64,000 nt of DNA, taken from contig NZ_JNAM01000006.1 of assembly GCF_000759975.1 (NCBI RefSeq), positions 1-64,000 on the forward strand, in the 5' to 3' direction. Below the pieces are notes generated by a model, which searched no databases, was not told the DNA's origin, and saw nothing but the letters and a program-made list of their open reading frames with translations. The position numbers and the translations under genes were made by a program. This document shows, one piece after another, positions 1-64,000 of this stretch (the stretch's first letter is position 1; every line of letters begins with the position of its first letter). Source of the stretch: Prochlorococcus marinus str. MIT 9302. Lineage in GTDB: Bacteria; Cyanobacteriota; Cyanobacteriia; PCC-6307; Cyanobiaceae.

Positions 1-278
1 TTGAGTTCCTTTTGATATGCCTCTTTGCTTGAGAGTATGAAATCATTAATCGAGAATTTATTAAATAACGACTTTCCTATTTGTGAACCCACACCTTTGT
101 TATTGAGTTCCTTTTGATATGCCTCTTTGCTTGAGAGTATGAAATCATTAATCGAGAATTTATTAAATAACGACTTTCCTATTTGTGAACCCACACCTTT
201 GTTATTGAGTTCCTTTTGATATGCCTCTTTGCTTGAGAGTATGATATCTTTAATCGAGAATTGATTTAACAATGACAT
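1..278 (-). CDS. N-terminal part of an unrecognised tandem-repeat protein (runs off the left edge)
   Basis: This reading frame is open from an ATG at 276-278 to the left edge (92 codons plus two bases), and a stop lies ten codons upstream of that ATG. The other minus-strand evidence is that all three plus-strand frames contain stops within one repeat unit. After the short start MSLLNQFSIKD the protein consists of a 34-residue unit that begins NKGVGSQIGKSLF and ends AYQKELN. The first unit is divergent and the next two are identical at the DNA level. The unit is polar and rich in Lys, Asn, Ser and Gln; I see no signal peptide, membrane segment or cysteine. I do not recognise the family and assign no function. 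The window starts exactly at a repeat-unit boundary, so this may be a contig end, and the true repeat number is unknown. Confidence 0.6.
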   Translation of the reverse strand, partial: MSLLNQFSIKDIILSSKEAYQKELNNKGVGSQIGKSLFNKFSINDFILSSKEAYQKELNNKGVGSQIGKSLFNKFSINDFILSSKEAYQKEL

Positions 279-290
279 TCTTATTTGTGA
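1..290. repeat. 102-bp in-frame tandem repeat, 2 perfect copies plus 1 divergent
   Basis: Copies begin at 1, 103 and 205. Copies 1 and 2 (1-102 and 103-204) are identical base for base. Copy 3 matches for about its first 40 bases and then diverges, most of all after about 290. The 102-bp period is 34 codons, so unit gain or loss keeps the minus-strand protein in frame. Identity at silent positions points to recent duplication or gene conversion. Confidence 0.95.
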
Positions 291-337
291 AAATTGATTT
301 GTAGATGATCACTTAAGTTCTCAATTCTTTTATAACG

Positions 338-446
338 CATAGCAATTTGCACTTCAACTGTGTGAGATCTTTTTTGGAAATTTACATATCAAACTTTCTT
401 AATTAAATCTGGACACCCTACTACTGCTTCTATAGTAGGGTTTTTT
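338..446 (+). ncRNA. candidate small RNA ending at an intrinsic terminator
   Basis: No plus-strand gene precedes the terminator at 416-446, yet it is a good one and works only in the plus direction. A TATAAC hexamer at 331-336 could be the -10 box of a promoter starting near 343, giving an RNA of roughly 105 nt. No convincing -35 box is present, which is common in this lineage. I do not match the sequence to a known Yfr RNA or to 6S RNA. The rest of the 279-595 gene-free stretch holds nothing else I can support. Confidence 0.3.
416..446 (+). terminator. rho-independent terminator
   Basis: A perfect 8-bp stem (CCCTACTA at 416-423, TAGTAGGG at 433-440) with a 9-nt loop is followed at once by six T (441-446) on the plus strand. 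On the minus strand the stem is followed by TGTCC, so it does not serve tRNA-Ser or any other minus-strand transcript. Confidence 0.75.
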
Positions 447-595
447 GTGCAAATTTTTTTCCTACAACATTTCCGACAAAAAAATTTGGGTTTGGATTAA
501 AAATCTAACCATAACAAATAACTCATAAGTTTCTCTAATTCTTTTAACTGCAATTATTTTGACCCTTTCTGACGTTATCTGACAATAATAAAATA

Positions 596-684
596 CGGAG
601 AGGGAGGGATTCGAACCCTCGACAAAAGTTACCTCCTGTAACTCCTTAGCAGGGAGCCGCTTTCAACCACTCAGCCACCTCTCC
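596..684 (-). tRNA. tRNA-Ser(GCU)
   Basis: The minus strand folds as a class II tRNA. It has a 7-bp acceptor stem (GGAGAGG/CCTCTCC), a long variable arm, the T-loop GGTTCGAATCC, anticodon GCT in the loop CTGCTAA, and discriminator G at 596. CCA is not encoded. A TATAAG-like -10 lies just upstream (about 690-697 read on the minus strand). It decodes AGC and AGU. Confidence 0.95.
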
Positions 685-745
685 AGTTCTTATACATTAT
701 CAATTTTTTTGCAAACATTCAAAATTTTTTATTTAATCGAAATGT

Positions 746-1945
746 CTAATCAACTTGAACTCTCGGTAATCTATTTTTAAAAGAACAAAGAATTTCCCAA
801 GGAATAGTATTAGATTCTCTTGCCCAATCAAGAGGAGAAATTGTTTTATCTCCATCAGATCCAAGTAATATCATCGTACTACCAATCTGAATTTCATTTG
901 AATCTGTTATGTCCACCATCATTTGGTCCATAGTTATAGATCCAACTTGGGGATAAAATTTATTATTATGAATAACATTTATCTTGCCTGAAAGATTTCT
1001 TGGGACGCCATCTGCATAACCAATGCTTAATACAGCTAACTTAGTTTTTCTACTACTTAAAAATTTTCCTCCATAACTTACACTCACACCTTGATCGATA
1101 ATTCTTATAAAAGCTACTTTGGCCTTCAAAAATAAAGCTGGTTTAAGCGACAAATTTTTATCTATTTTTGCTAGAGGACTATATCCATACATTGATAGCC
1201 CAACACGTACCATATGAAAATGGAAATTTTGATTGAGAAGCATGCCTGCAGAATTAGCTAAATGAATCTTAATATTTTGATTTCTATTAACCTTAATTTG
1301 TTCTAATAATTCCTGAAACTTTTGCCTCTGTAATTGTGTAGTGCTTTTAGGATCTAACGAATTGAATTCATCTGCAGATGCTAAATGACTGTATATTCCT
1401 TCTATAGAAATATTTTCAAAAGATTTGATTTTTTCAAATTGATGCAAAAATTTATTACATTCAAATCCTAATCTTGACATTCCAGTATCAACTTTAAGAT
1501 GTAAAGAAAATTTCAATCCAAAGTGCTTACCAATATTATTGCAAATTAAACATTCTCTGATACTACTAATAGTTGGCATAAGATCATTTTTAAAAGATAT
1601 TATTAAATCCCTTCTTGTATAAAGATTTCCGAGGATAAGAATTGGTTTTTTAACTCCAGAAGAACGAAGCTTAATCCCCTCTTTTAATGTGGCAACGCCT
1701 AATTGTGAAGCTCCACCTTTGATAGCATATTCAGATACTACTTTTGCATCATGTCCATATCCATCAGCTTTAACAACTGCCATAAATTGACAATTTTTAC
1801 TTAATTTTGATTTTAAATGCCTTACATTTGTTTCTAATTCTTTACCTCTAACTTCAATCCATGCTCTTTGTTTTGGATCTATATCTTTTTCTAAAGTTGG
1901 ATATTTGTCAAAATTAAATACCTTATTTGTTTGAGGAATTTGCAT
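746..1945 (-). CDS. alr: alanine racemase
   Basis: A PLP enzyme that interconverts L- and D-alanine and supplies D-Ala for peptidoglycan in the cytoplasm. The N-terminal TIM barrel carries the cofactor motif AVVKADGYGHD, with the Schiff-base lysine at residue 59. The C-terminal beta domain has the VSVSYGGKF region containing the second catalytic base (Tyr, near residue 290) and the family segment SITMDQMMVDIT. At 399 residues it is full length; the first 25 or so residues extend beyond typical family members. The ATG start at 1945 lies head to head with the HNH gene. Confidence 0.95.
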   Translation of the reverse strand: MQIPQTNKVFNFDKYPTLEKDIDPKQRAWIEVRGKELETNVRHLKSKLSKNCQFMAVVKADGYGHDAKVVSEYAIKGGASQLGVATLKEGIKLRSSGVKKPILILGNLYTRRDLIISFKNDLMPTISSIRECLICNNIGKHFGLKFSLHLKVDTGMSRLGFECNKFLHQFEKIKSFENISIEGIYSHLASADEFNSLDPKSTTQLQRQKFQELLEQIKVNRNQNIKIHLANSAGMLLNQNFHFHMVRVGLSMYGYSPLAKIDKNLSLKPALFLKAKVAFIRIIDQGVSVSYGGKFLSSRKTKLAVLSIGYADGVPRNLSGKINVIHNNKFYPQVGSITMDQMMVDITDSNEIQIGSTMILLGSDGDKTISPLDWARESNTIPWEILCSFKNRLPRVQVD

Positions 1946-2013
1946 TAATTTTGCGCAATTATATGCGTATATTGAAATATACAGTTAGCATGACATGTAA
2001 ATTGTATTTTGGC

Positions 2014-2520
2014 ATGGGCCAGACTCTAGTTTTAAATGCATCTTATGAACCTTTAAACATCACTTCTTGGCGAAGAGCCGTTATTTTGATGATAAAAGGT
2101 AAGGCAGAAAGCTTGGAGGAAGATAAATCTTATTCAATACATTTAGGCAGAAAATTACCTACAGTTATAAGACTTCGTTACTACGTTAAGGTACCCTTTA
2201 GGGAGGTTTCGTTGACAAGAAAAAATATTCTTCTAAGAGATAATAATGCTTGTCAATACTGTAATTATAGGGGTGGTGATTTATCAATAGATCATGTTTT
2301 ACCGAGAAGCAGGGGAGGAACTGATAATTGGGAGAACGTTACTACAGCATGTCTTACATGTAATGTACAAAAAGGTAACCGTACCCCAGAAGAGGCAAAC
2401 ATGCCTTTAAAACGGAAGCCCTACCGTCCACTAAGTAATCTCAATTTTGAGGCTACAAGACAAATCGACTCTGGCAGGCATAAAGAATGGGGTAAATATG
2501 TAATAGGGTTAGCAATCTAA
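2014..2520 (+). CDS. HNH endonuclease family protein
   Basis: The HNH/zinc module starts with CQYCNYRGGDLSIDHVLPRS and continues with the NWENVTTACLTCN segment. It supplies two CxxC pairs, the DH metal/catalytic pair and the second conserved Asn. This small cyanobacterial family begins with MGQTLVLNASYEPLN, so I start at the ATG at 2014 (168 aa). The frame is open up to an ATG at 1927, but that would overlap alr and add 29 residues unlike the family. The cellular role is unknown; these stand-alone HNH proteins are chromosomal and not obviously tied to a restriction system or phage here. It converges on prfA with a 13-bp gap. Confidence 0.85.
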   Translation: MGQTLVLNASYEPLNITSWRRAVILMIKGKAESLEEDKSYSIHLGRKLPTVIRLRYYVKVPFREVSLTRKNILLRDNNACQYCNYRGGDLSIDHVLPRSRGGTDNWENVTTACLTCNVQKGNRTPEEANMPLKRKPYRPLSNLNFEATRQIDSGRHKEWGKYVIGLAI

Positions 2521-2533
2521 TAAATATAAAAAC

Positions 2534-3628
2534 TTAATTTACTTCGTTATTAAAATCTTCCATCATTCTCTTCTGTTCTTGCGCAATGCATGCATCAATG
2601 ACTTCATCCAATTGACCCGCGAGAATTGGTTCTAGTGAGAAATTAGAGCCTAATCTATGGTCAGTTGTCCTATTATCTTTAAAATTATAAGTTCTAATTT
2701 TTTCACTCCTATCGCCTGTTCCAACCTGCGAAAGCCTTTGTGATCTCTCTTTGGCATTAGCTTCTTTTAATTGAATTTCATATAATTTAGCTCTTAAAAT
2801 TTCCATTGCCCGTTCACGATTTTGCAACTGTGATCTTTCTTGAGTACAAAAAACTCTTATCCCTGTGGGCTTATGGAGAAGATCAATAGCAGTCTCTACC
2901 TTGTTAACATTTTGTCCCCCTGCACCCCCTGATCTTGCTGTGCCAACCTCTAAATCGGTTGGATCAATCTTCACCTCAACAGGATCAGCCTCAGGCATAA
3001 CGGCAACTGTAGCTGTAGAAGTGTGAACTCTACCTTGAGATTCAGTAGCTGGAACTCTTTGAACTCTATGAACACCAGCCTCAAATTTAAGTTGACTATA
3101 TACAGAATCTCCCTTAACAGAGATAACCAACTCTTTGAATCCTCCCATATCCGACTCAGAGGCAGTAACAGGTTTTACAGACCATCCAATTTTTTGCCCA
3201 TATCTTTCATACATTCTTGCCAAATCACCCGCCCATATACAAGCCTCATTGCCTCCAGCACCTGCTCTGATTTCTAACATTACACTTCTTTCATCTCTTG
3301 GATCTTTCGGTAACAAGGCGATTGTAGTTTTTTGAATAAGTTTATCCTTAAATTCCTCTAGATTAGTTATCTCTTCAGTAATTAAAGTCTCCATCTCTTT
3401 GTCATTTCTATTCTCTTTAAGTAGATTTTTTGAATCTTCAATTTCCCTATCAGTCTCAAGTAACTTTTTAAAATCAATTACTAAAGGTTCCAATTTTGAC
3501 CTTTCTCTTGCTATTGATTCCAATTTTTTAGGATCATTTGCTATGTCAGGATCTGCGAGCTGCACTTCTAAATTTTCAAAACTTTCTGAAGCAGTTTTCA
3601 ACCTTGCAATTAATGTTGAGTATTCCAA
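2534..3628 (-). CDS. prfA: peptide chain release factor 1
   Basis: Class I release factor that reads UAA and UAG and triggers peptidyl-tRNA hydrolysis on the ribosome. It contains the codon-recognition tripeptide PAT in [14 protein letters not shown], which marks RF1 rather than RF2, and the catalytic GGQ in [14 protein letters not shown]. At 364 residues it is normal for RF1. The start is TTG (3626-3628), which agrees with the family N-terminus. It is the last gene of the rplM-rpsI-rpmE-prfA string, so it is probably co-transcribed with ribosomal proteins. Confidence 0.97.
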
Positions 3629-3658
3629 TTGAAATTATGCTTAAAAATTATGAAAATT

Positions 3659-3919
3659 CTATTTCTTAGAATCTTTTTCTTCTTTTTGCTTTTTTGATGT
3701 CGCTGAATTAGCTGAACCCATTCCATATTTTTTCATAAACCTATCAACTCTTCCTTCTGTATCAAGAATTTTTTGAGTTCCTGTAAAGAAGGGATGATTA
3801 CCACTCCATACATCTACATGTAGTTCAGGCTGAGTTGAGCCAGTGGTCATTACAACTTCTCCATTACAAATAACTTTTGCATCTGGATACCATTTTGGGT
3901 GGATTTCTGATTTTGGCAT
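3659..3919 (-). CDS. rpmE: 50S ribosomal protein L31, zinc-free form
   Basis: The N-terminal MPKSEIHPKWYPDA and the NHPFFTGTQKILDTEGRVDRF core identify L31. The classical form binds zinc through four cysteines; this one has a single Cys (residue 18), so it is the C-minus, zinc-independent type. The 86-residue length includes a charged Lys/Glu tail. It lies between rpsI and prfA on the same strand. Confidence 0.96.
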   Translation of the reverse strand: MPKSEIHPKWYPDAKVICNGEVVMTTGSTQPELHVDVWSGNHPFFTGTQKILDTEGRVDRFMKKYGMGSANSATSKKQKEEKDSKK

Positions 3920-3931
3920 AATTAAATTCCT

Positions 3932-4342
3932 TTAACGTTTGGAGAATTGTGGTGCTTTTCTTGCTTTTTTAAGACCATATTTTCTTCTTTCCTTTGCTCT
4001 AGGATCTCTGCTGAGATGGCCTTCAGTTTTTAGTGGTTTCCTGTTGTCAGGAGATAATTCGCAAAGAGCTCTTGCTGCACCTTGCTTAATAGCATCTGCC
4101 TGACCTGTCAATCCACCACCAAAAACATTTACCAAAATATCATAAGAGTTTTCTAGGCCTAATGTTTGCAAGGGAGCTTTTACCGAATTTAAATGCAGTG
4201 GATTAAAGTTTAAGTAATCATCTCCTGAACGGCCATTAATTTTAATTTGTCCATTTCCAGGAATCAAACGAACTCTAGCAACTGAAGTTTTTCTTCTTCC
4301 AGTTCCCCAATAAACAGCTTTGTTTTTTATTTGACTATTCAT
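3932..4342 (-). CDS. rpsI: 30S ribosomal protein S9
   Basis: Recognised by the start of the fold ([16 protein letters not shown]), the central [19 protein letters not shown] segment and the basic tail ending in FSKR, whose last residues reach the P-site tRNA in known ribosomes. 136 residues, normal. Nine bases separate it from rplM upstream, the usual L13-S9 pair. Confidence 0.98.
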
Positions 4343-4351
4343 TTTTATAAC

Positions 4352-4783
4352 TTAATTATTCAATAATACAGGATTCTGTGCAGCATGAGGATGATCAGCA
4401 CCTTTATAAACTTTTAATTTTTTAAATTGCTGTCTTCCCAAAGAGTTATGGGGCAGCATACCCTTAACAGCTTGCTCGATGATTCTTTCAGGAATTCTTT
4501 CTTGAAGAGACTCAAATTTTTCAATTTTCATTCCTCCTGGTCTGCCAGAATGTCTTCTATATAACTTTTGTGATGCTTTTTTACCAGTTACCTCAACTTT
4601 TTCGGCATTTACAACAATGACAAAATCACCTGTGTCTAAATGAGGAGTAAATGTTGGTTTATTTTTTCCTCTTAAAACAGTTGCAATTTCTGTAGCAAGT
4701 CTACCAAGTGTCTTATCTTTTGCGTCAACTAAAAACCAAGTTCTTTCAATAGTTTCTAATGACGGAGTAATCGTTTTATTCAT
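4352..4783 (-). CDS. rplM: 50S ribosomal protein L13
   Basis: Early-assembly large-subunit protein. Diagnostic segments are [19 protein letters not shown] at the N-terminus, the conserved [18 protein letters not shown] stretch, and [19 protein letters not shown] near the C-terminus. 143 residues. First gene of the rplM-rpsI-rpmE-prfA unit, preceded by its own promoter-like sequence. Confidence 0.98.
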
Positions 4784-4822
4784 TTACCAAATTTATGCAA
4801 ATAAATTTAAATTTAGTTCTAA

Positions 4823-4852
4823 ATTCTACCTTATTGGAGGAGTATTAAACAA
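4823..4852 (-). promoter_or_regulatory. putative promoter of rplM-rpsI-rpmE-prfA
   Basis: On the minus strand a TTGTTT (plus 847-852) and a TAGAAT (plus 823-828) are separated by 18 bases, about 40 bases before the rplM ATG. This would make rplM-prfA a transcription unit separate from the upstream truA/rplQ block. Sequence fit only; no start site is known. Confidence 0.45.
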
Positions 4853-4898
4853 TTATTTTGGATTATTTACACAAATAACTTCCTTTAAACAAATATAC

Positions 4899-5705
4899 TT
4901 AAGAAAAACCTTTAATTAAAAATACTGGGAAAAAATCTTTTTTATTGATTTTTTTAAAAACATTTTCTTCATAAACAGCATTCACCAAACATAACCCCTT
5001 AGCTGGAGCAGATTCTTTAACCTCATTTTTCTTTTTATTTACCCATCTATCCGTAAAAATTTCTGGCGATATTTTTTTCTCTCCAACTAACACTAGTTGA
5101 CCAACAATCAAACGAACCATTCCATAGAGAAAACCAGTAGCTTTAATATCAACTAAAATCAAATCCTCTACTCTTTGAATAGATATATTTTTTATTTTTG
5201 TAATAGAAGTTGACCTATTGCTTCCACTTTTCTGAAAAGCAAAAAAATCATGCTCTCCTTCCATTTCCTTTGATGCATTTGACATTGAAACTTCATCTAG
5301 CACTTTTTGGTACCTATGCCATGTCCAATTATTAATAAACAAGTTAGGAAACTTACTATTATTAATGACATATCGATAATGTCTATACATTGTTGAGTAG
5401 CATGCATGCCAACTACATTTAACCTCAACCGATTCCAAGATTCTAATTGTTAAGGGTAAAAGACTATTTAATACATCTGAATAACTATTGCCAGGAATAA
5501 CACAATCAACATCAAAGTGAACTACTTGGCCCGATGCATGAACCCCTGCGTCTGTTCTTCCGGCAGCAAAAGTCTTTACTACATGATGTGTAATTTTAAA
5601 AAGTGCTCTCTCTAGAATTTCCTGAACTGTATTTGCATTTTTTTGTCTTTGCCAGCCTGAATAATTAGATCCATCATATTGAATTAGTAAAGCTACCCTT
5701 TTCAA
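4899..5705 (-). CDS. truA: tRNA pseudouridine(38-40) synthase
   Basis: Converts uridines 38-40 of the tRNA anticodon stem-loop to pseudouridine. The catalytic Asp sits in AAGRTDAGVHASGQV near residue 52, and the N-terminal ALLIQYDGSNYSGWQRQ and the GFLYGMVRLIVGQL stretch are family hallmarks. 268 residues. Start is TTG (5703-5705), matching the family N-terminus. It follows rplQ by 39 bases, the normal cyanobacterial order. Confidence 0.96.
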   Translation of the reverse strand: MKRVALLIQYDGSNYSGWQRQKNANTVQEILERALFKITHHVVKTFAAGRTDAGVHASGQVVHFDVDCVIPGNSYSDVLNSLLPLTIRILESVEVKCSWHACYSTMYRHYRYVINNSKFPNLFINNWTWHRYQKVLDEVSMSNASKEMEGEHDFFAFQKSGSNRSTSITKIKNISIQRVEDLILVDIKATGFLYGMVRLIVGQLVLVGEKKISPEIFTDRWVNKKKNEVKESAPAKGLCLVNAVYEENVFKKINKKDFFPVFLIKGFS

Positions 5706-5744
5706 AAGTTTTGTTTTCTATTAAAAGACTATTTATTGGCAAAC

Positions 5745-6095
5745 TTAAACAAGTTCGATAATAGCCATCTGAGCGTTATCACCCTTTCTAGAGACGGTTC
5801 TGACTATTCGTGTATAACCACCTTTTCTTTCTCCATATCTTTCCTTTGCTTTCTCAAATAACGAATGAACTAATTTCTTATCATAGATATATCCAATAGC
5901 CCTTCTCCTAGAAGCCAAACTACCATCTTTAGCAAGAGAAATCATCCTTTCAGCTTCGTTTCTTAAAGCTTTTGCTCTAGCTTTTGTTGTTGTAACTCTA
6001 CCTTCCCTAATTAATTGTGTAGTCAAACCTCTTAAAAGTGCTTTCCTCTGGTCAGCAGGTTTACTCAATAATGGAATTCTAAGTTGGTGTCTCAT
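5745..6095 (-). CDS. rplQ: 50S ribosomal protein L17
   Basis: Recognised by [24 protein letters not shown], shortened here to its first part [19 protein letters not shown], and the C-terminal GYTRIVRT and MAIIELV. 116 residues. It follows rpoA by 14 bases, the standard alpha-operon end. Confidence 0.98.
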
Positions 6096-6109
6096 AATCT
6101 TAAAAATTG

Positions 6110-7048
6110 TTAAACGGAGGTTCTGCTTTGTGGAATAGAAATCCCTATGCGCTCAAGAGCTTCAATAACCTCATCTGCAGATTTTGAGCCAAAGTTCTTA
6201 ATTTCAAGAAGATCTTCATAGCTAAAGCCCATTAAATCTGAAACTGAGTTAACTTGCGCTCTTTTTAAACAATTATAAGCTCTAACGGACAAATTTAGTT
6301 CCTCCAGAGGAATTTGAGCTTCAGGAGATGGTTCTGGTTCTTCAGGGATTTCCTCAACCATTGTGACAGTAGCAAGAGTTTGAAAAAGTTCTATTAATTG
6401 GTTTGCAGCTTCAGCAATAGCATCATCAGGACTTGTTGAGCCATCTGTTACTACTTCCATTGTTAATCTTTCTCTACCTGTACCACCCTCTGCTACAGCT
6501 GTTTCATCAATCGTAAAATTAACTCTCTTCACTGGCATAAATACAGCATCTATTTGAAGTAAATCAATAGCAGTTGTCTCTTCATTCTTACGATCAACGG
6601 GTCTATATCCCACCCCCCTTTCTACATGTATTTCCAACTCTAAGTTATGGCCCTCCTGAATAGTTGCAATAGGTTTTTCACCATCAACAATTTCAACTTG
6701 AGAGGAGAATTGAATATCATTCGCCTTGACTTCCATTGGACCACTAACTACTAACCTACCGATTTCAAGTTCTGGATTAGAACTATTAATTGATAGTTGT
6801 TTACAATTGAGAAGAATATCTAAAACGTCTTCTCTAACTCCTGGAATAGTTGCATATTCGTGGTTAATTCCTGCTATTCTGACTGCAGTTACTGCACTTC
6901 CTTCAAGTCCTCCCATCAGGACTCTTCTAAGCGAATTACCCAAAGTTGTAGCTTGTCCTCTTTCTAAAGGGCCAATTAAAAAAGTTCCTGTTTGGGAGCG
7001 ATCATCTGCTATTTGATGGTTGATTCTGTCAATCTGGTATTGCAACAC
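6110..7048 (-). CDS. rpoA: RNA polymerase alpha subunit
   Basis: Dimerises to nucleate core RNA polymerase. The N-terminal domain (about residues 1-230) has [18 protein letters not shown], the dimer interface. A Glu/Pro-rich linker ([16 protein letters not shown]) leads to the C-terminal DNA- and activator-binding domain ([32 protein letters not shown]). 312 residues. Start is GTG at 7046-7048 followed by TTG, with no Shine-Dalgarno sequence. A strong hairpin and an 8-C run lie between it and rpsK. Confidence 0.98.
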
Positions 7049-7097
7049 GGAAAAAAATGTGGTTAAAGTTTTTTTAGGGGGGGGTTCGAGAATGGTT

Positions 7098-7127
7098 AAG
7101 ACCTAAACGCGTCTCCGTTTAGGTCTT
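7098..7127 (-). promoter_or_regulatory. perfect 12-bp hairpin across the rpsK stop codon
   Basis: Arms at 7098-7109 and 7116-7127 (AAGACCTAAACG/CGTTTAGGTCTT) are perfectly complementary around a 6-nt loop. The rpsK stop codon (7103-7105) lies in one arm. No U-tract follows; instead, eight C occur about 14 bases further on (plus-strand G 7077-7084). It may be a 3' stability, processing or translation-uncoupling element between rpsK and rpoA. Confidence 0.6.
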
Positions 7128-7495
7128 CTACATCCATTATGAGGTAATGGAGTTACATCTCTTATTAGAGTTATTTCTAAACCGGCCACTTGTAAAGCTC
7201 TTATGGCCGTTTCCCTACCTGAACCTGGTCCTCTAACTAATACTTCTATTTGTCTCATGCCTTGATCAAGTGCTCTTCTAGCGGCAGCTTCCGCAGCAGT
7301 TTGAGCAGCAAATGGAGTACCTTTCCTGGCGCCTTTAAATCCACTGGCTCCAGCAGATGACCAAGAAATTACCTGGCCAGAAGTATCTGAAATTGAGACG
7401 ATAGTATTATTAAATGTGCTTTGAATATGTACCACACCATTAGGTACATTACGTTTGGATTTTTTTGAACCTGTTTTTTTTACTGTAGCTGCCAT
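7103..7495 (-). CDS. rpsK: 30S ribosomal protein S11
   Basis: Platform protein of the small subunit, near the mRNA exit channel. Family features are [18 protein letters not shown], the [20 protein letters not shown] segment and the basic tail [10 protein letters not shown]. 130 residues, full length. Order rpmJ-rpsM-rpsK-rpoA is the conserved alpha operon. Confidence 0.98.
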
Positions 7496-7539
7496 GATTT
7501 TTTAATTTAATACTGGAATTTGTGAATAGATTTAGTTAA

Positions 7540-7905
7540 TTATTTTTTTCTTCCAGCAACTGTTTTTCTTGAACCTCTTCTTGTTCTTGCATTAGTTCTA
7601 GTTCTTTGGCCTCTTACTGGAAGACTCATTCTATGCCTTCTTCCTCTTACACAACCGATATCTTGTAAACGTTTTAAGGCCATTCCCTCTTTTCTTCTCA
7701 AATCCCCTTCTAAGGTAAATTCCTCTGTAGCACCTCTAAGTTTTTGAATATCAGAATCTGAAAGATCTTTGACACGAATATCTGGGTTTACACCAGTATT
7801 AGCAAGAATTAGCTTTGATCTTGTTAAACCAATTCCATAGACGTATGTAAGTGCAATTTCAACTCGCTTTTCGCGAGGTATGTCAATTCCTGCAATCCTG
7901 GCCAC
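7540..7905 (-). CDS. rpsM: 30S ribosomal protein S13
   Basis: Small-subunit head protein contacting the P-site tRNA and L5. [19 protein letters not shown] at the start, the [26 protein letters not shown] region (first part [17 protein letters not shown]) and the basic KKTV-type tail are diagnostic. 121 residues. Confidence 0.98.
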
Positions 7906-7946
7906 GTGTTTTAAGTAAGTAAAAGTTTGAATTAAAGGGTTGAAAT

Positions 7947-8063
7947 TTAACCCTGACGCTGTTTATTGCGAGGTCTTTTCTTGTTAATAACATAGATTTT
8001 ACCTCTTCTCCTCACGATCTGATCGTCAGGACTAATTTTTTTGACTGAAGATCTGACCTTCAT
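7947..8063 (-). CDS. rpmJ: 50S ribosomal protein L36, zinc-free form
   Basis: A 38-codon gene from an ATG at 8061-8063 to a TAA at 7947-7949. The product begins [10 protein letters not shown] and ends RPRNKQRQG, the classic L36 ends. The zinc-binding Cys-Cys-Cys-His set is absent; the middle reads [19 protein letters not shown], so this is the C-minus type. It lies between adk and rpsM where L36 is expected; infA and map, often next to it in other bacteria, are not here. Confidence 0.95.
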
Positions 8064-8108
8064 AGGGGTTTTACAAATAAAACGTTAATACTCTATTCTA
8101 CATCATCA

Positions 8109-8657
8109 TCAAGCCATTTTTTGTTTGATATCAGAGGAAATAGTTTTTAAATCTCTATCAGCATCAATATATTCTAGCAATGAAAGATCTTTAAAATATT
8201 GAATCAATGGTTCTGTAGTTTTTTTATAAATGTCAATTCTTGTTCTAATAGTCTCTTCAGTATCATCTTTTCTTCCTCTTAAAAGCAAACGCTTAATTAG
8301 AACTTCTTCAGGAATATCTAAGTAAAAAACTACATCTAAAGGTTGATTTATTTCAATTAAGACCTCATTCAATGAATTTGCTTGCGATAAATTTCTTGGG
8401 TAGCCATCTAGAATCCAACCTTTATTATCTTTATCTAAATTTTGCCTTACTATTTTTAATACAAGTTCGTCATTAACAAGTTCTCCCCGGTTAATAATAT
8501 CCCTTACCTGTTTACCAAGGATAGAATTCATTTCAATTTCTTTTCTTAATAATTCGCCAGTGGAAAGGTGTAAGTAAGAATTGTTTTTACTTAATAATTC
8601 TGCCTGAGTCCCTTTACCTGCTCCAGGGGCTCCTAAAAATAGTAAATGTTTTTTCAT
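8109..8657 (-). CDS. adk: adenylate kinase
   Basis: Catalyses AMP + ATP = 2 ADP. The P-loop [12 protein letters not shown] is at residues 9-20, and the AMP-binding STGELLR and the [10 protein letters not shown] segment follow. The LID is the short form ([16 protein letters not shown]) without zinc cysteines, giving 182 residues. Its ATG overlaps the secY stop by one base (TAATG), so translation is probably coupled. The secY-adk pairing is conserved in bacterial spc operons. Confidence 0.97.
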
Positions 8658-9976
8658 TAATTGTTAATTAGTCCCTCATACCTTTGAGAAATAACATAAG
8701 TTTGGATTTGCTTAGCAGTATCTATAGCAACACCCACGAGGATCAGTAATGAAGTTGCTCCTAAACCTTGAAAAGTCTGGACATTTGTTGCCCTTTCTAC
8801 TGCGGCTGGGATTATAGCTACTGATCCCAGAAATAATCCTCCTAATAATGTCAACCTATTTTGTATACCTGATAAGTAGTTTGCTGTATTACTTCCAGGT
8901 CTAACTCCTGGTATTGCTACTCCTCCTTTCTTAAGATTTGATGCCACATCCACTGGATTAATCGTAAGGGATGCATAAAAAAAGGAGAATCCCAAAATCA
9001 AGGCGAAGAATGTAAGAGCATATGGCCATGGATTTGAAGATCCAGGATTTAAACTACTAGCTAATTTTATTAAGACTGGATTACCAGTTACATTTGCAAT
9101 AGTTATTGGTAAAAAAATTAAAGCAGATGCAAAGATAATAGGCATGACTCCTCCTGCATTTAATTTGAGAGGTAAATAACTTTGCCTTGTAGGAAGTAAT
9201 GTTCCATTGCCTATTTGTCTTTTTGCACTAACAATAGGGATACGTCTCGCTCCCTCCTGTACAAAAATTATCCCAACAATTGTCAGCAAAAAGACTCCAA
9301 GTAACACTGCTATGCCTAGAACATCTCCTCTGTCTCCAGTTTGAGCTTTTTCAATAGTTGAGCTTAGAGCCTTTGGCAAAGTCGAAACAATATTCAGAAA
9401 AATTACCAATGAAGCGCCTTGTCCTATTCCTTTCTCTGTAATAATTTCACTGAACCACATCACTAACATTGAGCCTGTAACTAATGCTATGGAGGTTTGC
9501 AAGACAAATGTAGTTTCACTTATCCCCGGAATTGCATATTGTCTAAGAATTAAAGAAAAAATAATACTCTGCAAAAAACCCCAACCTAAAGAAACATATC
9601 TCGTTATTTGAGCAATTTTTCTTCTACCCGCTTCTCCTTCATTTTTTTGTAAATCTTCAAGAACAGGTAATGAAGCTGTGAGAAGCTGAATAATAATTGA
9701 TGCGTTAATAAATGGAAGTATGCCTAATGCGAAAATTCCTAGGGTAGAAATTCCTCCGCCAGTGAATATATCTAAGAAACCTATTAATTGGCCTCCTTGA
9801 TCTATAAAACTTTTAAAAGCAACCCTATCAATACCAGGCATGGGGATATATATACCAAGTCTTACTAAAAGAAGAAGACCTAAAGTTGTTAAAACTCTAC
9901 TCCTTAGCTCTTTATTTAAAAATAATTGGGAGAGTATTTCAGAAGCGCTAGGATTTCTACTTTTGTTGACAAACAT
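8657..9976 (-). CDS. secY: preprotein translocase subunit SecY
   Basis: Channel-forming membrane protein of the Sec translocon, used at the plasma and thylakoid membranes in cyanobacteria. About ten hydrophobic segments span the 439 residues. Family landmarks are the [10 protein letters not shown] plug region, the [17 protein letters not shown] helix, the [12 protein letters not shown] cytosolic loop and PGVRPG near helix 8. It sits between rplO and adk as in most bacteria. Confidence 0.98.
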
Positions 9977-10006
9977 TTTGAAGCTTACCTAAATTTTTTA
10001 GTAAAT

Positions 10007-10465
10007 TTATTTATTATTTATAAGCTCGCAAGATCCACCTGCATCCTCAATTTTTTGTTTTGCAACTTTTGTGAATGCATGAGCTTGAACTTTTAACTTT
10101 ACATTAACTTTTCCGTTACCAAGAATCTTTAAAGGAAATTTTGGCTTAAAAATCAATCCTTTCTTAACTAGTGAGTCTAAATTAACAGTTTCATTATCTT
10201 TAAAATCATTTAATTTATCTAAATTTATTATAGAAAAGTTTTTTTGATTAATTATTTCAAAGTGCTTTAATTTTGGAACTCTTCTATATAAAGGCATTTG
10301 GCCACCTTCAAAACCTGGACGTGTGGGTCTTCCAGAACGTGACTTTTGCCCTCTCATTCCAAAACCGCATGAAGCACCCTGACCGGCAGCAATACCCCTA
10401 CCCTTTCTTAATTTTTTCTTTCTAGAGCCAGAGTTTGATTTAAGTGTATTTAATGTTGAAGTCAT
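10007..10465 (-). CDS. rplO: 50S ribosomal protein L15
   Basis: The Gly/Arg-rich N-terminus ([20 protein letters not shown] and the [20 protein letters not shown] stretch) is the L15 signature. 152 residues. It follows rpsE by five bases; rpmD (L30), which lies between them in many bacteria, is absent, as is normal for cyanobacteria. Confidence 0.98.
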
Positions 10466-10470
10466 AATTT

Positions 10471-11094
10471 TCAGGAATAGAGCTGTTCAAGTGAGATCCC
10501 TCTCTCCCTTGAAGCAGATTTGTGTGTTCTTAATTGAGAAAGGGCTACCATAGCAGCTCTTGCATTATTCAAAGGTGTTTTACTACCCAATCTTTTTGCT
10601 AAGACATTTTTTATACCCGCTAATTCTAAAACTGTTCTAATTGAACCACCAGCAATTACACCTGTACCTGGAGCGGCTGGCCTAATAAGTACATTAGCAG
10701 CACCGTCTCTACCTTTAGATAAAGTTGGTATTGAATTATTTGGAGTTAAAGGAACCCTAACAAGATTCTTTTTCCCATCTGAAACTCCCTTTCGAACCGC
10801 ACCAATAACATCTCCAGCTTTTCCAACTCCAACGCCAACTTGACCTTTCTCATTACCGACAACAACGATTGCTCTAAAACTCATTTTTTTTCCACCTTTA
10901 ACAGTTTTAGATACTCGTCTTATTTGAACAACTCTTTCTTGCCAATCAGAATCTCTTTCTAGATTTTTCGAATCACCTCTTCTATTTCTTTTTCGATCGT
11001 TATTACGATTATTCTTTTTTTGTTCGCCAGGCATAGCTCCAGGAACGTCACCATTTTTGGATTGAATTTCTTGTTTTGTTGGAGTGTCAGTCAT
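10471..11094 (-). CDS. rpsE: 30S ribosomal protein S5
   Basis: Small-subunit protein involved in decoding accuracy and mRNA unwinding. After a long hydrophilic N-terminal extension (about 45 residues rich in Asn, Arg and Lys), the double-stranded-RNA-binding part has [20 protein letters not shown], and the C-terminal part has [17 protein letters not shown]. 207 residues. Confidence 0.98.
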
Positions 11095-11109
11095 AGTAAA
11101 AATTAAAAG

Positions 11110-11478
11110 TTAGAATTCTAGGCCAGCTTCACGAGCAGCGTCCGCAAGTGCCTTAACTCTCCCGTGATATAAATTACCTCCACGGTCAAAAATTACTTGC
11201 TTAATACCTTTTTTTATCGCTCTATTTGCTAATAATTTTCCAACAATAGAAGAAGAATTACAATCAGATGGTAATTTCTCTGATTTTTCTCTAAGTTCTT
11301 TATCAACAGTTGAAGCTGAACAAATAGTTTTTTGAGCATTATCATCTATAACCTGTGCATAAATATGGTTATTAGAGCGAAAAACAGACAATCTTGGACG
11401 CGTTGCATCTCCAATCAAGAATCTTCTTAATCTTCTATGTCTTTTTTGGGTTTGTAATTTCCTGGAAAGTTTGGTCAT
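11110..11478 (-). CDS. rplR: 50S ribosomal protein L18
   Basis: Binds 5S rRNA with L5. Signature segments are [20 protein letters not shown] and the C-terminal [20 protein letters not shown]. 122 residues. Lies between rplF and rpsE as expected. Confidence 0.98.
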
Positions 11479-11492
11479 TTTTTTAAGTTGAA

Positions 11493-12032
11493 TTATTTTT
11501 TGCCAGATTTACCAGCTTTTCTGAGAATTGTCTCATCATGGTATTTAATTCCTTTCCCTTTATATGGCTCTGGAGGTCTAATTGATCTGATTTTTGCTGC
11601 TTCATTACCAACAATTTCCTTATCAATTCCAGATACGGTAACGTTTGTATTACTCTCAACTTTGTATGTTATACCATCAGGGGGGATCATTTCTACAGGG
11701 TGACTATATCCTGCACTTACAATTAGATTTTTACCTTTAACTTGTGCCCTGGATCCAACGCCAACAATTTCAAGTTTCTTTGAAAAACCTTGACTAACTC
11801 CTTCAACCATATTTGCAATCAAGGCTCTACATAAACCATGTCTTTGCCTAGAATGTATTTTGGTTGTAGTAGGGGTTACCACCACAGTATTATCTTTTTT
11901 ATCAAAACTAACTCCCTCAGGCATCAGACGTTTTAACTCACCCTTAGGGCCTTTAACTATCACTGTTAATCCATCAAAATCAACTGTAACTTTTTCTGGA
12001 ATAAGTACTGGTGTTTTTCCGATTCTTGACAT
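11493..12032 (-). CDS. rplF: 50S ribosomal protein L6
   Basis: Large-subunit protein near the GTPase centre and sarcin-ricin loop. [15 protein letters not shown] at the start and the C-terminal signature [14 protein letters not shown] are clear. 179 residues with the usual duplicated fold. Confidence 0.98.
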
Positions 12033-12044
12033 AATTAATTCTCC

Positions 12045-12446
12045 TTAATAAACATAGCAAAGGACTTCGCCGCCAATACCTTGCTTCCTAGCATCGCGAT
12101 CACTCATGACTCCTTTAGAAGTTGAGATGATGGCGACTCCAAGACCTCCAAGAACTTTTGGTAAGCCTCTAGTATTTTTATAAATTCTCAAACCAGGTTT
12201 ACTAACTCTTTGCATAGATCGAATAGTAGGGAATTTATTTTTACCACTATATTTGAGACCGAGTATTATTTGTGATTTATAACCTTCACCTTCCTCATTA
12301 ATATCAGAAATGAAACCCTCTTTTTGAAGCACTTTAGCAATACTTAAGGACATTTTTGAACCTGGGATTGATGTAGTTGTATGCTTTTTCTGACTCGCAT
12401 TTCTAATTCGAGTAAGCATATCTGAAATAGGATCGTGATTTGACAT
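12045..12446 (-). CDS. rpsH: 30S ribosomal protein S8
   Basis: Central-domain 16S rRNA binder and, in other bacteria, the spc-operon autoregulator. [15 protein letters not shown] near the start and the C-terminal [20 protein letters not shown] are diagnostic. 133 residues. rpsN (S14), common between rplE and rpsH elsewhere, is not here. Confidence 0.98.
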
Positions 12447-12455
12447 AGTTTTAAT

Positions 12456-12995
12456 TTAATTCTTACTAAAAGGGATTCCTAACTCTTTCAAAAGAGCTTT
12501 ACCTTCTTGATCTGATCTTGCACTAGTGACAATAGTTATATCCATACCTCTTATTGAATCTATTTTATCAAAAGAGATTTCAGGAAAAATCAATTGCTCT
12601 TTAACTCCAACGGTGTAATTCCCTCTCCCATCAAAACTTTTTGGATTAACTCCTCTGAAGTCTCTTATTCTTGGTAAAGCAAGATTTATAAATCTCTCCA
12701 AAAAGGAATACATCCTATCCCCTCTCAAAGTTACAGTACAACCAATCGGCATACCTTCACGAATTTTAAAACCCGCGATAGCTTTTTTAGCCCTAGTTAC
12801 TAAGGCCTTTTGTCCTGTAATTGTTGCCATTTCGTTTAAAGAGGCTTCAAGAGCTTTTGAATTAGAAGCTGCTTCACCAAGGCCTCTATTAACGTTGACT
12901 TTGACAACTTTAGGTACTTGATGAATATTTTTAAGACCAAGATCCTTTAAAAGTTTTGGTCTAATTGATTCTTTGTAGCGATTTTTTAGAGTCAT
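12456..12995 (-). CDS. rplE: 50S ribosomal protein L5
   Basis: 5S rRNA binder in the central protuberance. [16 protein letters not shown], the [20 protein letters not shown] block and the [18 protein letters not shown] end identify it. 179 residues. A 74-base gap to rplX is the largest within this part of the operon. Confidence 0.98.
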
Positions 12996-13069
12996 AATTT
13001 TTTGTTAATTCTGGTCTTTGTCAGAATTGATAAATTAGAAAAAGTTGAAATCTGTTTTCTGATGAAAAA

Positions 13070-13426
13070 TTAATCAATTACTTCACCAGTTTTCTTCAAT
13101 CTTCTTTTCTTAACTCCCTCTTTATCAATAAAGTATTCAATCTTACTTGTAAGATTTTTATCCTTTGAAAAAAACATTACATTTGATGCATGTAAAGATG
13201 CTTCTTCAGTAAGTATTCTTCCAGTTTCTCCTTCCTGAGTTGGTTTTACATGTTTAGTCCTAAGGTTAATTCCCTTAACCACTACTCTATTTTCAAGAGG
13301 GATAGTTTTTAAAACCTCACCAGTTTTCCCTTTGTCCTTGCCATTAATAACTTTTACCAAATCTCCAGTTTTGATTCTCATTTTTATTCTTTGGAAGTTT
13401 TTCTTTTGTTTTAATGAATCCAACAT
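13070..13426 (-). CDS. rplX: 50S ribosomal protein L24
   Basis: Assembly-initiating large-subunit protein. The KOW motif lies in [20 protein letters not shown], and the [17 protein letters not shown] block follows. 118 residues if the first ATG is used, which abuts the rplN stop; an internal ATG at codon 16 (13381) would also leave the KOW fold whole. I keep the upstream start because basic N-terminal extensions occur in cyanobacterial L24. Confidence 0.95.
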
Positions 13427-13792
13427 TTAAATCACCTCCGGAGCAAGAGAAACAATCTTAGTGTAATTTTTGTCCCGTAGTTCTCTTGCTACAGGACCAA
13501 AAACTCTAGTACCTTTTGGATTCTTATCTTCATTAATCAAAACGGCAGCATTATCATCAAATCTGATTGAATTACCAGTATTTCTTCTTAATGTTGCTTT
13601 CGTTCTAACGATAACGGCTTTTACAACTTCAGATTTCTTAACTCCCATATTTGGAAGAGCATCTTTAACAGTTGCTACAATGACATCCCCAACATGTGCA
13701 TACCTTCTATTAGATCCTAAAACCCTAATACATTGGAGTCTTTTTGCACCACTGTTATCTGCAACTGTTAAATAAGTTTCTTGTTGAATCAT
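13427..13792 (-). CDS. rplN: 50S ribosomal protein L14
   Basis: [20 protein letters not shown] and the [13 protein letters not shown] strand are unmistakable for L14, which contacts 16S rRNA in an intersubunit bridge. 121 residues. It overlaps rpsQ by four bases. Confidence 0.98.
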
Positions 13793-14055
13793 TTTTTGAC
13801 CTCCTCTGACTTAATTGTTTTGTTGAGGATCTCTTCTATTGCCCATCTTTTATGAGCACTAAGTGGTCTAGTTTCTCTAATCTTAACTCGATCACCTAAA
13901 ACACATGTATTTTCAGGATCATGCGCCTTGTATCTCGTAGTTTTACTTACAATTTTTTTATAAGTGGGATGTGGATATCTGTTAATAACAGCAACAACAA
14001 CTGTTTTATCCATCTTGTCGCTGACAACAGTACCAATTCTTTCTTTAAGTGCCAT
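13789..14055 (-). CDS. rpsQ: 30S ribosomal protein S17
   Basis: Primary 16S rRNA binding protein. [20 protein letters not shown] and the [20 protein letters not shown] segment are typical. 88 residues. Overlaps rplN by four bases, which suggests translational coupling. Confidence 0.98.
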
Positions 14056-14064
14056 AACTAATAA

Positions 14065-14283
14065 TTAATCTGAAGTTGTTTGAGAAGCAGATTGACTCTT
14101 ACTAATAGTAAGTAATTGCGCAACTTGTTTCTTTATTGTTTTAAATTTATGCGTTTCATTGAGCTGTCTAGTAGCTTGCTTGAATCTCAAATCAAAAAGA
14201 TCTTTTCGCAGTTGCTCAATTTTTTCAGTAATTTGAGCAGAATTTAATTTTTGAAATTCTTTAAGAGACTCTGAGTTTTTCAT
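14065..14283 (-). CDS. rpmC: 50S ribosomal protein L29
   Basis: Two-helix protein at the polypeptide exit tunnel. The core is [20 protein letters not shown], with [18 protein letters not shown] after it. 72 residues; the N- and C-terminal ends are lineage-variable. Overlaps rplP by four bases. Confidence 0.96.
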
Positions 14284-14762
14284 TGTTTAACCTCCTCTTG
14301 AGATTGTTTATTATTTTTTTTCTTTTCTTGTGAGGGAGCTTCTAGATTTTTATCAATCGAAATGAATTTTGTTTTTACAGGAAGTTTGTATTGAGCTAGA
14401 CGCATAGCTTCTTTTGCAGTTTCCTCAGTGATATCCTCACCGCCCATTTCAAAAAGTATTCTTCCAGGTTTTACAACCGCAACCCAAAACTCTGGATTAC
14501 CTTTACCAGAACCCATTCGAGTTTCGGCAGGTCTCATGGTTACAGGTTTATCAGGAAAAATTCTTATCCAGATTTGGCCTCCACGTTTGATATATCTTGT
14601 CATAGCTCTTCTACTTGCCTCAATCTGGCGTGCAGTGACCCATCCACAGTCTTGAGCTTGGAGAGCAAATTGACCGAAAGCAATGGTATTACCTTTAGAG
14701 GCCACCCCCCTCATTCTGCCTCTATGTTGTTTACGAAATTTTGTGCGTTTTGGACTAAGCAT
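14280..14762 (-). CDS. rplP: 50S ribosomal protein L16
   Basis: Sits near the A-site t[22 protein letters not shown] at the start and the [20 protein letters not shown] block are diagnostic. 160 residues, with a Lys/Gln/Glu-rich tail of about 20 residues beyond the usual end. Confidence 0.98.
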
Positions 14763-14773
14763 TTTTATACCTC

Positions 14774-15505
14774 CTATGAATTCTCATTTGAACGGTCCTC
14801 AAATTGTTGAGGTCTTCTACTAGCTTTCCTCTTAGGGTTTGCACCCACGGGGATTGTTTGTTCTTCTTTAGGAAGAACTTCTCCTTTGAAAACCCACACT
14901 TTAATACCTAAAACACCGTAAGTAGTATTAGCTTCACGGATTGCATAGTCAATTTCAGCTCTCAAAGTATGTAAAGGAACTCTACCTTCTCTGGTCCATT
15001 CTGTTCTAGCAATTTCAGCACCGTTCAACCTTCCCCCAACTTGTATTTTAAGACCTAGGACTCCAGCCCTTTGAGCCCTCTGCAATGCCATTCTTATAGT
15101 TCTTCTAAAGGCGACTCTTTTTTCCAGTTGTTGCGCAATATATTCAGCCAGTAAAAAAGCATCTGCATCAACGCGCTCAACTTCAACAACATTTATTCTG
15201 ACTTGCCTTGTTCTATCACCAATAGTTTTTTGAATTCCAGATCTTAATTCTTCAATACCACTTCCTTGTCTTCCAACTATCACTCCTGGTCTTGCTGTTT
15301 TTAATTCAAGTTCCAGTTGATCAGCTTTCCTTGCTATCAGCACATCGCTAATTCCTGCTGCACCATATTTTTTCTGTATAAAAGTACGAATTTTAAAATC
15401 TTCTTGAAGAAGAATTGGATATGTCTTTGAAGTAGCAAACCATTTTGAGCGATGCTCTTGTGTAATTCCTAACCTTAGCCCAGAAGGATGTATTTTATGT
15501 CCCAT
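14774..15505 (-). CDS. rpsC: 30S ribosomal protein S3
   Basis: Head protein at the mRNA entry channel with helicase activity. The N-terminal [20 protein letters not shown], a KH domain with [11 protein letters not shown], and the C-terminal [20 protein letters not shown] are clear. 243 residues. One-base overlap with rplV. Confidence 0.98.
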
Positions 15506-15891
15506 TAGTTTTGTACCTCCGCATTAGTTTGAGTAGGAGCAGGTTCAACAGAAATACTGATATGGCAAGTCTGTTTTTTGATAGAAAAAGCTCTCCCTTG
15601 AGCTCTCGGCCTATACCTTTTCATTACAGGACCATTATTAGCCCATGCAGAGGAAATAACTAAGGTAGATGGATCCATTCCAAGGTTATGTTCTGCATTA
15701 GCAACTGCAGATCTTAGTACTTTAGTGATTGGATCAGTAGATCTGTAAGGCATAAATTCCAACATGATTAATGCATCTCTATATGACCGACCCCTTATTT
15801 GGTCCAAAACTCTTCTAACTTTAGAGGCTGATCCGCGAACATAGTTTCCATGAGCAATAGCCGTTTTTGTTGTTTCAGGTGTTTTTGTCAT
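15505..15891 (-). CDS. rplV: 50S ribosomal protein L22
   Basis: Lines the exit tunnel. [19 protein letters not shown], the [15 protein letters not shown] helix and the tunnel loop [20 protein letters not shown] are typical. 128 residues. Overlaps rpsS by four bases. Confidence 0.98.
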
Positions 15892-16166
15892 GATTTTGCT
15901 CCTTTCTTATCTCTTATGTGACCGCGGTAAGTGCGAGTAGGAGCAAATTCTCCGAGTTTATGACCGATCATTTGTTCGGTTATAAATACAGGAATATGGG
16001 TCTTGCCATTATGGACAGCGATTGTATGGCCGATCATTACAGGTAAAATGGTAGAGGCTCTAGACCAAGTTTTGATAACAGACTTGTCATTATCAGTATT
16101 TTGTTTTTCTACCTTTTTGAGCAAGCTATCTGCTATGAAAGGTCCTTTTTTTAGTGATCGTCCCAT
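15888..16166 (-). CDS. rpsS: 30S ribosomal protein S19
   Basis: Small-subunit head protein, partner of S13. [20 protein letters not shown] and the [13 protein letters not shown] end are diagnostic. 92 residues. Confidence 0.98.
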
Positions 16167-16203
16167 GTTTATAAAATAGAAATTAAAGTCATAAATGAAG
16201 TAA

Positions 16204-17067
16204 TCAAGAGTCTCTTCCTCCTCTACTCCTCTTAGAAACGCGACGACGTCTTCGAACTACTAATTTATTACTTGGTTTGTTCTTTTTACGCGTCTTTAAC
16301 CCAAGAGCTGGTTTACCCCATGGAGTAACAGGGCCTGCTCTACCAATTGGTGCTTTTCCCTCTCCTCCTCCATGTGGATGATCACATGGGTTCATTACAC
16401 TTCCTCTTACTTGTGGCCTTCGTCCAAGCCATCTTCTTCTTCCTGCTTTGCCTAAGCTAGTATTTCTTATTTCTGAATTACCAACTTCTCCAAGAGTTGC
16501 GTAGCATTCTTTTCTAACAAGTCTTACCTCGGTAGATGGGAGTTTTAAGGCAACATAATCTCCCTCTTTTGCCATAACTTGTGCACTAGCTCCAGCGGAT
16601 CTAACCATCTGAGCACCTCTTCCTGCATATAACTCAACACAATGAACACTAGATCCTAATGGCATAACAGAAAGTGGCATTGCATTTCCATCTTCAATTG
16701 GAACACTTTCTCCAGATATGACATTTTGGCCAACTTTTACTCCAGCTGGAGCGATAATGTATCTTTTCTCTCCATCTTCATAAAATAAAAGTGCTAGCCT
16801 CGCATTTCTGTGAGGATCGTAGTGGATAGCTGCAACTTTAGCATTAATATTTCTCTTATCTCTTCTAAAATCGACCAATCTATATTGCCTTTTGTGACCA
16901 CCTCCACGATGACGGCAAGTAATAACTCCACGATTATTCCTACCTTTAACTCTATGTTTTGAAACTATTAGTGATCTCTCAGGTTTTGCACTTGTTATTT
17001 CACTAAAATCAGTAACTACTCTCTGTCTAGTGCCAGGAGTATAAGGTTTAAATTTACGAATTGCCAT
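16204..17067 (-). CDS. rplB: 50S ribosomal protein L2
   Basis: Needed for subunit joining and peptidyl-transferase function. The C-terminal signature [20 protein letters not shown], with its conserved His near the peptidyl-transferase centre, and the [20 protein letters not shown] block identify it. 287 residues ending in a basic tail. Confidence 0.98.
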
Positions 17068-17078
17068 GATTAAACTCC

Positions 17079-17381
17079 TTAAGATTCTGGAAATAGTTGG
17101 ATTTTGTCTCCTTCAGCAAGACGTACAATTGCTTTCTTGACCTGAGAACGTTTACCGGAAAATTTTCCGACTCTTCTTGTTCTCCTAGGAGGATTCATAG
17201 TGTTAACTCCTATGACTTTAACACTGAACAAGGCTTCAATAGCTGCCTTTATTTGTGGCTTTGCCGCTCTATGGTCTACTTCAAAAGTATATTGATTAAG
17301 ATCTAGTGCGTTTGTAGCTTTCTCAGTAATAACTGGCTTTCTTATTACATCGGCTAAACGAGAATCGAATAATTTACTCAT
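17079..17381 (-). CDS. rplW: 50S ribosomal protein L23
   Basis: Exit-site protein and docking site for SRP and trigger factor. [20 protein letters not shown] and the [19 protein letters not shown] arm are typical. 100 residues. Overlaps rplD by four bases. Confidence 0.98.
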
Positions 17382-18010
17382 GATGCATAAACCTCCTGAA
17401 TTTTATTTATTGCTGATTGACCTATTACCAACTTATTAGCATTGAGAATATCAAATACATTTAATTGATCGGCGGAGATTAATTTTACCTTTTCAATATT
17501 ATTAATGGATTTTTTTATTACATCGGAAGGACTATCAAGAATAATCAAAACTTTTTCAGTTTTTTCTATGCCTAATCGAGCGAGGCCATTGATGATGTCA
17601 CTTGTTTTAGGTTGCTTTAAGTTAGAACCAAAATCTTCAACAGCCTTTATATCAGATACTCTGGACATAAGTGCTGTTCTGAGAGCTAATCTACGTTCCT
17701 TACGATTCATATCAAGATTGTAAGAACGTGGCTTCGGTCCAAAAATAATTCCACCACCAGGTCTTAAGGGTGTTCTTATTGATCCTTGACGAGCTCTTCC
17801 TGTGCCTTTCTGTTTGTATGGCTTTCTACCACCACCTCGTACTTCAGATCTTGTCAAAGTTGATGCAGTCCCTTGTCTTTTGTTTGCAAGTTGCCTAAGC
17901 ACTGCTCTATGGATTAAGTCTGCCGAAGAAGTTTCCTTAGCAACTGCTAAATCAAGAGTAACTTTCCCGGATTTTTTACCATCCCACTTAAGAGTTTCGA
18001 GTGTTGTCAT
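17378..18010 (-). CDS. rplD: 50S ribosomal protein L4
   Basis: Exit-tunnel protein, and in Gammaproteobacteria the S10-operon autorepressor. The extended loop [20 protein letters not shown] and the [20 protein letters not shown] block are diagnostic. 210 residues. Overlaps rplC and rplW by four bases each. Confidence 0.98.
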
Positions 18011-18660
18011 GATTTTTCACCTCCTTTATTTCCTACAACATTATTTGGCTTAATATTAACTATTGAGCCAGGCTTCCCTGGGACAGAACCTTTTACTACA
18101 AGCAAATTTTTCTGGTCATCAATTTTGAGAACCAACAAACCTTTCGTAGTTATCTGTTTCCCTCCGTATCTACCTGCCATTCTTTTCCCAGGATAAATTC
18201 TACCTGGGGTTGTTCCTGCTCCTGTAGAACCTGGAGCTCTATGATTTTTTGAACCATGACTCATAGGGCCTCTACTAAATCCATGTCTTTTCTGGTAACC
18301 AGCAAAACCTCTACCCATAGATTTGCCACTGATATCAACTTTTTGGCCAACCTCAAAGTTTTTTACAGTTATTTGATTTCCAATTTCATAAGACGAAGTT
18401 TCTTCAACCCTATATTCTTTTAAATGCTTTAAAAGGTCTTCACCTGATTTCAGTAAATGTCCCTTTTCAGGTTTACTAATATGCTTCTCTTTGGACAAGC
18501 CATAGCCTATCTGAACGGCAGTGTAACCATCCAAAGCGGTAGTTTTCAATTGCGTGACACGGCATGGGCCAGCCTCAATAAGAGTAACTGGTACAGCATT
18601 ACCTTTGTCGTCAAAAAGTTGGGACATGCCCAATTTCTTTCCTAAAATTCCTATAGACAT
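18007..18660 (-). CDS. rplC: 50S ribosomal protein L3
   Basis: Early-assembly large-subunit protein. [20 protein letters not shown] and the [20 protein letters not shown] loop, which reaches the peptidyl-transferase centre, are diagnostic. 217 residues. First gene of the minus-strand ribosomal block; rpsJ (S10), which usually precedes it, is not here. Confidence 0.98.
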
Positions 18661-18940
18661 AAGACTAAATTAGGCTAGCTCGTAATGATTTTTTAATTAT
18701 CTAAAGCCTTACATTTAAAAGGTGTAAGTTAATAAAAAACAATTAATAAGGTTGAGACTTATCTAAAAACATAGATAGTTTCTCAAGGGATAATCCCACC
18801 TGATTTTTTTAACGAAACGCTAAAAAATGTGAAATTTCGTAGAGGCTCGGCTAGCTTGCGAGCTTAAAAATTCACTAAATTATAATTGTACATGATCAAG
18901 TACCATAAATTAAAATAAAATAAAAATAAAGGAATTTTTT
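18661..18940. promoter_or_regulatory. divergent control region of the ribosomal block (minus) and ndhN (plus)
   Basis: This 280-base stretch holds no gene that I can support. At 18881-18886 the plus strand reads TATAAT with a possible TTGCGA at 18856-18861 (19-base spacer), a fair ndhN promoter about 60 bases before its ATG. The same AATTATAATT core gives TATAAT on the minus strand (18879-18884), which could start a leader of roughly 210 bases for rplC. That leader could form several hairpins, for example ACGAAA/TTTCGT and GCTCG/CGAGC arms. A GGA-containing ribosome site precedes ndhN. Confidence 0.45.
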
Positions 18941-19417
18941 ATGCCATTACTTCTCACAGGGAAAAAGTTTCATAACGATCTAAAAACTAACAAATGTCTT
19001 GCAATCTTTGCTCCTCTTGAAGGTGGCTATGAAACTCGTCTTTTGAGAAGAATGAGAGCCAAGGGCTTTAAAACTTTTATTACCTCAGCAAGAGGGCTTG
19101 GAGATCCAGAAGTCTTTTTGCTCAAATTGCATGGCATTAGGCCACCTCACCTAGGTCATCAAAGCGTAGGAAAAAATGGAGCGCTCGGTGAAGTTCAACA
19201 AGTAATCCCAATGGCTTCTGAGTTATTTAATGAAAATGATAAAAATAAATTACTTTGGTTATTAGAAGGTCAAGTGTTGTCTCAATCTGAGTTAGTGAGC
19301 TTAATAGAGATTTGTACTAAAGACAATAAACTAACAATTGTTGTTGAAATGGGGGGTTCAAGAAAACTTGAATGGAAACCATTAAATGATTATATTTTGG
19401 ATGAATTTGCCAGTTAA
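18941..19417 (+). CDS. ndhN: NAD(P)H-quinone oxidoreductase subunit N
   Basis: Peripheral subunit of the cyanobacterial NDH-1 complex, which runs cyclic electron flow and respiration at the thylakoid. [19 protein letters not shown] and the [20 protein letters not shown] block are family hallmarks. 158 residues. Five bases separate it from ldpA, so the two are probably co-transcribed. Confidence 0.96.
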
Positions 19418-19422
19418 ATTGT

Positions 19423-20421
19423 TTGAATAAAACCAAGAAGAAAAAAGATAAATGGATTAAGTTGATTTGTGGCGCGAGTAATGAAGATATTGTTGCTATC
19501 GAAGATTTATGTGCAATTTATACTGCTGCTGGTGTCGACTACATAGATGTTGCTGCTGAAGAATCTATAGTTCATGCAGCAAAAAAAGGAATCGAGTGGG
19601 CTAAAAAAATCTTTAAAAACTCCCCTGGATTAATGATAAGCATCAGTGATGGTAATGATATCCATTTTCGTAAAGCAAAATTTGATCCATTAAGATGTCC
19701 CCCTAATTGTTCAAGACCGTGCGAAAAAGTATGCCCCACCTTTGCCATTGATAATTCTGGGATCAAAGAGAGTAAATGTTATGGATGTGGAAGGTGTATA
19801 AATAGTTGTCCCCTAAATCTAATTAGTGAATATGAATATAATTTGTCAAAATATGATTTAGCGTCAACGCTCAAAAAAACAAAGCCTAATGCAGTAGAAA
19901 TTCATACCGAAATCAATCGCTTAGATTCTTTTACAAAAGTTGTAAATATCCTTAAAAGTTCTGAAATTAAATTGGATAAGATATCTATAAGTTGTGGATT
20001 AAATCAATCTTTCAAAAAATCACATGAGCCCGAAGATCTTTTGAAAGCTCTTTGGAAAAGATATGATATTCTCAAAGAACTTAATATTCCCCTTATTTGG
20101 CAGCTAGATGGAAGGCCAATGTCTGGTGATCTTGCTCCAACAACAAGTAGAGATACAGTCAAGTTATTTGAAAAAATCGGTTCAGATCTTCCTCCAGGAT
20201 TAATTCAATTAGCAGGAGGAACAAATGAAAAAACTCATGAATTTTTGAATTCAAACAATCTTCCAGACGGAATAGCATTTGGAAGTGCTGCAAGAAAAAT
20301 TATGCAGCCCCTTATTGAATTTGCACACAAGAATAATAAAAGACTCTATGAGTATCCTGAAAGAATGGCTCTAGCAATCAAAAAAGCTCAGAAATTTCTA
20401 GAGCCATGGAAATCGAGATAA
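19423..20421 (+). CDS. ldpA: iron-sulfur protein LdpA
   Basis: LdpA is known in Synechococcus elongatus as a redox-responsive factor that adjusts circadian period to light. The sequence has a ferredoxin-like cysteine cluster between about residues 88 and 130 (CPPNCSRPCEKVCP and CYGCGRCINSCP), enough for two 4Fe-4S centres. A C-terminal barrel-like region follows (PLIWQLDGRPMSGDL, QLAGGTNEKTHEF). 332 residues. Start is TTG five bases after ndhN; no ATG lies nearby in frame. Prochlorococcus has a reduced clock, so its role here may be mainly redox sensing (inference). Confidence 0.9.
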   Translation: MNKTKKKKDKWIKLICGASNEDIVAIEDLCAIYTAAGVDYIDVAAEESIVHAAKKGIEWAKKIFKNSPGLMISISDGNDIHFRKAKFDPLRCPPNCSRPCEKVCPTFAIDNSGIKESKCYGCGRCINSCPLNLISEYEYNLSKYDLASTLKKTKPNAVEIHTEINRLDSFTKVVNILKSSEIKLDKISISCGLNQSFKKSHEPEDLLKALWKRYDILKELNIPLIWQLDGRPMSGDLAPTTSRDTVKLFEKIGSDLPPGLIQLAGGTNEKTHEFLNSNNLPDGIAFGSAARKIMQPLIEFAHKNNKRLYEYPERMALAIKKAQKFLEPWKSR

Positions 20422-20481
20422 TTCAAATAATATTTTTATTTTTTAAAACCTTCGCCGTGTATATAAAAACTTTGTATTTTT

Positions 20482-20511
20482 TTGATAGAAAAAAATCTTT
20501 TGATGTATTAA
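20482..20511 (+). promoter_or_regulatory. putative tRNA-Gln promoter
   Basis: TTGATA (20482-20487) and TATTAA (20506-20511) with an 18-base spacer place a start about 7 bases before tRNA-Gln. Confidence 0.5.
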
Positions 20512-20524
20512 ACTAGAAGTTCAA

Positions 20525-20596
20525 TGGGCCGTCGCCAAGTGGTAAGGCATCGGGTTTTGGTCTCGACATTCCTAGGTTCGAATCCTAGCGGCCCAG
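20525..20596 (+). tRNA. tRNA-Gln(UUG)
   Basis: 72-nt cloverleaf: acceptor TGGGCCG/CGGCCCA, T-loop GGTTCGAATCC, anticodon TTG in the loop TTTTGGT, discriminator G. CCA is not encoded. Confidence 0.96.
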
Positions 20597-20609
20597 TTCT
20601 AATATTTAA

Positions 20610-21389
20610 GTGGTGTCTTCTCAAAAAATATTTCTATTAGATTTTGATGGAGTTATAGTCGATGGAATGCATGAATATTGGCATAGTTCTTTGCTAGCCT
20701 GTGAAAAATATTTAAATTCACCGTACATCTCTTGTGATCAAAAACTTTATAAAAGAGTACCAAATACTTTTAAAGAAATTAGGCCTTGGGTTAAATATGG
20801 TTGGGAAATGGTTCTAATTGTTCACGAAATTATTAAAAAAGAAAATCCAATAAAAAATCACAATAAAGATGATTTCATTAATAATTATCATCAAAATTGC
20901 CAGAGGATATTAAAAGATAATTCTTGGATTGCAGAAGATTTACAAAAAATACTAGATAAGTCTCGCGAGTACCAAATTGATAAAGATTTTAAAGCGTGGG
21001 TGAATTTACACAATCCATTTTTTGAAGTTATAAATTTCTTGAAAGAATTAAGGAAGAGAGAAATAAAAACGGGAATAATAACAACAAAAGGAAGAGTATT
21101 TGCAGAAAAGATACTTAAACAATTAAATATTTTTCCAGATTTTATTTTTGGATATGAATCCGGAACAAAAATCAAAATAGCTGAAAAACTTACAAAAACA
21201 CATAAAATACTAGGTTTTATAGAAGATAGAAAAAAAACTCTAATTGATATAAAAAACAATTCAGGAACTTCTCATATTCCATGCTTCCTAGCTGATTGGG
21301 GATATTTAAAAGAGTCAGATAGATATAACTTAAGTAATGAAATCATAATAATAAAATTAGATAATCTTGAGGAATTAGTTGCAATTTAA
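20610..21389 (+). CDS. HAD-superfamily hydrolase
   Basis: The N-terminal LLDFDGVIVDG carries the nucleophile Asp (motif I, residue 11). KTGIITTKGR supplies motif II (Thr) and a following Lys, and LGFIEDRKKTLIDIK fits the acidic motif III/IV. A helical cap lies between motifs I and II. 259 residues; the substrate cannot be predicted, and phosphatase activity is likely. Start is GTG at 20610, with a second GTG next to it; the gene begins 13 bases after tRNA-Gln, so it may share its promoter. Confidence 0.8.
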   Translation: MVSSQKIFLLDFDGVIVDGMHEYWHSSLLACEKYLNSPYISCDQKLYKRVPNTFKEIRPWVKYGWEMVLIVHEIIKKENPIKNHNKDDFINNYHQNCQRILKDNSWIAEDLQKILDKSREYQIDKDFKAWVNLHNPFFEVINFLKELRKREIKTGIITTKGRVFAEKILKQLNIFPDFIFGYESGTKIKIAEKLTKTHKILGFIEDRKKTLIDIKNNSGTSHIPCFLADWGYLKESDRYNLSNEIIIIKLDNLEELVAI

Positions 21390-21403
21390 AGATAATCAGC
21401 TAG

Positions 21404-21422
21404 AGTACAGATGTACTATAGT
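21404..21422 (+). promoter_or_regulatory. LexA (SOS) box and -10 element of recA
   Basis: AGTACAGATGTACT at 21404-21417 fits the cyanobacterial LexA consensus RGTACNNNDGTWCB with a perfect AGTAC/GTACT dyad. A TATAGT -10-like hexamer begins on its last base (21417-21422), so bound LexA would cover the promoter. About 80 bases of leader would precede the recA ATG. Confidence 0.8.
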
Positions 21423-21501
21423 TTGTATTTATGAAGTTTGGTTTAAATAAAAAATTCCAAATTTAGAATAATTACAAGAACTTTAACCGATAAATCAAAC
21501 A

Positions 21502-22599
21502 ATGAGTCTTGAAGAAAAGAAAAAAACTGAATCAAAAGAGAAAGACAAGGCATTAAGTCTCGTCTTAGGTCAAATAGAAAGAAATTTTGGACGAGGGTCA
21601 ATAATGAGACTTGGTGACGCCTCAAGAATGAAAGTAGAAACAATATCTACTGGAGCACTCACCTTAGATTTAGCATTAGGAGGAGGCTATCCAAAAGGAA
21701 GAGTAGTAGAAGTTTACGGACCAGAAAGTTCAGGAAAAACTACATTAACGCTTCACGCGATTGCGGAAGTCCAAAAAAATGGAGGAGTAGCTGCATTTGT
21801 TGATGCTGAGCATGCACTCGATCCAGTGTATGCAGCCTCTTTAGGCGTTGATGTTGAAAATTTGTTAGTTTCACAACCGGATACTGGTGAAATGGCTCTA
21901 GAAATAGTTGACCAACTCATAAGATCGAGTGCAGTAGATCTTGTTGTTGTTGACTCGGTAGCAGCACTCACTCCAAGAGCCGAGATAGAAGGAGAGATGG
22001 GAGATCACGTAATTGGAAGCCAAGCAAGGCTAATGAGTCAAGCAATGAGAAAAATAACAGGAAATATTGGAAAATCTGGATGTACGGTAATATTCCTGAA
22101 TCAATTACGCCTAAAGATTGGCGTCACGTACGGCAATCCAGAAACAACCACAGGAGGAAATGCATTAAAATTTTATGCCTCAGTGAGACTTGATATCAGA
22201 AGAATTCAAACTCTTAAAAGAGGTACTGAAGAATACGGCATAAGAGCAAAAGTAAAAGTAGCAAAAAACAAAGTTGCACCACCATTTAGAATTGCAGAGT
22301 TTGATATTCTCTTCGGAAAAGGTATTAGTACAACAGGATGTTTATTAGATTTAGCAGAAGAAACTAATATCATAATAAGGAGAGGCGCTTGGTATAGTTA
22401 TGAAGGAGAAAATATTGGACAAGGAAGAGATAATACAATTATTTGGCTTGATCAAAACTTAGAAATTAGGAATAAAGTAGAATCCATTGTTAAAGAGAAA
22501 TTAACAGAAGGTACTGAAGTCAGTTCTAATTCAATGAAAGCATTAAATAGCAATCCTGCTAATACAATCGCTGTTAATGATATAAAAACAGTAGCTTAG
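21502..22599 (+). CDS. recA: recombinase RecA
   Basis: Strand-exchange ATPase that also activates LexA self-cleavage. Walker A is GPESSGKTT (residues 73-81), Walker B is [12 protein letters not shown], and the RecA signature [20 protein letters not shown] is intact with a Leu-Lys variation after LR. 365 residues with a short acidic-poor tail. It has its own SOS box, which indicates damage induction. Convergent with a DUF2839 gene two bases away. Confidence 0.98.
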
Positions 22600-22601
22600 A
22601 T

Positions 22602-22847
22602 TTATAAAGAATCAGACAAAGTCCACCACCCAGCAGCAGGGCCTACAAATCTCACTACAACCCATAAGATTACTAACCCTCCGATTCCAAACCAACTGGC
22701 CTTAATACTTAATTTAATTAGTTTATCTCTTTGATTGATGGTAAAGGGGATCCATTCAAATAATCTTGGAGACTGATCATATTTAGTCTTAGTATTGCTT
22801 TTTTTTGGAGGCAAACCAAATGTTTTTCGTCTTTTTGCTTCTCCCAT
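22602..22847 (-). CDS. DUF2839 family membrane protein
   Basis: 81 residues starting MGEAKRRKTFGLPPKK, the conserved opening of DUF2839, a cyanobacterial family of unknown function. One C-terminal membrane helix (about residues 52-70, SWFGIGGLVILWVVVRFVG). It follows the DinG-like gene on the same strand by 29 bases. Confidence 0.8.
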   Translation of the reverse strand: MGEAKRRKTFGLPPKKSNTKTKYDQSPRLFEWIPFTINQRDKLIKLSIKASWFGIGGLVILWVVVRFVGPAAGWWTLSDSL

Positions 22848-22876
22848 ATTTCTTTCGTTGTTTATAAAATCATAAC

Positions 22877-24325
22877 CTAATCAAAAGGTAACATATAATT
22901 AATTTGTTTTGATGGTTGAATGTTTTGCAAAAGTAATCTTCCCCAGTTTCTTTTATTCGCTCTTCCATCTAAAATTATTAACTTACCTGAATTTCTTCTT
23001 AAAGGAGAAATAGATCTTTCAAGTTTTATTCTGGCTTGAGGAAGAAGGAAGTCTCTAAACCAATCTTGAGAAAGCTTTTTTTTATGAGAGACTGTAATTG
23101 CGTTAATAGGTTCTGACATATTCGGAATCGGAAGTAAAGGTATAATAATTTGTTCTGGAATTTGTATTAAATAAGAATTCATAATCCACCAATCATAACT
23201 AGAACAAAGAATTTCATTATTATGAATTGGAATTGTCTCTAGCACCACCCTCTTTCCATACATCGAGGCTAATTCTGTAGCAAGGTTAGTTTTCAAATCA
23301 ATATCGTCAGACAAAACTAAAGTTAAACCCTTTCTAAAAAGTATTAACTTTTTGCATTTATCCAATATTGAATTGGTAAAAAGAGGATTATTAGGAAGGA
23401 ACTGTTTAGAGGGTATATATAATGAGATCTTTTTCTCTTCAAAATTACTTTTAAAATTAATGACCAAGTCAATATCTAAACTGTGCCTTTTAAGATAAAT
23501 TTGAAAAAAATTATCTTTTCTCAAAGCTGATAAAAAAAGAAATTTATTATTTGAAAAAAATTCCTTAATTTGAGAAAGTTCATCTATTGGCTGCAAATAC
23601 AAATTCCAATCTAAATTTTTATCATTTAATTTTACCCAGCATGCCCAACCTTGAGATAATGCTTTGTAAACGCTTAAAAATTTATCAGAAAAGAAAGAAT
23701 TTTCATGAAAAAAGTTTACAAAAAAACTAATTTCTTTTTCATCTAAATTGATATAACTATTGCCTAAGACCTTTCTCACAAAGAACTTTTTCTTCAAAGA
23801 ATCATATACTTTGATGAATTTTTGATTGATTAATTCAAATTCTTTAAAATTTCTTGTCCAGTCCTTTTTAAGTAAAGAAATTCTAAAATGATTTTTTAAA
23901 TCCTGTTTTATATCCTCAATTCCAGAATAAACTATTCGATGATTTCTAAGATTAAGAAAATTCGGATTTTTAAGTAAATCTTTAATTGTTATCAAGCGAA
24001 CATGATGATTTGCAAAAATTAGTTGATCATTTTTAAAAATAAAATTTAAACCTAGATTTTTCAATGAATCAATCTGAAATTTTCTTATAAATTGAATTTG
24101 TTCTTCAAATAAAATAAAAGTTGAATCTTCTTCCTTTAAAGATAGAGAAATCAAAATTGGAGGGAGCCAATCATGGCTAGAGAAAATCTCTGAATTGATT
24201 AGATATGTAGAATCATTCTCAATACACTTAGCAATTATCCTCCCAAAAGAATATATGTGTTCCCAATGAATACTTTGATCTCTCAAAAACTTTTTCAAAT
24301 ATTGATGACTTAAAATTTCAAGCAT
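22877..24325 (-). CDS. degenerate DinG-like helicase homologue
   Basis: Cyanobacteria carry a DinG/XPD-related family in this size range, and the C-terminus here keeps the outline of the last helicase motifs: LPQARIKLERSISPLRRNSG followed by KLIILDGRANKRNWGR, comparable with DinG motif VI and its D-x-R neighbour. No Walker A (GKT/GKS) is present, no DEAH box, and no iron-sulfur cysteine cluster. 482 residues, rich in Phe, Leu and Lys, and faster-evolving in appearance than its neighbours. I expect it to have lost ATPase activity, perhaps keeping a structural or DNA-binding role. The family call is tentative. Confidence 0.55.
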   Translation of the reverse strand: MLEILSHQYLKKFLRDQSIHWEHIYSFGRIIAKCIENDSTYLINSEIFSSHDWLPPILISLSLKEEDSTFILFEEQIQFIRKFQIDSLKNLGLNFIFKNDQLIFANHHVRLITIKDLLKNPNFLNLRNHRIVYSGIEDIKQDLKNHFRISLLKKDWTRNFKEFELINQKFIKVYDSLKKKFFVRKVLGNSYINLDEKEISFFVNFFHENSFFSDKFLSVYKALSQGWACWVKLNDKNLDWNLYLQPIDELSQIKEFFSNNKFLFLSALRKDNFFQIYLKRHSLDIDLVINFKSNFEEKKISLYIPSKQFLPNNPLFTNSILDKCKKLILFRKGLTLVLSDDIDLKTNLATELASMYGKRVVLETIPIHNNEILCSSYDWWIMNSYLIQIPEQIIIPLLPIPNMSEPINAITVSHKKKLSQDWFRDFLLPQARIKLERSISPLRRNSGKLIILDGRANKRNWGRLLLQNIQPSKQINYMLPFD

Positions 24326-24421
24326 TTATAATTAATTTAGTTTCAAATACATACAAAAATTTATGAACCTAATATACAAAAAATTGGTATGAATATAAGA
24401 AAGTCTTGAATTAATCAATCT

Positions 24422-25261
24422 ATGAAAATTGGAATAGTAGGATTAGGTTTAATTGGTGGTTCTTTAGGATTAAAACTCCAAAGTCTAAACCATACAATTT
24501 ATGGAATAGCAAATAATGAATTTAATGAGAAAAAAGCAAAGGGAAAAAAGCTTGCAAATTTTGTTAGCTGTGATTTGAGCTTACTAAAAAAATGTGAGCT
24601 CATAATTTTGGCTTTGCCTATTAAAGATTTGATCAGTCCATCTCAACGATTAGTAGCATCAATACCTCAAGAAACAATAGTAACTGATGTAGGTTCTGTG
24701 AAAGAACCAATTGTAAATGCATGGGAAAATTTACATCCTCTATTTATTGGATCACATCCAATGGCAGGAACAGAAAAAAAAGGAGTTGATTCAGGTTTTG
24801 AAAGTCTTTTTGAAAATGCAAAATGGATTATTACCCCCACACAAAATAGTGATTTAAATGCAGTCAGAACTATTTCCGAGCTAATAAAATCAATGGATTG
24901 TGAAATCTGTCAGGCTTCGCCAAAAGAGCATGATGAAGCAGTATCTCTGATTTCTCATTTGCCTATATTTTTAGCTTCTACCCTAATTGAAACTGTAGAT
25001 ACAAAAAATAATCAATCTTTATTAGATCTCACACAAAAGCTAGCAGCTACAGGATTTGCTGACACTTCGAGAGTTGGCAGCGGCAATGAAAAACTAGGCT
25101 TAGATTTAGCTATTAATAATCAGATTAATGTTTTAAATGCCATTAATAATTTTAAAAAGAAGCTTAATACATTGGAATCTCTTATAAAAGAAAAAAATTG
25201 GGAGTTACTTTCTAAGAAACTTGCGGAAGCAAAAGAAATCAGAGAAAAATTTATAAATTAA
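24422..25261 (+). CDS. tyrA: arogenate/prephenate dehydrogenase
   Basis: Last NAD(P)-dependent step toward tyrosine; cyanobacterial enzymes generally use arogenate. The Rossmann motif GLGLIGGSLG is at residues 7-16, VTDVGSVKEP and GSHPMAGTEKKG mark the active site, and SPKEHDEAVSLISHLP is the C-terminal domain signature. 279 residues. Its 3' end overlaps the 3' end of the CrtD-like gene by 11 bases. Confidence 0.95.
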   Translation: MKIGIVGLGLIGGSLGLKLQSLNHTIYGIANNEFNEKKAKGKKLANFVSCDLSLLKKCELIILALPIKDLISPSQRLVASIPQETIVTDVGSVKEPIVNAWENLHPLFIGSHPMAGTEKKGVDSGFESLFENAKWIITPTQNSDLNAVRTISELIKSMDCEICQASPKEHDEAVSLISHLPIFLASTLIETVDTKNNQSLLDLTQKLAATGFADTSRVGSGNEKLGLDLAINNQINVLNAINNFKKKLNTLESLIKEKNWELLSKKLAEAKEIREKFIN

Positions 25262-26756
25262 AATTTTCTATGCCTTTAGAAGCTAAAATTTGCCTTGAGA
25301 CCATTAATGCCGACTGGCTAACACCTGCAGTTCCCTCCCCTGGATAAATTGAGTCTCCACATAACCATAAACCTTCAAAAGGCGTCCTACTGGGCAATCC
25401 AAATAAACCAAAAATATCTGGATTTTGACCAAGTCCGCCTACTATTCCATTAGGTCTATTTGTCCATTTTTGAAATCCCAACGGAGTTGCTAATTCCTTA
25501 TGTAGCCAATTTTCAGGATGAATATCAAATTGTCTTTCCAATTCAAGCGATATTTTTTTTATAAAATCCTTTTTCTTCTTTAAGTAAATTTTTTTATCTA
25601 GCTCAAACCAATCTTTTGTCTTAGTAAAAATACTCGCTATTAAAGTAACTTCACCTTTTGGTGCTCTTCCATCACCATCATCACTAATTGACACAAATAA
25701 AGAACCAAATTCATTCGAAACAAATTGATAATGATTGGAGGAAGTGTTTTTAATATGTTCTTTTTTTAATGCTGAGTAAAAAACTAAAGCCCCACTTGGA
25801 TCAGGCAAATTATTAAGTCGATTTTTATAACTTTGTTTTCTTTTTAAAGGATCTTTCAAATGCCTGAGCAGAGATTGAGGAGGCGCGGTATAAATCAAAT
25901 CTTTTGCTTGGTAAATAAAAGTATTTCTTTTTGAATTAGCAGATACGTTCCAACACATATTTACGTCATCAAAATTTATAGAATTAACTCTTTGCCCAAA
26001 AATTATTTTAACTCCAGTTTTACTCAATGAACTTTCTAATGCTTCGCTTAAAGACTGCATTGATTTTTTAAGATGCCACAGACCATGTGGCTCTTGACAC
26101 ATCTGAAGAACAGTAGATCCATATAATGCTGCAGTATTATAAACGTCCTCTTGAGAGTAAAGTTTTAGTTGAAGATTTAAGAATTTTATCAAGCGCTCAT
26201 TCTTGGATAATCCGCAAATCCGCAATAAATCAAAAATAGTAGATTTAAGTAAGATACCTGTGACAAGATTTGACGGTACTAGTGCTTTAAGAAGTTGAGA
26301 AAAATCCCAAAAATTACTTATTGGTAATACAGGATTATTATTAGCAAATATCCAATTACTTTGATGTATGAGGGTACAAAGTTTCCAAAATCTGCGACTC
26401 CCAGGAAACTGCATTTCTTGTTCAGCAATCCATTTACTTTTTTCATACCAAATAGGGATGGGCTTACCACCATCATTTAAATCAACAATGCAAGCAGGGT
26501 CTAAAATTATGGCTTCGGGAGATGGAATATCTAAAAAATCAAAAATTCTAGAATGTATTCCTCCTTTCTCTAAACCTGCAACCTGAGTTGCACCAACATC
26601 AAAAATATAATTCTTTCTTTTAAAAGTACCTGCACATCCTCCTGATTGAGTATGGGATTCGATTAAAGTTACTGATAAACCTTGTTTTGATAAAATTGCT
26701 GCAGAAGTTAGTCCTGCTATACCAGCGCCAACAACAACAATTTCGGACTTTCTCAT
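25251..26756 (-). CDS. crtD: CrtD/CrtISO-like FAD-dependent carotenoid oxidoreductase
   Basis: FAD-binding motif VVVGAGIAGLTSAAIL at residues 7-22, the SGGCAGTFKRKNYIFDVGAT block of the phytoene-desaturase family, and the C-terminal LWLCGDSIYPGEGTAGVSQS second FAD motif. 501 residues. It is closest in pattern to the picocyanobacterial proteins labelled CrtD (C-3',4' desaturase), although Prochlorococcus does not make myxoxanthophyll, so the true substrate may differ. CrtH-type carotene isomerase is the main alternative. The start lies five bases from the divergent fructosamine-kinase-family gene. Confidence 0.75.
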   Translation of the reverse strand: MRKSEIVVVGAGIAGLTSAAILSKQGLSVTLIESHTQSGGCAGTFKRKNYIFDVGATQVAGLEKGGIHSRIFDFLDIPSPEAIILDPACIVDLNDGGKPIPIWYEKSKWIAEQEMQFPGSRRFWKLCTLIHQSNWIFANNNPVLPISNFWDFSQLLKALVPSNLVTGILLKSTIFDLLRICGLSKNERLIKFLNLQLKLYSQEDVYNTAALYGSTVLQMCQEPHGLWHLKKSMQSLSEALESSLSKTGVKIIFGQRVNSINFDDVNMCWNVSANSKRNTFIYQAKDLIYTAPPQSLLRHLKDPLKRKQSYKNRLNNLPDPSGALVFYSALKKEHIKNTSSNHYQFVSNEFGSLFVSISDDGDGRAPKGEVTLIASIFTKTKDWFELDKKIYLKKKKDFIKKISLELERQFDIHPENWLHKELATPLGFQKWTNRPNGIVGGLGQNPDIFGLFGLPSRTPFEGLWLCGDSIYPGEGTAGVSQSALMVSRQILASKGIENFNL

Positions 26757-26761
26757 TGAAA

Positions 26762-27640
26762 ATGCAAAAATTATCCCCTATTGAAGTTAACGAAATTTGT
26801 ACTGAATTAGGTGAAACCTATCCAAAAAGTATTGAACCAGTACATGGGGGTGATATACATAGTGCCTGGAAAATAGAATTCTCAAACAAAAAATTATTCC
26901 TTAAAAGAAATGATAGAACCAAAAAATTTCTTGAATTTGAAAAATATTGTCTTGAGAATTTGAGCAAGTATATTAATCAAGAAAACTTAGTTGTTCCTAA
27001 AGTTATTGCATATAAAAATATAAAAAATATAGAAATTCTTTTAATTGAATGGATAGATATGAAAAACTTTGACCAAAAAAAGCTTGGCAAAGGTTTAGGA
27101 GAAATGCACTTAAATTCAACTGAATCCAATCCAAAAATATTTGGTTATCCAATTGAGGGTTTTATCGGAATAAGTGATCAGAAGAAGGGCTGGGAAGATA
27201 ATTGGATAGATTGTTTTTTAAACTTACGAATAATACCTCAATTATCAATACTTAAATCAAATGTTCTAGACGAAGAAACTATAAATAAAGTTAAAGAAAA
27301 AATTAAATCAGAATTACTTATTCATCAACCAAAAAATACACTCGTGCATGGAGATTTATGGTCAGGAAATGTAGGAGTAGACAAAAGTCGTAAGGGAGTT
27401 ATATTTGACCCTGCATCTTGGTGGGCAGATAATGAGGTGGATATAGCTATGACAAGATTGTTTGGAGGTTTCAGTAAAGAATTTTATGAAGAGTATCATA
27501 AAATTTTTCCTTTAAAAGAGGGATTCGAAAAGAGAATTACTATATATAATTTTTATCACATAATAAATCATGCCAATATATTTGGCGGATCATATTTCAA
27601 TCAAGTCAAAGACTACGCAAAAGAGATAGTAAATTTTTAA
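26762..27640 (+). CDS. fructosamine kinase family protein
   Basis: Members phosphorylate ketosamines and ribulosamines on glycated proteins or free amines, a deglycation repair activity. The kinase fold shows VHGGDIHSAWKIEF near the N-terminus, the catalytic-loop analogue LVHGDLWSGNVGV and the metal-binding FDPASWWADNEVDIAM. I start at ATG 26762 (292 aa), where the family N-terminus begins. The frame is open to an ATG at 26687, but those 25 residues are antisense to the other gene. Confidence 0.85.
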   Translation: MQKLSPIEVNEICTELGETYPKSIEPVHGGDIHSAWKIEFSNKKLFLKRNDRTKKFLEFEKYCLENLSKYINQENLVVPKVIAYKNIKNIEILLIEWIDMKNFDQKKLGKGLGEMHLNSTESNPKIFGYPIEGFIGISDQKKGWEDNWIDCFLNLRIIPQLSILKSNVLDEETINKVKEKIKSELLIHQPKNTLVHGDLWSGNVGVDKSRKGVIFDPASWWADNEVDIAMTRLFGGFSKEFYEEYHKIFPLKEGFEKRITIYNFYHIINHANIFGGSYFNQVKDYAKEIVNF

Positions 27641-27651
27641 TTTTTACTATC
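27625..27651. terminator. inverted repeat between convergent stop codons
   Basis: GATAGTAAA (27625-27633) and TTTACTATC (27643-27651) form a perfect 9-bp stem whose 9-base T/A loop holds the boundary of both genes. It is symmetrical and could end transcription in both directions, but there is no clean U-tract after the stem. Confidence 0.4.
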
Positions 27652-28012
27652 CTAAGTATGTCTTTTTAAGATTTTGTACTTTATCTAAAACAGCTTCACG
27701 AGTTTCACTAGTACGAAGATTCTGCCAGCTCCATTGACCAACAACAATTACACCCAGTAGTTCTAGTAAACCTGGGAGAATCGGGAAAAAATTAATCGTG
27801 TCAATAATAACTTTAATTATTATCTGAGCTATTACGACAACAGCAATTATGCCTGCCGCTTTGCCATACTTCCCCATTTGAGTCCAATCAACCTTACCAA
27901 GGGTTTCATTGACTTTCCCCATGACATCAGAGTACTTGTCTGAAAAGCTTTTAGTTTCTGAGCTTGTAGCGGAGCCGGAGTCTTGATTTGACTCTGGTGT
28001 ATTATCACTCAT
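27647..28012 (-). CDS. CAAD-domain membrane protein
   Basis: CAAD is a cyanobacterial domain with two membrane helices, found stand-alone in thylakoids and fused to some aminoacyl-tRNA synthetases. After an acidic, Ser-rich N-terminus, the pattern VDWTQMGKYGKAAGIIAVVV and two hydrophobic segments (VIAQIIIKVIIDTI and ILPGLLELLGVIVVGQW) are visible, ending in a charged helix. I choose the ATG at 28012 (121 aa), which gives the usual MSDNTPE-type start; an ATG at 28045 would add 11 residues. Confidence 0.8.
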   Translation of the reverse strand: MSDNTPESNQDSGSATSSETKSFSDKYSDVMGKVNETLGKVDWTQMGKYGKAAGIIAVVVIAQIIIKVIIDTINFFPILPGLLELLGVIVVGQWSWQNLRTSETREAVLDKVQNLKKTYLG

Positions 28013-28296
28013 GAAATCAGTAATCTCAATATATTGACCAGACAATAACGGAAAAAACTTCTATGTGCTACCTTTTTTTCATGTGTAATTCCGAACCGAC
28101 ACATTTTGTATTTTTTTGATGAACCAACATATTTAAATATTGACGATTTTTTGAAAAAATTTTATTTATAAATAATTTTCAGTATTATTTTGTTCTAACA
28201 AAACCTTAATAAATCTCATAAATATCAAACCTTTAAAAGGTTAAATTTTTTATTTTAATTATCATATCTTCATAAGATTATTTTGCGAAATTAAAA

Positions 28297-29448
28297 ATGA
28301 CAGTCTCAAAAGATATCAAATTTAATTTCTTAAACAAAGATGAACAAGAAAGATATCAAAAACATTTAACTCTCAAAGAGATAGGTTATGAGGGTCAACT
28401 AGATCTTAAAAACAGTTCAGTATTATGTATTGGAGCAGGTGGGCTTGGCTCTTCTGTTTTGCTTTATCTGACAGCAACAGGAATTGGAAAAATTGGAATA
28501 GTAGATAATGATCACGTTGAGAAGTCTAATCTCCAAAGACAGATAATTCATGAAACAAAAACTATTGGCAATCTTAAAATTGATTCTGCACGAGAAAGAA
28601 TTGAAAAATTGAATCCTAATTCCAAATTAGTAACCTTTGCGGAGAGAGTGAATCCTACAAATGTCCTCAAAATAATTCGAGAATTTGATGTGATTTGTGA
28701 TTGCTCAGATAACTTTGGCACTAGATATTTGATAAACGATGCGTGTCTGATACTAAATAAACCTCTAGTATTTGGCAGTGTACAAGGATTTGAAGGTCAA
28801 GTGAGTGTTTTCAATTTAAATGAAAAGAGTCCTAATTTAAGAGACTTACTGCCAGAATCACCGTCAAAAAATGCTATACCGAGTTGTGCAGAATATGGGG
28901 TCGTGGGAGTCTCAACAGGTTTAATAGGAATTCTCCAAGTGAATGAAATTATCAAAATCATTTTAAAAAAAGGTGAAATTTTAGATGGGAAAATATTGAT
29001 TTTTGATCTCTTGAATATGAATATGAAAAAATTACATCTAAAAAGTGATCAAATAAATAAAAAAATAAAAAATCTTTCTCAGTTTGTAGAATTTTATAGT
29101 GACGATGAATGTTCTGGGGAAAATAATGAAATTAACCGAATTAATGCTAAAGATTTTAATAGCTTATACACAGCAAAACCCAACAAAATACTTTTAATAG
29201 ATGTTAGGGAAAATGAAGAATTTTCAACTTCTGCAATAGAGGGCTCTATATCAATCCCTCTAAGTCATTTGAACCGAGAATCTGACTTAGACTTTATAAA
29301 AAAAGAAAGTTTAATTAAGGAAGTTTTTACCATATGCCAATCGGGCAAAAGATCTGACAAAGCGTCAAAAATCTTGTCTAAATTCAAAATTCAATCAAGA
29401 TCTATCGAGGGTGGTATTGAAAAGGTGAAAAATACATTACGCAATTAA
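28297..29448 (+). CDS. moeB: MoeB/ThiF-type adenylyltransferase fused to rhodanese
   Basis: Activates the C-terminal glycine of ubiquitin-like sulfur carriers (MoaD, ThiS) with ATP and can pass on sulfur. N-terminal E1-like domain: nucleotide motif GAGGLGSSVL, the SNLQRQIIH arginine block, and the active-site Cys in IPSCAEYGVVG. C-terminal rhodanese domain from about residue 280: LIDVRENEEF and catalytic loop CQSGKRSDKA. 383 residues. The paired CxxC zinc motifs seen in many relatives are not visible. Confidence 0.88.
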   Translation: MTVSKDIKFNFLNKDEQERYQKHLTLKEIGYEGQLDLKNSSVLCIGAGGLGSSVLLYLTATGIGKIGIVDNDHVEKSNLQRQIIHETKTIGNLKIDSARERIEKLNPNSKLVTFAERVNPTNVLKIIREFDVICDCSDNFGTRYLINDACLILNKPLVFGSVQGFEGQVSVFNLNEKSPNLRDLLPESPSKNAIPSCAEYGVVGVSTGLIGILQVNEIIKIILKKGEILDGKILIFDLLNMNMKKLHLKSDQINKKIKNLSQFVEFYSDDECSGENNEINRINAKDFNSLYTAKPNKILLIDVRENEEFSTSAIEGSISIPLSHLNRESDLDFIKKESLIKEVFTICQSGKRSDKASKILSKFKIQSRSIEGGIEKVKNTLRN

Positions 29449-29463
29449 TATTTTTAAGAATAT

Positions 29464-30624
29464 TTAGTAATCTACTCCTCTTTTTAAATCAACTCCAACA
29501 TTTGCATAATGTTTGTGGCAGACCATTTCAGAGTAAACATCAGCTAGTTCAAAATACGAAGGTTCATTTTTACATCTCCCAGTGATAACAATTTCTGTAT
29601 CTGCTGGTTTTTTCAAGAGCGTTTGATGTATTGACTCCACAGGTAGAAGTTCTAAATCAACTGTTGGATTTAATTCATCCAAAATAATTGTTTTATATAA
29701 ACCACTCAAAATAGCAGCTTTAGCAATTTCCCATGCTCTTTCAGCCTCAACGTAATCTATGGGTTGTTGCTGACCTCTCCATACAATCGCATCTCTGCCT
29801 GATCGCAAATGATCTACCAAATGGGGGTAACTTTCTCTCAAAGCTTCTATAGCAGCATCTTCGGTATAGCCATTACCACCTTTTAACCACTGTAAAATCA
29901 AAACTCTATGACTTTTATCTTGAGATATTCCTTTACCAATTGCTTGAAGAGCCTTGCCAAGTGCACTTGTGGATTTTCCTTTCCCTTCACCTGTATAAAT
30001 CTCAATTCCACCAGTAAATCTGATTTTTTCTGGTTCTTTTGATAAGTCTCTCCTTAGATGCGGTCTCATTTCTGAATGGAGTTGCGATATTCTTACTAAA
30101 GAAGGGGGGGCTGCCCTTCCTGTGATAATTATTTCGAGTCCTTCAGGACGACTTCGAAGAGAATCAACTACTTCCTTGATATTAAGCATTCCTAAATCAA
30201 GAACTGGATTTAACTCATCTAAAACAACTACAGAATAGAGAGAACTAGCAATTGCTCCTTTAGCAATATTCCAACCTCTCTCAGCCTCACCAATATCAAA
30301 CTTTGTAACCTGGTCAGCATTAAAAAATTCCGATCTTCCTGTCCTTACGTGGTCAATTAAGTGTGGGAATCCTCTTTGCAAGGCCTCTATAGCAGAATCC
30401 TCATCATATGGCCTTTCAGGACCTTTTAAAAATCTTAGAAGTAGAACTCTTGACTGTCTTTTTTCGCATATTCCTAAACCTATCGTCCTTAGTACAACAC
30501 CTAAAGCAGCCTGACTTTTACCCTTACCTTCACCATCATAAATATGTAATTGCCCCTTTAATCTCTCCTGACTATCACTAGCCGTGACAATTCCAATACC
30601 TCTATTTCTACTTGTATTAGTCAA
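29464..30624 (-). CDS. duplicated corrinoid adenosyltransferase-like P-loop protein (CobA/BtuR family)
   Basis: Two homologous halves, each with a CobA-type P-loop (DGEGKGKSQAAL at about 30-41, TGEGKGKSTSAL near 213), a GxxxYxED/YDEDSAIEALQ segment and a Walker-B-like VVLDELNPVLDLG or IILDELNPTVDLE, ending in ITGR. CobA transfers adenosyl to corrinoids in B12 synthesis, and Prochlorococcus makes pseudocobalamin. A single BtuR/CobA domain is about 190 residues; here 386 residues hold a tandem fusion, with both nucleotide motifs intact. Start is TTG. Confidence 0.85.
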   Translation of the reverse strand: MTNTSRNRGIGIVTASDSQERLKGQLHIYDGEGKGKSQAALGVVLRTIGLGICEKRQSRVLLLRFLKGPERPYDEDSAIEALQRGFPHLIDHVRTGRSEFFNADQVTKFDIGEAERGWNIAKGAIASSLYSVVVLDELNPVLDLGMLNIKEVVDSLRSRPEGLEIIITGRAAPPSLVRISQLHSEMRPHLRRDLSKEPEKIRFTGGIEIYTGEGKGKSTSALGKALQAIGKGISQDKSHRVLILQWLKGGNGYTEDAAIEALRESYPHLVDHLRSGRDAIVWRGQQQPIDYVEAERAWEIAKAAILSGLYKTIILDELNPTVDLELLPVESIHQTLLKKPADTEIVITGRCKNEPSYFELADVYSEMVCHKHYANVGVDLKRGVDY

Positions 30625-30732
30625 TTTAACAAGGTGAATAACTTTAATCTAAGATATAGTTAAGAATATTATTAAAAATTTAATAATAAATTCAACCTAT
30701 TCATAGGTAATTTGAATTTTAAAGTAATTAGC

Positions 30733-31560
30733 ATGTTCAATCAACTAGAAATTCTCTCTGATGAACAAAGTGAAAAGCTTTATACCATTAGAAGATACAT
30801 TAAGAATCTTGATAGTGTTTGTATTGCATATTCAGGAGGAGTTGACAGTACATTGGTAGCATCATTAGCGTTCGAGCAATTAGGTAGCAAAGCTATTGCA
30901 ATTACTGGGATTTCTCCCGCATTAGCTAACACACTTCGTGAAGAAGCAAAAAGTCAAGCAAAATGGATTGGAGTAAAACATTTAGAAATTAAAACATCAG
31001 AATTAGAACAATCAAGTTATAGTAAAAATCCCACAGATAGATGCTTTGCATGCAAAAAAGAGCTTCACAAACACACAACCTATTTTTCTAAAAAATTGAA
31101 TTATAAGATTGTTTTAGATGGAGTTAATCTTGATGATCTTAAAGATCATAGGCCAGGAATACAAGCAGCAAAAAAAGCAGGAGTTATTTCTCCGCTTGCA
31201 AAGTTTAAATTTTCAAAACAAGATATTAGGGATATATCCAGAGCATTAGGTTTCCCCTGGTGGGATAAACCTGCTCAACCTTGCTTGTCATCAAGATTTC
31301 CTTATGGCAATGAAATAACTAGTGAGAGGCTAAAAATGGTTGAGAAAGCAGAAGAATACCTCAAAAAGGGTGGTTTATCTGAAGTTAGAGTTAGATGCCA
31401 AGGCTTAACTGCAAGAATAGAAATCCCCAAAGATGAATTAAAGAATTTTTTTAAAAAATATAATCTTAATGATCTAGTGCAATATTTTTCCGATTTAGGA
31501 TTTAATTGCACAAGTTTAGATCTGGAAGGCTTAATAAGCGGAAAATTAAATAAAAGCTAA
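30733..31560 (+). CDS. larE: LarE-family ATP-dependent sulfur transferase
   Basis: LarE sacrifices its own cysteine sulfur to build the nickel-pincer cofactor of lactate racemase. The PP-loop YSGGVDST is at residues 33-40, CFACKKELHK holds a CxxC pair, and PAQPCLSSRFPYG is the conserved active-site stretch. 275 residues from the ATG at 30733; a TTG at 30712 with an AGG before it is the alternative. No larA, larB or larC is in the window, so the sulfur acceptor is unknown. Its 3' end overlaps speD by four bases. Confidence 0.85.
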   Translation: MFNQLEILSDEQSEKLYTIRRYIKNLDSVCIAYSGGVDSTLVASLAFEQLGSKAIAITGISPALANTLREEAKSQAKWIGVKHLEIKTSELEQSSYSKNPTDRCFACKKELHKHTTYFSKKLNYKIVLDGVNLDDLKDHRPGIQAAKKAGVISPLAKFKFSKQDIRDISRALGFPWWDKPAQPCLSSRFPYGNEITSERLKMVEKAEEYLKKGGLSEVRVRCQGLTARIEIPKDELKNFFKKYNLNDLVQYFSDLGFNCTSLDLEGLISGKLNKS

Positions 31561-31991
31561 ACAACCGTTCTAATCTCTTTGAGAACTGCAGCAGGTGGAT
31601 TTCTTTCAATAACACGCAAGAAATGTTCTTCAGCCTTCAAAGCTTCAATTAAATATTGACTAGCAACTTCTGGCATCATATATTGACCACATGTAAAGAT
31701 ATCGACGGCAGAATAATTAGATTCCGGCCAAGTATGTATTGAAATATGAGATTCAGCCAGTAATGCGATTGCTGTAACTCCTTGAGGGTCAAATTTATTA
31801 CTTATCAAATTAAGAACTGATGCCTTTGCTAATTTTGCAGCCCTGTTAAGGGTACAACGTAAAAAAGATTCATCATTTAATTTTTCATAATCACATCTAT
31901 AAAGTTCTAACAAAAGGTGTTTACTTTGATGGATTAATTTTTCATCATTACTAAACGAACTTAAAATTTGATTGTTTTTGGGGACTTCCAT
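31557..31991 (-). CDS. speD: S-adenosylmethionine decarboxylase, short prokaryotic form
   Basis: Provides aminopropyl groups for spermidine. The proenzyme cuts itself before the Ser of LLAESHISIHTWPE (Glu80/Ser81) to make the pyruvoyl cofactor, and the FTCGQ cysteine follows about 20 residues later. 144 residues, matching the short class 1B form. It converges on larE. Confidence 0.92.
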   Translation of the reverse strand: MEVPKNNQILSSFSNDEKLIHQSKHLLLELYRCDYEKLNDESFLRCTLNRAAKLAKASVLNLISNKFDPQGVTAIALLAESHISIHTWPESNYSAVDIFTCGQYMMPEVASQYLIEALKAEEHFLRVIERNPPAAVLKEIRTVV

Positions 31992-32042
31992 TAAATAAAT
32001 TTATACAAGAATAAGATTAGCTAAAAATAGTAATATTAGGAA

Positions 32043-33134
32043 TTATAAGTAAATCATTTGTGAAGACCCTAAGAAAGATTGATTAAATTTATCTAGATGT
32101 GTCGCACTTATAAAGCATTGACTATCTTTACCAACAGAATTTAGTAACAAATTTTGTCTAGTTATATCTAGTTCCGCTAAGACATCATCCAATATTAGTA
32201 TTGGTGGAACATTTAATATTTTACTTAATAAATCTAGTTCAGCCATCTTTAAAGCCAAGATAAAAGTTCTTTGCTGACCCGATGAACCATATTTCCTAAC
32301 TGAAATATTATTAATCAGAAACTCAATATCATCACGATGAGGTCCAAAATTACATTTACCAGTCAATGCTTCCATTGAACGCTGATTTAATAGTTGTTCT
32401 GCTATTTTCTTACTTATAACTTCTTCTTCTTCTTCTTCTGGACTAAGATTTTGTATTCCAGAAAGATAATTTATGCCTATTTGCTCTTTAGATTTACTTA
32501 AGTGATTATGCCAATATTCAACATATGGTTTTATTTTTAATAAAGCCCTTCTTCTTCGCCTAAAAATTCTTGTACTGATTATTGACATTTGAATATCAAA
32601 ACTTTCAAGAATTTCCGAGTACTGGTTATTTAGGACGCTTTCTGAACGCCAAAAATGATTTCTTTGTTTTAAAAGCCTGTTAAATCTACTTATTAGGTCT
32701 AAATATACTGGTTCAAGTTGAGAAACGACTTTATCAATCCATGTTCTTCGATAACTAGGTTCACCTTTAACAATATCTATATCATTAGAACAGAAACATA
32801 CGCTCTGAATATAATTCTTTATTTCACTCTGCTTTTTCAAGATTGATTCATTAACATAAATTCTTTTAGGGCCTTTTCGGAATAAATTTAACTTTAAATC
32901 ATCTTTAAAATCTATTTGTCCTATGACCACAGCCATATCACTTTCATTTTCTATTAAATCTTTATCACTTAATGCTCTATTAGATTTTAATTGACTTAAA
33001 AATTCAACCGATTCAAGTAAATTTGACTTTCCAACACCATTACAACCAAGAACAATTGCTCTTTGCTCTTTTAGGTCAATTTCAAAACTTTTATGGTTCC
33101 GAAAATTTTTAATTTTTAATTTATTTAAAAAAAT
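32043..33134 (-). CDS. recF: DNA recombination and repair protein RecF, start uncertain
   Basis: SMC-like ATPase that loads RecA at gaps. The frame is open from a stop at 33207 or so and encodes the conserved N-terminus LNKLKIKNFRNH, Walker A GCNGVGKSNLLE, signature SSGQQRTFILAL and Walker B ILILDDVLAELD. No ATG, GTG or TTG exists in frame before the conserved N-terminus; the first in-frame ATG (32936) would delete Walker A. ATT at 33132-33134 fits the family start (363 aa). Alternatively, the A7T8 run at 33127-33141 has lost or gained a base relative to ATGs at 33147 or 33151. Confidence 0.85.
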   Translation of the reverse strand: MFLNKLKIKNFRNHKSFEIDLKEQRAIVLGCNGVGKSNLLESVEFLSQLKSNRALSDKDLIENESDMAVVIGQIDFKDDLKLNLFRKGPKRIYVNESILKKQSEIKNYIQSVCFCSNDIDIVKGEPSYRRTWIDKVVSQLEPVYLDLISRFNRLLKQRNHFWRSESVLNNQYSEILESFDIQMSIISTRIFRRRRRALLKIKPYVEYWHNHLSKSKEQIGINYLSGIQNLSPEEEEEEVISKKIAEQLLNQRSMEALTGKCNFGPHRDDIEFLINNISVRKYGSSGQQRTFILALKMAELDLLSKILNVPPILILDDVLAELDITRQNLLLNSVGKDSQCFISATHLDKFNQSFLGSSQMIYL

Positions 33135-33182
33135 TTTTTTTCTGCATTCATTAATTAAATTAGCTAAGTTTAAAATATTTAG

Positions 33183-33200
33183 AATTTCTTTAAAGAAATT
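33183..33200. repeat. 18-bp perfect palindrome between recF and tRNA-Arg
   Basis: AATTTCTTTAAAGAAATT at 33183-33200 is a perfect dyad in the divergent gap, 11 bases before the tRNA. It could be an operator or chance in AT-rich DNA. Confidence 0.4.
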
Positions 33201-33211
33201 GAAAAATTAAA

Positions 33212-33285
33212 GGGCATGTAGCTCAGTTGGATAGAGCATCAGATTCCGGTTCTGAGAGTCGGGGGTTCGAATCCCTCCATGCTCG
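33212..33285 (+). tRNA. tRNA-Arg(CCG)
   Basis: 74-nt cloverleaf: acceptor GGGCATG/CATGCTC with one G-T pair, D-arm GCTCAGTTGGATAGAGC, anticodon stem TCAGA/TCTGA around TTCCGGT (anticodon CCG), T-loop GGTTCGAATCC, discriminator G. Reads CGG. Confidence 0.95.
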
Positions 33286-33296
33286 TAATATAATTT

Positions 33297-33743
33297 TTAA
33301 AGTTTATATCCCATTACTCTTATTCCATTTGGATTAAGTATGAATCCACTTTCTTCTAAACTTTTGAACGAAGACACCGGAGCTTGTACAGAAATACTGC
33401 ATCCAGGCATTTCTCTATTTATTTTATCAAGAGTTACTTGCAACAATATTGAATAATAAAGTTGCTGATTATTATCTGAAGCTGCACTTAAATTCCATAA
33501 GTTAGCATTCAATCCCCTGTCGGATGTAACCCTTACAAAGCCATATAATTTATTTTTTAATTGATTCTGTATGGTAAAAAAGAAATTACTTTTTTGAATA
33601 GCTTCAGAAAGCGGCTTTATTGGAAATGTATCGCAACCACAATTAGCTAAAAGTTTGTTTACTTCTTTAGCTAATGGGATCTGAGAAGAGTTAACAAAAT
33701 AACCTTCTGGAAGAATAAGTTTTTTTTTAGGAAAATATTGCAA
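33297..33743 (-). CDS. GNAT-like protein, picocyanobacterial
   Basis: 148 residues. The pattern (KLYGFVRVTSDRGLNANLWNL, then a helix, then a C-terminal ESGFILNPNGIRVMGYKL) resembles the late strands of a GNAT acetyltransferase, but the acetyl-CoA loop Q/RxxGxG/A is not clear. Two adjacent Cys (NCGCD) lie near residue 35. Start is TTG, three bases after the ppc stop, so it is probably co-transcribed with ppc. Substrate unknown. Confidence 0.6.
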   Translation of the reverse strand: MQYFPKKKLILPEGYFVNSSQIPLAKEVNKLLANCGCDTFPIKPLSEAIQKSNFFFTIQNQLKNKLYGFVRVTSDRGLNANLWNLSAASDNNQQLYYSILLQVTLDKINREMPGCSISVQAPVSSFKSLEESGFILNPNGIRVMGYKL

Positions 33744-33746
33744 TTA

Positions 33747-36716
33747 TCAACCTGTATTTCTCATACCTGCTGCTATTCCGTTAATAGTTAGAAGAGCCCC
33801 TCTCAATAATTCACTTCTACTATAGGCTCTTCTAGATTCATCTTTATCAATAAGAAATTCGCTAATTGGAGGTTGCCTTGTTTGATCTCTAAGTCTTCTT
33901 AAAAGTGAAACCTGCAAAAATCCCAAAGGAATGATTGTCTTATTTCTTAAGCTTACTGAAGATTTTAAGTCTCTATCAGCTTCTAGAAGCTTATTTTTAC
34001 CAGTAATTTCAAGTATTAAAGATTTTGTAAGACTATATTCTTTAGAAATTACTTCAAAAATAATATCAAAAGAATCTTTATTTTCTTTACTGCCAAGAGT
34101 ATCAACATAATATCTAGCAACTTCCAAATCCACCTTAGATAATGTCATTTCTACCTTAGATATGAGCATCCTAAAAAATGGCCATCTTTGATGCAAAACT
34201 CTTAATAATTCAATTTGTTGTGGGTCTGAATTTAATTCAGATGATAATGCAGTTCCTACTCCAAACCAACTTGGCAAAAGAAATCTACTTTGTGTCCAAC
34301 CAAATACCCATGGAATAGCTCTTAAACTTGACAAATCTTTTGCACCTTTTTTTCTTCTAGCAGGCCTACTAGATATCTGTAATTTGCTTATTTCTTCTAT
34401 TGGCGTGACCTCTTGAAAGAAATTTAACAAATCAGGATTCTCATACACTAATTTTCTGTAGTGAGACCTTGATGTTTCTGCCAGCCTAGACATTAATTGA
34501 TTCCATTCTGGAGTAGCGTCAAGTCTATTATTTACCAAACTATTTTGAATAACAGCTGTAGTAACAGTTTCAAGATTATACAAAGCCAGTTCAGGAAGAC
34601 TATATTTAGAAGCTAAAACTTCACCTTGTTCTGTTATTTTAATTCGCCCTTTTAAAGTACCACTTGGTTGAGCCAATATTGCCTGATAGGCTGGTCCTCC
34701 CCCTCTACCTACAGAACCGCCTCTTCCATGAAAAAGTCTTAGTAATATATTGTTTCTTTTTGCAAGATTTTGAAGAGCTATTTGGGCTCTATGAATTTCC
34801 CAATTACTAGAAACAAATCCTGAATCTTTATTACTATCAGAATATCCAAGCATTAATTCTTGAAGAGGTTTAAAAGATTCTCCAACTTTTGGCAATAATG
34901 ATCTATAAAAATCTAATTTAAACAACTTTTCCATTACATCTGGGGCTCTTTTAAGGTCTTCAACAGTTTCAAAAAGAGGAACGACTAATAATTTTGACTT
35001 TTGTGAGTTCTGATCAAGGAGTCCCATTTCTTTTGCCAGTAAGAGAACTTCAAGCAAATCAGATGCACTATGACTCATTGAAATTACATAAGAATGACAA
35101 ATACGACTCCCAAATTCTTGCTGCAGTCTCTTAACCATTTTAAAAACTGAAAAAGTTTCTACTGTAGTTTTTTTCCAGTTGACGTCAGAAGGAATTAAAG
35201 GCCTTTTTGTATTTAATTCGTCTATAAGCCATTTGATTTTCTCATCCTCAGACATTTGGTCATATTGCACAGATAAATCAAGATATTTTGTAAGCTCTTG
35301 TATGGCATCACTATGCCTTGTACTTTCTTGACGAATATCTAAACTTGCTAAAGAAAATCCAAAAATATGGACCTGAGTAAGTAATGTGTTTACCGCCTCA
35401 CAAGTCAAATCTGTGCTAATAAGGCTATTTTTAATTAGTTCGAGATCATACGTAAATTCGTTTACTGATTTGTAATATAAGTTTTCAACTTTATCTATAT
35501 TTTTGGTATCCATTTCTCCCTCTAAGTCAAATTTCCAGCCACTATCAGCTAATAAATTATTCCTTTTTTGTGTTAACCTCAATTTTTCTAGCATATAACT
35601 TAATTTCAATCTATAAGGTTCTGATCTGTATCTTGTCGCTCTAGCTTCATAGATTTCTGGAAACTTAACCCTATCTGTCTCTAATGACTCCAATAGAGCA
35701 GAACTTACTTGACTCCATTGCATTGAGACACTTAATTGATCTCTAAGATTAGATGTTGCAGTAATATATCTTTCCAACATCAACTGCCTTTGGTAGCAAG
35801 CAGTTCTCCATGTTATGTCCGGAGTGACCGATGGATTACCATCCCTATCGGAACCAACCCAAGAACCGAAGTTACAAAAAGATTCAGAGGGCATTTGAAC
35901 ATCTGGATAATTTTCGGCTAGTGCTTCAGCGATTCTGCCTCTCAATTGAGGCATTGCATTAAATAAAACTTGCTGAAAATAATGCAAGGCATAATCTACT
36001 TCGTCTAAAACTGAGGGTTTGAATTGATGCAATTCATCTGTTCTCCACCAAAGTCTTACCTCCTCTTTTAATTGGATTTTTAGAGAATTTTTTTCTTCTT
36101 TTGTTAAAAATTGTTCAACCTGTATTTTTTTTAACAAATTGGCGACTCTGGTCTGCTTATGTCTAATCGTATGTCTTACTATCTCGGTAGGATGGGCAGT
36201 AAAAACTAACCGAATATCCATTTCCTGCAATAAAGCCTCTAATTTTCCAGGTGGTACATTTAATTTCCTAAGCCTATAAAATAATTCCCTAAAAGTTACT
36301 GGAGCATTTTGTCTAGCCAATGCTGGGGCAAAAGGATCAAGATTGTCTGGCGATTTTTGAACATTCTTATTGGTAAAGCTTTGAATATATCTATCTTCCT
36401 CCACTCTTTGTTCCAAAATATTCACAAGTTGAAAATATAATGAAAATGCCCTTGCTGCTGCAATGGATTCTGCCAAATCCATAGAATTGACAATATCAAC
36501 TATTTCTTTTTTAAAAGTTTTTGAACTATCACCTTCAATTTGTTTTGAATAACTTAATTCTTTAAGCTGTATCAATCTCTCTGCTTGATCATCTGGGCAT
36601 TCTTCTCTGAGTACTGATTCCCATAGATCCTCTATTAAAAGACGATTTTTATCAAGTGAATCATTATTACTTATAAGATCCACATTATTATTTTTTATCT
36701 GTTGAAAGGATTCCAT
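33747..36716 (-). CDS. ppc: phosphoenolpyruvate carboxylase
   Basis: Adds bicarbonate to PEP to give oxaloacetate, replenishing the incomplete TCA pathway. The catalytic His is in [12 protein letters not shown], and [30 protein letters not shown] and the C-terminal [10 protein letters not shown] are all intact. 989 residues, full length for a cyanobacterial enzyme. Confidence 0.97.
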
Positions 36717-36769
36717 ATAATCATTATGTCACAAGTGAAAATGTTCAGATCAAAAGTTTATTTAAATAA

Positions 36770-37888
36770 TCAAATATTCTCGTTTTCACTCTTGATCATA
36801 TCTTCGATAGAAATTTTCATTATCTGTTCAATAGAAAGACCTTTTTCATATTGCTTAATCCATTTCATAGATTGATTACCTTCCTCAAGGACTTTATAGA
36901 TAGGTTTCAAAAGATGTTTCATATTAAATTTTTCTGCGGTGGATGATAAATCTGATAATAAGTCTTGAATCCATTCTCTACAAATAACTTTACTGCCATT
37001 TTGCCAGTGAATTAACTCTGAATTCAGACTATCTTTAGCAGCATTAATTTCATTGCTATCACATATTTCTGATAATTCATCAATAGAAAAAATACTTGCA
37101 GTCAAAGGATCTAAAGTATTTAGATTGTCAAAAAGATGTAAAATCCTTAGTTCTAGCATAGCCGTTATCCCTAGTAGCAAATTAATATCATGAACAAAAT
37201 CACAAATTCTTAATTCTAAACGATCAAGAATTAAAGGCCTTTGAGGACCATTTGGTCGGATTGAGGACCAAAAATGCCTGATATTTTGCATATTCTTATT
37301 ATCTATATTTTCCTCGATCCAATCTACATAGCTATTATGATCCACGAAAAAAGGTACGTTACTTGGTGTTTTGGGAAACTGGATCCATCTCTGAGAGTGA
37401 TTATCTGTAATTTTATTATTTAAAAAAGGTGAGCTAGCACTTATTGATAGATATAAAGCTGCCTCTGATCTTATCAATCTTATAGCAGCAAAGAGCTTAT
37501 CTAAGTCATCTATTCCTATATTTATGTGCACACTTGAAGTTGCAATAGAGATTCCATAATTATCTTGTATAAATTGATGATAAACATTTTCAATATCTGA
37601 TCTTTGCAATTGAATATCATGTTTAAAACAAAGAGTGGATGAAGGAATTATTGTTAACCCTTTGTTGCTAAGCCATAGTCTTAAATTTTTTCTTGGAGTT
37701 ATTAATTCCTCGTATAAAAACTTATAGTCTTTTTCAGGTGTTGTGATGTATTCAACATTCCTTTTATCTGGCTCTTTCACAAAATTAGAAAAATTTTTCT
37801 CAATATCAGCTGAAATACCAATATGAGAATTTAAAGAACCTGTAAAAAGTTCCACTTCAAAACCCTTATATAGATTATTTTTACTCAT
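36770..37888 (-). CDS. gshA: glutamate-cysteine ligase, cyanobacterial type
   Basis: First step of glutathione synthesis. The N-terminal GFEVELFTG (acidic active-site residues) and LRLWLSNKGLTIIPSSTLC, then SVHINIGIDDLDKLFAAIRL and LILDRLELRICDF, match the cyanobacterial gshA family. 372 residues. Its ATG abuts the trpE stop (TAAATG), which suggests coupling. Confidence 0.9.
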   Translation of the reverse strand: MSKNNLYKGFEVELFTGSLNSHIGISADIEKNFSNFVKEPDKRNVEYITTPEKDYKFLYEELITPRKNLRLWLSNKGLTIIPSSTLCFKHDIQLQRSDIENVYHQFIQDNYGISIATSSVHINIGIDDLDKLFAAIRLIRSEAALYLSISASSPFLNNKITDNHSQRWIQFPKTPSNVPFFVDHNSYVDWIEENIDNKNMQNIRHFWSSIRPNGPQRPLILDRLELRICDFVHDINLLLGITAMLELRILHLFDNLNTLDPLTASIFSIDELSEICDSNEINAAKDSLNSELIHWQNGSKVICREWIQDLLSDLSSTAEKFNMKHLLKPIYKVLEEGNQSMKWIKQYEKGLSIEQIMKISIEDMIKSENENI

Positions 37889-39409
37889 TTAATTATCCAA
37901 ACAGGCTAATGATTTTAGAATTCCCTTAGCTTTATTTATTGTCTCTTGATATTCATTTTCAGGTGATGAATCCGCAACTATTCCAGCGCCTGCCTGCACT
38001 GACACATTATAGTTTCCATCTTCTGAGGGTTTAACTATCATAGTTCTTATTGTAATTGCCGTATTTAATGCACCGTTAATATCAATCGATCCATAAACAC
38101 CCGCATAAGGTCCTCTAGCATCTTTTTCAAAATGTTTAATCAATTGCATTGCTCTTATTTTTGGCGCGCCAGTTACTGTCCCTGCGGGGAAACATGCCTT
38201 TAGCAAATCCCATACATCAGTGTTATTTTTTAAGATTCCCTCAACTTCACTAACTATATGCATAACATGTGAATATTTCTCAATAACCATTAAATCTTTG
38301 ACCTCCACAGTACCAACTTCACAAACCCTCCCAAGATCATTTCTTCCAAGATCTATTAGCATTACATGCTCAGCTATCTCTTTTGGATCTTTTAATAAAT
38401 CTTTTTCAAATTCTAGATCTTGTTTATTATCAATACCTCTAGGTCTTGTACCAGCTATTGGTCTTAAGCTTGCAACAATCTGACTATTTTTATTTTTTTC
38501 AGCTTTTACCATTACTTCAGGACTTGAACCTATCAGATACCATGATCCAAAATCAAAAAATGACATGTATGGAGAGGGATTCACCATCCTCAAACTTCTA
38601 TATAAATTAAAAGGAACATTATTAACTTGAGTTTGAAATCTCTGACTTATAACAATTTGGAAGATATCTCCTTTTCTTATATATTCTTTTGCAGAGAGAA
38701 CTGCATCCTCAAAATCTTTTTTCTTCCAATTACTTTTAAGATCTAAATTCAAATTCTCATTTTCATTCCAATCTAAAAACTCGTATTCTTTTAGAGGAAC
38801 TTTCATTAAATTTCTAGTTTTCTGAATTTTAGAAATTGATTCTAGATAAACTTCTTCAACAGAAGAATCTTTTAAAGAAGTTGTATCTGAGTAAACTACT
38901 GCGGTTATACATCTTTTGATTTGATCGAAAATAACTATCTGATCAAAAAACATCCAGGAACCATAAGGTATATTGTTTTCTTGTATTTCATTTATTGGAA
39001 CGCTTGGTTCTATCCGATTAATTAATTCATAACCCCAAGACCCATATAATTGTCCAATTGATGGTAAGTCATTAAGCATTAATGATTTATATTCCTTTGT
39101 CCAAGTTCTTAAAATATTAAAGGGATCCCCTTTATGAATTTCAGTTTTTCCATTATTCCACGTTTTAACTATTTCTTTTCCATAACAAACCGCTTCCCAA
39201 AGGGGTTTGGTTGCTATAACACTCCACCTACCCAAAGTCTCCCCACCTTCAACAGACTCAAGAAAAACACCATGTGAATCCTTTTCTGACAATTTTAACC
39301 ATGTCGATAATGGAGTCTCTAAATCTGCTGGCCAAGTTTGAGTAATAGGTATAAAATTCTTACCTTCCTTGTGAGCCTTAAAAAAATTATCTTTATTTGA
39401 GCTGATCAT
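37889..39409 (-). CDS. trpE: anthranilate synthase component I
   Basis: Makes anthranilate from chorismate with the TrpG amidotransferase, at the start of tryptophan synthesis. The chorismate-binding core is intact: IVASLRPIAGTRPRG, EHVMLIDLGRNDLGRV, CFPAGTVTGAPKIRAMQLI and VQAGAGIVADSSPENEYQET. 506 residues. It is followed directly by gshA and preceded by psaD. Confidence 0.93.
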   Translation of the reverse strand: MISSNKDNFFKAHKEGKNFIPITQTWPADLETPLSTWLKLSEKDSHGVFLESVEGGETLGRWSVIATKPLWEAVCYGKEIVKTWNNGKTEIHKGDPFNILRTWTKEYKSLMLNDLPSIGQLYGSWGYELINRIEPSVPINEIQENNIPYGSWMFFDQIVIFDQIKRCITAVVYSDTTSLKDSSVEEVYLESISKIQKTRNLMKVPLKEYEFLDWNENENLNLDLKSNWKKKDFEDAVLSAKEYIRKGDIFQIVISQRFQTQVNNVPFNLYRSLRMVNPSPYMSFFDFGSWYLIGSSPEVMVKAEKNKNSQIVASLRPIAGTRPRGIDNKQDLEFEKDLLKDPKEIAEHVMLIDLGRNDLGRVCEVGTVEVKDLMVIEKYSHVMHIVSEVEGILKNNTDVWDLLKACFPAGTVTGAPKIRAMQLIKHFEKDARGPYAGVYGSIDINGALNTAITIRTMIVKPSEDGNYNVSVQAGAGIVADSSPENEYQETINKAKGILKSLACLDN

Positions 39410-39468
39410 ACTAATAATGTCAACCCAAATTATAATTACATTCTTCTTTTATATCAACTTTGAGTAAC

Positions 39469-39891
39469 TTAATCAAAAGTATTCTTAGTTGTAAATTTCA
39501 ACCCAGCTGGATTAGGATTCTCACCTATTCGCCTTGGGTTATGACCAACTTTTTCCCTACCCTCATTAACTTTCTCAGGGAAAACACCATCTTTTGGATG
39601 TAAGAATTCCATATCACCACCAGGGAAAATTCTGTAAATTTTGAAGTCTTCAATTCTTGGCTTGAAAGCTCGTAATTGTGTACCTAGTGCAAGACATTGT
39701 TCTTTTCTTGCAAAGTACATTAAATTATCACCTTCATGCATAATAGCGGCACCACCGGTAGGTAATTCAAATGCTTGTTCTTTTGAACTATTCCATACAA
39801 TTGCATATTTTTCTTCGGTTTCTGCTGAGTTTAATAAACCCCCAGTACTTCCTATATGCTTTGGAAATTGACCAACTAAAGTTTCCGTCAT
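39469..39891 (-). CDS. psaD: photosystem I subunit II
   Basis: Stromal-side PSI subunit that docks ferredoxin and stabilises Psa[41 protein letters not shown] and the basic loop with [11 protein letters not shown] are diagnostic. 140 residues, no signal or membrane segment. An AGG directly before the ATG and a TATAAA-like box about 35 bases further upstream suggest a short leader. Confidence 0.98.
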
Positions 39892-40002
39892 CCTAGATTT
39901 TGAGTTATTTATAATAAGAAATTAGCATTCATATTTTACAAAATTCAAAATTTACAAGAAAGTTTCTACATTATTTAATAAATGTAGAACTTATTTCTTA
40001 TT

Positions 40003-41367
40003 TCATTTTGAATCAGAAATCGGGAAAAATACTGTCAAACCTGTATCACGCCTTTGTGTAACATGCCCTCCTAAACTAGCTAACAACTTTTGAGTAGCAT
40101 TTTGACTTAGTTGTAAACTTCCTGTTTGAGGGTTCCAATTCAAAACAGGTCCAATATCAGAACCATTTTCTTTTTTTAGTATTTCGTTACTGTTACAATC
40201 TAATTTTTGTAATTTTAGTTGAAGTTTGAGTTTTTGGCCAGCTGGTCTTAATTCTAAAATCAATGTACTGCCCTCTTTCAATCCTCTAGTATTTTTATCA
40301 ATTAATCCCCTTAACATTAATTCTAATTTTTCAGAATCACTCAAAATTTGCGGAAGTTGACTTGGGATGTCTAACTTTAAAGAAATCCCACGTCGATTTA
40401 ATTGTTTATCCCATACAGGAGAAAGTTTTTTGAAAATTTCAGCTAAATTAATTTTTGCCAAGTTATTGAACGAGGGGACTTCATTACTTACTAATTCTGC
40501 AGCATTAAAAATTAAACCGAACCTATCAATTTGTTCATTACATTCATTATCTATTTGAATCAAACGATTTCTCATTGATTCATCCATATTATATTTTTTT
40601 AAAGTAGAACTTATTAGGGTTCTTATAGTGGCTAAGGGAGTTCTGACTTCATGAGAAATTGCACTTAACAATTTTGCTTCAGTTATTTGTACATTTTTTT
40701 TATCGTTTTTCTCAGAATTCTGGATATTATGGTTTGGACTCAACTTTGCTAATTTTGCCGATAATATTGGCCAAAAAATTTTTTCAAATTGATTATTAAA
40801 ATTAAGATTACCTAAATTATTGATTGCATTACGAAATTTAACTCCTTCCTCATAATTTTCTTGATTTAACTTCGTATGCATTAATTCAATTGAAATTTTT
40901 AAGCTGGCTTCATCACATTTCATTATTAGGATTTTCTCATCTTTTTTACCAGCAATTGATAATATACATTGAAAATTTGGGGTAATTATCATCAAAAAAG
41001 GTTCATAACCATCTTTCTGACTTAGATTTAAGACTTTATAATTACTAAAGAAATCACAATCCTTTTTTATCTTAGCTGAATGATCGGCTGGCAAAAAACC
41101 TGCATTATCTTTTTGAAAGTATGGAAACCCCTCAGGTGACCATAACCAACCTTGAAGTTTATTAAAAAATTTTTTATCATTAAGAGCTGGCAAAGGAGAG
41201 GCAACCCAAAGACCTCCCTGTTGGTAATTCTGAGAAAGGAACTCTTTTTGAATAACTTCTAAAGAAGCCCACCACATTCTTCTAGAGGTATCATCATCTA
41301 CATTTATAGTTTCAAATCCCTTAATTAAAAGATCTTGAATCTTTTTTATAGTAATTTGTGATTTCAT
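40003..41367 (-). CDS. histidine-kinase-like protein with degenerate ATPase domain
   Basis: The dimerisation/phosphoacceptor helix AISHEVRTPLATIRTLISST (His near residue 235) is canonical. The N-terminal half looks like a divergent sensor region with no membrane helix. The C-terminal HATPase is eroded: the N-box position reads RGLIDKNTRGLKEG and the expected DxGxG loop is replaced by GSDIGPVLNWNPQ, although a late GGHVTQRRDTGLTVFFPI strand remains. 454 residues from the ATG at 41367, which overlaps the rodA stop (TGATG). It may phosphorylate poorly or act as a regulator. Confidence 0.75.
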   Translation of the reverse strand: MKSQITIKKIQDLLIKGFETINVDDDTSRRMWWASLEVIQKEFLSQNYQQGGLWVASPLPALNDKKFFNKLQGWLWSPEGFPYFQKDNAGFLPADHSAKIKKDCDFFSNYKVLNLSQKDGYEPFLMIITPNFQCILSIAGKKDEKILIMKCDEASLKISIELMHTKLNQENYEEGVKFRNAINNLGNLNFNNQFEKIFWPILSAKLAKLSPNHNIQNSEKNDKKNVQITEAKLLSAISHEVRTPLATIRTLISSTLKKYNMDESMRNRLIQIDNECNEQIDRFGLIFNAAELVSNEVPSFNNLAKINLAEIFKKLSPVWDKQLNRRGISLKLDIPSQLPQILSDSEKLELMLRGLIDKNTRGLKEGSTLILELRPAGQKLKLQLKLQKLDCNSNEILKKENGSDIGPVLNWNPQTGSLQLSQNATQKLLASLGGHVTQRRDTGLTVFFPISDSK

Positions 41368-42635
41368 CAATTTCTTAATGATCTAGAGCGTTTTAATATA
41401 GATAAAACAAATCCAATAGATATAAAATTAATCACCAAAGACGTTCTACCATAACTCATAAAAGGAAGGGGAATTCCAGTGACTGGTCCTAATCCAATAG
41501 TCATAAATAAGTTAATAATTATTTGGAATAAAAAAGTTGAAGCGATTCCAATAACGATTAGAGATTCAAAGTCAGTCCTAGCAATTGTTGCAGTATTAAT
41601 AAGTTTTTTGATCAAAAAAAAGAACAACAATAAAACTATTATGCATCCCACAAAACCCAACTCTTCGCCTAAAGCACTGAATATAAAATCAGTATGTTGT
41701 TCTGGTATAAATTGCAAATTTGTCAGCTTACCTTGCAACAAACCAGTTCCAAAAAACCCTCCAGAACCAATTGCAATTTGACTCTGTATCAAATGATATC
41801 CACCACCTAAAGGATCTGAATTTGGATCTAAAAATAAAACTAATCTATCTTTTTGATATTCTTTTAAGCCATGTTGCCACAAAATTGGTGTCAATTTTGC
41901 CACCAATAAATGAAATAAAATAGCGATAGCAGAAAAAATAATTTTCTTTTTCGAAGATCTATAAGCAAGATATCCTATAAATGGAATCCAGAAAATAAGA
42001 AGAGTTGGTAAGGTTAAATATAATATAGAAGTATTAATACAAAAAACTAATATCAAAATCCACTCTACGGGCATTTGCGACCAATAGAGCATCACGCCTG
42101 TCAAAACTAATAAAACTAAAGAGGTACCTAAGTCTGGTTGAAAAAAGATTAATAACCAAGGAATAATCACTACTAATAAGGGCAATAATAAATCTCTAAT
42201 AGTTGAAATTATTTTTTTTTCTAGGACTAAAGCAAGAGTTAATACAGTGCTTAATTTAGCGACTTCTGAAGGCTGAAAAGAAAAGATGCCCAAGTTTATC
42301 CATCTTTGAGCTCCTGAAACTGAGATCCCAAAAAAATAAATTAGAAATAAGGATATTAAAGTACACAAATAGAATGGAATTAAATACTTTCTGATTCTCT
42401 CTAACGGTATATAAGAAATAAAAAATGCCAAAAAATAACCTAAAAAACCAGTTAAGATATGACTTAAATAATTCGATACTAAAAAATCACGCTGAATACT
42501 TTTAATTAAGAAACCTGAAATAATTACTAAAAACAGGGGAATTAAAAGAAGTGGGGAAAATAAAAATCCTCTACTAAAGTTGTCTTTTTTTTGTAAAAAT
42601 CCTCCCTTATTTAACAAAGAAATTCTCCTTAACAT
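41367..42635 (-). CDS. rodA: rod-shape peptidoglycan polymerase RodA
   Basis: SEDS-family glycosyltransferase for lateral wall growth. About ten membrane helices; the family pattern IPFMSYGRTSLVINFISIGF is near the C-terminus, with Arg where many relatives have a second Gly, and FQPDLGTSLVLLVLTGVM holds the catalytic Asp loop. 422 residues from the ATG at 42635; a TTG directly before it could add one codon. FtsW is the alternative, but the SYGxTS motif favours RodA. Confidence 0.88.
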   Translation of the reverse strand: MLRRISLLNKGGFLQKKDNFSRGFLFSPLLLIPLFLVIISGFLIKSIQRDFLVSNYLSHILTGFLGYFLAFFISYIPLERIRKYLIPFYLCTLISLFLIYFFGISVSGAQRWINLGIFSFQPSEVAKLSTVLTLALVLEKKIISTIRDLLLPLLVVIIPWLLIFFQPDLGTSLVLLVLTGVMLYWSQMPVEWILILVFCINTSILYLTLPTLLIFWIPFIGYLAYRSSKKKIIFSAIAILFHLLVAKLTPILWQHGLKEYQKDRLVLFLDPNSDPLGGGYHLIQSQIAIGSGGFFGTGLLQGKLTNLQFIPEQHTDFIFSALGEELGFVGCIIVLLLFFFLIKKLINTATIARTDFESLIVIGIASTFLFQIIINLFMTIGLGPVTGIPLPFMSYGRTSLVINFISIGFVLSILKRSRSLRN

Positions 42636-42638
42636 CAA

Positions 42639-43709
42639 TTATTTATTAAGAAATTGATTTTTAATTAATTGAGCTAAATTACAAAATTGAATAGAACTTT
42701 CCTTATTTGGCTGGCTTATTGAGATTGGTACTCCTTTATTGCTTTCATCAACAAGAGGAATTTCAATAGGAATTTGGGCTAATAATGGTAAATCATTTTC
42801 TTTAGCTAATGTTTGTCCACCACCTTTACCAAAAATTTCATATTTTTTACTTGGCATATCTGGCGGAATAAATACTGACATATTTTCTACAATTCCCAAT
42901 AAAGGTACGTGAAGTTGTTTGAACATTGCTAATCCCCTCCTTGCATCTTGCAAAGATACTTGTTGTGGGGTAGTAACTACAATAGCTCCAGAAATAGGTA
43001 CAGATTGAGAAAGGGAAATTTGAGCATCACCTGTTCCTGGAGGTAAGTCAATAACCAAAAAATCAAGATTATTCCATTCGACTTGGTAAAGAAATTGACG
43101 GATAATACTATTTAGCATTGGTCCTCTCCAAATAACTGGCTGACCTTCTTCTATGAGGAAACCCATTGATACTAATGAAATTCCATATTTATTTATTGGT
43201 ATTAACCTTTGATCATTACCACTACCTTCTGTAACCTTTGGATTCTGTTCGGCAACTCCCATCATTGAGGGAGTATTAGGCCCATAGATATCCGCATCAA
43301 GCAAACCAGTTTTTAAGCCTAATTTAGCTAAAGAACAAGCAAGATTCACTGCAATCGTACTTTTACCAACTCCACCTTTACCACTACTAACAGCGATGAT
43401 ATGTCGAATCCCATCAATCTGCTGCAACTCAGGACCATTACTTTCAGTTTTAGATTCTGTTTTAGAAAGATTATTATCTATCTCTATTTGAACATCATCA
43501 ATATCTTCAAAATCCAGTAGTATTTTGCGAACCTCTTGAACAATTCTATCTCTCTGAGAATTTGCGAATGAAGGTAATGATAGTGTTACGATAACTCTTG
43601 GTATAGTTACTCTTACGTTTTTAATCCAAGCTAATTCAATTACATTTTTCTTTGATCCAGCATCTAGAACCTTTTGTAAAGCAAAATTCGCATCTTCTAT
43701 TGTGGTCAT
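42639..43709 (-). CDS. mrp: Mrp/ApbC-type iron-sulfur carrier ATPase
   Basis: P-loop ATPase that helps deliver Fe-S clusters. The N-terminal MIP18-like domain (about 1-85) precedes SSGKGGVGKSTIAVNLACSL, the deviant Walker A, near residue 110; LLDADIYGPNTPSMMG and DLPPGTGDAQISLSQ follow. The CxxC of many Mrp proteins is absent (IPPDMPSKKYEIFGKGGG), a feature seen in cyanobacterial members. 356 residues. Confidence 0.93.
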   Translation of the reverse strand: MTTIEDANFALQKVLDAGSKKNVIELAWIKNVRVTIPRVIVTLSLPSFANSQRDRIVQEVRKILLDFEDIDDVQIEIDNNLSKTESKTESNGPELQQIDGIRHIIAVSSGKGGVGKSTIAVNLACSLAKLGLKTGLLDADIYGPNTPSMMGVAEQNPKVTEGSGNDQRLIPINKYGISLVSMGFLIEEGQPVIWRGPMLNSIIRQFLYQVEWNNLDFLVIDLPPGTGDAQISLSQSVPISGAIVVTTPQQVSLQDARRGLAMFKQLHVPLLGIVENMSVFIPPDMPSKKYEIFGKGGGQTLAKENDLPLLAQIPIEIPLVDESNKGVPISISQPNKESSIQFCNLAQLIKNQFLNK

Positions 43710-43823
43710 TAAATTTTTAAATATTTTGACAAGGTAGTCGACTGTTTAAAAGATTAAGAACTATGTCGAACTATCAAATAATAGGAAATAAGGTCCCCCT
43801 AAAAGAAATTATAAAGGGAAACT

Positions 43824-43829
43824 TATAAT
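43824..43829 (+). promoter_or_regulatory. putative -10 element of hemF
   Basis: TATAAT 37 bases before the hemF ATG; no good -35 box is visible. It would give a leader of about 30 bases. Confidence 0.4.
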
Positions 43830-43866
43830 TAACAAAAAACTTTTTTCTTAAAGATTTACTAAATAC

Positions 43867-44895
43867 ATGTTCAAAGAACCTCCTAAAAACTCGAGAGAAA
43901 AAACTAAAAATCTCTTATTAACTTTACAAGACAAAATTTGTTCAGGCCTTGAAAATGTAGATGGCAAAGGGAAATTCATTGAAGAATCCTGGCTAAGAGA
44001 CGAAGGTGGTGGTGGAAGATCAAGAGTATTGAAAAACGGTTCTATTTTTGAGCAAGCAGGAGTAAATTTCTCTGAAGTACAGGGTAAAGAATTACCTCAA
44101 TCAATAATCTCTCAGAGGCCCGAAGCAAAAGGTCATGAATGGTTTGCGACAGGAACTTCTATGGTGTTACATCCTAAGAATCCATATATTCCTACCGTTC
44201 ATCTGAATTATAGGTATTTCGAAGCTGGTCCTGTTTGGTGGTTTGGCGGAGGTGCAGACTTAACTCCTTTTTACCCTTATCTTTCTGATGTTAGAAATTT
44301 TCATAGAGAGCATAAAAAAGCTTGTGAGAAAGTTGATAAAGATTTACATAAAGTATTCAAACCATGGTGTGATGAATATTTCTTCTTGAAGCACAGAAAT
44401 GAATCTAGAGGCATAGGTGGTATTTTTTATGATTATCAAGATGGTTCAGGCAATACATATAGAGGAAATAATCTAAACGGAGAGGCAGCAAAAGCTTCAC
44501 AAAATATTGGCAAATCTGATTTAAAGTGGGATAGTTTATTTTCTTTAGCGGAAAACTGTGGGCAGGCATTCCTCCCTTCATATTTGCCCATTATTGAAAA
44601 CAGAGCTTCTCAAACATATACATCAAAAGAAAGAGAATTCCAGCTATATCGAAGAGGTAGATATGTCGAATTCAATTTAGTTTGGGATAGAGGGACAATT
44701 TTTGGATTACAAACAAATGGTAGAACCGAATCAATATTAATGTCATTACCGCCTTTAGCAAGATGGGAGTATGGATATAAAGCTAAAAAGGGTTCTAGAG
44801 AAGAATTTCTCACATCAATTTTTACAAAACCCCAAGATTGGTTAAATGATAAAGATTTAGAAAAATTCTGTATAGAGAATAATATCTTTGATTAA
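43867..44895 (+). CDS. hemF: oxygen-dependent coproporphyrinogen III oxidase
   Basis: Decarboxylates two propionates to give protoporphyrinogen IX, on the way to heme and chlorophyll. [20 protein letters not shown] shows the early motif, [20 protein letters not shown] and [12 protein letters not shown] are signatures, and [20 protein letters not shown] closes the active site. 342 residues. Confidence 0.97.
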
Positions 44896-44923
44896 AAATT
44901 ATCGAATTACTTTTTAACTTATC

Positions 44924-45481
44924 TTAAATAGGAGTTTTAAATAAAGAACCGTCGCTTTTCAATTGAAGTTTTTCTCCAAGTTCATTTTCTAAAGAGATTA
45001 ATTCATCCCTATGCGCTCTTAATCTCATTACAGTTGAATCAATATCATTTTCGTTGATCAATCTTAATTCAAATTTCTCCTCTCTTGCTGATTTTTTAAA
45101 ATAAACAATCCCAGACATAGGACCACCAATTAATCCTAAAAGAATAGGCCACCAACCTAATTCAGGATATATTTGAATAATTACTAATCCCAAAGCGCAA
45201 GATCCAAAACCGCCAAGAAAACCTAAAAAAATTGCTAAAAATTTACTAGAAACGACTTGCCCCTTAAATATTAAAATTCTTTGTTCAAAATCTCCTCCAG
45301 TTTGCTTCCAACCCCTTAAATTAAGCCATTCACATAAACTATTTAAAACCTTAATTGGCTGCTGAGAAGATGAAATCTCAACAATGGTAGTTCTATCTTT
45401 ACTTGAAGCTCTAAGAAAAAAAAATAATCCTATAGCGAGAAGAATTGTCAGCAATAATGTTGAATTTAAGGAATAGGACAT
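44924..45481 (-). CDS. CCB2/CCB4-like cytochrome b6f cofactor assembly protein
   Basis: 185 residues with an N-terminal membrane helix (about 5-24) and a central helical hairpin (FLAIFLGFLGGFGSCALGLVI, then WWPILLGLIGGPMSGIVYF), then a charged tail. The layout matches cyanobacterial DUF2930 proteins, annotated as cofactor assembly of complex C subunit B, which in algae and plants attach heme ci to cytochrome b6. Substrate role inferred from family only. Confidence 0.7.
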   Translation of the reverse strand: MSYSLNSTLLLTILLAIGLFFFLRASSKDRTTIVEISSSQQPIKVLNSLCEWLNLRGWKQTGGDFEQRILIFKGQVVSSKFLAIFLGFLGGFGSCALGLVIIQIYPELGWWPILLGLIGGPMSGIVYFKKSAREEKFELRLINENDIDSTVMRLRAHRDELISLENELGEKLQLKSDGSLFKTPI

Positions 45482-45646
45482 TAAATTAATTTTTTCTAGT
45501 AACTCGAGAATAAAAATTAAAGTTACACCATATTATAATTTTTTTGATTTATTCTGTAAAATAAGTCTATATAGATAAAAATTCTCAATTAAATAAAAAC
45601 CTACGTTATATCACAAATCTTAAATGACTCTAAATATTTATTAAAT

Positions 45647-46282
45647 ATGAATTTTGAAAATAAAAATATTGATCTTCTTTATAGTGATTTAACCGCAGAT
45701 TTATATAATCTTTATAAAAAATCATCCTACTTAGCTATTGATACTGAAGCAATGGGGTTAATTCATGGAAGAGATAGATTGTGTTTAGTACAAATATGTA
45801 ATGAATTCAAAAAAACATCCTGTATAAAAATCGAACTTAATACATCATCTTCTCCTCATTTAAAAGCACTTCTAGAAGATGAAAAAATTACTAAAATCTT
45901 TCATTATGCGAGATTTGATCTAGCAGCGCTAAAATGCAACCTTGGAATTAATTCAAAAAATATTTTTTGTACAAAAATTGCTAGTAAATTGGCAAGAACA
46001 TATACAAATAAGCACGGTTTAAAAGATTTAATTAATGAATTGTTAGGGATAGAATTAGACAAAAGCTCACAAAGCAGTGATTGGGGTAGTAACGAAGATT
46101 TAACAAAAGATCAATTAGAATATGCAGCAAATGATGTTAGATATTTAATTGAAGCGATGCAGAAATTAAAAATTATCTTAGAGAGAGAAAATAGATATGA
46201 GTTGGCTCAAAAATGTTTCAAAGCAATTGCTGTGCATGCTGATTTAGACATACTTAAATTTTCAAATATATTTGAACATTAA
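45647..46282 (+). CDS. rnd: RNase D-like 3'-5' exonuclease
   Basis: DEDDy nuclease for RNA 3' ends. Exo I is LAIDTEAMGLIHGRDRLCLVQ (Asp32, Glu34), Exo II is ITKIFHYARFDLAAL, and Exo III is DQLEYAANDVRYLIEA with Tyr and Asp. 211 residues: only the catalytic domain, without the HRDC domains of E. coli RNase D. Confidence 0.9.
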   Translation: MNFENKNIDLLYSDLTADLYNLYKKSSYLAIDTEAMGLIHGRDRLCLVQICNEFKKTSCIKIELNTSSSPHLKALLEDEKITKIFHYARFDLAALKCNLGINSKNIFCTKIASKLARTYTNKHGLKDLINELLGIELDKSSQSSDWGSNEDLTKDQLEYAANDVRYLIEAMQKLKIILERENRYELAQKCFKAIAVHADLDILKFSNIFEH

Positions 46283-46285
46283 AAA

Positions 46286-46552
46286 TCAATCTTCAGTTAA
46301 AAAATTATCTTCATCATTCATAGTTTCCATAAGCTTATCGAGTATTCTTGAAGAGCTTAATTTTTCACCTTCATTTTCTTCACAAATTTCTAATAGATTT
46401 TGAGCAACTTGTATTTTTTCTTGAATAGTTTTAGAGCCTTCTTTTGCAATTTGAATTTCTACTTTCTTCTTAGCAGAAGATAAGCTTATACTCATAATCT
46501 TTGCAATCTCTGCGCAAATTTTTAGATATTGCCGATCATTTATTGGATACAT
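46286..46552 (-). CDS. small conserved hypothetical protein
   Basis: 88 residues, mostly helical and acidic at the C-terminus (ending in DNFLTED). No signal, membrane segment or motif that I recognise. It lies between rnd (three bases away, convergent) and the glycosyltransferase-like gene, with its own short upstream gap. Confidence 0.65.
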   Translation of the reverse strand: MYPINDRQYLKICAEIAKIMSISLSSAKKKVEIQIAKEGSKTIQEKIQVAQNLLEICEENEGEKLSSSRILDKLMETMNDEDNFLTED

Positions 46553-46581
46553 AAAAAAATTTAAAACGCTCGTGTCATTTA

Positions 46582-47811
46582 CTAAGATAACAAATGAGTG
46601 TTCATGGAATCTACAATTTTCTTGCTTGCGCCAGAATGACCCATTCTTTTTTTTCCAATTTTCGCTTGCTCTAACCTATACATTTTTTCTCTCAAAAGTA
46701 AACTTAAACGTTTTAAAAGTATTTCTTTATTCTTGCAAACTAAAACGCTTCCTCCTAATAATCTTGATTGTCTTTTTGCAAATGATTTTGTAAATTGTGG
46801 TCCTGATCCTGGAAGAGATAGTGATGGAATTCCAAGGCCAGCAATTTGCTCTGTAGCTGTTCCGGCATTAGACAACCCAACTTCTGCCATACTGGCCCAT
46901 AAATTAAATTTTCCTTTTCCAATCACTACATATTGATCTTTCTTTTTCCATACTGAATCTTCATCAATCAAGAATTCAAATTTACTCTGTTTTAAAAAAC
47001 CATATTTAATTAAATAACTTTGAATTTTAATCACATTTGCATTAATGCTCAAAGGTAAAAGTATTAGCAAATCCTTAGGTGTATAAAAATCTTGCAAACA
47101 CTCAAGAAAATTATCAAGATTTTTTAATGCTTCTGGATACCTACTTCCAACCAATAAAATTATCCTTTTGAAAGAAATAATATTTGATATTTTGTCATTT
47201 TTTGCATTAACAAAATCCATCATTGGATTACCCAAGTATTTTGCATGAATATTTTTTCTCTTCAAATTTTTAGCTGTAATTTTATCTCTCATAATTAAAT
47301 TTTTACATCTTGGAGATGACATTAAAAACATTTCCCATGGGTCCCATTCAGAACCTTTCAATTTATGATATGAATCGCTTAAATCCCAACCGGGTCCACT
47401 ACTCCAAGTATGGTCACTTTTTGGAGTTCCAATAAAACTGAATTCGCATTGTGAACTCCATGCGTAAAGTAATGGTAGAAAGTCTCCCACTGCAATAATC
47501 TTGCAATTTTGTTTTGACTTTTGTTTTACAATTAAAAAATTTCTTAAATTATCAATTAAAAATCCTGCAAACAAATCAAGCAAAAATCCCTTCAGGCTTT
47601 GATTACTAAAACCTCCACTAGGCAACTCTTTTAAATATCCTATTTTACGAAAATTCTTTGATTTTATTGAATTAAATACATCTCCATTGCCTACTAAAGG
47701 CAAAACTTCAATATTTTTATTTTTTATTTTTTTTAATAATCTTTTTATTATTTCTGATGCGATTACATCCTCTCCATGGCCATTGCATATAAATAATAGA
47801 GAATGAGTCAC
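46582..47811 (-). CDS. lipid-A-disaccharide synthase-related glycosyltransferase
   Basis: Cyanobacterial GT-B fold family related to LpxB (TIGR03492 type). SLLFICNGHGEDVIASEII at the start, the GTPKSDHTWSSGPGWDLSD segment and the C-terminal LSNAGTATEQIAGLGIPSL fit it. I start at the GTG at 47809-47811 (409 aa), which is preceded by AGTAAG. The frame continues upstream to 48000, but that part reads antisense through tRNA-Cys. Sugar substrate unknown. Confidence 0.8.
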   Translation of the reverse strand: MTHSLLFICNGHGEDVIASEIIKRLLKKIKNKNIEVLPLVGNGDVFNSIKSKNFRKIGYLKELPSGGFSNQSLKGFLLDLFAGFLIDNLRNFLIVKQKSKQNCKIIAVGDFLPLLYAWSSQCEFSFIGTPKSDHTWSSGPGWDLSDSYHKLKGSEWDPWEMFLMSSPRCKNLIMRDKITAKNLKRKNIHAKYLGNPMMDFVNAKNDKISNIISFKRIILLVGSRYPEALKNLDNFLECLQDFYTPKDLLILLPLSINANVIKIQSYLIKYGFLKQSKFEFLIDEDSVWKKKDQYVVIGKGKFNLWASMAEVGLSNAGTATEQIAGLGIPSLSLPGSGPQFTKSFAKRQSRLLGGSVLVCKNKEILLKRLSLLLREKMYRLEQAKIGKKRMGHSGASKKIVDSMNTHLLS

Positions 47812-47853
47812 CTTACTGTTAAGATCATAAAAAGATTCAATTGAATCTTTTTC

Positions 47854-47924
47854 GGCGGCATGGCCAAGTGGTAAGGCAGAGGATTGCAAATCCTTTATCC
47901 CCAGTTCGAATCTGGGTGCCGCCT
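47854..47924 (+). tRNA. tRNA-Cys(GCA)
   Basis: 71-nt cloverleaf: acceptor GGCGGCA/TGCCGCC, anticodon GCA in TTGCAAA, T-arm CCCCAGTTCGAATCTGGG, discriminator T. It is the insertion site of the small element described next; its 3' end is duplicated at 49010-49037. Confidence 0.96.
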
Positions 47925-47930
47925 TCTTTA
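47903..47930 (+). repeat. att-like direct repeat, tRNA-Cys copy
   Basis: 28 bases from the T-arm of tRNA-Cys (AGTTCGAATCTGGG...) through the discriminator and seven bases beyond recur exactly at 49010-49037. Overlap with an intact tRNA 3' end is typical of tyrosine-recombinase attachment sites. Confidence 0.85.
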
Positions 47931-48009
47931 TATTAGTAAAAATATTCGTTGCAATCCCTTCCAATACCTTGAGTTTCGAGTATCTATTCTTAAATTTCAA
48001 AGCGTTATG

Positions 48010-48034
48010 AATGGTAGGAAAGTGGTAGGAAAGT
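48010..48034 (+). repeat. internal 25-bp direct repeat, left copy
   Basis: Built from AAT followed by two tandem 11-mers GGTAGGAAAGT. An exact copy is at 48929-48953. Position near the left end suggests an arm-type binding site for a recombinase or excision factor (inference). Confidence 0.85.
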
Positions 48035-48264
48035 CAAGACAAAACTTTCTTTAACCCACATGAAACTATTATCGCAAAATAAAAAGCAAGGAACAAATTA
48101 TTAAATAACTTTAAATTGATTACAATCCCACTCCTTTAATTAAAAAATCTTCCTTCATAAAGGACACATTATTGAAATGTAAAGCAAAAATGTGAAGCAG
48201 GCATTAAGATTTTCAATAAATTTAATTTTTTACATAAAAATAGTAAAAATTACTTAACGACTTA

Positions 48265-48828
48265 GTGAACAATAGTATTCCTAGATCTTGCCCTAAATGC
48301 AAATCAGTAAATTTAATTTCTAATAATACTTCTTTTTTAAGGTGCAAAGATTGCAATTATTCATGGTTTATTGATAGAAAAAGAAAAACAACACAAAATG
48401 TTTTTGATATTGATCTAATAACTTATAAATTTAGAAAAAATAAAAAAGTTATTTATATACTAATGGGAACAATTTTTCTCTTTTTTATATTAAATAAGTA
48501 TGGATTTAATTTTGAGGATTTAGAGGTAATTTTCACATATTTAATTGCATTCCTTATAGTAGCGGGGACTATCTTTTTAGGAGGAAAATTAACTAAAGGA
48601 TTGAGAGAGAGGGGAGCAAAATTACATGCTGATAGGGAATATGAAGCATCTAAATGTTCGAAATGCGGAACACCTAATAGTACCGAACATATAAATCAAG
48701 AATGGCATGGAACATATTGGATTGGACAAGGATTAAATCGTGAAACAAGAAATGTCTATAAAAATACCTATAGATGTTCAAATTGTGGTCATCAATATTG
48801 GACAACAAATCGAAGTTGGTTTAACTAA
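48265..48828 (+). CDS. membrane protein with two zinc ribbons
   Basis: 187 residues from a GTG start (no ATG in frame nearby, no clear Shine-Dalgarno). N-terminal zinc ribbon CPKCKSVNL...CKDCNYSWF, then two membrane helices (about residues 64-80 and 88-108), then a basic linker with LRERGAKLHADREYEASKC, then a second ribbon CSKCG...CSNCG ending in NRSWFN. It is the only gene between the two att-like repeats. The ribbons suggest metal or nucleic-acid binding at the membrane; no function is assigned. Confidence 0.7.
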   Translation: MNNSIPRSCPKCKSVNLISNNTSFLRCKDCNYSWFIDRKRKTTQNVFDIDLITYKFRKNKKVIYILMGTIFLFFILNKYGFNFEDLEVIFTYLIAFLIVAGTIFLGGKLTKGLRERGAKLHADREYEASKCSKCGTPNSTEHINQEWHGTYWIGQGLNRETRNVYKNTYRCSNCGHQYWTTNRSWFN

Positions 48829-48928
48829 AAAAATTATTTAATTAATCAAATAAATTGATTCTAAAAGTAATTTAATTTCCTACCTTAAAAATAAATAAAT
48901 AGATTGAAAGTAAATATTCAACACTTCT

Positions 48929-48953
48929 AATGGTAGGAAAGTGGTAGGAAAGT
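48929..48953 (+). repeat. internal 25-bp direct repeat, right copy
   Basis: Identical to 48010-48034 in the same orientation, including the two internal 11-mers. Confidence 0.85.
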
Positions 48954-49009
48954 TTAAATTTTGATCTCAAAAACTTTAGATATAGATTAATTTTTACAAT
49001 ACAAAACCT

Positions 49010-49037
49010 AGTTCGAATCTGGGTGCCGCCTTCTTTA
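49010..49037 (+). repeat. att-like direct repeat, right copy (truncated tRNA-Cys 3' end)
   Basis: Exact 28-base copy of 47903-47930. Upstream bases do not form the rest of a tRNA, so this is a fragment and not a second gene. Confidence 0.88.
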
Positions 49038-49240
49038 ATTTTTTTACGAATTTAATTATGAAGTATTCGAGGAACTTCAATTTCAAGTAAAAGGTAAAAA
49101 GTTTCAATTACTTATTGATATGTAGAAAAATAATCTTTTATGTATTTGATAAATATTAACTTATATATTTATTGATAAATGACATTACTTGGATTTATTA
49201 ATTATTTTCATCAGATTACTTTATGTATATTGGAATTATT

Positions 49241-49408
49241 CTAGTAATCATTATCTGCTACACACATTCCTAAACATCTAACACCATTTGAGGCTGTCCT
49301 TTTGCAATGATTACATAAAACAGACTCTTTCTTGGAAGGAAGACTAATTTTTGAATTATTATGAACCTTTAAACTTTTTAACTCTTGTTTTGAATCAAAT
49401 AGAGCCAT
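49241..49408 (-). CDS. small cysteine-motif protein, picocyanobacterial
   Basis: 55 residues from the ATG at 49408. The C-terminus CNHCKRTASNGVRCLGMCVA with the following DNDY carries a CxxC and a CxxxC pair, enough for one metal site. I prefer this ATG to 49453, since the longer form is wholly within the upstream gene. It overlaps that gene by 14 bases. Function unknown. Confidence 0.65.
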   Translation of the reverse strand: MALFDSKQELKSLKVHNNSKISLPSKKESVLCNHCKRTASNGVRCLGMCVADNDY

Positions 49409-50039
49409 TCTTGGAGTCATTACTTGGGTCGATACTAACAATAAGCGAAGCATTTGTGTTGGAAGAGGGTATATCCATTATTTTTACAGTTTCTTTTGGC
49501 TCATCAATAATTTGATTTTCTTCAGTAGTCTCATCAACTGCGCATGCTTCAAGAGCCTCTCGAAGTAGTGAATCAAATGTTGCTCCAGGCAATCTATGTC
49601 TGGCAACCTCAAGAAAAGTTCTCGGTAACGATTCAGAAGCAGCATCTCTTAATGCAGGATTATTCTTTCTATGTTCTTGTTCTTCTTCTATGGATTTAAT
49701 AAACCTCAGTGTGACATCTCTTTTGGTAGATGCTTTTATCAGAGTATCATTTTCAGGATTACTAATATTAGGCTCATTTTCAAGATCACTAAGCCTTTTT
49801 TCCAAACTATTTAAAACTTCATTAGCTTCTTTACTAATATGAGCTAATTGACCATCGGACAAATTAGGTAAATCAGCGACAAAAACTTTCCCATGATCCC
49901 TTAGTGTTAAAAAAGTAGGCCTTGGACCTTGAGCCTGTCTACCACTAAATTCAGAATTATTACCTATTGGTCTTTTTGGAGGTGTAGGACCAGCTGAACT
50001 ACGTCTACGTGTAATTCTTTGATTATTTGCAAAAGGCAT
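49395..50039 (-). CDS. conserved hypothetical protein
   Basis: 214 residues. A basic, Pro/Arg-rich N-terminus (RITRRRSSAGPTPPKRPIG) is followed by a helical, acidic middle (LPNLSDGQLAHISKEANEVL, a coiled-coil-like stretch to about residue 130), then RTFLEVARHRLPGATFDSLL and an acidic Ser-rich tail. I do not recognise the family. It appears to form an operon with the 55-residue Cys protein. Confidence 0.65.
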   Translation of the reverse strand: MPFANNQRITRRRSSAGPTPPKRPIGNNSEFSGRQAQGPRPTFLTLRDHGKVFVADLPNLSDGQLAHISKEANEVLNSLEKRLSDLENEPNISNPENDTLIKASTKRDVTLRFIKSIEEEQEHRKNNPALRDAASESLPRTFLEVARHRLPGATFDSLLREALEACAVDETTEENQIIDEPKETVKIMDIPSSNTNASLIVSIDPSNDSKNGSI

Positions 50040-50173
50040 TGAATTAAAGGTTAAATCTTAATACTTAAACTTCCGATATAATTCGGCTGTAATTTTATTA
50101 TATTACACCCAACTTTTTCATTTGTGTATAAAAAAAAATTTTTAAAATTCATTTAAATTAGCGTCACCAAAAT

Positions 50174-51217
50174 TTAAGTTAAAATTTCAGGCAAAAATTT
50201 ACTAATTGTTGAATCTTTCTTTCTAACTATCTTTCCAATCTCCCAACCATCGATGTCATGATCTTTACAGATATTTAATATTGCGTTCTTAAATTGTTTA
50301 TCAATAATTAAACAAAATCCGACTCCAAGGTTGAATGTATTCCAAAAATCTTTTTCAGGAATTGTTCCTTTCTCTTTTAGGAATTTAAATAAAATAGGTA
50401 TTTCCCAAGAATTGGTATTTATATAAGGAATAAAGTCAGAGGGGATACATCTTGGCAGATTCTCTGGAATTCCTCCACCAGTAATATGCGCCATTGCTTT
50501 TATTTCTATTTTTTCAAATAACATTTGGTTAATCACATTATTGTAAATTTTTGTAGGTTTCAATAACTCATCATAAAAATTTAAGTGAGAAACTTTTTCA
50601 AATTCTTTATCTATTTGATTATTGTTTTGAATTATTTTTCTTACTAAACTAAAGCCGTTACTATGGACTCCATTACTTTTCAGAGCAATTATTAAGTCAT
50701 TTTCAGATACTTTTTTACCATTAATAAGCTTATCCTCATCAACTATTCCTACACAAAATCCTGCCAGATCATACTTATTTTTTGAATAAAATCCTGGCAT
50801 TTCAGCAGTTTCTCCACCGAGTAATGAACAGTCATTTTCTCCACAGCCATGTGAAATGCCCTGAACAACCTGCAATAATTGTTTCTTATCAAGCTTACCA
50901 GTAGCAATATAATCTAGAAAAAATAAAGGTTTGGCGCCGCTAGTAATAATATCATTCATGCACATGGCAACTAGATCAATACCAACCTCAAAGTGATAAT
51001 TTTTACTTTGGGCTAATTCTAATTTTGTTCCAACACCATCAGTTCCTGAAACTAAAACTGGTTTTTTAAAACTATCGATAGGAATTCTAAACAAACCTCC
51101 GAACCCACCAATACCCTCAATCACATTAGATGTATGCGTTCTTTCAACTGCATTTTTAATTTTGGAAACAAATTCTCGACCAGCTTCTATATCAACACCT
51201 GATGTTTTGTAATCCAT
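50174..51217 (-). CDS. purM: phosphoribosylformylglycinamidine cyclo-ligase
   Basis: Makes AIR from FGAM with ATP in purine synthesis. VSGTDGVGTKLELA, CMNDIITSGAKPLFFLDY, LLGGETAEMPGFY and MAHITGGGIPENLPR are the conserved substrate and ATP motifs. 347 residues. Confidence 0.97.
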   Translation of the reverse strand: MDYKTSGVDIEAGREFVSKIKNAVERTHTSNVIEGIGGFGGLFRIPIDSFKKPVLVSGTDGVGTKLELAQSKNYHFEVGIDLVAMCMNDIITSGAKPLFFLDYIATGKLDKKQLLQVVQGISHGCGENDCSLLGGETAEMPGFYSKNKYDLAGFCVGIVDEDKLINGKKVSENDLIIALKSNGVHSNGFSLVRKIIQNNNQIDKEFEKVSHLNFYDELLKPTKIYNNVINQMLFEKIEIKAMAHITGGGIPENLPRCIPSDFIPYINTNSWEIPILFKFLKEKGTIPEKDFWNTFNLGVGFCLIIDKQFKNAILNICKDHDIDGWEIGKIVRKKDSTISKFLPEILT

Positions 51218-51314
51218 GAAATAAAAATGATAGACTTTCCTATATAGATATTCCTCCGAAGATTGCTTTTGTCCAGTAATTATTTATCAAATAGATTTAT
51301 TTTTTAAAAACAAA

Positions 51315-52847
51315 GTGAAGAAAGTAATCATAAGGAAAACTGAAGAAATTGAAAATTGGAAGAGAAATATCAATAGTGAAATTAACTTCATTCCAACAAT
51401 GGGTAATCTTCATAATGGACATATCAAACTAATATCAACAGCAAAAAATGATAATTCTAATTTTAATTTAGTCAGTATTTTTGTTAATCCACTTCAATTT
51501 GATAACAAGTCAGATTTGGAGAATTACCCTAAAACAATTGACAATGATATTAAAATCTCCTTTGCAAATGGAGCAGATGCCATCTTCATCCCAAGTACTG
51601 AAGATATATATCCACCGAATAATAAAAATATTAAATTGCTGAAAGCTTCAACAGAATTATCTTCTGCATTATGTGGATTAAATCGAATTGGACATTTTGA
51701 TGGCGTTTGTACAGTAGTTTATAGATTACTAAATCTCATCAAGCCAAAAAATCTTTACTTAGGAGAAAAAGATTGGCAACAACTTTTAATATTAAAAAAT
51801 CTTGTCCTAACACATAAATTAAATGTTGCTATTAAATCTATTCCTACACAAAGAGATTTTGATGGAATTCCTTTAAGTTCTCGTAATGTACATTTATCAA
51901 AAAACGAAAGAAAATTAATTAGATTTTTTTCAAATGAGTTATTAGTAGCAAAAACAAAATTTCAACAAGAAAAAAAGATCAGTTTAAAAGAAATAATTAA
52001 AAAGCTGTCAGCAGAAAAAATTTCGATTGAATATTTAGAACATTTACACCCTCATACCCTCCAACAATCAAGATTTGAGGATAATATTTCGATACTGGCT
52101 GGTGCGATAAGATGTGGAGAGACAAGATTAATTGATCACGTTTTTCTAATGAAAAGAAGGCCGATTATTGCAATTGATGGCCCTGCAGGGTCAGGTAAAA
52201 GTACTGTAACAAAGTTAATAGCGAAGAAACTTAAACTTTTATATTTGGATACTGGTGCAATGTATAGGGCATTGAGTTGGCTCTTAAAAAAAGAAAATAT
52301 TGATTATAAAAAAGAAAAAATATTGCAGAATATCCTTAAAGATATTTCTATTGTGTTCAAGTCAAATGAAAATTCACATCAGGATGTTTTTATTAATAAC
52401 TACTGTGTTACTGAAGAAATTAGGTCGCAAGAGATAAGTTCCATCGTGTCTAAAATTTCCTCAATTAAAGAAGTCAGAAAATTCTTAGTAGAAGAACAAA
52501 GAAAAATTGGCGCATCAGGTGGACTTGTGGCTGAGGGAAGAGATATAGGAACTACTGTTTTTCCTGATGCAGAACTTAAAATATTTTTAACTGCAAGCAT
52601 CGATGAAAGAGCAAAAAGAAGAAAGTCTGATAAAAAAAGTAAAGATTCACAAGAAATAGACCTTCATACATTAAAGGAACTTATCAAGAAAAGAGATTTT
52701 GAAGATTCTAATAGGGAAATTTCACCTCTCATAAAAGCGAATGATGCAATCGAAATTATTACGGATGGATTTTCAATTAATGAGGTAGTAGATAAAATTA
52801 TTGATCTTTATAATGACAAGATTCCTAAAGAGACTCAAATCCAATAA
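51315..52847 (+). CDS. panC/cmk: bifunctional pantothenate synthetase / cytidylate kinase
   Basis: Residues 1 to about 280 are PanC, which joins pantoate and beta-alanine: IPTMGNLHNGHIKLI, VSIFVNPLQF, GHFDGVCTVV and SSRNVHLSKNERK. From about 285 the chain is cytidylate kinase: AIDGPAGSGKSTVTKLIA, LDTGAMYRALSW, VAEGRDIGTTVFPDAELKIF. The 510-residue fusion is characteristic of cyanobacteria. Start is GTG at 51315. Convergent with the next gene, two bases apart. Confidence 0.95.
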   Translation: MKKVIIRKTEEIENWKRNINSEINFIPTMGNLHNGHIKLISTAKNDNSNFNLVSIFVNPLQFDNKSDLENYPKTIDNDIKISFANGADAIFIPSTEDIYPPNNKNIKLLKASTELSSALCGLNRIGHFDGVCTVVYRLLNLIKPKNLYLGEKDWQQLLILKNLVLTHKLNVAIKSIPTQRDFDGIPLSSRNVHLSKNERKLIRFFSNELLVAKTKFQQEKKISLKEIIKKLSAEKISIEYLEHLHPHTLQQSRFEDNISILAGAIRCGETRLIDHVFLMKRRPIIAIDGPAGSGKSTVTKLIAKKLKLLYLDTGAMYRALSWLLKKENIDYKKEKILQNILKDISIVFKSNENSHQDVFINNYCVTEEIRSQEISSIVSKISSIKEVRKFLVEEQRKIGASGGLVAEGRDIGTTVFPDAELKIFLTASIDERAKRRKSDKKSKDSQEIDLHTLKELIKKRDFEDSNREISPLIKANDAIEIITDGFSINEVVDKIIDLYNDKIPKETQIQ

Positions 52848-52849
52848 AT

Positions 52850-53323
52850 TCAAGAAATACTTTCCAAGAAGCCACTTACAGAGTCTTCTAAAATATCAAG
52901 GACATAATCAAAACCCTCATCACCTCCAAAATATGGGTCAGGAACTTCTTGCTCATTAAAAACTGACCTAAAATTTTGTATTTTTTTTATTGAGGCAAAA
53001 TCAATTGAAGATGTTCTATTTTTAAGATCTTTAATATTTCTAAAATTTGAGTCGTCCATAGCAAGAATATAGTTAAATTCTTCAAAATCTTTACTAGTAA
53101 TTTGACGAGCCGTGCTTAAGATATTTATATCTCTTCTTTCAGCCGCAATTCTCATTCTATAGTCAGCTTTTTTGCCGATATGCCAACTCCCAGTTCCAGC
53201 AGAATCTACAATAAATCCATCGCTTAATCCCTTCTTTTCAAGCAGACTTATAAAAATAGCTTCTGCAGCAGGAGACCTACAAATATTTCCCAAACATACA
53301 AAAAGAACTGAAATTTTTTTCAT
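52850..53323 (-). CDS. low-molecular-weight protein tyrosine phosphatase
   Basis: The active-site loop VLFVCLGNICRSPAAE (CxxxxxR, residues 10-16) is at the N-terminus, and the general-acid segment VPDPYFGGDEGFDYVLDIL is at the C-terminus. 157 residues. Substrates are unknown; it sits upstream of a bilin operon but need not belong to it. Confidence 0.92.
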   Translation of the reverse strand: MKKISVLFVCLGNICRSPAAEAIFISLLEKKGLSDGFIVDSAGTGSWHIGKKADYRMRIAAERRDINILSTARQITSKDFEEFNYILAMDDSNFRNIKDLKNRTSSIDFASIKKIQNFRSVFNEQEVPDPYFGGDEGFDYVLDILEDSVSGFLESIS

Positions 53324-53355
53324 ATGATTTCAAATTTAGATAAATTATAAGCCTT

Positions 53356-54117
53356 TTAAGTAGTAAATAAAACTTCTTTAATTAAAGATTCAGTAAATTC
53401 CTTACCAAATAAACTTGATAACATTGGCCTTGCTGGATCGTTATCTTCTCTATATTTCAAATAATTATTTTGACCATTTAATAATTTTTTTTGCAGATCT
53501 ATATTGGCTTCCTTGGTTTCGAAAAGAATTTCCAAATACAAATTTAGATATTCCTTAAATGACGTATAAAGCTGATTAGCAATTAAAAAATCACTACTTT
53601 CTTCTTTTGGTAATTTTGACCAAATTACTCCTGGAGAAAAAAATCTAGCTACATCTGCAGACATTTCTTCAGCTAATGGAAGTGATGAATGACAACTAGT
53701 TTTGAGTTTTATTAGTTTTTCTAATAACTCACTACTATATTGATTTTGTATTTTTAATGAAGGCTGGAAATCTAATACTAATAAATGACTATTAGGTAGA
53801 GAAACAAAATCTACCCCAAAAAATGGGACGTTATAACTAGTATTTGGAATTATTAAAAAATTTAAAACAGCATAATTTGGACTGTTAATACAAACTGCTC
53901 TTGCAAATTGAATTCTTTTTTTATGCGTTACACCCCAAGTAAAAAGATTAACATTTTTTTTTGATTTTCTTGAACCATAATTTGAATCTTTATAAGAAAA
54001 TTCAGAGGGTATTATTTTTTCTAAACAGTTATATTTAATCAAATTATTAATTAAATATTTTAGAAATTTATGCCATCTCCAATCTGGTCTATAGAAAATA
54101 GTATCTTGTATTAACAT
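53356..54117 (-). CDS. pebB: phycoerythrobilin:ferredoxin oxidoreductase
   Basis: Ferredoxin-dependent bilin reductase that turns 15,16-dihydrobiliverdin into phycoerythrobilin. [20 protein letters not shown] and [11 protein letters not shown] are family segments, and the C-terminal [17 protein letters not shown] fits the FDBR end. 253 residues. The start directly abuts the pebA stop. Confidence 0.92.
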
Positions 54118-54828
54118 TCAATGAATAATCTCATTATTTAATGTAAAAAGAAATTTATTAATAAATTTTTTTGTCCATTTTTCTCCAAAAAAAGATTTAA
54201 ATAATTTTTCTGCTGGGTCTTTTTCAAAACTGTACTTATCATATTTAATTTGATTAATCTTTATTTCTTCTGCATTTAAAAATTGATTAACAGGATTCAA
54301 TTTATAAATGTTCAAATAATTATTTACAAATGAATAGAATATATTATTTAAATCTCTATCAAGGTTTAATTTATTTCCTCTACATATAATTACCCATGGG
54401 GAAAAATACTTTTTTGAATCGTAGATATTCTTCATTTTATTATTATCAAATGCATAATATTTGCTCTTAATACTCCCTAAACTTGAACAATATTTTTCAA
54501 GATACTTGTCTTCTTGAATTAAAGGTTGATAATCAAGAATTGCTAATAACTTTTGAGAAGTTCCAAACCATAAAATATCAACTCCTAGAATAGGCACTTC
54601 ACTATCAAAATTTGGATATGCAACTGTATTAAATACTTGAAGTTTTTTGCCACCATCTAATCTGGTTATTCGCCACTTTCTATATTCGGGAGATGAAAAA
54701 AGCCAATTTTTGATAATATATTTCGAGTCCTCATTATGATGTTCTTTGAATTCGCTAGATATTTGGACTTCATGACCTTTTAATTCATCAATATTGGTTT
54801 TAAGGAAATCAACTAATGAATCAAACAT
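54118..54828 (-). CDS. pebA: 15,16-dihydrobiliverdin:ferredoxin oxidoreductase
   Basis: Two-electron reduction of biliverdin IX-alpha, feeding Peb[32 protein letters not shown] and [20 protein letters not shown] mark the family. 236 residues. Order ho1-pebA-pebB follows the pathway order. Confidence 0.92.
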
Positions 54829-54833
54829 AACTA

Positions 54834-55544
54834 CTAGGTCTCGGTGCTTCCTTTCCTAACTTTTTTTGTAATGTAATTGAATACAATCTTTCCTAAAACA
54901 GCAATCAAGTTACCTTCAAGCTCCTTAAACATTTTCATATTGTAAGTAAAAGCTTGATTAGCTTCATCAATAATTTGATCAGCAGTTTTTTGATTTATTG
55001 GAAGTTGATTCAAAGTAAGGGAATATTCTTCCTTGAATTTCTTTTCGTCTGCAATTAATTCAAATTCATAAAAATTTAAACCATCGTTTCCCTGCAAATT
55101 TAATGCTTTTTTGGCGATCCTTTTAAGAATTTGACCACCTGATAAATCTCCTATATAGCGTGTGTAGTGGTGACCAACTAATAACTCTGGTGAATTGTTT
55201 GCAACCTCACGAATTCTTTCAACGTATTCTTTTGCAGATTGAGAAATATTAATTTGATTCTTCCAATTATCACCAAAATAAAATTTAAGATCATTTTCAA
55301 GAGTTTCTTTCCTGAATAATGATTTAAAACCAATAGGTTTTATTACAGGATGTTCCTCATAAACCAATCTTTCAATTTCTTCTTCCATAGCCTCATAAAC
55401 AAAATATAAATCACTAATCAATTTTCTATAAGATTTTTTTTCAACAACTCCTTTTAAAAAACAAGCCACAAAGCCAGTGTTTTCTGCCATAGTATGGGAT
55501 TTTTTTGTCCCTTCTCTTAGTTGTCCTGCAAGAGCGACTGCCAT
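54834..55544 (-). CDS. ho1: heme oxygenase
   Basis: Opens heme to biliverdin IX-alpha with ferredoxin electrons, the substrate for Peb[22 protein letters not shown], starting with its first part, carries the proximal His at residue 17; [20 protein letters not shown] is the distal helix motif. 236 residues. Five bases before pebA, so one operon. Prochlorococcus of this type has little phycobiliprotein, so the bilin may serve sensing or a minor phycoerythrin. Confidence 0.95.
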
Positions 55545-55601
55545 ATATTTTGCTTTAATTTTGTAAGTGTATTTAATCTACAAGGAAAATACATAAAACA
55601 G

Positions 55602-56033
55602 CTAATTTTTGTTACCAGCGGATGTTGTAGAGAATAACTTATAAAGTTCTTTACAAACCAAAAAAAGATTATCTTTCTGTTCTTTTTGCGGTAAATGAGT
55701 ACCAGTCATCTCCCAGGCTCCGATAGTAGCTACTCTCCATCTCTCCGAGGGAACAATCATACCTCTCATTATTATGCCTAATAATTTTGGAACTCTGTTA
55801 TTATTATCATTTTCAATTCTTAATTGTAAAAGTATTGCTCTGCATTCAATGAGAGGACTCCAACCAGGGAAATGAAACGCAAAATCAATAGTATCTTGCA
55901 TAGATTCATTATTGGAATTATCCCAGGGACTAAAGTTTACGCTGGCATCTGGAAAATATTTCCGAAACAAAGTTGCAGTGGTAGCAATTTTATTAGCTAT
56001 TTCAACATTACTTACATTTGAACTTGCATTCAT
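55602..56033 (-). CDS. conserved cyanobacterial hypothetical protein
   Basis: 143 residues. Conserved-looking blocks: IDFAFHFPGWSPLIECRAIL and RWRVATIGAWEMTGTHLPQK. No signal, membrane segment or catalytic motif that I recognise. It lies 57 bases upstream of ho1 on the same strand. Confidence 0.7.
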   Translation of the reverse strand: MNASSNVSNVEIANKIATTATLFRKYFPDASVNFSPWDNSNNESMQDTIDFAFHFPGWSPLIECRAILLQLRIENDNNNRVPKLLGIIMRGMIVPSERWRVATIGAWEMTGTHLPQKEQKDNLFLVCKELYKLFSTTSAGNKN

Positions 56034-56245
56034 AAATAGCTAAGTGTTTTTTAGAAAATGACATAATTTCCCTTAACTTGCTTAACAACTTCTTTTTCTT
56101 TTAATAAAGATGTTGAAATGCTGATCAATAAAGTATTCTCTATTCACATTTGAATAATAAATTTCTAGCTTTAAAAGAAAATAACTCATCGCAAATTACA
56201 ATGCGAAGAACTCCAAGAAGTTATCTTTGTTATTAATTCAATGCT

Positions 56246-57670
56246 ATGCCAAAATTTGAAAAATTAAATTTACCTAATGAAGGAGAGATAATAACTTTTA
56301 ATCAAGGCAAGCCGAATGTTCCTAATAATCCAATTGTTCCATTTATTAGGGGTGATGGAACTGGAGTTGATATATGGCCAGCAACTCAACTTGTTCTTGA
56401 TGCAGCCATTAAAAAAAGCTATGGAGATGAAAGAAAAATTAATTGGTTTAAAGTTTACGCAGGAGATGAAGCTTGTGAACTTTATGGAACCTATAACTAT
56501 CTCCCACAAGATACAATTGAAGCAATCAGACACTTCGGTATAGCCATCAAAGGTCCTTTAACGACCCCCATCGGTGGAGGTATTAGATCTCTTAATGTTG
56601 CATTAAGACAAATCTTTGATTTATATAGCTGTGTTAGACCATGCAGATATTATTCAGGTACTCCAAGTCCTCACAAAAATCCTCAAAATTTAGACGTTAT
56701 TGTTTACAGAGAAAATACTGAGGATATCTACATGGGAATTGAATGGGAAGCTGAGGATAATAATTGTCTTGAATTAATTAATCACTTAAATAACGTTGTA
56801 ATACCAAATAGTAAAAATTTAAAAAATAGGTCAATTCCAAAGGGATCAGGAATTGGAATAAAGCCAGTCAGCAAATCAGGTAGCCAAAGGCATATTAGAA
56901 AGGCTATTGAGCATGCAAAAAGATTATCAGGAGATAAAAGGCATGTGACTCTTGTACATAAAGGTAATATCATGAAATATACCGAAGGTGCATTTAGAGA
57001 TTGGGGATATGAATTAGCAGTAAATGAATTTAGAAAAGATTGCATTACAGAAAGAGAAAGCTGGATTTTAGATAATATTCAAAAAAATCCAGAAATTACA
57101 ATTGAAAATAATGCGCGAAAAATAGAACCAGGTTTTGACAAGCTTACAAATAACAAAAAAGCATTTATCTGCGAAGAAATTAAAGAAGTTATTGGATCAA
57201 TATCAAATTCTCATGGAGATGGGAAATGGAGAGAACTTATTCTTGTTGATGATCGGATAGCTGACAGTATATTTCAACAAATTCAAACTCGACCTCAAGA
57301 ATATTCAATTCTTGCAACATTAAATCTTAATGGTGACTATGTTTCTGATGCAGCTGCTGCAATTGTTGGTGGCCTAGGCATGGCTCCTGGTGCAAATATT
57401 GGAGATAATGCAGCAATTTTCGAAGCAACCCATGGTACTGCGCCAAAACATGCAGGATTAAATAAAATTAATCCAGGCTCAGTAATTCTAAGTGGTGTAA
57501 TGATGCTTGAATATTTTGGTTGGGATGAAGCAGCAAACTTAATTACTAAAGGTTTAAGTATGGCAATAGAGCAAAAAAAAGTTACCTATGATCTAGCACG
57601 TTTAATGGAACCCAAGGTAGAACCCTTATCCTGCAGAAGTTTTGCTGAAGAAATTATATCAAATTTCTAA
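56246..57670 (+). CDS. icd: NADP-dependent isocitrate dehydrogenase
   Basis: Produces 2-oxoglutarate, the carbon skeleton for nitrogen assimilation and the NtcA/PII signal. PFIRGDGTGVDIWPATQLVL, KGPLTTPIGGGIRSLNVALR, VYRENTEDIYMGIEWEAE and the NADP loop EATHGTAPKHAG are intact. 474 residues, the long cyanobacterial form. No NtcA box (GTA-N8-TAC) was found in the 212-base upstream gap; a TACAAT at 56197-56202 could be a -10 box. Confidence 0.97.
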   Translation: MPKFEKLNLPNEGEIITFNQGKPNVPNNPIVPFIRGDGTGVDIWPATQLVLDAAIKKSYGDERKINWFKVYAGDEACELYGTYNYLPQDTIEAIRHFGIAIKGPLTTPIGGGIRSLNVALRQIFDLYSCVRPCRYYSGTPSPHKNPQNLDVIVYRENTEDIYMGIEWEAEDNNCLELINHLNNVVIPNSKNLKNRSIPKGSGIGIKPVSKSGSQRHIRKAIEHAKRLSGDKRHVTLVHKGNIMKYTEGAFRDWGYELAVNEFRKDCITERESWILDNIQKNPEITIENNARKIEPGFDKLTNNKKAFICEEIKEVIGSISNSHGDGKWRELILVDDRIADSIFQQIQTRPQEYSILATLNLNGDYVSDAAAAIVGGLGMAPGANIGDNAAIFEATHGTAPKHAGLNKINPGSVILSGVMMLEYFGWDEAANLITKGLSMAIEQKKVTYDLARLMEPKVEPLSCRSFAEEIISNF

Positions 57671-57672
57671 TT

Positions 57673-59022
57673 TTAAAAATTATTTTTATTTTCCAAAACT
57701 TTCCATATATTAACTAGTGAATCTTTAGTACCAATATTTCCAGGATGTGTAACGATAGGAAGCTTTTCATCATTTTTTAAATTGCAAGTCACTACAGAAA
57801 TGCCTGTTAAAATCTGTCCCTCAAGATAAACATAATCTGCATTAAGTCCATCACTAAGAATAATATTTGTTGTTATTCCGCCTTTTGAAATCAAATATCC
57901 TATTTCATACTTCAAATTTGCGACTAATTCAGCAATAAATAAAGCAAGTGAATTATAAAAATTAAATTGTTCAGAATAATCTAAGAACATAAATTTTCTT
58001 GAAGTAAACAATACAGGAGTTTTTCCATTCTCAAAAGAAAATCTAATTTCTTTCAAAAATTTATTTTTAAACAATTTCTTTCGCTTCTGATTATTCTCTG
58101 ATGAAGTAATTTTAAAGAATTCAAAAACATCTAATTCAATTGGCTTACAAGTACTTATCTCTAATAAATGTTCTAATTGTATTGTTGAAAGTTCCTCATA
58201 AGATCCAACAATTACCAGTCCTGGAAGAAAACTTTTTTCTTTATTTCTTATTCTTAAATTAGAAAAAAATGACTCACACTGAATAACGCTTTTTTTGTCA
58301 GAAATTGAACTTATAAAACTTGCTGCAGTTCGAAAAAGGAATTTTTTTTGTTTAGTTAATTTTTTAATTATTAAAGAAAATTTTTTCAGTTGAGAATAAT
58401 TTTCTACATCTACAATTACATGTTTATTATTCTTCAAGTTCTTTAGTGTTTTAAGAACAATGTTATTTTCTTCATCATTTAGAATTTCGAGATCTGACAA
58501 AAAAAGATTTTGAATATCATCTAAATTTATTTGCGATTTACTCTTCTGAAATAACAGATTCTTGACATTACTGGTCTTATATCCAAAAATTTTATCTCTT
58601 GCAAAAATTGTTTGATTAATAGGGGTTTTATCAACAAAGTGTGCTCCATTAATTGTTAATCTTTTACCCTCTATAAAAGCTGGAATATGAAAAGTAGCAT
58701 CAAAAGGACCTAAGCAACTATTTAGGGCACTTGGCTCTAAATAGTTATGTCCTCTAAGAGTAGAATCTCCTCTACTTATAAAAATAATTTCTTCTTCATA
58801 AGTTTGAGAAGCTATAACGGTCTTAATATTTTTGCAAATTTCTTCTATTCTTAATTTCGCATCATTTTCCGATAGTGACCTTGTATTAGCCAAAATAAAA
58901 AATAAATTAGATTTAGATTCAAAACCTTTAACTAAAGTTGAGCAGTCCCACTTCAGAAGTAATAAGCAATCATGCACAGTTTGAGAGCCTGTTGGATCAT
59001 CATCTATAACAACAAATTTCAT
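57673..59022 (-). CDS. four-carbon acid sugar kinase family protein (DUF1537)
   Basis: Family members phosphorylate C4 sugar acids such as erythronate or threonate. MKFVVIDDDPTGSQTVHDCL (Asp pair for substrate), FISRGDSTLRGHNYLEP, LPGLVIVGSYEELSTIQLEH and the C-terminal ATP-binding LISKGGITTNIILSDGL and LPIVTHPGNIGTKDSLV fit. 449 residues. No matching dehydrogenase or aldolase is in the window. Convergent with icd, two bases apart. Confidence 0.85.
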   Translation of the reverse strand: MKFVVIDDDPTGSQTVHDCLLLLKWDCSTLVKGFESKSNLFFILANTRSLSENDAKLRIEEICKNIKTVIASQTYEEEIIFISRGDSTLRGHNYLEPSALNSCLGPFDATFHIPAFIEGKRLTINGAHFVDKTPINQTIFARDKIFGYKTSNVKNLLFQKSKSQINLDDIQNLFLSDLEILNDEENNIVLKTLKNLKNNKHVIVDVENYSQLKKFSLIIKKLTKQKKFLFRTAASFISSISDKKSVIQCESFFSNLRIRNKEKSFLPGLVIVGSYEELSTIQLEHLLEISTCKPIELDVFEFFKITSSENNQKRKKLFKNKFLKEIRFSFENGKTPVLFTSRKFMFLDYSEQFNFYNSLALFIAELVANLKYEIGYLISKGGITTNIILSDGLNADYVYLEGQILTGISVVTCNLKNDEKLPIVTHPGNIGTKDSLVNIWKVLENKNNF

Positions 59023-59035
59023 AAGTATTGCATAA

Positions 59036-59890
59036 TTACTTAAGCGATTTTATTTGGATTGAAGCATCAAACCTTTGAATATTGTTTGAAGGAATCATAA
59101 TTTTTCTAAATCCATCAACAAAAGAATTTCGAGGACTAGTCCAAGGTTCAAGACATATCATTCTTCTTGGGGGATCACTCCAAATAACGCCTAGGTCAAA
59201 AGGATATGGATGATTTAAAGTTACCTGTCTTTTAAAAAGATTATCTCGAAAAGCGCTCCTACCATTTGTATACATAAGCAAGTCAACTCCTAAATTAATA
59301 TTGTTTAATTCATCCAAAGTATTACTTATGATATTTTTTTCTTGATTCTGACAATTAAGTGGATTATCAATAAACTCTAAATTTTTGAAATCTGAAACAT
59401 TAAAATAAGGATGCAATCCAAAATTTATAGGCATAGCAATGTCTGTTTTGTTGTAAATCGTGATTTCAAATTCTAAACTGTTAATCTTTAAGGTAACGTT
59501 TATTCTTAGTTCGAAATCGAAAGGATAATATTTTTTGGTTTTTTTAGATTCATTTAAATATAAGCATAAAGATTTTTCATTTTCATTAAAGGAGTATTGC
59601 CATTGCAAATCCCTAGCAAAACCATGTTGCATTAAATGCAAATAATCTTTTCCAAATACTGAACTCGAGGTGCTGAGATTTCCACAAATTGGAAATAAGA
59701 TTGGAATGCCTCCCCTAATACTTTTTGTCTTATCAATAAATCTTTTTTCATCGAAATAAAGTATATCTTTACCATCCGAAACCCAATTTGTAATAACACC
59801 TCCTCTTTCAGGACAAAATTTAATATAGTTTTTTTGATCTAATTGAAAGACAAAAATTCCTTGGTCTTTATTAATTAATTTAATATTCAC
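59036..59890 (-). CDS. aldose 1-epimerase-like (galactose mutarotase fold) protein
   Basis: GGIPILFPICGN, HGFARDLQWQ and FGLHPYFNVSD carry the His and catalytic positions of the YeaD/mutarotase fold, and the C-terminal LEPWTSPRNSF with Glu completes it. 284 residues, most like hexose-6-phosphate mutarotases. Start is GTG. Thirteen bases before the kinase gene, so one unit. Confidence 0.85.
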   Translation of the reverse strand: MNIKLINKDQGIFVFQLDQKNYIKFCPERGGVITNWVSDGKDILYFDEKRFIDKTKSIRGGIPILFPICGNLSTSSSVFGKDYLHLMQHGFARDLQWQYSFNENEKSLCLYLNESKKTKKYYPFDFELRINVTLKINSLEFEITIYNKTDIAMPINFGLHPYFNVSDFKNLEFIDNPLNCQNQEKNIISNTLDELNNINLGVDLLMYTNGRSAFRDNLFKRQVTLNHPYPFDLGVIWSDPPRRMICLEPWTSPRNSFVDGFRKIMIPSNNIQRFDASIQIKSLK

Positions 59891-59899
59891 AATTATTAC

Positions 59900-60799
59900 T
59901 TAAAGAGAATCAACCCAATCCAAAATATGCTGATTAACTAATTCAGGTATTTCATCATGAGGACAATGTCCAGCGTCAAGAATGATTTCTTTTGTATTCT
60001 TAGGTGTAAATTTTTTATATAGATTTCTTTTTTTTGGAGTATTCATCCAAGGATCTTTGCCTCCCCAGAGCAGTAATAATGGTGAATCGAGTTTTGCAAA
60101 TAACTTATCCAAAGGCAATCCCTGAGGACCTGAGGGGTTAAATACACTTCTAAAAACATTAAAAGCTCCGTAATCTAGCGAAGGCTTTCTTATCGACTCA
60201 ACTAAAAAATCATCAACATTTTTCTTATCAACATAAACTTGATTAAGAGTTTTTTTAATATTCTTTGGGTTTCTCATATTCTCAAAAATCAAACGTTGAA
60301 GAACAACATTTTTCAAAAATATGCCGGCTACTGTTTCAATTGAAGTTTGCAAAATATTCTTCTTGATAGTTTTTTCTTCACTAAAATATCCTGCAGCATT
60401 GAGTAATATCACTCCTGCGTTTAGTTCATTTAATTCTGAACCGGCAGCTAATGCTGCATAACCACCTAATGAATTGCCAACAACAATTGTAGGTTTTTTT
60501 ATTTTCTCTTTTATATAAGCGATAACTTGATCTTTCCATAAAGATCCTGAGTATTCAACATCTTGAGGCTTAGGACTTTTTCCAAAACCAAGTAGATCCA
60601 TAGCATGAACTTCGTATTTGTTACTCAAAGTAGGGATATTGAATCTCCAATGATCCGTAGAAGCGCCGAAACCATGAATTAGTAGAATTGCACATTCTTT
60701 TAATGTTTGCTCAGGCTTAGCAGAAACAGTATGTATTGGGTAATTTAAAAAATTCCAGTCATAATTTACATCACTATCTATCAGAGCTGATTTTTCCAT
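59900..60799 (-). CDS. alpha/beta hydrolase
   Basis: 299 residues. Oxyanion region LLIHGFGASTDHWRFNIP, nucleophile elbow VGNSLGGYAALAAG (Ser), acid in LLLWGGKDPWMN and His in LDAGHCPHDEIPE. A cap domain lies between about 150 and 220. Family also includes epoxide hydrolases, dehalogenases and chlorophyll-related hydrolases; the substrate is not predictable. Confidence 0.85.
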   Translation of the reverse strand: MEKSALIDSDVNYDWNFLNYPIHTVSAKPEQTLKECAILLIHGFGASTDHWRFNIPTLSNKYEVHAMDLLGFGKSPKPQDVEYSGSLWKDQVIAYIKEKIKKPTIVVGNSLGGYAALAAGSELNELNAGVILLNAAGYFSEEKTIKKNILQTSIETVAGIFLKNVVLQRLIFENMRNPKNIKKTLNQVYVDKKNVDDFLVESIRKPSLDYGAFNVFRSVFNPSGPQGLPLDKLFAKLDSPLLLLWGGKDPWMNTPKKRNLYKKFTPKNTKEIILDAGHCPHDEIPELVNQHILDWVDSL

Positions 60800-60843
60800 T
60801 TCATTGAAAATCTTATATTAATCGATTCTAATAAACTTATTTC

Positions 60844-62211
60844 CTAAAGAAGACCCACAGGATCAGCTGCAACATCATCTGAAATTTTATTTCCATCATT
60901 TGGGGGCTTATCTTTTAGAACAATTCTCAAGAGAACAGGTGCAAGAAATGTAGTTCCAATAACCATTAATAAAATTGCCGCTTCAAGAGAAGGAGTTAAC
61001 AATTTAGCGCTTGTTCCTAGCCCTAAGAATATTAAACCAACCTCTCCTCTAGGCATCATACCTAAACCTACAACTAATCTATTAGTAGGTTTATTACTTG
61101 AAAAAACCCATCCGGCTGCAATTTTTCCAATAATTGCAACAACCAATAAAAATCCTGCGACTACAAGAGCTGATCTACTTGTTGGATCAAGTGGATTAAT
61201 AACTGATAAATCCATTCCAGCTCCTACTAATACGAAGAAAATAGTTGCGAATAAAGATACTAAAGGTAAAACGGATTGTTGAATTGCATGATTGTTTTTA
61301 GAACTACTAAGAATCAATCCAGCGGCAAAAGCGCCTAAAGCTGCTTCTAATCCAATGGCTGTTGCGACAAAACAACACAACACAAGTATCACAAAAGAGG
61401 CTACCACTACTGCTCCAGGAGCTTTTAATCTATCTAATAGCCAATCAAATCCTGGTGCTGCTGTTCGACTTAATGCTATAGCAGCGATAACAAATACAAC
61501 TGCTGCCGCAACTAATTTAACGATAGGAGCAATTTCTAAAGAACCGCCTGCAGCAAGAGCTACAACAACTGCAAGAATAACAATACCCAAAATATCGTCT
61601 AAAACTGCTGCACCAATAACAATCTGTCCTTCTCTAGTTTTCAAATATCCTAATTCACCGAAAACACTTGCTGTAATTCCTATACTTGTTGCTGTCATAG
61701 ATGCTCCAGCAAAAACTGCTGGAATTAGATCTACTTGAAAAATAAACATTAGGCCGAAAGTTCCGAAAGCAAACGGTAAAATCACTCCAGCCATAGCAAC
61801 AGTAAAAGCCTGCGCACCTACAGCTACCAATTCTTCTAACTCACTTTCTAATCCTGTTAAAAATAAAAGTGCATATAACCCAAGTGTTGCTACTGCTTGA
61901 AGGGATGGAAAACTTTCGAAATAAACATCTGGTACAGCTTCCGGGGGAATTGAAGCTAATGAGCTAATAACATTTACAAGTCCTTCATTTAGTTCAGTTC
62001 CTGCTGAGGGCGGTATTAATAAATGGAATCCTGATGCTCCTATTACAACACCTGCAAGAAGCTCACCTACAATAGTTGGTAAACTTAGTCTTACTAAGAC
62101 TTCTGCTAATGCTCTTGCGGCTAAAAAGATCAATAAAAATCTTATAACTCCTATCAACGTTTCAGCAACTTCTAAATCATGTGCACTTAATTCAGCAACT
62201 AAAGAATACAT
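60844..62211 (-). CDS. cation/proton antiporter (CPA2, NapA-like)
   Basis: About twelve membrane helices. The ion-binding region AALGAFAAGLILSSSKNNHA, the GELLAGVVIGASGFHLL segment and LDDILGIVILAVVVAL (acidic pair D-D) fit Na+/H+ antiporters of the CPA2 group. 455 residues ending in a short cytosolic tail without RCK domains. Role in Na+ or K+ and pH balance in seawater. Confidence 0.9.
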   Translation of the reverse strand: MYSLVAELSAHDLEVAETLIGVIRFLLIFLAARALAEVLVRLSLPTIVGELLAGVVIGASGFHLLIPPSAGTELNEGLVNVISSLASIPPEAVPDVYFESFPSLQAVATLGLYALLFLTGLESELEELVAVGAQAFTVAMAGVILPFAFGTFGLMFIFQVDLIPAVFAGASMTATSIGITASVFGELGYLKTREGQIVIGAAVLDDILGIVILAVVVALAAGGSLEIAPIVKLVAAAVVFVIAAIALSRTAAPGFDWLLDRLKAPGAVVVASFVILVLCCFVATAIGLEAALGAFAAGLILSSSKNNHAIQQSVLPLVSLFATIFFVLVGAGMDLSVINPLDPTSRSALVVAGFLLVVAIIGKIAAGWVFSSNKPTNRLVVGLGMMPRGEVGLIFLGLGTSAKLLTPSLEAAILLMVIGTTFLAPVLLRIVLKDKPPNDGNKISDDVAADPVGLL

Positions 62212-62226
62212 ATGAAATGTGAGAAA

Positions 62227-62257
62227 AATAAACTACCTAATTGGAAGATAGTTTATT
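62227..62257. repeat. 9-bp inverted repeat in the antiporter/glgP gap
   Basis: AATAAACTA (62227-62235) and TAGTTTATT (62249-62257) could form a hairpin 16 bases before the antiporter ATG. Confidence 0.35.
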
Positions 62258-62364
62258 GAGGGCCCACTTTAAGAAATATGTAAGAAAAAAGCAAAAATAC
62301 TCAACAAGTGTGGATCTGAAGTTACAACAAAGAAATTTCCTAAAAAATGGCTATTGTCTGATAT

Positions 62365-64000
62365 ATGGCTAATCCAATGAATTCCAACGAACCCTTCGAT
62401 CTACGTCTGCCTACTCCAGGCTGCTACTTAGATCCTGAGAAAGCTGGCATGGATTCTGATGCTGTTTTTCAAGGTATGACAGCTCATCTTTTCTATACAC
62501 TTGGAAAATTAGCTACTTCTGCAAGTCCTCATGACTTGTATATGGCTTTAAGTTACGCAGTTAAAGATAGGCTAATGACAAGATATTTAGCCAGTCAAGA
62601 AGTCATAAGAAAAAAACCACAAAAAACAGTAGCTTACTTATCAGCAGAATTTTTAATAGGTCCTCAATTAAGTAATAACCTCCTTAATCTTGGCATAACT
62701 CAAGAGGCAGAAGATGCTTTAAAGAGATTTGGCATTGAATCATTGTCAACAATTCTTGAAGTAGAAGAAGAACCAGGACTAGGTAATGGTGGACTTGGCA
62801 GACTTGCTGCATGTTATATGGAGTCCTTAGCATCTCTACAAGTTCCAGCAGTAGGATATGGTATTAGATATGAATTTGGCATTTTCAATCAGTTAATTAG
62901 AGATGGCTGGCAAGTTGAAGTTACTGATAAATGGCTAAAAGGTGGATGGCCCTGGGAACTGCCACAACCTGATGAATCATGTTTTGTTGGATTTGGTGGC
63001 AGAACTGAAAGTTATAGAGATGATAAAGGAAACTACAGATCAAGATGGATACCTTCAGAACATGCTATTGGAGTTCCTCATGATGTTCCTGTGTTAGGTT
63101 ACAGAGTAAATACATGTGACAGATTAAGATTATGGAGAGCTGATGCAACAGAGAGTTTTGACTTTTACGCCTTCAATATTGGTGATTACTATGGTGCAGT
63201 AGAAGAAAAAGTTGCGTCTGAAACTCTTTCAAAAGTTCTATATCCTAATGATGGAACTGATGAAGGTAGAAGATTAAGACTTAAACAACAACACTTTTTT
63301 GTAAGTTGTTCTCTTCAGGATATGTTGAGAAGCCTTGAAAAAAGATCAATCCCCATAACAGAATTTTCTAAACATTGGACAGTACAACTAAATGATACTC
63401 ATCCTGCTATTGCAGTAGCTGAATTAATGAGACTACTTATTGACCAATATCAAATAGGTTGGGAAAAAGCTTGGAACATAACAACTTCTTCAGTAGCTTA
63501 TACCAACCATACGTTACTTCCAGAAGCTTTAGAGAAATGGGATTTAGGTTTGTTTAATGATCTCCTTCCTCGTCATCTAGAAATTATTTATGAAATTAAT
63601 TGGAGATTTCTTCAACAATTAAGACTGCGTTACCCTGGAGATGACAAAATCCTTCAAAAGCTTTCAATAATTGATGAAGAAGGCTCTAAATCAGTACGAA
63701 TGGCTCACTTGGCTACAATTGGAGCACATCATATAAATGGGGTAGCAGCTCTTCACTCAGATCTTATAAAAAGACAACTCCTTCCTGAATTTGCAGAACT
63801 GTGGCCTGAAAAATTTACAAATGTTACCAATGGAGTTACTCCAAGAAGATGGGTTGCCCTCTCGAATCCATCCTTATCTAATCTTCTAGAGGAAGAAGTT
63901 GGTCCTGATTGGATAACAAATATGGAACTTCTGAAAAAATTAGAAGAAAAAAAAGATGATACAAATTTTTTACAAAAATTTGAAGAAACTAAATTAACTG
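62365..64000 (+). CDS. glgP: glycogen phosphorylase, N-terminal 545 codons
   Basis: Releases glucose-1-phosphate from glycogen. MANPMNSNEPFDLRLPTPGC at the start, VAYLSAEFLIGPQLSNNLL, EPGLGNGGLGRLAACYMESL and NDTHPAIAVAELMRLL are phosphorylase signatures. The frame is open to the right edge; the PLP lysine lies in the missing part (family length is about 840). Start chosen at ATG 62365; ATG 62377 is the alternative. Confidence 0.93.
   Translation, partial: MANPMNSNEPFDLRLPTPGCYLDPEKAGMDSDAVFQGMTAHLFYTLGKLATSASPHDLYMALSYAVKDRLMTRYLASQEVIRKKPQKTVAYLSAEFLIGPQLSNNLLNLGITQEAEDALKRFGIESLSTILEVEEEPGLGNGGLGRLAACYMESLASLQVPAVGYGIRYEFGIFNQLIRDGWQVEVTDKWLKGGWPWELPQPDESCFVGFGGRTESYRDDKGNYRSRWIPSEHAIGVPHDVPVLGYRVNTCDRLRLWRADATESFDFYAFNIGDYYGAVEEKVASETLSKVLYPNDGTDEGRRLRLKQQHFFVSCSLQDMLRSLEKRSIPITEFSKHWTVQLNDTHPAIAVAELMRLLIDQYQIGWEKAWNITTSSVAYTNHTLLPEALEKWDLGLFNDLLPRHLEIIYEINWRFLQQLRLRYPGDDKILQKLSIIDEEGSKSVRMAHLATIGAHHINGVAALHSDLIKRQLLPEFAELWPEKFTNVTNGVTPRRWVALSNPSLSNLLEEEVGPDWITNMELLKKLEEKKDDTNFLQKFEETKLT

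What the first reader, a model, noticed from the sequence alone, without database searches (positions are those of the whole stretch)
47854..49037. A 1.1-kb element flanked by an exact tRNA-Cys 3'-end duplication
Seen: 28 bases covering the tRNA-Cys T-arm to seven bases past its end (47903-47930) recur exactly at 49010-49037, without the rest of the tRNA. Known: tyrosine-recombinase elements integrate at tRNA 3' ends and leave such a copy, and Prochlorococcus carries tRNA-targeting tycheposons. Inference: this is a minimal integrated unit with no integrase of its own, either a cargo-only passenger mobilised in trans or the scar of a larger element.
Basis: partly seen in the sequence, partly recalled or inferred. 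Interest (0 to 1): 0.8.

Follow-up and report, generated by a model that had tools for sequence, protein, structure and literature searches.

The report
Integrase-less hitchhiker at a tRNA-Cys gene
A 1.1-kb piece of Prochlorococcus DNA sits in a tRNA gene like a tiny mobile element without its own cutting-and-pasting enzyme, but with what look like the docking sites of a specific enzyme carried by larger elements in other strains, and similar small units recur across this ocean genus.

Summary
The 28-bp duplication is exact (47903-47930 / 49010-49037) and not chance. In other genomes of the genus the same tRNA-Cys 3' end flanks integrase-less units (0.2-3 kb) and, rarely, 6.6-9.5-kb elements with a divergent tyrosine integrase. 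Most carry such arms at near-constant distances from the core, and 25 of 26 two-ended elements show the same 11-mer "code" at both ends (23 uniquely, 2 by tie; G029 is the exception). The window's code recurs on an integrase-bearing element (Prochlorococcus AG-363-B04). Relatives have empty sites or other elements. A sibling unit in a distant lineage has a 95%-identical right end beside flanking genes only 70-73% identical, indicating horizontal movement. Best explanation: a non-autonomous passenger recombined in trans by a code-matched integrase, which this genome now lacks. The integrase family is known (PMC10187409) and reported as distinct from tycheposon integrases; I saw no report of matched-code passengers in my literature searches. 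Similar units occur at tRNA-Phe. Integrase binding, trans action and transfer vehicle are inferred, not shown.

The parts
47854..47924 (+). tRNA-Cys(GCA), the integration target
   Evidence: ARAGORN
47903..47930 (+). attL core: tRNA-Cys T-arm to 6 nt past the tRNA end
   Evidence: exact 28-nt repeat
47931..48012 (.). left end of the element, from core to first arm; stands in place of the native downstream sequence seen in empty sites
   Evidence: comparison of post-core sequences in fetched loci
48013..48034 (+). left arm: GGTAGGAAAGT x2, 108 nt from the start of the TTCGAATC core
48265..48828 (+). only cargo ORF: 187 aa, two CxxC zinc-ribbon-like ends around a hydrophobic middle (by eye); function unknown
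   Evidence: sub-threshold zinc-ribbon matches; 47% identity over 131 aa to the cargo of the G179 unit; no other match in 121 genus genomes, a sample without G179
48874..48884 (-). right arm, inverted copy AATTTCCTACC (10 of 11 to the code), 138 nt before the attR core
48932..48953 (+). right arm: GGTAGGAAAGT x2, 80 nt before the attR core
49010..49037 (+). attR core: second copy of the tRNA-Cys 3' end
49038..49160 (.). native sequence, of the kind that directly follows tRNA-Cys in genomes with an empty site
46582..48000 (-). minus-strand ORF that starts in the element's left end, runs antisense through the tRNA and continues into the TIGR03492 gene (family domain begins at residue 69)

Best explanation
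This is a non-autonomous integrative element (47931-49037, a 1107-bp circle if excised) that lives off a tyrosine integrase encoded elsewhere. Its ends look like a complete recombination substrate: a tRNA-Cys 3'-end core where strands are exchanged, plus tandem 11-bp arm sites at fixed distances inside both ends. A larger element with the same 11-bp code supplies the integrase, which would bind the arms of the passenger as it binds its own and integrate or excise the passenger at tRNA-Cys. The passenger carries one cargo gene. Shown by sequence: duplicated core, empty-site alleles, near-constant arm geometry, matching codes at both ends, an integrase-bearing element with the same code, and discordance between units and their flanks that indicates horizontal movement of integrase-less units. 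Inferred: that the 11-mers are integrase arm sites, that the integrase acts in trans, and that transfer uses an unknown vehicle with the helper only transiently present in this host.
For: Core duplication and arms. The 23-nt tRNA-Cys tail (up to 2 mismatches) occurs in 205 of 266 genus genomes and at least twice in 25. Three of the 25 carry the integrase between the copies and two have their copies on different contigs. In the other 20 both copies lie on one contig and neither integrase query matches the genome at E 0.001; many of these genomes are incomplete. Arm geometry in 28 intervals: left arms mostly at +107 to +118, right arms mostly at -79 to -82. In 26 two-ended elements (two single-tandem shells and one second interval left out; G029 counted), 25 share a best-matching code at both ends, 23 of them uniquely, and 0 of 100,000 random pairings of left and right ends reach the observed match (own mean 13.3, other mean 7.3). 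The inverted third arm matches the own code best or tied in 24 of 25 (without G029). AG-363-B04 (6.6 kb, QCFC01000003) has a GGTAGGAAAG tandem at the left end, a GGTAGGAAAA tandem at the right end and an integrase ORF next to attR. Six of the 21 integrase-less elements share the window's code: G000, G032, G078, G129, G170, G179. Integrase identity: R290, K318, R396, H397 and Y434 (AG-363-B04 numbering) are invariant in seven aligned members (reading them as catalytic residues is recalled), and the AlphaFold model's best PDB matches are Cre, Tn1549 Int and lambda Int (17 matches with E 2e-4 to 9e-4). Horizontal movement: against G179 the right end is 95.2% over 167 nt and the left end 82% over 269 nt, but the flanking genes are 69.6% and 73.1%; the G151 shell is 98.4% identical to the G025 unit over 69% of its length, with flanks 75.8% and 83.6%. 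Similar units occur at tRNA-Phe.
Against: No integrase of this family in the host genome, so current mobility is unproven, and no reads were available to look for a circle. G029 pairs a left end of one code with a right end of another and G108 shows only a left end, so the code rule is not absolute. Several units have a degenerate tandem at one or both ends (G127, G129, G136, G186, G190, G023, G202), so many may be dead. Codes were read from the same elements that were then scored; the pairing test does not use them. Code distance tracks integrase relatedness, but no better for the N-terminal domain than for the catalytic part (r -0.74 vs -0.78 for six integrases; -0.77 vs -0.73 for five), so arm binding by that domain is not demonstrated. 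Not every pair is discordant with its flanks: G136/G186 units are 87.5% alike with flanks 89-90%, as expected from plain descent. The code-matched helper lies in a distant lineage (best upstream-gene match 68% over only 202 nt). At tRNA-Phe, two of ten integrase-less units (G080, G030) show no shared arm word of 10 nt or more. The structure matches have low TM-scores (0.22-0.29 by query). Integrase and motif scans of viral contigs and phage records found no relative.
Confidence: 0.72

Rival explanations
1. Scar or decayed remnant (a CIME): a larger integrase-bearing element integrated here, lost its interior including the integrase by deletion, and is now immobile.
For: No integrase in the host genome. 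Deletion derivatives do exist: a 197-bp shell in G151 and a 190-bp shell in G060 consist of a left end joined to a right end at a single arm tandem. Several units have degraded arms.
Against: Both arm tandems in the window are identical and perfect. Integrase-less units outnumber integrase-bearing ones (20 genomes against 3 of the 25 with a doubled tail). The G000 and G179 units share ends and homologous cargo, neither has an integrase, and their hosts are distant, which independent decay does not explain easily.
Confidence: 0.18
2. A remnant or cargo-only form of a tycheposon, mobilised by a tycheposon integrase.
For: Prochlorococcus, tRNA target, cargo without mobility genes; four PF00589 matches, two over the family cut-off, exist in the host genome.
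Against: The arm code is shared with an element whose integrase has no PHROG or NCBIfam match, whose relatives have no Pfam integrase match, and which fits the family that PMC10187409 (section 7 and passages read) reports at tRNA-Phe/tRNA-Cys and separates from tycheposon integrases. I did not compare the sequences directly, and the original tycheposon paper was not held.
Confidence: 0.05
3. The unit moved only by homologous recombination between chromosomes that share tRNA-Cys, not by site-specific recombination.
For: Prochlorococcus genomes recombine (recalled); the tRNA gives some homology. In G179 the attR is followed by another element's left end, so the right boundary cannot be compared directly with the window's native flank.
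Against: The flanking genes are only 70-73% identical to G179, leaving little homology beyond the tRNA; near-constant arm geometry and matched codes call for a recombinase-based explanation.
Confidence: 0.05

Closest known systems
Picocyanobacterial tRNA-Cys/tRNA-Phe elements with a novel tyrosine integrase (cluster158946; PMC10187409, section 7 and passages read)
   Same: Same two target tRNAs; the integrase-bearing elements read here also carry proteins that look like small serine recombinases (by eye); the window unit shares core and arm sites with one of them.
   Different: The window unit has no integrase or serine recombinase. A term search of that text gave 0 for repeat, attachment, att site, motif and non-autonomous, so arm sites and passengers do not appear to be described there. 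That our integrases are cluster158946 rests on target, neighbours and lack of family matches, not on a sequence comparison.
CIMEs, cis-mobilizable elements (PMC5704250, passages read)
   Same: Element with attL and attR but no integration genes, found in tandem with other elements.
   Different: A CIME is described there as the decay product of an ICE or IME. Here there is a recurrent set of small cargo units with code-matched arms and signs of horizontal movement without an integrase.
MITEs and CALINs as hitchers of transposons and integrons (PMC11389934, passages read)
   Same: Short units with recognition ends that depend on a recombinase in trans; few-gene cargo units stacked in arrays, like cassettes.
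   Different: A tRNA-end core plus arm sites, not transposon inverted repeats or attC sites.
Arm sites of lambda and Tn916 integrases (PMC8138268, passages read; the 10-11-bp size of known arm repeats is recalled)
   Same: Accessory sites inside the element, read by an N-terminal domain; the modelled N-terminus has strands followed by a helix.
   Different: Here a set of 11-mer variants appears to mark matched sets of integrase-bearing and integrase-less elements sharing one site.

Membership tests
tRNA-Cys/Phe picocyanobacterial integrase elements (PMC10187409) | carries the novel tyrosine integrase | tested here: not met
   only one 187-aa ORF inside; no match to two integrase queries in the host genome
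tRNA-Cys/Phe picocyanobacterial integrase elements (PMC10187409) | located at tRNA-Cys or tRNA-Phe | tested here: met
tRNA-Cys/Phe picocyanobacterial integrase elements (PMC10187409) | same core and arm sites as an integrase-bearing member (feature found here, not in the paper) | tested here: met
   AG-363-B04 core and arms
Tycheposon | tyrosine recombinase of the tycheposon type | tested here: not met
   no recombinase inside; the arm-matched integrase fits a family described as distinct
Tycheposon | 4-200 kbp length (as quoted in PMC10872708) | tested here: not met
   1.1 kb
Tycheposon | one of the 7 tycheposon tRNA targets (PMC10872708) | not tested
   the list of tRNAs was not available; the original paper is not held
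CIME | attL and attR kept, integration and transfer genes absent | tested here: met
CIME | derived by decay of a larger element | tested here: inconclusive
   discordance between integrase-less siblings and their flanks argues against; shells show that decay occurs
Trans-mobilised non-autonomous integrative element | excised or integrated by a helper integrase acting in trans | not testable with these tools
   needs a recombination assay or reads over the circular junction

The most novel reading that the evidence does not exclude
An integron-like gene-cassette economy at tRNA genes. One- to few-gene cassettes, each with a tRNA-end core and a 'postcode' of 11-bp arm sites, circulate among Prochlorococcus without an integrase. 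A small minority of cells carry an integrase-bearing element, and each integrase handles only cassettes with its own postcode, so several parallel cassette pools share one chromosomal slot and stack there in arrays.
Probability: 0.33. Interest if true: 0.86.

Novelty: new variant of a known kind. Interest (0 to 1): 0.73.

Why it matters
If true, small cargo genes in one of the most abundant photosynthetic organisms move without carrying any mobility gene, so searches for islands that look for integrases miss them, and specificity is written in a readable 11-bp code. It gives a testable rule that links each passenger to its helper, and a simple recombinase-plus-arms system in which integrase specificity could be studied.

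Tried and rejected
My first pattern was a wrong tRNA tail and found nothing; it was replaced by the real sequence. The match of the tRNA region to two phage records covers only query positions 55-127, i.e. the tRNA, and was set aside. The tandem-motif scan of viral contigs gave 5 contigs. None carries the tRNA-Cys tail at up to 3 mismatches; the ORFs of two of them (L106, L108) look like unrelated phages (by eye), and the other three were not read further. A looser scan gave 18 viral contigs, none with the tail string tested, about the number expected by chance by my own estimate. Integrase queries found no relatives in viral contigs or, with one integrase, in phage records. Of 38 genome-contig stretches with the motif, ten from eight Prochlorococcus genomes were followed; three other cyanobacterial ones (L116, L129, L148) had no tRNA-Cys tail and the remaining 25 were not examined. 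A specific link between the integrase N-terminal domain and the code was tested and not found. A paired structure in the left end was considered by eye and dropped; no fold was run. One DNA alignment contained rows in the wrong orientation and was not used. The 'control' region holds inverted own-code matches in many elements (mean 7.8 of 11, ten or more of 25 at 9 or higher), so it is not a clean control and weakens the inverted-arm result as evidence for a right-end-specific site. first gave 25 of 25 with G029 left out; one search repeated it with G029 in and gives 25 of 26. The dN/dS test of the minus-strand frame is suggestive only: 0.62 in that frame, 0.74 to 1.36 in the other five.

Full report
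WHAT IS THERE. The finding's repeat is real. AGTTCGAATCTGGGTGCCGCCTTCTTTA lies at 47903-47930 and 49010-49037 with no other match in the window at up to 3 mismatches; tRNA-Cys itself is at 47854-47924. Between the copies there is one ORF of 60 aa or more, 48265-48828. It shows only sub-threshold zinc-ribbon matches, among them the IS1595 transposase zinc ribbon, and no PADLOC match. An inverted near-copy (10 of 11) sits at 48874-48884. GGTAGGAAAG occurs four times in the window against 0.17 expected, and the 21-mer occurs only at these two places in the 1.75-Mb genome.

THE SITE IN RELATIVES. It is present in 205 and occurs two or three times in 25. The genomes fetched show two kinds of sequence after the tRNA: a native one, of the same kind as what follows attR in the window, and an element-type left end. 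By eye over the first 30 genomes for which loci were returned (L020-L049, the window's own included), 15 have the native form and 15 the element form. Relatives whose flanking genes are about 88-91% identical to the window have an empty site or a different element. So the unit is not a fixed, syntenic feature of the clade.

A COMMON ANATOMY. In 28 intervals between tail copies, recognisable arm 11-mers sit mostly at +107 to +118 on the left and -79 to -82 on the right of the cores. Sizes run from 190 bp to 9.5 kb. The 11-mer differs between elements, but left and right match. Seven variants were read off: GGTAGGAAAGT, GGATGGTAAGT, GGGCGGTAAGT, GGACGGTAAGT, GGTCGGCAAGT, GGACAGCAAGT and GGTAGGTGAGT. 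For the count I left out the two single-tandem shells (G151 and the second interval of G060), the second interval of G129, G108 (left end only), and G237 and G254 (ends on different contigs). Of the remaining 26 elements, 25 share a best-matching code at both ends (23 uniquely, G127 and G158 with a tie at the right end); G029 has one code on the left and another on the right. Random pairing of left with right ends never reached the observed match in 100,000 permutations (the same without G029). The codes were read from these same elements, so the permutation is the stronger statement. The inverted third arm fits the own code best or tied in 24 of 25, though similar inverted matches also occur near the left end in many elements. 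Several elements have a degenerate tandem at one or both ends (G127, G129, G136, G186, G190, G023, G202).

INTEGRASE-BEARING PARTNERS. Three of the 25 genomes (G171, G200, G249) have 7-9.5-kb elements with a protein of about 460 aa encoded beside attR. These three have no Pfam match apart from a weak DUF3050 hit in one. Two family members scanned (AG-363-B04, G249) have none in PHROGs or NCBIfam, and a seven-member profile finds nothing in PDB. R290, K318, R396, H397 and Y434 (AG-363-B04 numbering) are invariant in the seven. The AlphaFold model (mean pLDDT 76.5, pTM 0.51) matches Cre, Tn1549 integrase and lambda integrase best (17 matches at E 2e-4 to 9e-4, TM-scores 0.22-0.29 by query). With two queries the family is found in 8 of 266 genomes and not in the window's genome. 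The window's code was then found on an integrase-bearing element: Prochlorococcus AG-363-B04, contig QCFC01000003, about 28924-35506, with a GGTAGGAAAG tandem at the left end, a GGTAGGAAAA tandem at the right end, an inverted copy, a protein that looks like a serine resolvase (by eye), and the integrase next to attR. G147 has a related integrase (35% identical) beside a tRNA-Cys tail copy, with a code one base away (GGTAGGACAGT). Four of the seven codes thus have an integrase-bearing member. Code distance correlates with integrase identity, but not specifically with the N-terminal domain.

SIGNS THAT THE UNITS MOVE WITHOUT AN INTEGRASE. Its right end is 95.2% identical over 167 nt, its left end 82% over 269 nt and the cargo proteins 47% over 131 aa, but the genes flanking the site are only 69.6% and 73.1% identical. 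Neither unit has an integrase. In G179 the attR is followed by another element's left end, so identity past the core could not be compared like with like. The G151 shell is 98.4% identical to the G025 unit over 69% of its length while the flanks are 75.8% and 83.6% identical. The reverse discordance also occurs: units with the GGACAGCAAGT code are 74-81% alike in hosts whose upstream flanks are 93-95% alike; faster change of the unit could also give that. Not all pairs are discordant: G136/G186 units are 87.5% alike with flanks of 89-90%. Of ten cargo proteins of other units scanned against Pfam at E 0.001, three exceed a curated cut-off (TPR in G170, T5orf172/MUG113 in G047, Poly_export/SLBB in G023), four match below it (zinc ribbon, hydrolase, DUF805, TPR) and three have no match.

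A SECOND tRNA. At tRNA-Phe the 22-nt tail is present in 102 of 121 genomes, twice in 15. Eleven of the 15 loci were fetched; G021 and G084 were read from earlier loci as integrase-bearing; the copies of G054 lie on two contigs and G017 was not fetched. Ten of the eleven have no integrase match, and G048 has a 73-aa match only. Eight of the ten share a word of 10 nt or more between left and right ends; one of these (G003, 146 bp) is so short that the two windows overlap, so seven of nine are informative. G080 and G030 share none. G038's unit shares GTATGGAACT with the integrase-bearing element of G021.

HOW IT MOST LIKELY WORKS. Some tyrosine recombinases have an N-terminal domain that binds arm sites inside the element (PMC8138268, passages), and the 11-mers are most simply read as such sites. 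The window unit keeps what looks like a full substrate (core plus both arms) and could be recombined by a code-matched integrase from elsewhere. The 1107-bp circle would re-enter tRNA-Cys and regenerate an intact tRNA. The helper family is absent from this genome now, so it must have been transient, incoming or lost. Not shown: binding, trans action, the circle, the vehicle. The G151 shell (left 118 nt differing at one position from G025's left end; right 79 nt matching 53 of 79 without gaps) and the G060 shell suggest that the arm repeats also serve to delete the interior.

RELATION TO WHAT IS KNOWN. An integrase family at tRNA-Cys/tRNA-Phe in Prochlorococcus and Synechococcus, often near a small serine recombinase, is already described (PMC10187409; section 7 read in full, other passages) as distinct from tycheposon integrases. 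I take ours to be that family from target, neighbours and absence of family matches; I did not compare sequences with theirs. A term search of that text found no repeat, attachment, att site, motif or non-autonomous. The tycheposon paper itself is not held and I know it only from recall and mentions elsewhere. Nine literature searches listed no title or abstract start about integrase-less, arm-coded passengers at these tRNAs; they cover open-licence papers only, and searches listed 20 of 36 and 20 of 143 papers. The nearest concepts are CIMEs (PMC5704250, passages) and the hitcher view of MITEs and CALINs (PMC11389934, passages). I therefore call it a new variant of a known kind.

CHANGE ON CHECKING. 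With G029 counted it is 25 of 26, and that boundary is not comparable. I lowered the main confidence from 0.74 to 0.72 and raised the rivals slightly for that reason.

Noticed in passing
window 46582-48000 (-): The minus-strand ORF of the TIGR03492 gene extends antisense through tRNA-Cys into the element's left end. The frame is open in 48 of 62 distinct element-type left ends (in several of the others the stop lies just before a start codon), with dN/dS 0.62 against 0.74-1.36 in the other frames. The element may supply a new start for that ORF, or this is a side effect of site conservation.
   Followed up: partly
L056 (G151), L050 4395-4585 in tRNA orientation (G060): 197- and 190-bp 'shells': a left end fused to a right end at a single arm tandem, like a solo LTR.
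   Followed up: partly
L015, L050, L057, L058, L060, L062, L063, L064: attR is followed by a further element-type left end, so units stack in tandem at tRNA-Cys.
   Followed up: partly
L017 (G029): Unit with a GGTAGGAAA-type left end and a GGACAGC-type right end, a possible chimera of two code families.
   Followed up: partly
tRNA-Phe loci L229-L239, L159-L163: A similar architecture of arm-coded units with and without integrase occurs at tRNA-Phe.
   Followed up: partly
G138, L160 8097-9308: A 1.16-kb stretch between two tRNA-Phe-like tails has GGTAGGTGAGT arms and lies next to an integrase gene; the same code is seen at tRNA-Cys in G064 and G207.
   Followed up: no
G000:C10:303416 (L014): A PF00589 match (404-aa frame, below the family cut-off) lies about 1.2 kb from a tRNA-Ser in the window's own genome, possibly a separate integrative element.
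   Followed up: no
G000:C10:166137: A degenerate tandem 11-mer-like sequence (GGTAAGACAATGGCAGGAAAGT) about 3.5 kb from another integrase-like gene; a similar sequence in G054 may point to a conserved gene rather than an arm.
   Followed up: no
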